NCBI GenBank assembly: GCA_002788775.1 | Contig: PFRX01000030.1 | Span: 1 to 44,838, forward strand | Length of the DNA stretch: 44,838 bases | Direction of reading: 5' to 3' | DNA from: Candidatus Peregrinibacteria bacterium CG_4_9_14_0_2_um_filter_53_11 | Lineage (GTDB): Bacteria; Patescibacteriota; Gracilibacteria; UBA1369; UM-FILTER-53-11 | Shown: positions 1 to 44,838 of the stretch, piece after piece | Position numbering within the stretch: position 1 is the first letter of the stretch | How the letters are laid out: every line of letters starts with the position of its first letter | Made by a program: the position numbers and the translations under genes | Notes under the pieces: generated by a model | What the model was told of the DNA's origin: nothing | What the model saw: the letters and a program-made list of their open reading frames with translations, nothing else | Databases searched by the model: none

Positions 1-1
1 G

Positions 2-1555
2 CATATTCTCAATCTGGTTGCCCTTGGGGATTCTCCTGTTGAGCTGAGGCGTTCGCAGGCTGAGCGATTAGGAATCGAGCCTGCCGTTTTTGACCAGCTC
101 AACCGGCTGGCTCTCGAGGTCTTGCACTATGGCTCGGTTGGACGTGCCCCCGCTGTTAAGGCCGATAATACACCGCCACCACCTCCCGCGGACCCGGAGG
201 AGCTTGGGGATGCGGTAGATGAAGCTGTTCCGGTGGATGAGCCAGACTCGCCCGATTCCCCGGGCAGTGAGGAGATCGAGCCTTCTGCGCCCGCTCAACT
301 TGCACCCCCCACACTGTCGGGCTCAGTTGTAATAAATGTCGACGGGGAGGGGCGGTCGGGTTCCGCCGGTGAGCTCAGTGAGGCGGAAGAGCTGGCCATT
401 AGGCAGCGCAACGCCGCTCTGGCTGTTGAAGTGTTCGGTCCGATCTTTGAGACTTCCGATATGGATACGCTTCTCGCCGCACTCCCCGCACGCCTGCGCG
501 AGCTCGAGCTCTATCGGGCCGATGGTGAAGGGTTTGTCTTTGTCGATGATCCGGCGGAACTCTATCTACAAGTGCTTACTGAACAGGTTGGCCTCGATGA
601 GGTTTTTGTCTGCATGGCGCGGCCCCACGTGGTTCCACTGACTTATGCTCACTCACTGCGGCCCTACAGTAAACACGATGAGAATGGCGATAGTCTCGGC
701 GAGCCGGGCATGGAGGCTTTGGAGAACCCGTTGGCCGCCTTTGATGGGCCGAGCCCACTCGACCTCCCCACCGACGACTTGGCTCATGCGGAAGATCAGC
801 AGCCACGCTATGTCCGTCTGACGCCAAAACGTCCAACTGCCGAGGCGCATGGTGCTTACCAGGCCTACCTCAGATGTGGTGGCGATCCGCTCTCATTGGA
901 GCCCGCTCCGGGCAATTTGGTTGTCCGACAGCAGGGGGTTGCCGGAGGTGATTTGCACCGGCTCCTGGCGAAAATTGCCGATCCGCGCTGGATGGAGAAG
1001 TTTATCACAACTCAGCTGCAGATCCTTATAGACGAGGAAGCCGATTCGCTTTTATCCGGTTCTCCTGACGATGAGGTGGCGACCTGCTTGGAGCCTTTTG
1101 ATGAGGTTGAGCGACGCTGGAGAAGCGTTTGTGGTGAGGCGTCTGCACGTTTACAGGGGCTGCCGAGCTCTCCTTCCGTTGCCAATGAGCCTCTCGCCTG
1201 CTTAGTTGCGCGGCTCGCGAGTGATGATGTGGGAGTTGTCCCGACTACGCCCGAGGCTCACCTGGAGGATATCATGAGTAGTGAGTATTCCGAGGCCGTG
1301 GCACTGGCTCCTGCCGAAGGCTGCTCGGTTAGCTTTATTACTGATGAAGAGTTGGCTCGTGGTGCCTACACTCAAGGTGGAGAAGTGCTCTCAGGAAAGG
1401 GTGATCCCGAACTCGTAACTCTCTCGGCCCCCGTCCCTGTCGAGGTCATTCACCGCACCTTCAACCGCGGAAGTTTTGTCACTGTTGAGGAGCTTATTGT
1501 TGAGGATGCGAGCGGACGATCGGGGAGAAATGGGGGGTCGGAGGTGGCAAAATAA
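2..1555 (+). CDS. Acidic hypothetical protein, C-terminal part (5' end outside window)
   Basis: The reading frame is open from base 2 to the TAA ending at 1555, so the gene begins upstream; the TTG at 122 is only an internal codon. At least 517 codons are present. No family is recognised. About residues 58-110 form a Pro/Asp/Glu/Ser-rich, probably disordered linker starting with a run of prolines. The remainder is acidic with predicted helices and scattered single cysteines, and contains no membrane segment or familiar catalytic motif. It lies just upstream of the secreted-protein block, but its own N-terminus is missing, so export cannot be judged. Reality as a gene is well supported by length and codon use; function is unknown. 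Confidence 0.8.
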   Translation, partial: HILNLVALGDSPVELRRSQAERLGIEPAVFDQLNRLALEVLHYGSVGRAPAVKADNTPPPPPADPEELGDAVDEAVPVDEPDSPDSPGSEEIEPSAPAQLAPPTLSGSVVINVDGEGRSGSAGELSEAEELAIRQRNAALAVEVFGPIFETSDMDTLLAALPARLRELELYRADGEGFVFVDDPAELYLQVLTEQVGLDEVFVCMARPHVVPLTYAHSLRPYSKHDENGDSLGEPGMEALENPLAAFDGPSPLDLPTDDLAHAEDQQPRYVRLTPKRPTAEAHGAYQAYLRCGGDPLSLEPAPGNLVVRQQGVAGGDLHRLLAKIADPRWMEKFITTQLQILIDEEADSLLSGSPDDEVATCLEPFDEVERRWRSVCGEASARLQGLPSSPSVANEPLACLVARLASDDVGVVPTTPEAHLEDIMSSEYSEAVALAPAEGCSVSFITDEELARGAYTQGGEVLSGKGDPELVTLSAPVPVEVIHRTFNRGSFVTVEELIVEDASGRSGRNGGSEVAK

Positions 1556-1636
1556 AACCCCTCCTAATTCAAGAAATATTACGCCAATAGCGCAAGCGTT
1601 TTTAGCGCCGTTTTAAGGTAAAATTACGGGTTGAAG

Positions 1637-4600
1637 ATGTCATTACTCCGTCTCAAAAAACTTACTGTTCTCGGCGTGCTGATCGTCTTTGGATTCGGTA
1701 CCCTCTCCGCGCCCTTTGCTCAGGGCTTCTCGTTCCCCGAAAAATACGATCTGGTAGCCATTCTCGTGGAGCAGGGGGTCTATGCCGACACGGCCGATTA
1801 TGAGGGCTTGGTTGGGCAGGCCGCCGCCCCCCTTCGAAAGACAACGCTCAAAGCGCGTGTCGATCGTTATGCCATCGATCTCCAAACTGCGCTACCCGGA
1901 ACGCGTGCGCTGATTATTCAGGTCGACCGTAACGAGAAGACCGAGAATGTCGCGGCCGTTTTGCAGCGGCTCTACTCGGAAGGGGATCCCGATGAGCCCG
2001 GACGTGTGGCTTACCTCCGCGGTCTGGTCGCCATTGGCGAGGTGCCACTTCCGGTGGTCAACAAGGCGGGAAATCGCTTTATCTCGATGTATCCCTACAC
2101 CGACTTCACCGATCCCTACTACACCTACAACCCCGAGACGGGCGACTTCGAGCCCTCTCAGAAGGCCATAACTCAGCCACAACCGGAGATCTGGCACGGC
2201 GTTATCCGCCCCACCGGCTCCACTCAAGAGGCGGCTGGGAAGGCTGAGCTCGCCTCGTACTTCGACAAAAACCACCTCTACCACACGGGCGATCCTGCCT
2301 ATGCGAACTTCAACAAGCGCGTCTTTTTCCAGGACTACGTTCAGGAAGAAAAGAACCTCAACCCCACGGCCTACGCTCAGTATCAGAAGTTTCTGGAGCA
2401 CCAGGGTGATGTCGCCTACCTCCGCTATACCCGCGAGCTCTTTTCCGACCTGACCGAAGGGGTGGATCAGGAACTCGCACAAGATCAGCAAGAGACGGCC
2501 GACCTTCGCGCGCAGCTCGAGGCCTCGGGTGTGACCTTTGACGACGAGCTGCCTCCAACGCCGGGTGCCCCAATTGCTCCGAATATTGATGATGCCGTTG
2601 ATGGGGCGAAGATCCCCGACATCATCACTAAAATTTCAAAGATGTCCGACAAGCTGATGGCCCGCTTCTACCAGCTCTTTTCCAAATATCCAAACCTCAT
2701 AAATGATTTTTTGAAGTACACCGGGCGCTATGTGACGGCCGATGGAGACAACTACCGCTACAACGTAGACTCGGCGGTTAACCTCATCACCGCCAAAGAC
2801 CAGTTTACGATGAGCTACTTGAAGGGTGTGAACGATATGGTTGAGCGGCAGATCGATGCTCTCGTGAGCCAGGTTCAGAAAGATGTCGCCTTTTCTCGTA
2901 TTCACTTTGAGGTTGTCAGTGCACGACGCAAGACGGCCAATGGCTTTGATACGGTTCGCCCAACGCCCATTCCGGAAAATCCACCGCTGCCAACTCCCCA
3001 AGAAATCGAAGCGCTGAGGCTTTCGGGTCGTCCACTGCCCCAGGCCGATCTACCTCCACGGCGCGCTCCGCCCATCGACTTTATAAACTTCAGCCCGGCG
3101 GTGACGATCGATAATCTCACACTCTTCCCGGCGCGACCCGAGGACGACGAGATGTGGAGCTTCCCGGCCTCACTCAACGGTTATCGCTTGGATCAGCTGA
3201 CGAGCGTTGCCCAGTGTACGCCCTACCGGGGATCACAGGGCGGCGAGCCCTACTCAAAGGCGGTCGAGATCAACCGCGCACTTGATGTGCAGACGGCGAT
3301 GGATTTTGACCGTGGTCCGGATGCGACGACGGGACGCACACCCGACGAGGTCGACTCCAACTACGCCTGTTATGCTCAGATAAAGGGCGGCCGCTGTGAG
3401 GGATACGAGCAGTTTGCGGGCTGTTTCTTTGACGGCACGAATCTCTTTACCGATCCGGTTGAGGGAGCTCAGCTCTGCTTTCCCGATCATGCCACCGACC
3501 CTATTCTCGACCTTGCCGGAACGCGTGAGGTGACAACAACACTTTTCCCTCCCGCCGAGGACTACCGTGCCTGTCTGAACTTCCGCTCGGAGGATCTTTT
3601 GCAGCAGCATCGTATTGCCGCCGACCAGAGGCTTGAGCATGTCGATAACCGTTACGCCTGGAGTCGTGAGGAGAAGCTTCAGCGTATCGACGACCGTCCC
3701 GTCCCTCCCGCCGATCCTGCACCGGAGACGATCTCGATTTTTATCTCGGAGAGTGGCGACCGTTTCAACCTTACCCTTGCCGACCTGCTCCGAGGGCTCG
3801 GCTGGAATCCCCAACAAAATCCCGATGGCTGGAAGGAGGTGCTCTCACGTTTTCTGCTAAGCGGAAACGATCAGCAGACCTTCCGTGTTCCTCTCAACAA
3901 TGCACAGTTTGAGGATATTACTATCCGGCTGAGCCGAGAAGATTTGAAGTCGATTTCGAGTGTGATGTATCACAAAGAGCCGACGATCGAGACGCTCAAC
4001 GCGCAGGTGAAAAATCTTGCAACGCAGGATCTGCCTGTTGATAATCCACGCTTCGTCTCATTTCAGAATCAGGATGGCGAGCCCGAGCGGATCGTCTATC
4101 CCGATCTTTTTAAGGCGGCTTCTATTGATGAGTATATGGAGCAGGTTCGCGCTGTTGAGGCGCAGCTGAGCGCCCAGCCACGAGCCGGTGTAGCCGGAGG
4201 AGCCGCCGCGGTGCAGGGAGGTGGAGTGGATCCGCAAGGCGGCTCGCTCTGCTCTGACTGTCTGACTCAGCTCTTCTCAAATCTTCCCGAGCGCAGTGAG
4301 AATCGTCCGGGCTACGACCTCTATCTTCAGCGTGCCGGCCTGGCAAAGGTGAACGACTCAGTTGCCTGGAAGAATATGGATCTCGACTCAAAGCACGTCT
4401 ACATCTCTCGAGCCTATATCGATGCTCGTCAGAATGCCTACATCGGCGAGTCCCAAAACGGCTACGAACTTCTCTACTTCAACGGCACGGGCGATGCCGG
4501 TCGCTATACCTTCGGTTTTAATGCAAAGGCGACTCAGCTGAATGATGAGCTCTCGGCCGCCGCTCAGACGGATGCACTGTTAGACCAGCCCTACGAAGAT

Positions 4601-7600
4601 AATCCCGCCAGCCCCTTTGACGATCCGGTTCGCGCAGCCGACCGCGCGGTTGTGGAGCAGGGAGGGTACGACCTCTTCACCTGGTCTCCGCCTCCCGTCT
4701 CACCGTGGTGGGAGAGAATGAAGGAGTGGGCGCGAGACCTCAGCACACGGGTAAGTCAGTTCCAGTCCGGCGACTCCGGTGAGGACTTTTACGCCGAACT
4801 CAACAAGCAGAATGAAGACGAAGCCGCGCGCCTGGGGACACAGAGTGATGAACTTCTCCTTGCACCGACACGTGCCGATCAGATCGAGACCTCACGCGTT
4901 GCCGCGCTTGATATTAAAGTGGCTTCGTCGGTTGTTGTCGTCGGGAAAAAACTGACGAGCCGTATCTCTCTGCTCGACGCCGAGGGGCAGCCGGTGACCG
5001 ATGAGTTTATCCGTCTGACCGCGACGATCGCGGGGCAGGGAGCATCAAGTTCTGATGCTCTTCCCACAATTCTTGCAACCGACGAGGACCCGCTGACCGA
5101 TGGGTATCAGCTCACGGTTTTTGGAGGAAGTCTCGATCTTCCTCTCGCCGCCTCTTCTTCAGCCGGTCGCTTTACGCTGACTCTTAAAGTCGAGGATGGC
5201 CCGGCTCAGGCGAGCCAAGAGTTTGTTGTCGTCCAGAATGCACGTCTTCATTTCGACTCTCCCTCGCTCGCACTCGTAGCAGATGGACAGCGTCTTTTGA
5301 ATCTTGAGCTCTCGGCGATTGACGAGGCGGGACGTGTGCTGACTCAGGTTAGTGGAGAGGTGCAGCTCAGCCTCTCGAATCCCGCACTGGGTGCGTTGGG
5401 CTCACCAACTATTCAACTTCGCAACGGTCGCGGTGAGGTTCCCCTCGCCATTGGTACGAAGAAGGGAACTCTTCTTGTGAACGGCACGATCGACTCAGTC
5501 GATCCCGGTGTCTTGCAGCTGTCGCTGCTTCCGGGTACTCCTTCGGAACTTCGTCTCTCAAGCGAGCGTGATGTTCTTGTGGCTTCTCCGGGAAGTGAGC
5601 TTGAGGTCAGTGTAGAACTCCGCGATCGTTACAGTAATACTGTCGATGCCAACTCGGCTGTCGAGATCGGTTTTGAGCTCGCACCCGGCTCTGAAAAGTT
5701 TGCTCAGCTCTCCTCGCCAACCGCACTGCTTACGAATGGACGTGCACGTGTAACTCTCCGCCCCACAGGTGAGACCGGCCCGATAGTCTTAACCGCTCGC
5801 GCCCCCGGTCTGCCTCCATCCACACTCAACCTCCGCTCCGCACAAGAGTTCTCTTCAGCACAGGTCGGACAGATGCAGACCGATGGGCTGGCGGTTGCCC
5901 TGCTTGGCGTTCCGGGTGGACGTGTTACCGAGGCGGACGCCCTTGGCCCGGCCTTCATCATGAGTGGAAAAGTCCAGGCCGCGACCTCTCTGACGACGAG
6001 GCCGCAGCAGTACGAGCGACTCTTTGAAGTTACCGAGCATGGGGGTGTTCGCTTCGACGAAAATGCGGGAGTTGAGCTCAGTTTTGTTCCCGCCAACAAC
6101 ATGAGTTTGTTGATTCACGATACGACACTGGGAGTCGACCTTGCACGTCTCACACTCGTGGCCCGCCGTGATGGACAGTTTGCGATCACTGACGAGCCGG
6201 ACCTCGACAAGCTGAGTGACGGTATCTATCTCCGTGCAACCGAAGCCGGTGCCGGTTACCAGCTTGACCAAAAGAAGGGCGCACTCCGAGTCGCCAAGAA
6301 CGATTCGGAGATTTTCGAGGTTCAGACCAATGGCTTTGTACGGCTCTTTTCTTCCGAGGTCAGTGTTCAGGTGAAGGACTCGGACTATCTCACACTCGAG
6401 GTTCTTGACGGAGGGCAGGCCATTGCAGAGGTGGTTTTTGTTCAGCGTTTTGGTCAGGATGTCAGGCTCGAGCCGACCGTTGAGGAGCCCGGCTCAGATC
6501 TGCCCGGAGTTTTTGTTCATCCCTACGCACTTCCTCAGACGATCAACGTCGAGCAGAGTTTTTCGGGCAACACGACGGCCGCTCCCCAGAGCCTCACCTT
6601 CTACGACACAACTCAGGCGGTGACCGGCCCGGGCATGCCCGGCTTCGGCTTCCTCTCGTTTGAAGACAGTCTGACCACGCCGGGTGTGGGCTTCACGAGA
6701 GATAACAAGTTCGCCCTTCTCTTTGCTGCCGGCGAGACCTTCGGAGAGGCGAATCGTCCCTACAACTCAGACTTGGGGATCGTCCTGGGCGACCCAACCG
6801 TTCGTGTTAAAAACACTCCCGAGGCCGGCCTTTCGTTTACACCTGATACGGGCAAGCTCGTCTACGCGGGCAGTGCCGAGGTGAGCGAGCTCCTCAACTT
6901 CGACTACAATACCGACGGCTATGAAGACATTTTGATAGTCCAGAACAACGGCACAATCCGTCTGATTCAGAACAACGGTGGTTACGACCAGCTCGTCGAT
7001 CAAGGTCCGCTCTTCGTCTTGAAAAACGGCGTGCAGGCCCTGACTAAAGTGGATATTAATCGTGACGGTCAGATGGATCTGGTCGTCGCCGGTATTGAAA
7101 GTTGTCGTGCTACGGATACCTGCATCGACATCTATCAAAATAATCACGGCAGTTTTGAGCGTCACAACCTCTCATTCAATCAGACGAATAAGATCGTCGA
7201 GTTGGAGGCGCATGATCTCAATGGTGATGGCTTCCCCGAGCTGGTTCTTGCCGATACTGCCGGCAATATAGAGATCTTGTACAACCGTAACGGCACTTTC
7301 GACCAGGCACCTCAGCGTATCGGAAACGTTGGGCTTCAGATCGATCCGCGCAAAAATCTCGTCTCGGGTGTCCTCCTCCGTTACTCGGGAATGCCTCAGA
7401 AAGATCGGGCCGACCCGCGCTCTGTTCAGAAGTTTTCTCAGCTCTCACTTCGCGAGCGTGATGTGATTGCCCAGGCGGAGGGATTCGGTGGATTTACACC
7501 GGGTGCCGGCGTGGAGTTTTCGCGTGATGATACCTACACCTCGATACAGCGCGACTACATTTATGCCAATGTTGAGGGGAGTGCCTTCCGTGAGTCGGCC

Positions 7601-10600
7601 AAGTTCGCTGAGGATCTGAATGGTGGTGTTGTAGAGACCGGTGACAGAGTCCGCTATCGACTTCGACTTGCGAACGGCTCAGGCTCTAACTTGAGCGGCG
7701 TTTCTGTCAGTGATGTGATCGCCACTCAGTTTGAGTTGGACAAGGCGACTCTGAAATGCGAAGGCTGTGGAGCGGGGGAGTTAACAACCGAGTCACTTAG
7801 TGGAGATCCACTCCGTCCGCTCCTCATAACTGGTCTTACACTTCCCGCACGGAGTTCGCGGACAATTAGTTATGAAGTAACCTACCGTGGTGCGACTGAA
7901 GAGGCCGAGGGAGTCACCTTCGCCTTTAGTAAAAAATTTACTGATCGTGATGCGCCCCTACAGCGTCACCTGGCAGCTGATGCCTACCCTGACATTGTAG
8001 TTAACAAAGAGGGGAATCCAACGGGTAGAGTTCGTTACTACTACACAACAGCACGCAGTGCAGACGGCAGACTCAGCTGGGCAACCGCCCTCTCTTCGCC
8101 CGCCGCCGACTCCGCGGATCCGGTCGCCGCGGCGATAGATCCCGGTCTTCTTGCCGACGCACAAGCAGCTCTCGACGATCCCTCTAAACTTCCCGCCTCA
8201 CTAGTTGAAAGACGCAATGCACTGACCTCGGATGATAGCGATGGTGATGGACTCCAGGACTCGATTGACGATCTTAACGGTCCGCTTGAACGTTCTTTAA
8301 CTCCCGCTGAGCAGCTCAATGCTGCGGTTGATGAGCTTGGTGCCGTCCTCGATGACGTTGCCGGTGCGACCCAGGCGGTAGTAGACAAGCTGACGTGTGA
8401 TGCGGGCTGTATCGCTCTTCCCCTTAACTACGCTTTCTTTGCTCCAGGTTTTGCCAGTCTCTTCGGTGTTCCCTCAGGTGCTTTTGACATCGGCCTGCCC
8501 GTCTTCGGCTGGGGTGTTCCGAGCCTCATCCCGGTCTGGCCACCGAGTGGGCCGGCTCAGGCCGCAGCGGGCGGACGCTTCTACATCTCTCCCACAATTA
8601 CGGGTGGCGTGGGCTTCTCGGTCTGTATGGGTCCTTACGGCTCGCCCAAAAACTGCTACTCATTTGGTATCAACCCACTCGACCTCCTTCCCGGAAATAT
8701 CTGTGATCAGTTCAACTCCGTAACGACCGGTGCACTTGCACGAGCAAATAGCATTATTGCAGATGCGAACGGCGGTCTCACACTCTCGATGAGTCAGGAT
8801 GGCTTTGGCGCGCAGACGAGCCGCGAAGCCGAGAGCACCGGACTGGGGAACTACTCGCTGGGCAGTTATAACGCCGCGCCCGCGCGGAATAAAAATGTAA
8901 AAGTGCCCGGCTTCCCCAGTGTCCTCACCGACTGGTGGGATGCTCAGCAGAGTGAGATTCTTAAGGCTTTCGACCTCCCCGATTTGTATATTATCTACCC
9001 CAGCCTCGACTCGCTCACCGGCACGATTAAGCCCACCCACAGCTTTGACTTTAAGGGCGACGTCCTCACGGAAGTTTTGACGACTATAAACAGCATGCCT
9101 CTTGTGGATATTCAGACGCAGGAGGTGCTCTTCAAGATTCCCGTGATGACGCGTAAGGAGATTGAAAAAGTTAGACTTGATGCTCTTCAGTGGTACGAGG
9201 ATGAGAAGCTCGAGCTCGAAAGATGGAAGGGGCTCGTGGGCTGTTTTGCACCGATTGGCGATGGAAATTTTGCCAACCTCGATACCTGCCGCTTCGTTGA
9301 TGCCGAGATGAACAAGATGTTCGCCTCGGTGATTGAGAATGTGAAGAGGCTTGATGAGTGGATTCTCTTTCCCAAAAAAGTTCTACAGTTTAGGACGATC
9401 GAGAGCTTTTATCTGGGGCAGATTGTTGACTACCTGGATACGGTGATCGAGTTCACCGGGGGCTGGATCAAACGGAACACGGCACGAATTAAACAGTGGC
9501 GTCGAGCCGTCCGCCAGATGAAGAGTGCGATTGATAACTGGAAGGCGCTCTTTAACTTGATGGTCGACTACAACGAGTCATGCGACCAGTGTAAGACCGA
9601 GCGTTACGGCTTGGAGGAGCTCCTCCTGAAGATCTTTGTGGCGATTCCATCGCCGCCGGTTATCCCGCTTCCAAAACTCCCCGATATCATAATCGACGTC
9701 TCAAAAATTCAGGCCGGTCTGACTATTGAGTGGCCCGATGTTCGTTTCAAACCGGAGCCGTTTGTGGTTCCAAAACTTCCTCGTTTTGGTCTGAATGTCG
9801 ATCTGACGATTCCGCAATTTAAGATTATCGCGCCGGCAATCCCACTCATTCCAAAGCCACCCGAGCTGCCCATTCTTCCCCAGCTCCCACCACTCAACCT
9901 TCCCGAGCTGGTCGACATTCCGCCGCCGCCAACCCTGCCGAAACTTCCCGATCCGCTCTCGGCGCTGATCTCGATTCTGAAGAAGGTGACCAAGATCTAC
10001 TGCATTATCAAACTCGGGTTTGTGCCGACTGACGAGATCATGCTCAAGTCCCGCATCGAGCAGATCACCGCCCGTGGACTCTCCCCCGTTCTGCCGGTCG
10101 ACCTCCTTTTCTCAATTGAGGGGCCAACGATCTCGACCACCTACGTCGATCAGCTTGTCATCACCGCCTTCACGAACTTAAACGTAGATCTCTCGTACAT
10201 TCAGGTTGCGGTGGAGAAGATCGCGGAGGAGGCCAATAAGTTTTCAACCGATCTGGTGAAGGGCGTTAATGATGCAACAAAGGCACAGGCTCAGCAGATT
10301 CAGAACATCACACGGCCGCGGCTTAACGTTCCCGGACTTGGTGGCGCCGCGGGAGCCTTCGACTACACGCCGCTCGAGAACGAGACCTCACCCGTCGCCT
10401 CGCTGGATCAACTCTCGCCCGAAGTCGCGCAGCTCGCCGCTCAACTCCCCGCAGTTTTTGGAGCCGGTGTTGATGGCGCTGATGAGGCCAACGATCTTCT
10501 CACACAGCTGATTGACCGTTTCTGGGATGATCGTGCCGACTATCTCGCAGAGCTCGAAAAGCTTCCCCGTGAGATCACACTTGAGGCGACTCCACTAACC

Positions 10601-13600
10601 TTTACTCCTTCGAACCATCCTCTCGACTCGTCCGACGCGCTCGAGCTTTCCGACCTGATCGCCGAGAGTGAGCTGATCACTCCCTTCCAAAAAGATCTCA
10701 AACAGTACCGCGACGCACTTGTTGGATATGCCGATAATCTAGGCACTCAGCGAGCAGGCTTGGGTGGCGAGGAGCTCAACTCTCTCAGCTCACTGATCGC
10801 CGATTACGCCTCGCTCCCCGAGAGTCCGGTCCGTCGCGAGCTCGCCTCGGTCGGCCTTCCCCAAGGGGGAGCGGCCTCCCCCGAGCTCCAGAAAGTTGGA
10901 GTCTTCGATCCCGACGAAATTAGCTGGCTCGATGCGGTTTTTGAACCTTCCGACAGCAGCTTGAATCCGACTTCCTCCTACGTCCCACTTCCAAACCTCG
11001 GCTCAGATGTAGATGCGGTCGTTGGACGCGCGGCACTCTCGCCCCCTCAGGGCTCCTCACTCATCGCTCAACTTCCCGGAGCCGCCGATTTAAACACTCC
11101 CGGCCAGGGAGGCCCCACCGGCACGGGCTCAACTCAGCACGTCGGGCTCTTCTATGTCGACGGTGAGGGGACGGGACGACGTCTTGTGAACTACACCTTT
11201 GAGGCCGGCTCCAAGACCACGATCGCCTCATTCGATCTTGATAATGACGGCGACGACGATAAGATTTATTCCTACGGCTCGAACGTCTTCCTCAAGAAAA
11301 ATTTTGATAACGTTGAGGAGGAGACGCGTCCAACGTTCCGTCCCGCCGATTTGGAGTTCTGGACGATTTACGAACTCCTCCCCGCCATTTCGGCACCCAC
11401 AAACTTCAGCCTCTCAGACGAGCAGGCTCGCTCGGTCTCCTTCAGTGCGGCTCCTCCCGTTCTGGGTGCAGAGAAGCTCGCCGGCTACGAACTTATTGCT
11501 CGTAACTCACCCGCCGCTTACGAGTCGCCGTCTCTGACTCCGGCCCTCCGCGCACACTTCATCCCGGCCTTCGCGCCCTCTAATGTCACAGCCGAAACCG
11601 GCCTCTTTGCAACTTTCGATGGCCTTGATGGAGAGGTTAAGGTTAATGGTCGCACTCCCCAAACAACGAGACTCAGCGTCGGTGACTACATCGAGACGGG
11701 CGAGGACAGCTCAGTCGTGATTCGCGGTAGTGAGGGAACGATCTTCAGGGTAAGCCCCGGCACCGGCTTCGTTCTGACCCAGGGAACCAGCCTGCAGCTG
11801 ACCGCCGGCTTTCTGGAGGTTCAGATCCCGCGTGAGGGCAGCTCGTTCATTCCGGCAGGCACGGGAGTTCAGGCGGGAGCGGGTCGCATTCGTCTTCGAT
11901 TCTTTGATGGAAGTGATATGGAGGCGCGCCCCGGTTCCGGATTTATGGTCCCGTTTATGGAGCCGGTGCTCGCCACAGTTAAGCGGGTTGCAGGAGGTAC
12001 GGAGTTCACCGGGGCGCGCCGTGAGTATCTCTCATCCCGAGACGGAGACATCCGGCTCAAGAGTGGAGACCGTGTCCATCCTCTGGAAGTTGTTACGCTG
12101 ACATGGGATAAGGGTGGTCCCAATGAACGCCGGCTGACCTTATCTCAAGCTATTGTTTTGAAGGCGCCCGATGGTGCCGCCGATTTCTTTTTCCATGTCG
12201 AAAGCGGCCAGGTTGAGGTTGTGCGTAGTGGTGAGCAAGCTGTCCAGCCGGCCGTCGCCGGAATGCTCTTGGCCTTTGGAGATGAGCTCAAGGTAAAAGA
12301 AGGAACCGTAACGCTCAACTACCTCAAAGGTGGGGAGACCGTCCTTCGCGGTGGTGAGCGCTTCATCCTCAATAAACTTGAGGGTAAGGCCGGCCTCACC
12401 GCCTCACTCTCAGTAGATCCGGGTTTCTACTACGCTCGCCTGCAGGTATTTGATGAAGAGGGAAGGCGCTCGGTTCCCTCCGAACCGGTCCTCTTTGCTC
12501 CACAAGTTTGTGGCGACACAACGGCACCTTTTGCGAGTGCGGGCCGAACGGAATTTACTGTCGCTGTAGGAAAGGCGCTGACACTCGACGCCTCCCGCTC
12601 ATTCGACGGTCAGGGCTTGGTCTCTTCCTACCGACTCGACCTCGACACCACCTCGGACTCAAATAACGACGGTAAGTCTGACAACGATAATGACATTGAA
12701 CAGCCCGGAACTCAGCCGCGTTTTATTGTTGGGCCTTACGAAAATGTGGGGGACTACTCCCTACGCCTGATCGTCCTCGACGAGGCTCTCAATCAAGGTT
12801 ACCAAGATCTCACCGTTCATGTGGTTACACCGAAAATTGTCCTGGAAAAGCAGCCACTCGGAAGTAGTGTTATAACCGGCTACGTCGAACCGGCAGATGC
12901 CAACGTGCCGATTAGTATTGCGCGCCGTCGCCAGGGCACCGGTTGGGAACTTCTCACTACTCCTTCCGCTGATGAAGGCGGCCAGTACTACACCGACGCC
13001 GCCGGCCGCTTCCGTATTGATGATGCTGATATACGCCATCGTCTGGCCATTCGTGATGCACAAGGTTCGACCGTTGCCGAAGTGAATGCTGCAACCGGAA
13101 GAATACAGGTTCTCGATGGACGGTATGAGCTGCGCCTCCTTGAGGCTAAGCGCCCCAGTCTTCCAACGCGTATTGGCCTCTTCCTCAAGTCCAACCCAAC
13201 GCTCGAAAATCCCCTCAGCTCGTCCTACATAATTCCCGATATCAATACCGACACCACTCTCGACTCGGCAGAGGTGAGCTATACCGAAAAAACAGTCGGG
13301 AACCTCTTCGGTGTCCATATTAAGCCCCTTGAGTCGGCCACGACTCTCGGCCTCAGCTTTAAGGTTCTCGGTGGTGCCGACCCCAATCTTCCGGGTGCCA
13401 CAACGGCCTCGAAGGGCGGGAAACAGCTCGCGGTCATTGATGTGAACGGAGATATTTTCAGTGAGGATGCTCAAGTTTCTTTCCGGCTCAAGCCGGCCGG
13501 CTCAATCGACGCCCCGGTCGTCTACGAGATGCTTTACGGACAGACGGTCGTCGCAGAGATTTACGTGGCTGTCCATGGGGGCGGGGGAGGCTCGATCGCC

Positions 13601-14734
13601 CCAATTCACCTCGTTGAGTCTCTTAGCGCCGCTCCTCGACCCCGTCCGCGCGCCACTTCATCGGCGAGCTCACAGCCCTTCGTGGATGTCTTGCCTAATG
13701 ATCCGTTCGCCCCAATCGCGCAAAAACTGTTTGATCGCGGAATCATTGCCGGTTATGCAACGGGCCTCGACGGCCAAGTTAAGTACGATCCAGCACGCCG
13801 TATAAATCGCGCCGAATTTACGCAGATAACTCTCAAGATGCTCTGTATCATACCTCGTGACGAGGCCAAAGTGCTGCCCTCGCCTTTCTACGACGTTCTC
13901 GACCCCAAGGTCTGGTTCTACCCCGTTTTGAAGGAGGGAAATATCCGCGGCTTCATCCGCGGCTACCTCGGTGAGAAGCAGGTCAACGCCGCGGGAGTTG
14001 AGACAACGCCCTTTAAACCTAACGCGACAATCACACGCGCCGAGGCGGTAACCGTCGTTCTTGCGGCCCTTCACGAGCAGAATATTATCGACCTGGATCG
14101 TGCCGACTTCAGGCCCCGTGAAGGTGGGCAGTGGTACGATGCCTACATCAGGGCGGCACAAAATCTTCAGCCGCTCTTAGTGGACCCGGACGATGCCGTC
14201 GCTCGCTCATTCCTCATAACGCCCGCCGAGGCCGCCCGTCCCGGGGAGCTGATTACCCGCAGGCAGTTTGCAGAGATGGCCGATCGTGTTCTCCTCGTCT
14301 ACGACTGCTTTAATCCCGATCGTGACGCCGATGGCATCAACGATGCCTGGGAGCTCGCGCAGGGCTTCGAGCCCGCGGCTCTCGACCCGGCTGGCGATCT
14401 CGACGGTGATACCTGTAGTAACAAACGTGAGTTCGAGCTTGGAACCGATCCGCAAAAAGCTGATACGGACGGGGGTGGGGTTGGAGATTGTGAAGAGATC
14501 GCACGTGGAACAAATCCTCTCGGTAATCCCTATGATGATAGAGATCAGCCGCCCACCGATCTCGTTAAGAGTGAGGAGGGAATTTATCTGATTGCACCAT
14601 CCTGTAATATCTGCCCCTGCCCTGCAACGATAGAGTCTGCCGCCGACCTTGTCGTTGGGGATCAGATCTTCGCCGCAATAACGGGAAAGAAAGGGCTCCC
14701 GATCTATGCGAAATCCAACGAAGAAGAGTTCTAG
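1637..14734 (+). CDS. Giant secreted multidomain SLH surface protein (4365 aa)
   Basis: An uninterrupted 13-kb gene. I chose ATG 1637 over TTG 1631 because it gives a compact signal peptide (Lys/Arg start, hydrophobic core, cleavage near residue 28-30). Regions in order: an N-terminal part (about 30-200) with a TDFTDPYY stretch and a following EIWHGVIRP that faintly recall gingipain-type C25 peptidases, without an obvious catalytic dyad; Ig-like invasin-type domains (about 1090-1400); FG-GAP/VCBS-like DxNxDG repeats (1755-1885); a DUF11-like domain (1975-2085); DSDGDGLQD calcium-type repeat (near 2200); a Cys-containing region (2330-2340); helical then Pro-rich segments (2500-2775); FecR-like beta domains (3315-3590); a PKD-like domain (3630-3730); three SLH repeats (about 4015-4070, 4080-4155, 4165-4220); and DxDxDG thrombospondin-3-like loops (4230-4300). 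SLH domains bind secondary wall polymers, so this is probably a wall-anchored filament or adhesin. TAAAAT at 1619-1624 may be its -10. Confidence 0.9.
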   Translation: MSLLRLKKLTVLGVLIVFGFGTLSAPFAQGFSFPEKYDLVAILVEQGVYADTADYEGLVGQAAAPLRKTTLKARVDRYAIDLQTALPGTRALIIQVDRNEKTENVAAVLQRLYSEGDPDEPGRVAYLRGLVAIGEVPLPVVNKAGNRFISMYPYTDFTDPYYTYNPETGDFEPSQKAITQPQPEIWHGVIRPTGSTQEAAGKAELASYFDKNHLYHTGDPAYANFNKRVFFQDYVQEEKNLNPTAYAQYQKFLEHQGDVAYLRYTRELFSDLTEGVDQELAQDQQETADLRAQLEASGVTFDDELPPTPGAPIAPNIDDAVDGAKIPDIITKISKMSDKLMARFYQLFSKYPNLINDFLKYTGRYVTADGDNYRYNVDSAVNLITAKDQFTMSYLKGVNDMVERQIDALVSQVQKDVAFSRIHFEVVSARRKTANGFDTVRPTPIPENPPLPTPQEIEALRLSGRPLPQADLPPRRAPPIDFINFSPAVTIDNLTLFPARPEDDEMWSFPASLNGYRLDQLTSVAQCTPYRGSQGGEPYSKAVEINRALDVQTAMDFDRGPDATTGRTPDEVDSNYACYAQIKGGRCEGYEQFAGCFFDGTNLFTDPVEGAQLCFPDHATDPILDLAGTREVTTTLFPPAEDYRACLNFRSEDLLQQHRIAADQRLEHVDNRYAWSREEKLQRIDDRPVPPADPAPETISIFISESGDRFNLTLADLLRGLGWNPQQNPDGWKEVLSRFLLSGNDQQTFRVPLNNAQFEDITIRLSREDLKSISSVMYHKEPTIETLNAQVKNLATQDLPVDNPRFVSFQNQDGEPERIVYPDLFKAASIDEYMEQVRAVEAQLSAQPRAGVAGGAAAVQGGGVDPQGGSLCSDCLTQLFSNLPERSENRPGYDLYLQRAGLAKVNDSVAWKNMDLDSKHVYISRAYIDARQNAYIGESQNGYELLYFNGTGDAGRYTFGFNAKATQLNDELSAAAQTDALLDQPYEDNPASPFDDPVRAADRAVVEQGGYDLFTWSPPPVSPWWERMKEWARDLSTRVSQFQSGDSGEDFYAELNKQNEDEAARLGTQSDELLLAPTRADQIETSRVAALDIKVASSVVVVGKKLTSRISLLDAEGQPVTDEFIRLTATIAGQGASSSDALPTILATDEDPLTDGYQLTVFGGSLDLPLAASSSAGRFTLTLKVEDGPAQASQEFVVVQNARLHFDSPSLALVADGQRLLNLELSAIDEAGRVLTQVSGEVQLSLSNPALGALGSPTIQLRNGRGEVPLAIGTKKGTLLVNGTIDSVDPGVLQLSLLPGTPSELRLSSERDVLVASPGSELEVSVELRDRYSNTVDANSAVEIGFELAPGSEKFAQLSSPTALLTNGRARVTLRPTGETGPIVLTARAPGLPPSTLNLRSAQEFSSAQVGQMQTDGLAVALLGVPGGRVTEADALGPAFIMSGKVQAATSLTTRPQQYERLFEVTEHGGVRFDENAGVELSFVPANNMSLLIHDTTLGVDLARLTLVARRDGQFAITDEPDLDKLSDGIYLRATEAGAGYQLDQKKGALRVAKNDSEIFEVQTNGFVRLFSSEVSVQVKDSDYLTLEVLDGGQAIAEVVFVQRFGQDVRLEPTVEEPGSDLPGVFVHPYALPQTINVEQSFSGNTTAAPQSLTFYDTTQAVTGPGMPGFGFLSFEDSLTTPGVGFTRDNKFALLFAAGETFGEANRPYNSDLGIVLGDPTVRVKNTPEAGLSFTPDTGKLVYAGSAEVSELLNFDYNTDGYEDILIVQNNGTIRLIQNNGGYDQLVDQGPLFVLKNGVQALTKVDINRDGQMDLVVAGIESCRATDTCIDIYQNNHGSFERHNLSFNQTNKIVELEAHDLNGDGFPELVLADTAGNIEILYNRNGTFDQAPQRIGNVGLQIDPRKNLVSGVLLRYSGMPQKDRADPRSVQKFSQLSLRERDVIAQAEGFGGFTPGAGVEFSRDDTYTSIQRDYIYANVEGSAFRESAKFAEDLNGGVVETGDRVRYRLRLANGSGSNLSGVSVSDVIATQFELDKATLKCEGCGAGELTTESLSGDPLRPLLITGLTLPARSSRTISYEVTYRGATEEAEGVTFAFSKKFTDRDAPLQRHLAADAYPDIVVNKEGNPTGRVRYYYTTARSADGRLSWATALSSPAADSADPVAAAIDPGLLADAQAALDDPSKLPASLVERRNALTSDDSDGDGLQDSIDDLNGPLERSLTPAEQLNAAVDELGAVLDDVAGATQAVVDKLTCDAGCIALPLNYAFFAPGFASLFGVPSGAFDIGLPVFGWGVPSLIPVWPPSGPAQAAAGGRFYISPTITGGVGFSVCMGPYGSPKNCYSFGINPLDLLPGNICDQFNSVTTGALARANSIIADANGGLTLSMSQDGFGAQTSREAESTGLGNYSLGSYNAAPARNKNVKVPGFPSVLTDWWDAQQSEILKAFDLPDLYIIYPSLDSLTGTIKPTHSFDFKGDVLTEVLTTINSMPLVDIQTQEVLFKIPVMTRKEIEKVRLDALQWYEDEKLELERWKGLVGCFAPIGDGNFANLDTCRFVDAEMNKMFASVIENVKRLDEWILFPKKVLQFRTIESFYLGQIVDYLDTVIEFTGGWIKRNTARIKQWRRAVRQMKSAIDNWKALFNLMVDYNESCDQCKTERYGLEELLLKIFVAIPSPPVIPLPKLPDIIIDVSKIQAGLTIEWPDVRFKPEPFVVPKLPRFGLNVDLTIPQFKIIAPAIPLIPKPPELPILPQLPPLNLPELVDIPPPPTLPKLPDPLSALISILKKVTKIYCIIKLGFVPTDEIMLKSRIEQITARGLSPVLPVDLLFSIEGPTISTTYVDQLVITAFTNLNVDLSYIQVAVEKIAEEANKFSTDLVKGVNDATKAQAQQIQNITRPRLNVPGLGGAAGAFDYTPLENETSPVASLDQLSPEVAQLAAQLPAVFGAGVDGADEANDLLTQLIDRFWDDRADYLAELEKLPREITLEATPLTFTPSNHPLDSSDALELSDLIAESELITPFQKDLKQYRDALVGYADNLGTQRAGLGGEELNSLSSLIADYASLPESPVRRELASVGLPQGGAASPELQKVGVFDPDEISWLDAVFEPSDSSLNPTSSYVPLPNLGSDVDAVVGRAALSPPQGSSLIAQLPGAADLNTPGQGGPTGTGSTQHVGLFYVDGEGTGRRLVNYTFEAGSKTTIASFDLDNDGDDDKIYSYGSNVFLKKNFDNVEEETRPTFRPADLEFWTIYELLPAISAPTNFSLSDEQARSVSFSAAPPVLGAEKLAGYELIARNSPAAYESPSLTPALRAHFIPAFAPSNVTAETGLFATFDGLDGEVKVNGRTPQTTRLSVGDYIETGEDSSVVIRGSEGTIFRVSPGTGFVLTQGTSLQLTAGFLEVQIPREGSSFIPAGTGVQAGAGRIRLRFFDGSDMEARPGSGFMVPFMEPVLATVKRVAGGTEFTGARREYLSSRDGDIRLKSGDRVHPLEVVTLTWDKGGPNERRLTLSQAIVLKAPDGAADFFFHVESGQVEVVRSGEQAVQPAVAGMLLAFGDELKVKEGTVTLNYLKGGETVLRGGERFILNKLEGKAGLTASLSVDPGFYYARLQVFDEEGRRSVPSEPVLFAPQVCGDTTAPFASAGRTEFTVAVGKALTLDASRSFDGQGLVSSYRLDLDTTSDSNNDGKSDNDNDIEQPGTQPRFIVGPYENVGDYSLRLIVLDEALNQGYQDLTVHVVTPKIVLEKQPLGSSVITGYVEPADANVPISIARRRQGTGWELLTTPSADEGGQYYTDAAGRFRIDDADIRHRLAIRDAQGSTVAEVNAATGRIQVLDGRYELRLLEAKRPSLPTRIGLFLKSNPTLENPLSSSYIIPDINTDTTLDSAEVSYTEKTVGNLFGVHIKPLESATTLGLSFKVLGGADPNLPGATTASKGGKQLAVIDVNGDIFSEDAQVSFRLKPAGSIDAPVVYEMLYGQTVVAEIYVAVHGGGGGSIAPIHLVESLSAAPRPRPRATSSASSQPFVDVLPNDPFAPIAQKLFDRGIIAGYATGLDGQVKYDPARRINRAEFTQITLKMLCIIPRDEAKVLPSPFYDVLDPKVWFYPVLKEGNIRGFIRGYLGEKQVNAAGVETTPFKPNATITRAEAVTVVLAALHEQNIIDLDRADFRPREGGQWYDAYIRAAQNLQPLLVDPDDAVARSFLITPAEAARPGELITRRQFAEMADRVLLVYDCFNPDRDADGINDAWELAQGFEPAALDPAGDLDGDTCSNKREFELGTDPQKADTDGGGVGDCEEIARGTNPLGNPYDDRDQPPTDLVKSEEGIYLIAPSCNICPCPATIESAADLVVGDQIFAAITGKKGLPIYAKSNEEEF

Positions 14735-14779
14735 AAGATCGCGCTTCCCCAATCCTTCACCATCTTATATCCTCTAGTT

Positions 14780-15424
14780 ATGCGATCAAAACGCACCATG
14801 AAAGTTCTGAACGCCTCGCTGCTCGTCGCCTCGCTCCTCCTCCTAACCTTCGAGGCACGCCTTCTTCTGACGCGTGCGCAGGGAGGCGACCTGCCCGGCT
14901 CGGCACCTGCAGCCGAGGAAGCCGCAGCGCCCGTCGCAGGTGGAGCTGCCGCCCAGGAAGATTTACAAGAAGAGCAGCTTCTCTGTCGCCAGCGTTTGGC
15001 TCCCTTTATGGAAAAACGACGGCTCGACTTTGGTGTCTTTATCAACGATCACTTCCGCTCCGCTCTTCCCACTTCCGAACTTATCCCGATAGCGATCGAG
15101 CGACTTCGTGAGTATCGCGATGACGTTCGTGACGAGCTTTTGCTCTTCTCGGTTCAGGGTGGGCGGCTCGCCGCTGCGGCCGCTGCCGAGAACGGTCCCT
15201 GCCAGGAGCTTGTCGACCAAGACTTTGACGTTATGAAAGAGCTTCTTCGTCAGCATATTCTGCAAAACGCCTTCGCAAAAAAATCCACGCGCCTGCTGGA
15301 TAAGTACAAAGAGATTAACGACCAACTCGCCGATCTGAACCTCGATCTCGCCCAGATGTACGGAAACTTTGGGAGCTTATCTCAACGCCTGCCCTGCTAC
15401 GCAACTCAGTGTACAACCAAGTAA
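14780..15424 (+). CDS. Secreted or anchored Cys-containing protein (214 aa), surface cluster
   Basis: Starts at ATG 14780, 45 nt after the giant SLH gene; a TATATC box lies 8 nt upstream and no Shine-Dalgarno is visible. Residues about 8-33 form a signal peptide or anchor, followed by an Ala/Glu-rich linker (35-55) and a helical domain. Cysteines occur near the linker (LLCRQRL), in the middle (GPCQEL), and as a pair at the extreme C-terminus, C206 and C211, three residues from the end. The terminal cysteine arrangement recurs in the next secreted genes. No known family is recognised. The order and spacing suggest it works with the giant protein and the next three products on the cell surface; that is an inference. 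Confidence 0.8.
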   Translation: MRSKRTMKVLNASLLVASLLLLTFEARLLLTRAQGGDLPGSAPAAEEAAAPVAGGAAAQEDLQEEQLLCRQRLAPFMEKRRLDFGVFINDHFRSALPTSELIPIAIERLREYRDDVRDELLLFSVQGGRLAAAAAAENGPCQELVDQDFDVMKELLRQHILQNAFAKKSTRLLDKYKEINDQLADLNLDLAQMYGNFGSLSQRLPCYATQCTTK

Positions 15425-15432
15425 CTTTTCTT

Positions 15433-16197
15433 ATGCCCCTCCTTCGCAACACTCTTATCTTCTTTCTCTCGCTCTCTGCGGTTTTGCTGACACAGCATCT
15501 CACGCTTCCTGCACAGGCCGAAGAGTCGGCATCACCGCGCACCTATGATGAGCGTCTGTCCGTCGGAGATCTGACCGAACAGTATCACGAGGCGATAAAT
15601 GATCTCTTTAACGACAAGATCCGTGAGCTCGTAGCCCTGGGGACGACCGGCCGCGCCGAAGATCTTGAGTCTCTGCTCACCCGCATCGAACCTCCCGCAC
15701 TCAGAATGGAGAACGGCCTTCCCACAAAACGTGCCCCCTGCGACTCGGGTAATCTCTCAACCTACTGCCTCTCGCTGGATGGCACTAACGAGTTCTTCAT
15801 CTTCCGCGAGGCTCTCATTCGTGTTCAGGAGCGACTTCAAACTCAGGCACGCACACAAGTTCAGTCGCTCGAGGAGGCGCAGCAGGCTCAAAATGCCGAG
15901 GCCGGTAACTCCACGAACAACGCCTTCTCAACCGATGTTCAGCAGCAGCAGCGAGCAGTCATCGGCGTTGGAGCGGAACTCAACAAGATTCAAGAGGAGC
16001 TCTCAATCGCACGCACAGCCCTCGACCAAGGCCTCGCTGCCTACAACGAACTCCAGCTCGCCCTGCCCATGCACATGAAGTACAAACAGATCATTGGTAC
16101 GCTCGAAGAGTACCGCGGAAAACTGAGCTCGATTCGTAGGCAGGTTGAGTGGTACCCGGCCACCTTTATAGATGTAACCACCTCGAAGTGCACATGA
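15433..16197 (+). CDS. Secreted helical protein with CxxxxxxxxCLS motif (254 aa), surface cluster
   Basis: I place the start at ATG 15433, 8 nt after the previous stop, because it gives a clean signal peptide ending in AQA before EES; the GTG at 15409 would overlap the preceding gene. The mature protein is helical with a coiled-coil-prone Gln/Glu-rich stretch (about 135-200). C103 and C112 are separated by eight residues and followed by L-S, the same spacing and YCLS ending seen at C282-C291 in the gene at 18116. The last cysteine is C253, one residue before the end. The stop overlaps the next start as ATGA. No family recognised; probably a structural partner in the surface cluster. Confidence 0.8.
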   Translation: MPLLRNTLIFFLSLSAVLLTQHLTLPAQAEESASPRTYDERLSVGDLTEQYHEAINDLFNDKIRELVALGTTGRAEDLESLLTRIEPPALRMENGLPTKRAPCDSGNLSTYCLSLDGTNEFFIFREALIRVQERLQTQARTQVQSLEEAQQAQNAEAGNSTNNAFSTDVQQQQRAVIGVGAELNKIQEELSIARTALDQGLAAYNELQLALPMHMKYKQIIGTLEEYRGKLSSIRRQVEWYPATFIDVTTSKCT

Positions 16198-17951
16198 GGA
16201 AGAACTCCAGAACTTATAGTAGAGGAGCCCTGGTACTCGTGCTCGGCCTCCTGATGCCATTCGTGGCTCTCGCTGCAACGAGTTATACCAGCGACAGCTC
16301 GGTCGCGTTCGGCGTTTTGGGGACGACCGGGGATGGGGCTCACTTCGACCTGAGCTCGGGCAACTTCTTCACCGTCGATGACAACTACGGGCAGGATCTG
16401 TATGACCTCATCTATCAGAAGGTCCGTCACGAGGGCTCCGACCTTGCCGTCACGCGCACCCTCTCGAGCCGCTCATTTGAGGGTTTGACTAAAGAGGAGA
16501 TCGAGCTCCTCGTTCCCGGCTCCAATATTGGTACCTTTCTCACTCAAGATAAGCTCGGAGCGGGGCTCACGCCGCAGCAAGTTCAAGCGCGTCAGGCTGC
16601 ACTTGTTACCACCCTCTCCGACGAAAAAGAACTTGCCGATCTCGAGGCTGTGGCCACACTTGAGGTCCGGTCGACCGAGATATTTTCGGATGGAGACGAG
16701 AGTAACTCGGGTTTCGATCTGATCACCGATCTGACTATCATCGAGGGGCTTTTATTCGGCGAGACACAAGGTCTTTCGGGAACACCCGGTCCCGCTGATA
16801 ATGCCGGTGGAAACCAAGTCTCACTGAATACCCCCGCTGAAGATGGAGCAAGACCCGATCGTCTCGTGGCCGTTCAGCCCGACCCGGCAAATCCTTTCGG
16901 ACAGAGTCAGCGTCCCCTCGCACAGGGCTCAGGAGCGGCAGCCGGAACGAGGCCCGGTTCTCAAGGCTCCGCACCTCTCCCCGAACTCGTCTCCGATGGT
17001 CTGCTCTGTCCGGTCGATCAAGATTTCAACTCCGCTGTTGAGAGTGTACGCAGGCAGGAAGTTGTAGCACAGAACGGTGCGGGCGGCTCCCCCAGAGCTC
17101 AGGATGATGGCGGTGCGGTTGCCGGCTCAGCCGGTTCCGGTGGAGCGCGGCCTACAAACGAGGGATCGACCTCGACCGTTGAACAGGGACTCTCGCCCCA
17201 GCGCATCGAACTCAGTCCGGCTCAGGCGGGCAGCTGGAAGCGGCCACTTCCATGTAATGAGTTTTTCTGCCTGCGAATAGAGGCAAAGTACAAGACGGAA
17301 ACCTCCTATACAGCGACGGAAAATAGTGTCGTATCGCACGTTCAGCACATCAATGACTCATTTAAGAAAACTCTCGATCGCGACCTTGTTCCCAATAAAG
17401 TCACGGGAAATCTCCTTGAAGGACCCAAGTGTAAAAAAGATATTGCGGGCGCCGAGTGGCTGACCTTCAATCTCATCACTATTCCCGCGCCGATTCTCAC
17501 TCCTCCCAATGACGACGTGGTAACCAAGGGCGATATAATCAGTAACATGATCGACTTCTACGAGAAGTACGAGCCCTTCGGAATAGGTACTCAGCGTGGC
17601 CGCTGTGAAAACGGAGAGATCGGCGGGGCCTGTCTTTCCGAGGAGCCGGCAGCTGCTAAACCGCAACAACTCGATACGGCTAAGCAAGCTCTGGAGCAGG
17701 TGGCTGAAGGTACCACACTAGAGCAGATCAACCGTAGGATCACCGATGAGGTAGAGGCCAAGCGAACACAGGCCGAGCAACTTCTCTCTCAGTCACGTCT
17801 CGACGCTGACGCTCGCAATCAGGCCACTCAGTTTAATGTTTTGATGGTTGAGCTCGACACGATGAATGCCTTCTTCGAGAGCTTCCGCGAACTCTTCGAG
17901 TCTATTCAGACGCCTTGTAACGTCCTAGAAAATAAACCGGTTTGTAGCTGA
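16194..17951 (+). CDS. Secreted protein with low-complexity centre (585 aa), surface cluster
   Basis: ATG 16194 overlaps the preceding TGA (ATGA), a translationally coupled arrangement; upstream GTG 16149 would add 15 residues of non-signal sequence. The N-terminus has an Arg/Lys-rich start, a hydrophobic core and an ALA-A cleavage site near residue 28. A mixed region (30-200) is followed by a Gly/Ser/Ala/Pro-rich disordered section (about 210-340), then a beta-type domain beginning with C354-x4-C359-L (PCNEFFCL), and a helical, coiled-coil-like C-terminus (about 490-570). It ends with C575 and C584, the latter being the next-to-last residue. No family is recognised. It belongs with its neighbours by co-direction, coupling, export signals and cysteine pattern. 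Confidence 0.8.
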   Translation: MRKNSRTYSRGALVLVLGLLMPFVALAATSYTSDSSVAFGVLGTTGDGAHFDLSSGNFFTVDDNYGQDLYDLIYQKVRHEGSDLAVTRTLSSRSFEGLTKEEIELLVPGSNIGTFLTQDKLGAGLTPQQVQARQAALVTTLSDEKELADLEAVATLEVRSTEIFSDGDESNSGFDLITDLTIIEGLLFGETQGLSGTPGPADNAGGNQVSLNTPAEDGARPDRLVAVQPDPANPFGQSQRPLAQGSGAAAGTRPGSQGSAPLPELVSDGLLCPVDQDFNSAVESVRRQEVVAQNGAGGSPRAQDDGGAVAGSAGSGGARPTNEGSTSTVEQGLSPQRIELSPAQAGSWKRPLPCNEFFCLRIEAKYKTETSYTATENSVVSHVQHINDSFKKTLDRDLVPNKVTGNLLEGPKCKKDIAGAEWLTFNLITIPAPILTPPNDDVVTKGDIISNMIDFYEKYEPFGIGTQRGRCENGEIGGACLSEEPAAAKPQQLDTAKQALEQVAEGTTLEQINRRITDEVEAKRTQAEQLLSQSRLDADARNQATQFNVLMVELDTMNAFFESFRELFESIQTPCNVLENKPVCS

Positions 17952-17990
17952 TCTTTTCACCATTTTTTTTGAATAAAAAATATTTTTTTC

Positions 17991-18121
17991 TTAAGCTCAC
18001 TTCGACTCGCAACCGGCAAAGCCGGATTGCTCGTCTCGTTGCGCGCGGCTGCTTTGTAAGCTCCGGCCTCGGGAAACCCGAAGGCCTGCGCGCTCGCACC
18101 GTGTGCTCGCGGATCGTGAGA
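17991..18121 (+). repeat. Dispersed palindromic element, copy A (long form)
   Basis: This stretch shares long near-identical blocks with 41971-42112 and, in reverse orientation, with 33930-34002. Two internal hairpins define it: CCGGC-AAA-GCCGG, and GGCCTCGGG-AAA-CCCGAAGGCC with one bulged base. It ends with a GCTCGCACCGTGTGCTCGCGG block. In this copy the element lies between an AT-rich run (17957-17990) and the secreted-protein gene starting at 18116, so its last bases overlap the start region of that gene. I see no flanking direct repeat here, unlike the other two copies. Confidence 0.85.
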
Positions 18122-19333
18122 TTGATTCTTCACTCGTGCCGTGCACTTGCTGTCCTGCTGGTGCTTGGGGTCTTTGGGGTGGGTTTTGCCTCTCAGCCTA
18201 TCCCTTCGGCTTATGCTCAGGAGATTGACAACGTTCAAGTTTTTGGGGAGTCTTCGCCCGCACTTGAGGAGAACAAAGACCGGCAGCTCTTCGCGAGCTG
18301 CCTTGCCGGCTGGCGCGACTTCCTCTCTGCCTCCACGCCTCAGACCGACGTCAGCGACTACTTCCGTGACTTCTTCCTCTGGCCCTCACATTACGCCGAC
18401 GTTGCCGCCATTCAGAACCAGCTCAACAAGTCGCGCTATGCCGTTATGGCTGCCTTCTTCCGATGTGACCTCGAACGGCTCAAGGTCGTCACTGAGGCCT
18501 ACTATCGCCTTGAGGCCGAACTCTACTTCGTCCGTCACTACGTCCAAACTGACGGAGACAACCTTCACGTCCTCACCGAAAATGCCGCGGAACGCCAGAA
18601 GTTTCAAAAAGAGATGATCGACTACTTCATTGTTCGCAAAGAGAGCCCGGATCCCGAAAAAGACCGAGCCCTCTTTAGCGGCTACTTTGATCTTTTCGCC
18701 GCCAAATACGGGGCTAAGGCACGAACCTATGGCAGCTTCGGCAACGATCCCGCCTACTCTCAGCTTGTGGAAAAGTTTAACGACCTGCTCGATACGCTGA
18801 AGTCATTTAGTGAGCCGTATGAGCAGCTTAAGGCTCTTGGAAATGAGGCGATCGTTGAGCCGGCACAGGCCATCGGCCGGGCCGCCGCCGCCGCCTACGA
18901 CAGTCCGGCAGGCGCCCTGATCGATCTTGGAAAGGCGATCGCACAAAGATTTGACGCCTGTGTAGAGACCGATGACAACCGCTACTGTCTTTCAGACATC
19001 GGCTCAAGCGCAGATCGTGCCGATGAGGATCCCTTCTCATTTTTAGGGGCGCCGCGAACGTTTACCCAGGTGATGATCTCTGTAAGGAAGAAGAGTGTTC
19101 AGCGCACCGATGACGTGAGCAAAGCCGACATGCTCAAACGTTACGAGCTTCTTTACGGTCAGCTTGGGGGAGGAGGCACCCGCGCCACTCTCGATCGTCT
19201 CGATACACTCAACGCAATTCTGGGGGATGGAGCTCCGGCGAAGCCGGGGAGCGCCGCTATCAAGGGGAGTCTCAAGCCCCTGCAGGATATCGCAACGTGC
19301 GCAGATAATATTGTGGATAAGCAGTGTAAGTAG
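18116..19333 (+). CDS. Secreted helical protein (405 aa), last gene of surface cluster
   Basis: The frame is open from TTG 17969, but codons 17991-18115 are the dispersed palindromic element. I place the start at GTG 18116 (TTG 18122 is an alternative), which gives a normal signal peptide: Arg near the start, a Leu/Val core, and YAQ-E cleavage near residue 34. GTG 18101 is also possible. The mature protein is mostly helical. C282-x8-C291-L-S matches C103-x8-C112-L-S in the gene at 15433, and C395 and C404 lie at the extreme C-terminus, as in the other cluster members. No known family. The element may have replaced the original upstream region of the gene. Function is inferred only as part of a surface assembly. 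Confidence 0.78.
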   Translation: MRLILHSCRALAVLLVLGVFGVGFASQPIPSAYAQEIDNVQVFGESSPALEENKDRQLFASCLAGWRDFLSASTPQTDVSDYFRDFFLWPSHYADVAAIQNQLNKSRYAVMAAFFRCDLERLKVVTEAYYRLEAELYFVRHYVQTDGDNLHVLTENAAERQKFQKEMIDYFIVRKESPDPEKDRALFSGYFDLFAAKYGAKARTYGSFGNDPAYSQLVEKFNDLLDTLKSFSEPYEQLKALGNEAIVEPAQAIGRAAAAAYDSPAGALIDLGKAIAQRFDACVETDDNRYCLSDIGSSADRADEDPFSFLGAPRTFTQVMISVRKKSVQRTDDVSKADMLKRYELLYGQLGGGGTRATLDRLDTLNAILGDGAPAKPGSAAIKGSLKPLQDIATCADNIVDKQCK

Positions 19334-19345
19334 AGGTGCCGCTAT

Positions 19346-19375
19346 TTGCCATGGCCTCATTCGGTCTGTTACACT
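19346..19375 (+). promoter_or_regulatory. Candidate sigma-70-type promoter
   Basis: TTGCCA (19346-19351) and TACACT (19370-19375) are separated by 18 nt. The same TTGCCA -35 is used by the strong promoter at 36433-36438. Transcription would begin near 19382 and run into the structured stretch at 19402-19610. Confidence 0.4.
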
Positions 19376-19383
19376 AAGCCCTC

Positions 19384-19401
19384 ACGACGGTTGTCGTTTT
19401 T
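19384..19401 (+). terminator. Short intrinsic terminator candidate
   Basis: ACGAC-GGTT-GTCGT followed by five T residues, 50 nt after the last gene of the surface cluster. The stem is only 5 bp, so it would be weak. It could instead be a 5' hairpin of a transcript from the promoter at 19346. Confidence 0.4.
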
Positions 19402-19640
19402 GAACCTGAGGGGGGAGCAATGGATGCTAACGTGGCTCCCGAGCACCATGAATCAGCGTCACAGGGAAATCGGCTTGAAGCATTCGTGGCTCAGTGCCGC
19501 AGCGCAGCGTGCACCGCCTATCGTACCATCTTCAGAGATCACTAGGCTCCCGCCGGTCTCTAATGAGAACCCTCCAGCTGCGGTGAAAAATCCTCACCCC
19601 TCACTCTATGAGCCTTTCGACAAGCTGGTGTTTTTGTGAT
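19402..19640 (+). ncRNA. Candidate structured RNA or leader, unassigned
   Basis: No convincing long gene occupies 19334-19644. The stretch is rich in pairing potential: GGGAGC (19412-19417) with GCTCCC about 18 nt later; GAGGGGGGAG (19408-19417) with CTCACCCCTC near 19600, 9 of 10 pairs, which would close a fold of about 200 nt; GGTGA with TCACC around 19583-19600; AGAGA with TCTCT around 19534-19562. It has none of the conserved sequences of RNase P RNA, tmRNA or SRP RNA that I can recognise. The overall shape (long irregular rod, about 200 nt) would also fit 6S RNA, but nothing specific supports that. Confidence 0.25.
19420..19545 (+). CDS. Possible 41-codon micro-ORF with strong Shine-Dalgarno-like sequence
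   Basis: ATG 19420 is preceded by GAGGGGGGAG (19408-19417), the only strong purine-rich ribosome-binding-like sequence I saw before a start codon in the window. The frame runs 41 codons to TAG 19545; the product starts MDANVAPEHHES and contains two cysteines. It may be fortuitous, because the same G-run is part of candidate RNA stems. Nothing similar is recognised. Listed as an alternative reading of the same DNA as the candidate RNA. Confidence 0.2.
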   Translation: MDANVAPEHHESASQGNRLEAFVAQCRSAACTAYRTIFRDH

Positions 19641-19644
19641 CCGA

Positions 19645-19842
19645 CTACTTCTTCAGCAAGAATGCAAAGAACGTTCCGGCGTGTTTTTCTTTGAGGGTTG
19701 CGAGTGGGTTCCGTAGGTTTTCGGCTTTTGTATTATAGCTCTTGAGCTCGTGGATGAAGTTGGTGTTGTCAGAGCAGCAGTAGACGCAGAGGTCCTTATT
19801 TGAGGATATTTTTTTGCCGCAGCTGAAGCAGTTGAAGAGCAT
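19645..19842 (-). CDS. Small zinc-ribbon protein (65 aa)
   Basis: Begins with C5-x2-C8 and C19-x2-C22-C23 within the first 25 residues, a four-cysteine zinc-ribbon arrangement, followed by about 40 residues of charged, helical sequence without a membrane segment. It starts 22 nt after the stop of the excisionase-like gene on the same strand, so the two probably share one transcript. Base composition is lower in GC than in surrounding genes. The function is unknown; small ribbons of this type bind nucleic acid or partner proteins. Confidence 0.6.
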   Translation of the reverse strand: MLFNCFSCGKKISSNKDLCVYCCSDNTNFIHELKSYNTKAENLRNPLATLKEKHAGTFFAFLLKK

Positions 19843-19864
19843 GGGTGTCGACTAGTTAGAGGGA

Positions 19865-20035
19865 TTAGATCTCGTTCTCATCAAGAAAGGCATCAATCGA
19901 GCTCTCTCGGATTCGGTAGACCCGGCCTATCTTACTGGCCTTCAGCCTGCCCTTGCGGATGAGTTTGAGAACTGTGAAGGGGTGAAGCTGAAGCTCCTCG
20001 GCCGCCTCATCTACAGTAAGGATGGGGTCTTTCAT
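19865..20035 (-). CDS. Excisionase-family helix-turn-helix protein (56 aa)
   Basis: A short gene whose product reads MKDPILTVDEAAEELQLHPF, continues with TVLKLIRKGRLKASKIG and then a basic RVYRIRESSIDAFLDE segment. This is the typical form of the HTH_17/excisionase (MerR-like) DNA-binding family: a helix-turn-helix followed by a short beta wing and a final helix. Such proteins bind operators or recombination sites. A TAGAAT -10 box lies exactly 7 nt before the ATG, and a 28-bp palindrome covers that box, suggesting autoregulation. No integrase is present in the window, so a role in excision is not supported. It lies in a low-GC island and is probably co-transcribed with the zinc-ribbon gene. 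Confidence 0.8.
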   Translation of the reverse strand: MKDPILTVDEAAEELQLHPFTVLKLIRKGRLKASKIGRVYRIRESSIDAFLDENEI

Positions 20036-20039
20036 TGCG

Positions 20040-20072
20040 AGTATTCTACTAAACTTTAGTGAATACTAGCAA
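20040..20072 (-). promoter_or_regulatory. Promoter overlapped by palindromic operator of the HTH gene
   Basis: On the minus strand TTGCTA (20072-20067), 18 nt, TAGAAT (20048-20043), then 7 nt to the ATG at 20035, which predicts a leaderless mRNA. The palindrome at 20040-20067 pairs AGTATTC with GAATACT and ACTAAA with TTTAGT around a single C, with one bulged T. It covers the -10 and spacer and touches the -35, a placement expected for repression. Confidence 0.55.
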
Positions 20073-20411
20073 GTTTCGAGTACATTTTCAATGTTTAAGA
20101 CATTCAGAGGCTTACTGGAGCTAACTTATCAAAATGCAGATTATTTAACAACGTTTTTGCAGAGTTAAAGCTGCTTACTAATATCAACTAATGTTTTAGC
20201 GATTTTAAGGATATATAACAATGATCTATACTACTATATCTATTTTAAACACTATTTAAGTACACTCTATTAAACTTTATTAAACTTTTCTGGTAGCGAA
20301 ACTCCCCTCGAACTAGCCTCAAGAGGCAGCTGAAACAACCCCGGCATGAACGTAAAGCTGTACTCTTAGCACAGCGAGCCGGTCTTGACGGTGTGTGTGT
20401 GGCTGAGTTCT
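20073..20411. other. AT-rich intergenic stretch
   Basis: I see no gene here. 20073-20300 is strongly AT-rich, with repeated TTAAACTTT words (near 20270-20290) resembling the core of the operator at 20040. 20300-20411 returns to normal composition and holds one hairpin, GCCTC-AA-GAGGC, near 20320. No tRNA, phage attachment site or origin signature is recognisable. The low GC together with the excisionase-like gene suggests a mobile-element remnant. Confidence 0.4.
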
Positions 20412-21608
20412 TTAGGCTTGACCGTCGCTGTCGCTGCTATCCCTAAGGTCGGTCTCACTCAGCTTCATTTCCGGTTCGGTGGGGGATTGAGCTATCGGGG
20501 CGGCCGGAGTTTGTTCTTGCGCAGCTTGTGGCGCTCCGGCGATCGGGGCTTCTACGAGTACCTGAGCCTCGGCAGGTTGGAGAGCGAGCTCTGGGCTAAC
20601 CGGTACCGGTTGGAGCGTCAGCTGAGGTGCGGGGGCCATCATGGCCGGAGCTGAAGCTGCAATCGCCTCTGAGGCCTGCATATCTTCAATGCGACGTTGC
20701 TGAATTTTTGCCGCCTCACTCCACTCTTGTTTGGTATCCTGGCTCGTCTCAAGGTGGATGACATTGTAGGGAATGACGATTCCGGCCGCGTTAAAGGCCT
20801 CGAGCATCTGCTGTGTAATCTCGCTGCGCACCTTGAACCAGCCGTTGCGCGAGCCCACCCAGAAGCGTGCGGCCATCTCGATACAGCTGTCTCCATAGCC
20901 GACGGTAATGATAGAAGGAGTGGGCTTTTTGAGAATTTTGGGGTGTTGCCTGAGGACGTCGAGTGCGATCTTGGTCGCATAGGTAATGTCCGTGTCGTAT
21001 GAAACATACAGAGGAACGGTGATCCTACGTGTCGGATTTGTTGTAAGGCTCGTAACCTGATTGCGGAAGATAACCGCATTAGGGACGATCACTTTTGTTC
21101 CATCAATCGCCTTAAGAATGGTGGCGCGCGTCTGAATCTCAACAACCTTGCCGAGTGTTCCATTAACTCGGATAAAGTCACCAATCGCAAACTGGCGGCT
21201 CACGAGAATCATCACTCCGGCAAGGAAGTTCATGATGAGATCCTGCAGAGCAAAACCTACGCCAAAGGCTACGGCGGCGAGTATGGTAGTGAGGTCGATC
21301 CCGGCGATCTTGAGGGCGACGGTAATACCCACAACCATTACACCAAAATAGGTGACACGTCCTGCGAGAATTAGAATTTCTTGATGCTCTTCGTCTACCT
21401 TATCCGAGATACGCGCCTCAACTGCGGCTTTCGCCATCTTTGCGAGCCCGATGGTCAGAATGAAGGCAATAAAACCGGCTATCCAGCCCGGAACTTGGCC
21501 GATGACAAAGTCGATAAACGAGGCAACCTTATCGGTTAAGCCCTGTTTTACATCCTCTCCGGCACTCGTTGTGAGGGTACTCGCTGCGAGATATAATCGA
21601 TTGAACAT
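20412..21608 (-). CDS. mscS: MscS-family mechanosensitive channel
   Basis: A small-conductance mechanosensitive channel of 398 residues. Three membrane segments lie at about 33-60, 78-105 and 106-135. The last is the pore helix, with the family motif GVGFALQDLIMNFLAGVMIL running into the beta domain (FAIGDFIRVNGTLGKVVEI), and then the alpha/beta C-terminal domain to about 300. The channel opens under membrane tension and releases osmolytes on osmotic downshift. Unusual is a tail of roughly 100 residues (300-398) rich in Ala, Pro and Gln and ending acidic, absent from E. coli MscS. A TATAAT box ends 8 nt before the ATG, implying a leaderless mRNA. Confidence 0.92.
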   Translation of the reverse strand: MFNRLYLAASTLTTSAGEDVKQGLTDKVASFIDFVIGQVPGWIAGFIAFILTIGLAKMAKAAVEARISDKVDEEHQEILILAGRVTYFGVMVVGITVALKIAGIDLTTILAAVAFGVGFALQDLIMNFLAGVMILVSRQFAIGDFIRVNGTLGKVVEIQTRATILKAIDGTKVIVPNAVIFRNQVTSLTTNPTRRITVPLYVSYDTDITYATKIALDVLRQHPKILKKPTPSIITVGYGDSCIEMAARFWVGSRNGWFKVRSEITQQMLEAFNAAGIVIPYNVIHLETSQDTKQEWSEAAKIQQRRIEDMQASEAIAASAPAMMAPAPQLTLQPVPVSPELALQPAEAQVLVEAPIAGAPQAAQEQTPAAPIAQSPTEPEMKLSETDLRDSSDSDGQA

Positions 21609-21616
21609 ATCCGGTC

Positions 21617-21645
21617 ATTATAGCAAAAAATGCCCTTTTTGGGAA
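21617..21645 (-). promoter_or_regulatory. Promoter of the mscS gene, leaderless type
   Basis: Minus strand TTCCCA (21645-21640), 17 nt, TATAAT (21622-21617), then only 8 nt to the ATG at 21608. Transcription is expected to begin at or next to the start codon. Confidence 0.65.
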
Positions 21646-21754
21646 GGGTGGTCTACTGAAGTTATTCAGTGCGAATGTAGTTTTTGGTAGTGAGCCGCTT
21701 TCGTGAAGACTGCCAGTGGAGTATAGTGAGGACAGTTTTTTAACCCTGAATACT

Positions 21755-22555
21755 ATGGATATTTCTGCTTTTGGTCCACTGATAGCCTTCATCGTCGTTG
21801 TTATCGTTATAAGTATTCGTCAGATCAACGAATATGAGCGCGGAGTCCGTTTCACACTTGGCCGTTTTACCGGAATTATGCAGCCGGGCTGGCGTCTGGT
21901 CTTGCCGATCTTCCAGTCTATGAAGAAGGTCGATGTCCGTGTTAAGGCACTGGATGTTCCCGACCAGGAGTCTCTCACTAAGGACAATATACCCATTCGT
22001 ATTAACGCGGTTATTTACTTTAAGGTAGCTGATGCCTCAAAGGCCGTCTTGGCGGTTGAAAACTTCCTCTATGCCACCAGCCAGCTCGCACAGACGACGA
22101 TGCGTAATGCCGTTGGTGAGGTAACGCTCGACCATCTGCTGTCCACCAAAGATGAGGTCTCCAAGCGGATCCAGGAAATTGTTGATAAAGTTACCGATGA
22201 GTGGGGAATTGATGTTCAGAATGTCGAGCTTAAAGATATTATTCTTCCCGAGTCGCTCAAGCGTGTCATCGCTCGTGAGGCCGAGGCCGAACGTGAGAAG
22301 CGGGCCGTTATTATCGCCTCTCAAGGTGAGGTTGAGTCGGCTGAGAATATGATGCAGGCCGCAACAATGCTCGCGAAGGCTCCCGGTGCTCTTCACCTCC
22401 GTACGCTCGCCTCCATTAACGACATTTCGGCGAGCCCCTCCAATACGACGATCTGGATGGTGCCTATCGAGGTCCTGCATGCCGTAGAAAAATTGAGCGA
22501 GTATGCCGATTTTAAGACGGGTAAGGTCAAGACCCCCGGATCGAATACTATGTAA
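21755..22555 (+). CDS. SPFH/Band 7 (stomatin-like, slipin) membrane protein
   Basis: A 266-residue protein with one N-terminal membrane segment (about 5-24) followed by a Band 7 domain: NEYERGVRFTLGRF, the proline-rich PGWRLVLPIFQ, then DVPDQESLTKDNIPI and the VYFKVADASKAVLAVENF-type region. A helical, Glu/Ala-rich stretch (AREAEAEREKRAVIIASQGE) is typical of slipins. Such proteins oligomerise on the membrane, organise microdomains and often control proteases; no NfeD-like or HflC partner is adjacent. I chose ATG 21755 because GTG 21716 adds 13 residues before a normal start; TATAGT at 21722-21727 would be a suitable -10. aroE follows after 9 nt. Confidence 0.9.
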   Translation: MDISAFGPLIAFIVVVIVISIRQINEYERGVRFTLGRFTGIMQPGWRLVLPIFQSMKKVDVRVKALDVPDQESLTKDNIPIRINAVIYFKVADASKAVLAVENFLYATSQLAQTTMRNAVGEVTLDHLLSTKDEVSKRIQEIVDKVTDEWGIDVQNVELKDIILPESLKRVIAREAEAEREKRAVIIASQGEVESAENMMQAATMLAKAPGALHLRTLASINDISASPSNTTIWMVPIEVLHAVEKLSEYADFKTGKVKTPGSNTM

Positions 22556-22564
22556 TCGAATCGG

Positions 22565-23434
22565 ATGGATCGTTACTGTGTGATCGGCTATCCCGTAGAG
22601 CACTCGCGCTCACCCGAGCTCCACAACGCGGCCTTCAAAGCTGCCGGACTGGCGGCTCAGTATGAGGCCGTCTCTGTACCTCCCGAGAAGCTGGGCGCGT
22701 TTATGGCCGGTTTCAAGAGTAGTTACTCCGGCGCCAACGTCACCATTCCCCACAAAGAAAAAATAATCCCGTTTCTAGATGCACTCAGCGAGACGGCTCA
22801 AAGGATCGGGGCGGTGAATACTATTGTGAATGAGAGTGGATCCTTAATAGGCTATAACACGGACTGTAGTGGTGCGTTGGGAGCCTTGGCGGAGGCGATG
22901 GGGCGAGCGAGCGATGACCCCGCCGCTGTTTTTGGCGGGAGGCGGGCACTGGTCTTGGGAGCCGGCGGCGCCGCGCGCGCTCTCATCTATGGTTTGACGA
23001 GAGCCGGAGCCGAGGTCACTGTACTCAACAGAACTCCCGAGCGCGCCCGGCGCCTGGCCGAGGAGTTCGGTTGCTCTTGGGGAGCTCTCGATACGGTTCC
23101 GCCAATCTCTGATCGTGCCGAAAAGGCCGGGCTCATTATTAATACTACAAGTGTCGGTATGGATGGAGAGACCACGCCGGCCCCATGGCTCGGGGAGTAT
23201 CTCGCCGCATCAGCTCACACGCATGGAAAAGCCGGGGCTCCCTTGCCGGTCTATGTCATGGACAGTATATACACGCCGGAGCTCACGCCCTTTTTGCGAC
23301 AGGCCCAGCAGGCCGGTGCGGAGGTGGTTTTCGGGCGGCGAATGTTCCTCAAGCAGGCCGCTGATGCTTTTGAGCTTTGGACGGGCAGGCCCATGCCCGA
23401 AATCGAGCTGAACGAGCCTCCGGCCCACCTGTAA
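22565..23434 (+). CDS. aroE: Shikimate dehydrogenase
   Basis: Reduces 3-dehydroshikimate to shikimate with NADPH in aromatic amino acid synthesis. The 289-residue length is normal. Substrate-site motifs are present: HSRSPELHN (13-21), NVTIPHKEK with catalytic K64, GAVNTIV (82-88) and NTDCSGA with D100. The nucleotide fold has GAGGAAR (132-138) and NRTPERAR, the usual pattern for NADP. The conserved TTSVGM and MDSIYTPELTP segments follow, and the C-terminal GRRMFLKQAADAFELWTG is complete. It starts 9 nt after the SPFH gene and is probably co-transcribed with it. No other shikimate-pathway gene is in the window. Confidence 0.95.
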   Translation: MDRYCVIGYPVEHSRSPELHNAAFKAAGLAAQYEAVSVPPEKLGAFMAGFKSSYSGANVTIPHKEKIIPFLDALSETAQRIGAVNTIVNESGSLIGYNTDCSGALGALAEAMGRASDDPAAVFGGRRALVLGAGGAARALIYGLTRAGAEVTVLNRTPERARRLAEEFGCSWGALDTVPPISDRAEKAGLIINTTSVGMDGETTPAPWLGEYLAASAHTHGKAGAPLPVYVMDSIYTPELTPFLRQAQQAGAEVVFGRRMFLKQAADAFELWTGRPMPEIELNEPPAHL

Positions 23435-23500
23435 ATAACCACTTAAGCCACAACGAAAAACCGGTGCGCTGCACCTCAACCAATACTTTGGCCGATTTTT

Positions 23501-24286
23501 TTACTTATTCAAAAAGTCTGCACCGGCAAGGTCTTCTTTTACCTCTTCTTCAACTTCCGCTTCGCCGTAGTCGATACCATACGTAGTGCGGCTCATGAGG
23601 AAGTCGATGCCGTAAAGGCTCCAGAGCCAGCGGTAAAACATCTCCGTGATCGTCGTCATAAATCCGAGCGAGATCCAGATAATCGGAAGTGCTGCAAAGA
23701 GAATGATAGTGGGGTTGCGCCCCGTGAATTCGAAGACTGAGAGGATTGTTCCGGTTGAGAAGGTGAATGAGAAAATCACGCCGTAAACACCTATAAGTGC
23801 ATACTGTAGGTTTCCCACAATCTCAAGCACCATCATACTCGCAAGTCCGGCCAGAAGAACGTGAAAGCCGGCCAGGAAGCTGATCATCTGAAGCAAGTTA
23901 CGTGCATCAAGAACGATGTAGATTGGCGCAAGAAGAACAAAAATCGCAAGATTAATGAAGAAGATCTGATAGAGGGCGGTGGTTCGGCGGCTGTACTTCT
24001 CACTCTCAACATAGGTGAAGAGTAGGGAGCCAACGACATTTGCCGCCAGTGAGGTTAGGAAGATCATCGCCATAAAGACGAAGATAAAGAGGGGACTCTT
24101 AGTCATGGGATCGCCCCCGTTTGCAATAAGGTCGGGGCTCCAAGCGGACTGGAGAATTGTTGAGGCACCAAGGAATATTCCCAACAAGACGGCCATCCCG
24201 ACTAGGCCACCGCCGATACCGGACATGGTTTTAAGGACGAGCGTAAGGAATGTTGGTGAGGGTGGTCCCGCCTGTGTCTCATTCAT
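23501..24286 (-). CDS. Polytopic membrane protein of unknown function (261 aa)
   Basis: About six hydrophobic segments are visible (near residues 25-50, 68-95, 108-128, 133-155, 160-182 and 190-215), with a charged C-terminal tail rich in Glu (EAEVEEEVKED). I recognise no family or catalytic motif. The gene faces aroE convergently. Its -10 box TATAAT lies exactly 7 nt before the ATG, so the mRNA is probably leaderless. Function is unknown. Confidence 0.8.
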   Translation of the reverse strand: MNETQAGPPSPTFLTLVLKTMSGIGGGLVGMAVLLGIFLGASTILQSAWSPDLIANGGDPMTKSPLFIFVFMAMIFLTSLAANVVGSLLFTYVESEKYSRRTTALYQIFFINLAIFVLLAPIYIVLDARNLLQMISFLAGFHVLLAGLASMMVLEIVGNLQYALIGVYGVIFSFTFSTGTILSVFEFTGRNPTIILFAALPIIWISLGFMTTITEMFYRWLWSLYGIDFLMSRTTYGIDYGEAEVEEEVKEDLAGADFLNK

Positions 24287-24293
24287 CCCTATT

Positions 24294-24322
24294 ATTATAC
24301 CAGGTAATTGGCCTAATGACCA
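24294..24322 (-). promoter_or_regulatory. Promoter of the membrane-protein gene, leaderless type
   Basis: Minus strand TGGTCA (24322-24317), 17 nt, perfect TATAAT (24299-24294), then 7 nt to the ATG at 24286. Spacing puts the transcription start at the start codon. Confidence 0.65.
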
Positions 24323-24356
24323 GCCTTGTCTGGGGATCCCCGCGGTAGGGCGACCT

Positions 24357-24848
24357 TCATTCGGCCTTTGTGACCTTCCTCGACAAGAAGAGGAGCATGG
24401 CTACTCCAATTGTCAGGTAGCTGTCTGCCAGATTGAAGGTGGGCCAGAACGAGAAGTCTATGAAGTCGGTGACGCTCGCGTTGATTATTCGGTCAACCCA
24501 GTTTCCTATTCCGCCGGCAGCAATGAGTAGAGTAGCAATCTGTACGGGAGTCTTTCTGAAGCCGAGCGTCTGAACAATCATCCATATAACCAGTCCCAAA
24601 ATGAGCGGTGTGGCCGCGGTAATAAGGTAGCCGGGCACGGGGAGACTGAAAGCGATGTTGGGATTCTGAATCAGCTTGAGTGCGAGCGTGCCGGGAATGA
24701 TCACTAGTTCTTCCTTCAGCTGAGTATGGGCGAAGAACTTAGTTAGAAGGTCGGCTCCAAGCAGCAGATCGTAGACGAAAATAAGCATCGTGAGGTGCCG
24801 TGGCTGGAGCCAGTTTGGTTTTTTTGTGGGCTGAGTGGAATTTTTCAT
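24357..24848 (-). CDS. lspA: Lipoprotein signal peptidase (signal peptidase II)
   Basis: An inner-membrane aspartic peptidase that removes signal peptides from prolipoproteins. At 163 residues with four membrane segments the size is normal. Motifs: NPNIAFSLP (62-70), GGIGNWVDRI with catalytic D119, and FNLADSYLTIG with catalytic D142. The canonical NxGxAFG is altered (NPNIAFS), a mild divergence. A likely client lies in this window: the ZnuA-like protein at 44200 has a lipobox. The gene is divergent from ftsW with a short shared control region at 24849-24914. Confidence 0.93.
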   Translation of the reverse strand: MKNSTQPTKKPNWLQPRHLTMLIFVYDLLLGADLLTKFFAHTQLKEELVIIPGTLALKLIQNPNIAFSLPVPGYLITAATPLILGLVIWMIVQTLGFRKTPVQIATLLIAAGGIGNWVDRIINASVTDFIDFSFWPTFNLADSYLTIGVAMLLFLSRKVTKAE

Positions 24849-24914
24849 GGAGCCAGTGTATCACACCTATTTTTCTGTATCGTAGGGGTTCTTTGTTGTA
24901 TGCTGGGTGCTGTT

Positions 24915-26168
24915 ATGACAAGAGGAAATCGTCTTGGGCGGGTTGATATGGTTTTGCTGCTCTGTGTTGTGCTGCTGCTGATTTTTAGCATCGTGATGAT
25001 TACCAGTATCGGTGTTCCCAAAAGCATCTCTCTTACCAAACCGGCGGGCAGTCTCTTCCCGAGTTGTGGAGAAGAGGGAGTGGACTGTTTCTTTCTGCTG
25101 CGCCGCCATGTCGTTCGTATCGGCTTTGGCCTGGTTGCCTTCTTTATAGGGTACAAGATCCCGTTGAGATTTTGGAGGAAGGTGGCGATCCCCCTGTTCG
25201 CCCTGATCATTATTTCCCTTGTCGCGGTTCTCGTCCTCGGCTCAACCTCCAACACCTTTGCACGGGCCTGGCTGGTCTTGGCAAATACCTCTATTCAGCC
25301 CGCCGAGTTTGCAAAGCTGGGGCTGATTTTTTATCTGGCAACTTGGATGGAGCGGCGCGGCCGCGAGCTGGGGGACTTCCGCAATGGCTTTCTCTCCTTC
25401 TGTTTTGTCACCTCCCTCGTCGTCTTTCCCGTGCTGCTTCAGCCGGACTTTGGCTCGACGCTTGTCTTTGCCGCAATCGCAACCGCAATATATTTTGCCG
25501 CCGGTGCCCGCATCCGGCACATAGGTCTTGGCCTCTTGGTCGTCTTCATCTTTACACTTCTCGTTGTCCCCTCGATTCCTTACCTCAAGTATCGCTTCAC
25601 AGCCTTCCTTAATCCTTCTCAGGAAAACTGCCAACCCGCGGCCACCGAGGGAGAGGCGCTGCGGAACTACTGCTGGCAAACCGAGCAGGCTCAGATCGCC
25701 ATTGGAAGTGGGGGAGCTTTTGGCAAAGGGCTGACGCAAGGTATTCAAAAATCATACTGGCTCCCACAGGCTACCGACGACTTTATCTTCGCCGCTTCAG
25801 CCGAGGAGCTCGGCTTCTTTAGGATCGTTTTCGTCGTTGTCGCCTATATGATTATAGCCTATCGTGGATTTTATATAGCGCAACAGGCGACCGACCGGTT
25901 TGCCGAACTTGTCGCGGTCGGAATCACCTCGTGGATCGTCGTGCAGGCCTTTATCAATATCGGCGTGAATATAGGCATTATGCCCGTTACCGGAATCACG
26001 CTTCCCTTCATCAGTTACGGAGGTACCTCGATGGTGTCCACTTTGGGCGCCGTAGGTATCCTCCTCCAAATATCCCATATGTCTAGCTCACCCTATGCGA
26101 CTGGTCTTCACGGGCGGCGGAACAGGAGGACACGTCCTCCCCAACGTCGCCATTATACAACAACTTAA
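24915..26168 (+). CDS. ftsW: FtsW-type peptidoglycan glycosyltransferase (SEDS family)
   Basis: A SEDS-family polymerase that assembles lipid II into glycan strands, here probably at the septum given the adjacent murG. From ATG 24915 it has 417 residues (ATG 24900 is possible; the farther upstream frame would overlap lspA). About ten membrane segments are visible. Family motifs: RAWLVLANTSIQPAEFAKLG near 135-155, LQPDFGSTLVF, and NIGIMPVTGITLPFISYGG near 365. RodA and FtsW share these; MurG next door favours FtsW. The last 74 nt overlap murG in another frame and encode a strongly basic tail (GRRNRRTRPPQRRH), expected to be cytoplasmic. Confidence 0.9.
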   Translation: MTRGNRLGRVDMVLLLCVVLLLIFSIVMITSIGVPKSISLTKPAGSLFPSCGEEGVDCFFLLRRHVVRIGFGLVAFFIGYKIPLRFWRKVAIPLFALIIISLVAVLVLGSTSNTFARAWLVLANTSIQPAEFAKLGLIFYLATWMERRGRELGDFRNGFLSFCFVTSLVVFPVLLQPDFGSTLVFAAIATAIYFAAGARIRHIGLGLLVVFIFTLLVVPSIPYLKYRFTAFLNPSQENCQPAATEGEALRNYCWQTEQAQIAIGSGGAFGKGLTQGIQKSYWLPQATDDFIFAASAEELGFFRIVFVVVAYMIIAYRGFYIAQQATDRFAELVAVGITSWIVVQAFINIGVNIGIMPVTGITLPFISYGGTSMVSTLGAVGILLQISHMSSSPYATGLHGRRNRRTRPPQRRHYTTT

Positions 26169-27234
26169 AGAGGCGGCGGCCCGCAAGCACCTCGAAATTG
26201 ACTGCGCCTACATTGGGAGCAACAAGCCTGCCGAGCGCCGGCTCGTGGAGCGTGAGGCGGATATACCTTTCTACGAGATCTCTACGGGGAAGCTTCGCCG
26301 GTACCTCTCTCTCGAAAACTTTTTTGATTTCTTTAGAGTTTTCCGCGGGACGATACAGGCCTGGAGGCTCCTGGGAAAGCTCAGGCCTCACCTTGTCTTC
26401 TCAAAAGGCGGCTATGTGAGTCTGCCCGTAGTCTTGGCCGCTCACTTTAGGCATATCCCCATTTGGATACACGAGGCGGATCTGAGCCTTGGCTTGGGCA
26501 CGCGCATCGCCTCACGTCTCGCCGACCGCATCTTTCTCTCATTTGAAGAGACGCGGCGTGCATTTGATGAGGATGATGAGCGGCTCATGGTTGTGGGGAA
26601 TCCCATCCGAACCTCGGTACTTCGGGGCAATAAAGCCCGAGGATACGCACTAACGGGGCTCCGCCGCGACCGGCCGGCCATCTTATTTATGGGAGGTTCC
26701 TTAGGATCTCAAGCTCTCAATGATCTTCTGATGGCCATCGCGCAGCGCCTTGTAGACCGTGGAGTTCAGCTCGTCCACATTACCGGCGCTCAAGAAGTTG
26801 AGCCCGCCTCTTCTGAGCTCGAGGCCGGAGGCTATCGCCGTTACGCCTTTCTTGGACCGGAGCTCGCTGACGCCTATGCGATCAGTGACCTTGTAGTTAG
26901 CCGCGCGGGGAGTGGCAGCCTTTTTGAGCTCCTCGCCCTCAATAAGCCGATGGTCTTGATCCCACTGCCGCTCAGTGCCAGCCGGGGCGATCAGATCGAA
27001 AATGCGTATATTTTTGAGAAGAACGGTTGGGCAATAACTCTGGACCAAGACAAGCTCACCGCCGACGAGCTCTTTATGACACTTGCAGGTTTGATGGAAG
27101 ATCGAAGCCGCTCCGCCTCGATGATCTCACGTCAGAAAAAAGCACGAGGTCTGGATGCCGCCGAGGAAGTCGCTTCTCAGCTCGTCGCCTTCGCCTCCAC
27201 CTTCTCAGGAGAGCGTCCGGCTGCCGGAAGATAG
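26095..27234 (+). CDS. murG: UDP-GlcNAc:undecaprenyl-PP-MurNAc-pentapeptide GlcNAc transferase
   Basis: Makes lipid II from lipid I on the cytoplasmic membrane face. The product has 379 residues, slightly longer than usual. The GT-B N-terminal motif TGGGTGGHVLPN (6-17) is present, as are the second glycine loop (MGGSLGSQALN), the acceptor-side HEAD (in place of HEQN) with GLGTRIASR, and the donor-site stretch VSRAGSGSLFELLALNKPMV followed by QIENA. The gene starts 74 nt inside ftsW, a long overlap suggesting coupled translation, and its 3' end overlaps the convergent O-antigen-ligase-like gene by 58 nt. Confidence 0.94.
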   Translation: MRLVFTGGGTGGHVLPNVAIIQQLKEAAARKHLEIDCAYIGSNKPAERRLVEREADIPFYEISTGKLRRYLSLENFFDFFRVFRGTIQAWRLLGKLRPHLVFSKGGYVSLPVVLAAHFRHIPIWIHEADLSLGLGTRIASRLADRIFLSFEETRRAFDEDDERLMVVGNPIRTSVLRGNKARGYALTGLRRDRPAILFMGGSLGSQALNDLLMAIAQRLVDRGVQLVHITGAQEVEPASSELEAGGYRRYAFLGPELADAYAISDLVVSRAGSGSLFELLALNKPMVLIPLPLSASRGDQIENAYIFEKNGWAITLDQDKLTADELFMTLAGLMEDRSRSASMISRQKKARGLDAAEEVASQLVAFASTFSGERPAAGR

Positions 27235-28532
27235 AAGCCGATAAGCAGGATGAGGAGGAAGATGCTCGCAACCTCCTCGAATGAGTGAGTGAAGAGGCCG
27301 GCCACCAAGATCCCCACCAGACTCAGTGCCAAGCCACGCTCCGCCCAGGAGTTTTTTTTCAGCAGCTTGGCCAGGATGAGTCCTATAATAGTAAGGAAGA
27401 GGAGCAGCCCGATAGGGCCAAACTCCAAGGCGATTTGCAGGAACCAGTTCTCCGTCAAAAATGGTTCAAAGCGGATCGAGGCCGCTCCGACCGTTCCCAG
27501 CCCCAGCCCCCAAGGATGTTCGCTCAGCTTGGCGACTCCCTCTTGAAGATACGTTAGATGTGCGCTGGTTGAGCTGGTGCGGGTGAAAATACTCTTGAGT
27601 ACGTTATTATGCTGCTGGGTGTCCCTGAGCTCGTAGGCCAAGAATCCGCCGAGAGCTACAAGAAGGGTCAGGCCGGCAATGACTGCCTTGCCCCTCCGTC
27701 TACAGTTAAAGAGAGCCCAGAGGCCGAGCATCGTGGCCAGCCCGAGCCAGATTGAGCGTGAGTAGGTGAGGGCGATGCTCACGAGGGCGAGAGTGAGTAG
27801 GAGCGGCTCCCCGATCTTTGCCGTGAGCTCTTCTCCACGCTGAGTCTGTTGACTGGCCTCCGCCTTGTTAAGCCGCCTCTCCCTCCAAACCAAGGTCAGC
27901 CCGATTATAACAAGAAGGTAGCTCCCATAGCGTGTGGGGCCGCCAAAAGTCGCAATGGCACGGCAGACGGCGGGCGTGTGCTCAAGTTGCTGGCAGGCCG
28001 TCAGGGGCCGGTTCGCCTCAAAGGCCTCCTGCTCCTGAGAGTATCCCACCTTGGTTAACAGGTCTCGTGGGAGGACCGTCGCCTGCAGCAGGCCAAAGGT
28101 CATAACCGCAAGCGCTCCCCACAGTGCCGTCTTGATTGTGAGCGATTTCTCTCTCTCACTCCACGGGACGTGACGTATCAGCAGCAGTAGGAGGAAGGGG
28201 AGTACGTCCAGGCGGAAGCCGAAGAGCCATTGGATTGGTGTCTCACGCTGAATGATGAGCCAGATGAGGCTGAGCCCCAGGTAGCCTAGGATCGCTCGAT
28301 CGAGCCAGTCGGTTTTTATGGCTATGCCGGGGCGGAGGCGGTAGAGTATCTCGATGCTCAGGATGCCCACCAGCGCAAGCATCAGTATCTCTTTCCAGCT
28401 CACACTAAGAGTGAGTCCCGTTCCGGCGGGTACAATCGAGCTGAGCCAGGTAACTCCGAAAGCGTGGAAGGGCAGGAGCGCTGTCAGGATTAGGATGAGC
28501 GTTAGGCGTGTCATTCTGAGCATACTGATCAT
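27177..28532 (-). CDS. O-antigen ligase/polymerase-like (Wzy/WaaL) membrane protein
   Basis: A polytopic protein (about 451 residues from ATG 28532; ATG 28523, ATG 28514 and GTG 28565 are alternatives) with ten or more membrane segments. The Wzy_C/O-antigen-ligase signature is visible: TYSRSIWLGL near residue 260, then a periplasmic stretch with HLTYLQEGVAKLSEHPWGLG, and ENWFLQIALEFGPIGLLLFL. The family joins or polymerises undecaprenyl-linked glycans outside the membrane. Together with the glycosyltransferase and nucleotidyltransferase at 39642-41787 it implies a surface polysaccharide, possibly the polymer bound by the SLH proteins. Acceptor and glycan cannot be deduced. Confidence 0.8.
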   Translation of the reverse strand: MISMLRMTRLTLILILTALLPFHAFGVTWLSSIVPAGTGLTLSVSWKEILMLALVGILSIEILYRLRPGIAIKTDWLDRAILGYLGLSLIWLIIQRETPIQWLFGFRLDVLPFLLLLLIRHVPWSEREKSLTIKTALWGALAVMTFGLLQATVLPRDLLTKVGYSQEQEAFEANRPLTACQQLEHTPAVCRAIATFGGPTRYGSYLLVIIGLTLVWRERRLNKAEASQQTQRGEELTAKIGEPLLLTLALVSIALTYSRSIWLGLATMLGLWALFNCRRRGKAVIAGLTLLVALGGFLAYELRDTQQHNNVLKSIFTRTSSTSAHLTYLQEGVAKLSEHPWGLGLGTVGAASIRFEPFLTENWFLQIALEFGPIGLLLFLTIIGLILAKLLKKNSWAERGLALSLVGILVAGLFTHSFEEVASIFLLILLIGFYLPAAGRSPEKVEAKATS

Positions 28533-28675
28533 GTGCTGATAATAGCTCAACTCCTCTTCCACCAAAAGCTACCCACCGCCGACCAGCCGATCTCGCCTCC
28601 TCAGCTGACTTTCCGGCAGCCCGTGGCTCCTCCGACCTTTGACTTTTTACTTCCGGCCTCTCATCATGGTCCTAT

Positions 28676-29218
28676 ATGAGCTACCTCGTTACACTGCTGA
28701 TTCTCGTTCTCTTCCTCCTCGCCCTCAGCTACGGCATCGCACGTCATCGGTGGCAGCTCGTGGAGGCTGCACGAGCTCATCTGGACCGCTCACTCTGGCT
28801 TAGGCGTGGGCTCATACCTCTTCTTGTTGAGCTCACCTCCCGCGATCAACTCACCTCCAACGCGGAGGCGGATTCGGCGCGCAAGGCTCTGATTCTCGCT
28901 CGTGCTGAGCTCCAGGAAAACCCCTTTTCCCTTCCCGAAGTGCTCAAAAAGGAGGAGTCTACGGCCTCTCTGGCTCATCGCCTCCTGGAAGTCGCCGCAC
29001 GCTCGGCAGAACTCGCGGGCGATGCTCGTTTTTTGGCTTTAAGAAAGGAAATTAGTGAGCATGACTCGGCTGTTTCGTCAGCCCTGAAGGCTCTTCGCGA
29101 AGCCTATAGGCAGCTGAGCCCTGCCACTACGAATCCGCTCTTGAATATGTGGCGTTTTGCCTTTGTTGAAGCCAAAAACGCCGATTTGGAGAAACTGGGC
29201 TTCGACCATAGAACGTAA
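28676..29218 (+). CDS. LemA-family membrane-anchored protein
   Basis: 180 residues with one N-terminal membrane segment (3-22) and a long helical domain. The LemA pattern is seen in ARAHLDRSLWLRRGLIPLLVEL (family: a run of residues ending in R-x-x-L-I-P-x-L-V), a central helical pair, and the terminal NPLLNMWRF element resembling the family's NxPxxxxxxxF. It is shorter and more divergent than typical LemA. Function of the family is not settled; it is associated with membrane proteostasis and envelope stress. ATG 28676 has no Shine-Dalgarno. It stands alone, with a 231-nt gap before the M23 gene. Confidence 0.65.
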   Translation: MSYLVTLLILVLFLLALSYGIARHRWQLVEAARAHLDRSLWLRRGLIPLLVELTSRDQLTSNAEADSARKALILARAELQENPFSLPEVLKKEESTASLAHRLLEVAARSAELAGDARFLALRKEISEHDSAVSSALKALREAYRQLSPATTNPLLNMWRFAFVEAKNADLEKLGFDHRT

Positions 29219-29298
29219 ACGGCGCAACTAACCGGGGGTTGACAAATAAGGGAGTACATCCGAGCGCTCTAACCTGTTAAAGTCCGCTGGCTAATCTG

Positions 29299-29327
29299 TT
29301 GACCTGTTTTAGTATATAAGGTAACAT
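29299..29327 (+). promoter_or_regulatory. Promoter upstream of the M23-yidD-purH cluster
   Basis: TTGACC (29299-29304), 17 nt, TAACAT (29322-29327). The leader would be about 115 nt long, unusually long for this window. I looked for a c-di-AMP (ydaO) riboswitch, common before wall-hydrolase genes, and did not find its conserved blocks. Confidence 0.5.
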
Positions 29328-29449
29328 TCGGGCTTATGGTCAAATAGTGGTGCTTGCGATTATTGCCAAATACCATAAAATTGTTTTGATATTTACTAAA
29401 TCGCCCGTTTCCACCTGGGACGGCGGACTTATCCCTCATAAAACAACTC

Positions 29450-30703
29450 ATGGTTCCAAAAGACCATCTTCCCCAAACCCCTCGCGGCCCTCAGCGCGGC
29501 GGGCTCAAGAACTTCCTTAAATCACTTCTTCTCGTCAGTGTCTCCGGTTTACGTTCCATGCAGCGACTCTTCCGTCGTTTCCGACGTAATGCCTTTAAGC
29601 GTGGTCGGACAAGCTCACTCACAGTAAAAAGTACGGTCGTTGTTCGCGATCCATTTTCGAAACTGGTACGCCAGGCCCTCGCTCTCGGTCTGGCTCTTTT
29701 AATTATTACGGCTCTTCCACCGGCAAACATTCTCGAGACCGGTTTCACAGCCGACTACTTCCCTGAGACCGACTTTCTCGATGAAGGTGTAGAGCAGACC
29801 GAGCTTCCTTCCTTTATTATGAATGAGGAGGGATTCGTACTGAAGACCTCGCCTGCCAGTGAAGAGGTTAGTCGTATCGGTTTCAGCGACACCTTGATCC
29901 ATACCGTTGCCCCCGGAGACACGCTCTCTCAGATTGCCTCACTCTACAATATTAGTATCCGGACTCTTCTGTGGGAGAATAATATATCCGAGACCGCTTC
30001 TCTCCGGATCGGTACCAAACTGACCATACCTCCGGTTGACGGTATTACTCATAGCACCGGCAAGAAAGATACACTCGGCTCCATCGCGAAGGATTACGGT
30101 GTTGAGGAGTCACTCATCCGTGAGCATAACAATCTTGAGGGAGATCTTATTGTAGAAGGTAAGAAACTCTTCATCCCGGGTGGAAAAAAGAAAGCACCTC
30201 CAGCTCCTGTCATTGCACGTACACCCGTACGAACCGATTCGAGCGGTCGTGTTATCGCGAAAACTCAGACGGCCAAAGCGGTTCTCTCACCAGAGTCGGC
30301 CTGTGCCAAGTTCCAGTTCCCAACAGTTGGTAAGATTACTCAGGGATTCCACGCGGGGCACTATGCCAATGACATCGGCAATCAGGCAAAACCTGACGTT
30401 AACGCAGCCTGTGGAGGTACTGTCGTAAAGATCGTTACCGGATGTCCTGCACGCAACGTACGTCTTGATCGCAGCTGTGGAGGTGGTTATGGTAACCACG
30501 TCGTTATCGATCATGGTGGCAAGACTCAGACTCTCTACGCGCATCTTGATACGGTTTACGTAGCGGGAGGCCAGCAGGTCGGCATCGGAGAGCCCATCGG
30601 TAGGATGGGGAACTCGGGACGCGCCTATGGTGCAACCGGTATTCACCTCCACTTTGAGGTCTCCGTAAACGGTCAGAAGCGCAATCCGGCTCAGTACTTC
30701 TAA
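29450..30703 (+). CDS. Membrane-anchored M23 metallopeptidase with two LysM domains
   Basis: A wall hydrolase of 417 residues cleaving peptidoglycan cross-links. The order is: an unusually long Arg/Lys-rich cytoplasmic N-terminus (1-70), a membrane segment (about 72-95), a linker, LysM 1 (about 150-195, HTVAPGDTLSQIASLYNIS), a degenerate LysM 2 (about 200-245), a Lys/Pro-rich linker, and the lysostaphin-type M23 domain (290-417). Zinc ligands are H304 and D308 (HYAND) and H401 of HLH; H365 (YAHLD) and H399 complete the active site. LysM binds glycan strands. yidD follows after 6 nt and purH 14 nt later, so they probably share a transcript. The peptidase is probably active. Confidence 0.92.
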   Translation: MVPKDHLPQTPRGPQRGGLKNFLKSLLLVSVSGLRSMQRLFRRFRRNAFKRGRTSSLTVKSTVVVRDPFSKLVRQALALGLALLIITALPPANILETGFTADYFPETDFLDEGVEQTELPSFIMNEEGFVLKTSPASEEVSRIGFSDTLIHTVAPGDTLSQIASLYNISIRTLLWENNISETASLRIGTKLTIPPVDGITHSTGKKDTLGSIAKDYGVEESLIREHNNLEGDLIVEGKKLFIPGGKKKAPPAPVIARTPVRTDSSGRVIAKTQTAKAVLSPESACAKFQFPTVGKITQGFHAGHYANDIGNQAKPDVNAACGGTVVKIVTGCPARNVRLDRSCGGGYGNHVVIDHGGKTQTLYAHLDTVYVAGGQQVGIGEPIGRMGNSGRAYGATGIHLHFEVSVNGQKRNPAQYF

Positions 30704-30709
30704 AGCAGT

Positions 30710-30964
30710 ATGTATCGAAGACTTATGCGTGCTTTTCGCGCGCCCTTCATCTTTCTCATCGTGATCTATCAGAAGACGCTCTCTCCGGATCATGGCTTTA
30801 TGAAGGCGCTCTTTCCGGGGGGATACTGCAAGTTCACGCCCACATGTTCGGAATACACAAAAATGGCCATCCAAAAAAAGGGCGTTTTTATTGGCATTCC
30901 AAAGGGTTTTTGGCGTATTCTACGGTGCAACCCTCTCAATAAAGGTGGCATAGATCTTCCTTAA
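30710..30964 (+). CDS. yidD: Membrane protein insertion efficiency factor YidD
   Basis: An 84-residue protein carrying the YidD signature: IYQKTLSPDHG, then CKFTPTCSEYTKMAIQKKG, and RILRCNPLNKGGIDLP. It assists YidC in membrane insertion and usually lies in the rnpA-yidC region. Here it sits between an M23 peptidase and purH, 6 nt after the former, an atypical place. Confidence 0.95.
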   Translation: MYRRLMRAFRAPFIFLIVIYQKTLSPDHGFMKALFPGGYCKFTPTCSEYTKMAIQKKGVFIGIPKGFWRILRCNPLNKGGIDLP

Positions 30965-30978
30965 AACTCACTCTCATC

Positions 30979-32529
30979 ATGTCTACAACAGCACTTATAT
31001 CCGTTAGTGATAAGATCGGTATACTCGACTTCGCTCGCTTCCTCACCGAGCACGACGTTAGGATACTCTCCTCGGGAGGTACCGCCAGGGCTCTTCAGGA
31101 GGCCGGTATAGCTGTTACAGAGGTTTCTGAGTATACGGGCTCCCCCGAGATGATGGGAGGCCGCGTGAAGACGCTGCACCCCAAAATTCATGGGGGAATC
31201 CTAGCTCGCCGAGATAACCCGGACGATATGCGCGAGGCCCAGGAAAATGGAATTGGACTTATCGACATGGTGATCGTTAATCTCTATCCTTTTCAGGAGA
31301 CGATTGCGCGCGAAGGTGTTGCCTTTGAAGAGGCGATTGAGCAGATCGATATCGGTGGCCCCACGCTGATCCGTTCAGCCGCCAAAAATCACTCGAGTGT
31401 AGCGGTTATAACCAGTCCTCAGCAGTATGAGACCATAATGCGGGAGATGGAAGGAAAGACTTCCGTAAGCCCTGAAACCCGTCGTAATCTTGCTCTCGCG
31501 GCCTTTGAGCACACCGCCCACTATGACGAGGCCATTAGCCAGTGGCTTCGGGCAGAGCTTGGCAAGCCCGAACTGCTCGACCTACACTATGAGAAAGTGA
31601 GCAGCCTTCGTTACGGGGAAAATCCACATCAGAAGGCGGCCTTCTTCCGCAATCCCGAAAATCATGACTCGAATGTCACCAACGCCAAGGTCTTACACGG
31701 CAAAGAGCTCTCATTTAACAACCTTGTGGATGCAAATTCCGCCCTGGAGCTTGTTAAGGAGTTCATTCCGCCGGCAGTCGTCTTTATGAAGCACAACAAC
31801 CCTTGTGGTGTGGCACAGGCTCCCACGATCGAGGCCGCTTTTGAGAACAGTTTTATGGTCGACATGCAGTCGGCTTTTGGCTCCGTTGTGGCCCTCAACC
31901 GACCTCTCACCCGAAAAATTGCCGAATACATCAATGAGCAGAAGATTTTTATCGAGGTTATTATCTGTCCGCGTTTTGAGCCGGATGCTCTGGAACTCTT
32001 ACTTAAGAGGAAAAACCTTCGTCTTCTTGAGACGGGTGAGCTCTCTCTTGACCGTGATCGACGTGATATTAAGAAGATTGCCGGAGGAATTTTGGTCCAG
32101 TCGGCCAACACCTATACCGTCACTGAGGCAGACTTGAAGGTGGTCAGTAAGAAGGTGCCGACAGAGCAGGAGATTCGCGCCATGCTCTTTGCCAATATCG
32201 TCTGCAAGCATGTTATGAGCAACGCAGTCGTCTTTGCCAAGGCGGCGGACGGGGAGGAGTGCACGGTAACCGGTGTGGGTGCAGGACAGATGTCGCGCGT
32301 CGATGCGGTCTGGATCGCCGCACACAAAGGCGGAAAGAATATTCCCGGATCAGTTATGGCCTCAGATGCCTTCTTCCCATTTTCGGATGGAGTTGAAGAA
32401 GCCGCAAAAGCCGGAGCAACGGCAATTATCTCTCCCGGAGGTTCGATCCGCGACGATGAGGTCATAGAGACAGCCGATCGGCTGGGCCTAGCCATGGTCT
32501 TCAGCGGAATCCGCCTCTTCAGGCACTAG
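30979..32529 (+). CDS. purH: Bifunctional AICAR formyltransferase/IMP cyclohydrolase
   Basis: Catalyses the last two steps of purine synthesis: transfer of a formyl group from 10-formyl-THF to AICAR, then ring closure to IMP. The 516-residue protein is full length. The N-terminal IMP cyclohydrolase (MGS-like) domain shows SVSDKIGILDFARFL, SSGGTAR and GGRVKTLHPKIHGGILARRD. The C-terminal transformylase domain shows SLRYGENPHQKAAF and KHNNPCG with K271 and H272 at the catalytic position. No truncation is seen, so the folate route appears intact even though two PurP homologues lie 4 kb away. The gene starts 14 nt after yidD and converges on the gene at 32539. Confidence 0.97.
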   Translation: MSTTALISVSDKIGILDFARFLTEHDVRILSSGGTARALQEAGIAVTEVSEYTGSPEMMGGRVKTLHPKIHGGILARRDNPDDMREAQENGIGLIDMVIVNLYPFQETIAREGVAFEEAIEQIDIGGPTLIRSAAKNHSSVAVITSPQQYETIMREMEGKTSVSPETRRNLALAAFEHTAHYDEAISQWLRAELGKPELLDLHYEKVSSLRYGENPHQKAAFFRNPENHDSNVTNAKVLHGKELSFNNLVDANSALELVKEFIPPAVVFMKHNNPCGVAQAPTIEAAFENSFMVDMQSAFGSVVALNRPLTRKIAEYINEQKIFIEVIICPRFEPDALELLLKRKNLRLLETGELSLDRDRRDIKKIAGGILVQSANTYTVTEADLKVVSKKVPTEQEIRAMLFANIVCKHVMSNAVVFAKAADGEECTVTGVGAGQMSRVDAVWIAAHKGGKNIPGSVMASDAFFPFSDGVEEAAKAGATAIISPGGSIRDDEVIETADRLGLAMVFSGIRLFRH

Positions 32530-32538
32530 TATGGGCCG

Positions 32539-33057
32539 CTACTTTGCTTCGCTCATAGCCTCTTCGGCCTCCTCTGGGGCTGACTCGGTCATAGACTCGA
32601 TGAGCTTTTTCTTGGCCTCGATGCCCTTGGCTACGAGTGAGTCGGCGCCTACGTTTTCCCAGTAAAGAATGTGCTCGGGGTTGAGGTAGAGGGTGTCTGT
32701 TGGCTGATGGATCTCCTCTTCTCCGCGCTTCGTGACCGTGAACTTGCGCTCGCCACCGTTAAGAAGGATGCCGTTCTGGTCGACCTCTTGTGCCTGTGGC
32801 TGTAGGTAGTAGACCTCGGTGAGGTAGGGATGGCGGCCGTCTTTTATATGAAGTTTGCCGAAGAAGGCCTGATCGTTATCCAGAAGAACTACCTGGTAGA
32901 GGTCTTTTTCCGGCTGCACCTGGGTGGAGCGGTATCTAAACTGCTTCTTGGCGATACCGGCAACAATCAAAACAACAACTCCCACAACGAGGAGGCCCCA
33001 AAGTAGGCGGTTATTTTTGCTTCCGTGATGCATGTGTGTAGCGTTCATCTCATCCAT
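32539..33057 (-). CDS. Membrane-anchored conserved protein (172 aa)
   Basis: Has a short cytoplasmic N-terminus with Met/His residues, one membrane segment (about 18-38), an extracytoplasmic domain with YQVVLLDNDQAFFGKLHIKD and LTEVYYLQPQ, then IHQPTDTLYLNPEHILYWENV, and an acidic helical C-terminus (EEAEEAMSEAK). I have the impression this domain recurs in candidate-phyla genomes with N-x-Q-x-Y-F-G-K-L and N-x-x-H-I-L motifs, but I know of no assigned function. It lies 9 nt from purH in convergent orientation. Confidence 0.75.
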   Translation of the reverse strand: MDEMNATHMHHGSKNNRLLWGLLVVGVVVLIVAGIAKKQFRYRSTQVQPEKDLYQVVLLDNDQAFFGKLHIKDGRHPYLTEVYYLQPQAQEVDQNGILLNGGERKFTVTKRGEEEIHQPTDTLYLNPEHILYWENVGADSLVAKGIEAKKKLIESMTESAPEEAEEAMSEAK

Positions 33058-33119
33058 GGGGAAAAAATTACGTATAAAAATTCTTTCTCGAGTTTAGCTT
33101 CTCAGCTGGGGGATGTCTA

Positions 33120-33884
33120 TTACTCCGCTGTGGAAGGAGAGGATTCTGCGGGTGGCAAGACCTCTTCGGTGCTCGTCTGTGCCTCTTGATTGAGTATCTC
33201 GAGCTCTTGTTGTGCTGTCAGTGGAAGGATCTCGAAGCTCTGGTAGAAGAGGTCGAAGTCCTTATCCGGGATCGCCCCATTCGTCACGATGTAGAGTTTG
33301 CCGTAGGCTTGGAAGAAAAGCTGTACATGTTCCCAGTTAGGATTGTCGAGGGTGCGTACGGTGACCTTGAGGGCATCGTGATCGTTGATGATCAGCCGCT
33401 CGCGCATGACTGTTTTGCTTTTAAGGTCTGCCCCCATCTTGTCTATCTGTTCCTCGAGGGTTGTGGGTTCGTCGTCCAGAACAATTACGGCCCACTGAAC
33501 GTTGTTGCCTTCCATTGAAGGTGGCTGGAAGCCACTCAGGTAGTCAAAAAATCGAATCGCCCTCCACTGGCTGGGGTACCCTACTTGAAAGGCGAAGGTT
33601 CGGTTGAGGTGGCGCTTCCAGGCCTCAGCTCCTTGGGGGTGGTTTAGGTAGCCCAGGGTCTTGTCCAGAACTGCTGCAAGTTGGGCTCGATTGACGGGGA
33701 GGTCTGGGCGGAAGGTCTGGTCCGGGAAGCCCTGCATCAGGCCCTTTTCCTGCACTGAACTGACGGCGGGAGCAAACCACTCAGTAGGGGAGACGTCGGG
33801 GAATATCTGCGTCGTCGCCAGCCCGATAGTGGGAAGAAGCAGCGAGAGTGCGATCAGCCCGGTGAGCTTCGGCGTAAGTTTCAT
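33120..33884 (-). CDS. Secreted protein with one SLH domain and a PsbP-like domain (254 aa)
   Basis: A signal peptide (1-23) is followed by one SLH repeat (about 27-75: FPDVSPTEWFAPAVSSVQEK, then QTFRPDLPVNRAQLAAVL). Next comes a domain of about 130 residues starting NRTFAFQVGYPSQWRA, the opening typical of PsbP-like or Mog1-like beta folds. The last 30 residues are Glu/Ser/Pro-rich. The single SLH suggests binding to the same wall polymer as the giant protein, perhaps as a trimer, since three SLH units are usually needed. A TATAAT box lies 6 nt before the ATG. The strand matches its neighbour at 32539 but the gap holds a separate start region. Confidence 0.82.
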   Translation of the reverse strand: MKLTPKLTGLIALSLLLPTIGLATTQIFPDVSPTEWFAPAVSSVQEKGLMQGFPDQTFRPDLPVNRAQLAAVLDKTLGYLNHPQGAEAWKRHLNRTFAFQVGYPSQWRAIRFFDYLSGFQPPSMEGNNVQWAVIVLDDEPTTLEEQIDKMGADLKSKTVMRERLIINDHDALKVTVRTLDNPNWEHVQLFFQAYGKLYIVTNGAIPDKDFDLFYQSFEILPLTAQQELEILNQEAQTSTEEVLPPAESSPSTAE

Positions 33885-33890
33885 ACCGCC

Positions 33891-33896
33891 ATTATA
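33891..33896 (-). promoter_or_regulatory. -10 box of the small SLH gene
   Basis: A perfect TATAAT on the minus strand ends 6 nt before the ATG at 33884, implying a leaderless mRNA. No good -35 is seen at 17 nt; TTGTTC at 33916-33911 is 14 nt away. Any upstream activation region is interrupted by the repeat element copy B. Confidence 0.45.
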
Positions 33897-33914
33897 AGGG
33901 AAACCCGCTTGAAC

Positions 33915-34017
33915 AAAAAGGCCCCCGCGAGCGCACGGCGCGAGCGCGAAGCGGAGTGAGCAATCCGGCTTTGCCGGTTGCGAACGGAAGCGGAGCTTAT
34001 AAAAAAAGGCCCCCGCG
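33915..34017 (-). repeat. Dispersed palindromic element, copy B (short form), bracketed by a direct repeat of a terminator arm
   Basis: The element proper is 33930-34002 and matches copies A and C in reverse orientation, including CCGGC-TTT-GCCGG and the GAGCGCACGG end. It is bracketed by perfect 15-bp direct repeats, AAAAAGGCCCCCGCG, at 33915-33929 and 34003-34017. The right-hand copy is the left arm of the terminator at 34004-34035. This looks like an insertion that duplicated its target, or an element that carries a terminator arm with it. Confidence 0.8.
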
Positions 34018-34035
34018 GTTAGGCGGGGGCCTTTT
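34004..34035 (-). terminator. Strong intrinsic terminator of the Gly-rich protein gene
   Basis: GGCCCCCGC and GCGGGGGCC form a 9-bp stem, extended by four A-T pairs to 13 bp, with a GGTTAG loop (34017-34022). Read on the minus strand it ends in a run of seven T, 52 nt after the stop of the Gly-rich gene. The A and T tracts on both sides could make it work in both directions. Confidence 0.9.
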
Positions 34036-34086
34036 CGAATTAATCAAGTATGAAGATCTGCATGAGCGCTAGGAGAGTCCTAAGGA

Positions 34087-42156: not shown

Positions 42157-42364
42157 ACTCTATGAATTCTGATTTTTGTTTTGTCTGTTTTTTAGAGTAG
42201 TGTGTTTTTGTTGTGATATCTTCAGCCGTTTTTCTTGTGGTTTAGCTCCTAATGCCTATAGTGTGTTGGCGGGTGGAGTCCAGAAGTTCGAACTGAAGAA
42301 ATCATGTAATTGTATCACGGCTTAGAATAAGCGCAAACTCTTATTGTCGACGTAACGCATTAAT
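42157..42364. other. Intergenic stretch before the CofE-like gene
   Basis: Nothing coding is seen. The stretch has several T runs and the self-complementary AGTTCGAACT near 42287, which resembles a tRNA T-loop by chance but lacks any tRNA arms. It probably contains the promoter of the downstream gene; I could not choose a convincing -35/-10 pair. Confidence 0.35.
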
Positions 42365-43159
42365 ATGGAACTGTTTAGATTAAAGACGGGGAAAATCATG
42401 CTGAAAATGGACCTTCTTTCGGTTCTTGAACGGGCCTTTGAGAGTAACGGAATGAGTCTTCAGACGGATGATGTTGTCGTTATCGCTTCGAAGGTTGTTG
42501 CTCTCTCACAGGGCAGGGAGGTCTCGCTGGAAGATATTGTTCCGAGTGAGCGGGCTCTGAGTCTTAAAAAGACGCGTTATGGTTTGGGGCGTGAAGATCC
42601 GCGTTTTATCGAGCTTGTACTGCGCGAGGCGGACCAGCTGATCGACGGGCCTATGCTCCTCACTCTCAAGGACACGACGTTTATCGCCTCGGCCGGGATC
42701 GACCGTTCGAATGCGCCCGAGGGAAAGGCTATCCTTTGGCCTTCTGAGCCATGGGAGGCGGCCTGGAAGCTCTACGAAGATATGAAGGCGCGATTTAGGG
42801 TAAGGCGGTTCGGGCTTATTATAACTGACTCGCAGTGTCAGCCGCTGCGTTGGGGGACGACCGGGCTGGCGCTCTCGTGGGCCGGCTTCAGCGGCGTCGA
42901 AGATCTGCGTGGTAAGAAGGATATCTACGGGCGGCCCCTGCAGGTGAGTCAGAAGGCTGTTGCCGACAACCTCTCATCTGCCGCCCAGATCTTGATGGGG
43001 GAGGGGAACGAGCAGGTTCCCTTCGTGGTGGTGCGTGGTGCTCCCGTCCACTTTAACTCACACAAACCCGACAAAAAAAGCGCCGTTGTGGCGCCTTCTA
43101 AGTGTCTTTACAGTGGGTTGTATGGCTCAGCTCTTAAAGGGTATCGTCCTCATCAATAA
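42365..43159 (+). CDS. CofE-family gamma-glutamyl ligase (putative folate gamma-glutamate ligase)
   Basis: 264 residues of the F420_ligase (CofE) family: VVVIASKVVALSQGR near residue 38-52, FIASAGIDRSNAPEGKAILWP, LIITDSQCQPLRWGTTGLALSWAGFSG in which D and R of the GTP/metal site are kept, DLRGKKDIYGRPLQVSQKAVADNL, and PFVVVRGAPV. In F420 makers CofE adds glutamates to F420, but no other F420 gene is present, and in Chlamydia a CofE relative replaces FolC in folate glutamylation. Candidate-phyla homologues are often annotated as folate-related. That would fit the intact PurH, which needs 10-formyl-THF. The 3' end overlaps the convergent gene by 26 nt. Confidence 0.85.
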   Translation: MELFRLKTGKIMLKMDLLSVLERAFESNGMSLQTDDVVVIASKVVALSQGREVSLEDIVPSERALSLKKTRYGLGREDPRFIELVLREADQLIDGPMLLTLKDTTFIASAGIDRSNAPEGKAILWPSEPWEAAWKLYEDMKARFRVRRFGLIITDSQCQPLRWGTTGLALSWAGFSGVEDLRGKKDIYGRPLQVSQKAVADNLSSAAQILMGEGNEQVPFVVVRGAPVHFNSHKPDKKSAVVAPSKCLYSGLYGSALKGYRPHQ

Positions 43160-43589
43160 AGGGCATTACGAGTGTAGCGGTGAGGGAGTGCTCAACTTGG
43201 CCAAAACCAAGACCGGTGCGATTTCGTGTGCTGAAGCGGCGGCCGTTTTTAAGAATTGTGGCATCGAGCCGATAAGTCTGGCCCGTCTGCTCTAGTCCGA
43301 TAGCGATAGTGACCTCGTAGGTCTCGTGGTCGCGTTCAAAGGTCACTTTCAGGCCAGCCGGGGTCTTTGTGACCTCGGTAACGTCCACCGTCCGAAGGCT
43401 GCGAAGTGAGGTGTCGAGTGCCTGAACACGTTCGGCGGTAAGGTAGTTCTCCGGGGTAAGTGAGACCGCCTCGTGCCGTGCCGTGGTGGGCGCCCCCGGC
43501 ATCCCCTCAGCGTTGCGGAGCACCAAGCGGGCCGGAGCAGTGAGCGAAAATGAAGAGGTCCCGGTGCTGGTTGCGTGCTGAAGTTGCAT
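43134..43589 (-). CDS. Hypothetical soluble protein (151 aa)
   Basis: I start at ATG 43589 (MQLQHATSTG), preceded by an A/T-rich stretch; the frame is open to 43733 but the extra 48 residues are of different character and would run over the fur control region. The product is Thr/Leu/Arg-rich, with beta-type alternation in DVTEVTKTPAGLKVTFERD and YEVTIAIGLEQTGQTYRLDA. No signal peptide, membrane segment or known motif. It overlaps the cofE-like gene convergently by 26 nt. Function unknown. Confidence 0.6.
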   Translation of the reverse strand: MQLQHATSTGTSSFSLTAPARLVLRNAEGMPGAPTTARHEAVSLTPENYLTAERVQALDTSLRSLRTVDVTEVTKTPAGLKVTFERDHETYEVTIAIGLEQTGQTYRLDATILKNGRRFSTRNRTGLGFGQVEHSLTATLVMPFIDEDDTL

Positions 43590-43710
43590 GTTATTTTTTG
43601 TTATTTTTTTTAAAAACTTCAGAGAATTATATCGGAGTTGAATCTGAAAGTAAAGTCCAAGCCCTTTGCCGCTCTCTATGAGGCAGCCACACACGCTTGA
43701 GGCTGACGGA

Positions 43711-43750
43711 TGCAGGTGAGTTGACAATTGCAACTCACTTGCATTACGAT
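43711..43750 (+). promoter_or_regulatory. Promoter with 33-bp palindromic operator before fur/zur
   Basis: TTGACA (43721-43726), 18 nt, TACGAT (43745-43750). A palindrome covers 43711-43743: TGCA, one mismatch, GTGAGTTG, 7 nt (ACAATTG), CAACTCAC, one mismatch, TGCA. Inside it lies a second inverted repeat, TGCAA-CTCAC-TTGCA (43729-43743). The palindrome covers the -35 and nearly the whole spacer, as expected for repression by the Fur-family protein encoded 40 nt downstream. The leader is about 34 nt. Confidence 0.7.
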
Positions 43751-43790
43751 GAGGGCTCCGACGTTATAACTTTTACTATCAGCCCTTTCG

Positions 43791-44180
43791 ATGAACTCAC
43801 AATCTCTCCACTCAACTCTTGCCGAGGCGGGCTATAAGCTTACTGCTCCTCGAAAACGCATCATCGACTGGATACTCGCCTACGATGGGGTCTTCTCGGC
43901 TAGCGAGATCCTCTCTGATCTTGCAGACCTCGACACCGTCTCTGTCTATCGGACACTCGACCTCCTCTCGACGCTGGACATCATCCACAAGACGCTCTCA
44001 CTTCACAGCGAGCAGCACTATGAGTTTCACGGAGAGGATCATCATCATCATGTCGTCTGTACGGGCTGCGAGCTGACTCAGTGTGCTCCCTGCGAGATCG
44101 CTGAAAAAAAGATTCGTGGCTTCTCTGATCTTCATCACACTGTGCTACTAACCGGTCTATGCACGGACTGTGTCGCCTAA
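43791..44180 (+). CDS. Fur-family metalloregulator, probably Zur-like
   Basis: 129 residues. The winged helix (about 15-70) contains LTAPRKRIIDWIL and the recognition helix around SVYRTLDLL (51-59). The metal-binding half has H72, H76, H80 and a His run at 84-87 followed by C90-x2-C93, then C98-x2-C101, and C124-x2-C127 at the end. C90/C93 with C124/C127 form the usual structural zinc site; C98/C101 is an additional pair. The downstream ZnuA-like gene, 19 nt away, points to zinc or manganese rather than iron, so Zur is the best guess. Probably represses its own operon through the palindrome at 43711-43743. Confidence 0.87.
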   Translation: MNSQSLHSTLAEAGYKLTAPRKRIIDWILAYDGVFSASEILSDLADLDTVSVYRTLDLLSTLDIIHKTLSLHSEQHYEFHGEDHHHHVVCTGCELTQCAPCEIAEKKIRGFSDLHHTVLLTGLCTDCVA

Positions 44181-44199
44181 TTAAAGACCTAAACATCTT

Positions 44200-44838
44200 A
44201 TGTCCACCCGTCCCTCATATATCATCGCCCTTATTCTTTCGCTGGCCCTACTTGCCGGCTGCACCTCATCGGAGAAGCCCGGGGTCGGTCAGGAGGAGCA
44301 AAATCCAACGATTGCCGCCTCGATCTTTCCCGTCTACGATTTGGTCAGGAACGTTGCTGGTGATGACGCCACTGTTGTTCTGATCCTTCAGCCCGGCAGT
44401 AGTCCCCACACCTTTGACCCCACTCCTTCAGCCCTCAAAAAGCTTGAGGGTACGGATATCTTCTTTTCCATAGGTCTGGGCCTCGACGGCTGGGTCAGTA
44501 ATCTCACCTCAACGTCTCCGGGTGCACGAGAGGTATCTCTTGAGCGTGGAGTTGAGCTTCGTGCGTCGGAAGAGGAAGATGAGGGGCCCCACGACTCTCA
44601 CTACTGGCTGAGTCCCGCGAACGCCGCGATTATGGTCCAGACGATTGCCGATGAGCTGAGTCGGGAGGATCCTGCAAATGCAGCCGACTATGCCGCCCGC
44701 GCCGCCGCCTACAACAAGTCGTTGATGCAGAAGGTAAAAGAGTGGCAGGCCGAGCTCGCCGACCTTCCCACCAAAGAGATCGTCACCTTCCACGACGCCT
44801 TTTTCTACTTTGCTGATGAGTTTGGTCTCACGATCGTC
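44200..44838 (+). CDS. znuA: ZnuA-like metal ABC transporter substrate-binding lipoprotein, N-terminal part
   Basis: The frame runs from ATG 44200 off the window end (213 codons seen). A lipoprotein signal ends in LLAGC (lipid-modified Cys near residue 21), matching the LspA in this window. The family features follow: AASIFPVYDLVRNVAGDDATV, LQPGSSPHTFDPTPSALKKL with a metal-ligand His, DIFFSIGLGLDGWV, an acidic EEEDEGPHDSHYWLSP segment with the second His region, and TFHDAFFYFADEFG with a third His. This cluster 9 solute-binding family takes up zinc or manganese. The permease and ATPase genes are presumably beyond the window. The preceding regulator supports zinc. Confidence 0.88.
   Translation, partial: MSTRPSYIIALILSLALLAGCTSSEKPGVGQEEQNPTIAASIFPVYDLVRNVAGDDATVVLILQPGSSPHTFDPTPSALKKLEGTDIFFSIGLGLDGWVSNLTSTSPGAREVSLERGVELRASEEEDEGPHDSHYWLSPANAAIMVQTIADELSREDPANAADYAARAAAYNKSLMQKVKEWQAELADLPTKEIVTFHDAFFYFADEFGLTIV

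Follow-up and report, generated by a model that had tools for sequence, protein, structure and literature searches.

Covarying cysteines predict a disulfide-stapled surface complex encoded beside a giant SLH protein in Peregrinibacteria

What might four exported proteins of no recognised family build together, when their genes stand directly behind that of a giant SLH protein in a bacterium with a genome of only 1.2 Mb (99% complete)? The stretch of DNA analysed here, called the window, comprises 44,838 nucleotides of a Candidatus Peregrinibacteria genome. On its forward strand, the ORF of a giant exported protein of about 4367 aa (1631..14734) lies 5' of gene A (14798..15424; 208 aa, helical), which is followed by gene B (15433..16197; 254 aa), gene C (16194..17951; 585 aa, overlapping B by 4 bp) and gene D (18116..19333; about 405 aa, with a GTG start and a helical N-terminal domain). 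The products of A to D are secreted proteins, each with a hydrophobic, signal-like segment at its N-terminus. The gaps are short from the giant gene to A and on through A-B-C-D, and the spacing makes a single transcript for A-D plausible. Read from the ATG at 14780, gene A encodes 214 aa with C206/C211 at its tail; read from the ATG at 14798, as here, it encodes 208 aa with C200/C205. A sequence-only reading had proposed that the four proteins are disulfide-linked or mutually assembled subunits. Its four exported ORFs without a recognised family were confirmed, together with all the cysteines that it had named: C103-x8-C112-LS and C253 of 254 in B, C354-x4-C359-L and C575/C584 in C, and C282-x8-C291-LS and C395/C404 in D.

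Searches of Pfam, NCBIfam, PHROGs and PADLOC found no family above curated cut-offs for A-D, the only signals being sub-threshold coiled-coil noise, and PDB sequence profiles of A-D also gave noise only. A-D would therefore belong to no family tested, and no paper describing giant-A-B-C-D was found in our searches of an open library. When signal peptides were removed, hhalign gave 84% for A against B, with a score of 40 as against 19-23 for reversed controls, and the two are probable remote homologues. The profile similarity of A and C was weak under the same conditions, and the remaining pairs were at control level. Of the features that the four had been thought to share, kinship thus stands as probable for A and B; one family of four probably does not, as the similarity among A, C and D is largely gone in hhalign without the signal peptides and A-B is what is left. 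The single-chain model of C folds poorly (pLDDT 55.5) and was for this reason left out of the fold search. That of D reached a pLDDT of 71, mostly above 85 at residues 60-200, and its best matches (Foldseek E 1.2; VIA-align Z 7.6) were within the chance range for helical bundles.

Conserved gene order is one line of evidence that the proteins belong together. Among 59 relatives searched with single sequences, A was detected in 48, B in 49, C in 53 and D in 44, and a profile search found C in 80/89 genomes of the window's order and in 175/288 of the class. The order A-B-C-D was kept in 41/41 fetched loci, so that the synteny on which the sequence-only reading depended does hold. D was recognised by profile in 39 of these 41; one of the other two is a contig end, and in the second the ORF that follows is probably D in a diverged form. 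An ORF of 3000-5000 aa lies directly 5' of A wherever the contig extends, with the exception of a relocated giant gene in one genome (G020), and a collinear homologue of the giant adjoins A upstream in nearly every locus. The exceptions to giant-A-B-C-D among the 41 loci are contig ends, this one relocated giant gene and one C-D fusion. In the latter (G016, L111:13284-16490), C and D run together as a single open frame (about 1070 aa, with a stretch of N in it), which, if real, would mean that two of the predicted partners have fused naturally.

Further orders of the class that use code 11 show the same five-gene arrangement. TGA is a sense codon in some relatives within the class, which agrees with the use of code 25 described for Gracilibacteria/Absconditabacteria (PMC11452946), and the class was inferred from this agreement. 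In these code-25 lineages C and D are adjacent and the giant gene is elsewhere in the genome; their C-D pair (L163-L173) is commonly flanked by genes that look, by eye, ClpB-like and methionine aminopeptidase-like. B was not found outside the class among 286 sampled genomes of the phylum, C had no homologue in a phage collection and B had none in a scan of viral contigs.

Cysteine is the most conserved residue of the four proteins, as a disulfide-based assembly had led one to expect: 13/21 cysteines of mature A-D are shared by 85% or more of the orthologues, the runner-up being tyrosine (7/36), and no other residue type exceeds 20%. Conservation across the order covers the tail cysteines, C103/C112/C253 of B, C272/C354/C359/C413 of C and C2332/C2342 of the giant protein. 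C63 and C135 of A are invariant, and C272 and C359 of C, like C103, C112 and C253 of B, are present in all, or nearly all, alignable sequences. Shuffling the mature sequences 20,000 times never put the last cysteine of all four proteins among their final four residues and never yielded as many C-x8-C spacings as the five observed. The C-x8-C-LS motif with its YCLS ending, which B and D have in common and which had been taken as a meaningful signature, fared differently. In D, C282 and C291 occur in 6/38 and 5/38 orthologues, nearly all from the window's own family, and the spacing of the C103/C112 pair of B varies among relatives; the identical motif is therefore a lineage coincidence, and we rejected it as a sign of homology. 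A third C-x8-C-LS, C471/C480 of C, which the sequence-only reading did not mention, is found in the window only.

The cysteines of the tails covary between proteins, and four pairings were predicted from this, all encoded on the forward strand (the letter before a residue number names the protein hereafter). Cys200 of A (15395..15397) would be joined to Cys584 of C (17943..17945), Cys575 of C (17916..17918) to Cys395 of D (19298..19300), Cys205 of A (15410..15412) to Cys404 of D (19325..19327) and, as a weaker pair, Cys253 of B (16189..16191) to Cys413 of C (17430..17432). A200-C584 was concordant in 66/66 genomes (33 both, 0 single, 33 neither), C575-D395 in 70/70 (46 both, 0 single, 24 neither) and A205-D404 in 63/63 (60 both, 0 single, 3 neither), against roughly 20-40 mismatches for non-partner combinations; the rules for scoring tails were set after seeing the data, and the alignment columns showed the same pattern. 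The pattern was first seen in a discovery set of 41 loci, and 38 further genomes were then added. In genomes outside the discovery set, the three pairs were concordant in 26/26, 32/32 and 24/24, respectively. When all variable cysteines were ranked all against all, exactly four cross-protein pairs reached phi = 1.0. The other pairs at this value were the intrachain D62-D117, C378-C381 and giant 2651-2654, which are chemically sensible, and the giant's 2358 paired with 2651/2654, three cysteines that a single genome has lost together.

Might the tail cysteines simply form ordinary intrachain disulfides (A200-A205, C575-C584, D395-D404) in secreted proteins that are merely co-transcribed? The residues concerned are only 4-8 apart in the tails of A, C and D in the window, and in code-25 lineages, where C lacks a tail cysteine, the tail of D still has C-x9-C, both of which would suit such an arrangement. 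It is nevertheless improbable, since 32 genomes have A205 but lack A200, 22 have D404 but lack D395 and 31 have only one of C575/C584, whereas the cross-protein pairs gave 0 singletons in 63-70 genomes. Moreover, the parity is consistent: wherever a tail cysteine stands alone in its chain, the predicted partner is present in a different one. The proposal of linked subunits is thus supported for A, C and D, whose C-terminal cysteines covary pairwise; the conservation of predicted interchain cysteines as matched pairs between subunits is one mark of a disulfide-linked heteromeric surface complex.

Common descent of a linked operon might also leave such a pattern without any physical meaning, all the more as the genes travel as one cassette and the cysteine states cluster by family. 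Dependence was therefore assessed on a tree built with FastTree from the concatenated proteins after removal of tails and cysteines. Pagel tests supported dependence for A200-C584 (LR 49.3, p 5e-10), C575-D395 (LR 47.9, p 1e-9) and A205-D404 (LR 20.1, p 5e-4), and found none for off-target cross-protein pairs (LR 3.8-5.6, p at least 0.23). An association of A205 with A200 (p 9e-4) was set aside as an artefact of the scoring rule. Simulated independent evolution on the tree reached the observed match in 0/3000 runs for each of the three tail pairs. Joint gains of both partners occurred in G209 and, with the position shifted in each protein, in G281; A205/D404 were lost together twice independently (G305 and family f13, where A, C and D are without any of the six tail cysteines), and C575/D395 were lost several times, subclades of family f15 included. 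Against shared ancestry as the sole cause, then, stand these co-gains and co-losses inside family f15 (G209, G281, G305, G271), the simulations that never matched and the independent variation of pairs on one and the same tree (A200-C584 versus C575-D395, p at least 0.27). We regard such a cause as extremely improbable.

The weaker pair, B253-C413, was found with both cysteines in 68 genomes, a single one in 0 and neither in 1 (G213). Two genomes, G213 and G309, have lost B253, which is otherwise universal in the order; the sole loss of C413 is in G213 as well, the C protein of G309 being truncated. This pairing would accordingly rest on one co-loss within the order and on co-absences elsewhere. 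A link of B253 to a cysteine of the giant protein was considered and rejected, as the alignable giant cysteines are retained where B253 is lost (the core in G213, the C-terminus in G309).

Of the pairs inside one chain, D62-D117 (67 both, 0 single, 4 neither), C378-C381 (73 both, 0 single, 1 neither) and D91-D209 (64 both, 1 single, 6 neither) show the pattern expected of intrachain disulfides, and A63-A135 and B103-B112 are probably of the same kind. C378/C381 and D91/D209 have been lost in the window's own proteins: at residues 378-382 of C, relatives have DNCIxCH, which is CxxCH-like, and the window has SVVSH, a change from CxxC to SxxS. The CxxC of these relatives would be a disulfide or, less likely, a heme-type motif. 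Three invariant cysteines of C (C272, C354, C359), an odd number, fall outside the predicted pairs, and a homodimer or a link to the giant protein is possible.

The same CxxCH-like sequence could be held to favour a metal cluster with ligands shared between subunits in place of disulfides, and a shared metal site would likewise give covariation between proteins. However, the cysteines appear and vanish strictly in twos, one per protein, and the three pairs vary independently, whereas sites with four ligands would be expected to alter as whole sets. In addition, the proteins are exported and the genome has oxidase genes. A metal cluster is thus a very improbable explanation. The covarying pairs argue strongly for physical disulfides. 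The search for a thiol oxidase that the sequence-only reading had suggested was successful: the genome itself encodes a VKOR (G000:C30:2884-3264) and a DsbA-like Thioredoxin_4 protein (G000:C21:63326-63814), both on other contigs.

As judged from sequence data, A-D very probably form a disulfide-stapled surface complex with a ring of A, C and D and with B attached to C. The proteins would be exported via Sec, oxidised outside the membrane by the VKOR/DsbA-type enzymes and assembled as one hetero-oligomer with covalently stapled subunits. Three interchain disulfides (A200-C584, C575-D395, A205-D404) would link A, C and D into a ring at their C-terminal tails, and C would be the hub, with the last-but-one residue of B, C253, tied to C413. 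Each chain would have its own intrachain disulfides in addition (D62-D117 and, in relatives, D91-D209 and C378-C381).

Outside the window's order some pairings appear to change, and the wiring would be only partly the same. In four loci of other orders (L154, L158, L161, L162) the tail cysteine pair of D, including D395, is kept and C575 is absent; in two others (L159, L167) the tail cysteines of D are present and those of A absent. L156-L158 and L160-L162 have neither B253 nor C413, and L159 and L167 have the two together; the exception is L168, which has B253 without C413. Two code-25 genomes (G193, G216) have B-like proteins without B253, and their C proteins are without C413. Gene C of L156, L158, L161, L162 and L168 contains an inserted CG..GEECDDG..AGDGCS..C segment, which may resemble myxobacterial disulfide repeats.

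What would such a unit be attached to? The giant protein has Pfam matches to FG-GAP_3 (9e-11) and SLH (4e-5), the latter (PF00395) with 23.9 bits against a cut-off of 20.8 at aa 4016-4063; its features are FG-GAP repeats, invasin-like/DUF11 domains, one SLH and TSP3-like Ca-binding segments. Its N-terminus is signal-like by inspection, and it thus has both the export signal and the SLH domain of an SLH-anchored surface protein. A core (aa 2130-2760) with a proline-rich PKLPxIxLP tail is present in 18/18 genomes of the class tested, code-25 lineages included, and matched no Pfam family and no PDB chain. Cysteines 2256, 2260, 2332, 2342, 2358, 2651 and 2654, all in this core, occur in 43/43 homologues, and a C-terminal CxxCxC is invariant or nearly so; C2332-x9-C2342, numbered here from the TTG start, is the pair previously numbered 2330/2340. 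A suspected gingipain-like N-terminus was not supported by the PDB profile search, in which the N-terminus and the core gave noise only.

Gene linkage and co-occurrence suggest, with moderate confidence, that the giant protein is the partner of the A-D complex. The stapled unit would most likely be its base, collar or cap at the cell surface. A-D could also be stapled and serve as a platform on which the giant protein is assembled or exported, instead of being a structural part of the fibre; their strict linkage to it in code-11 orders and their want of an adhesive domain would suit this role. On the other hand, they show no similarity to any secretion component, and we consider a platform rather unlikely; the persistence of C-D and the giant gene as unlinked loci in code-25 lineages is compatible with either role.

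In the chlamydial outer membrane complex, the cysteine-rich proteins OmcA, OmcB and MOMP are cross-linked by disulfides. As proposed for A-D, different exported surface proteins are there joined by interchain disulfides. Unlike the proteins of that complex, to which they are unrelated in sequence, A-D are helix-rich, otherwise cysteine-poor and co-encoded, and they show, in a candidate phylum, fixed one-to-one pairings of single tail cysteines and linkage to a giant SLH protein; with no Pfam match above cut-off, homology of A-D to OmcA, OmcB or MOMP was not found. Canonical S-layer proteins usually bear SLH in more than one copy and do without a stapled accessory complex. The giant protein shares SLH with them in one match above the Pfam cut-off, and A-D are without it.

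In the same broad lineage as the window, large cysteine-rich extracellular proteins, S-layer genes and one disulfide-formation protein are described for Peribacteria in the available part of one report (PMC4736985), and giant surface proteins for Vampirococcus in that of another (PMC8080830). The giant exported proteins of both have FG-GAP/DUF11-type domains similar to those of the window's giant protein and are thought, according to these parts, to mediate attachment (PMC4736985, PMC8080830). The same parts concern individual large proteins and mention neither a four-protein cassette nor a pairing of subunits (PMC4736985, PMC8080830). By analogy with these giant proteins, the assembly may, tentatively, serve attachment to a host cell. 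It is likewise conceivable, as a speculative extension, that this class of Patescibacteria (Peregrinibacteria, Gracilibacteria, Absconditabacteria) has an undescribed extracellular machine, in which the disulfide ring of A-D would be the base of a giant fibre that holds the host, with a covalent wiring readable from genomes and rewired pair by pair in evolution. Molecular knowledge of how these uncultured and presumably host-dependent bacteria build their surface is almost nil. Anonymous conserved proteins here gain a testable architecture, in which four touching chains and their contact residues are named, and the deduction of disulfide partners between different proteins by covariation alone is unusually clean, with 0 exceptions in 63-70 genomes.

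Two further observations concern the locus itself. A dispersed repeat (17983-18123) lies between C and D and reaches into the GTG start of D, with further copies at 42034-42112 (95% identity), at 33958-34007 and on at least 3 other contigs. An upstream TTG (17969) is in frame with D and reads through the repeat, and the repeat may have reshaped where D starts or its signal peptide. On the other side of the locus, 5' of the giant gene, lies an ORF of 477 aa (122-1555) that has no match in Pfam or NCBIfam.
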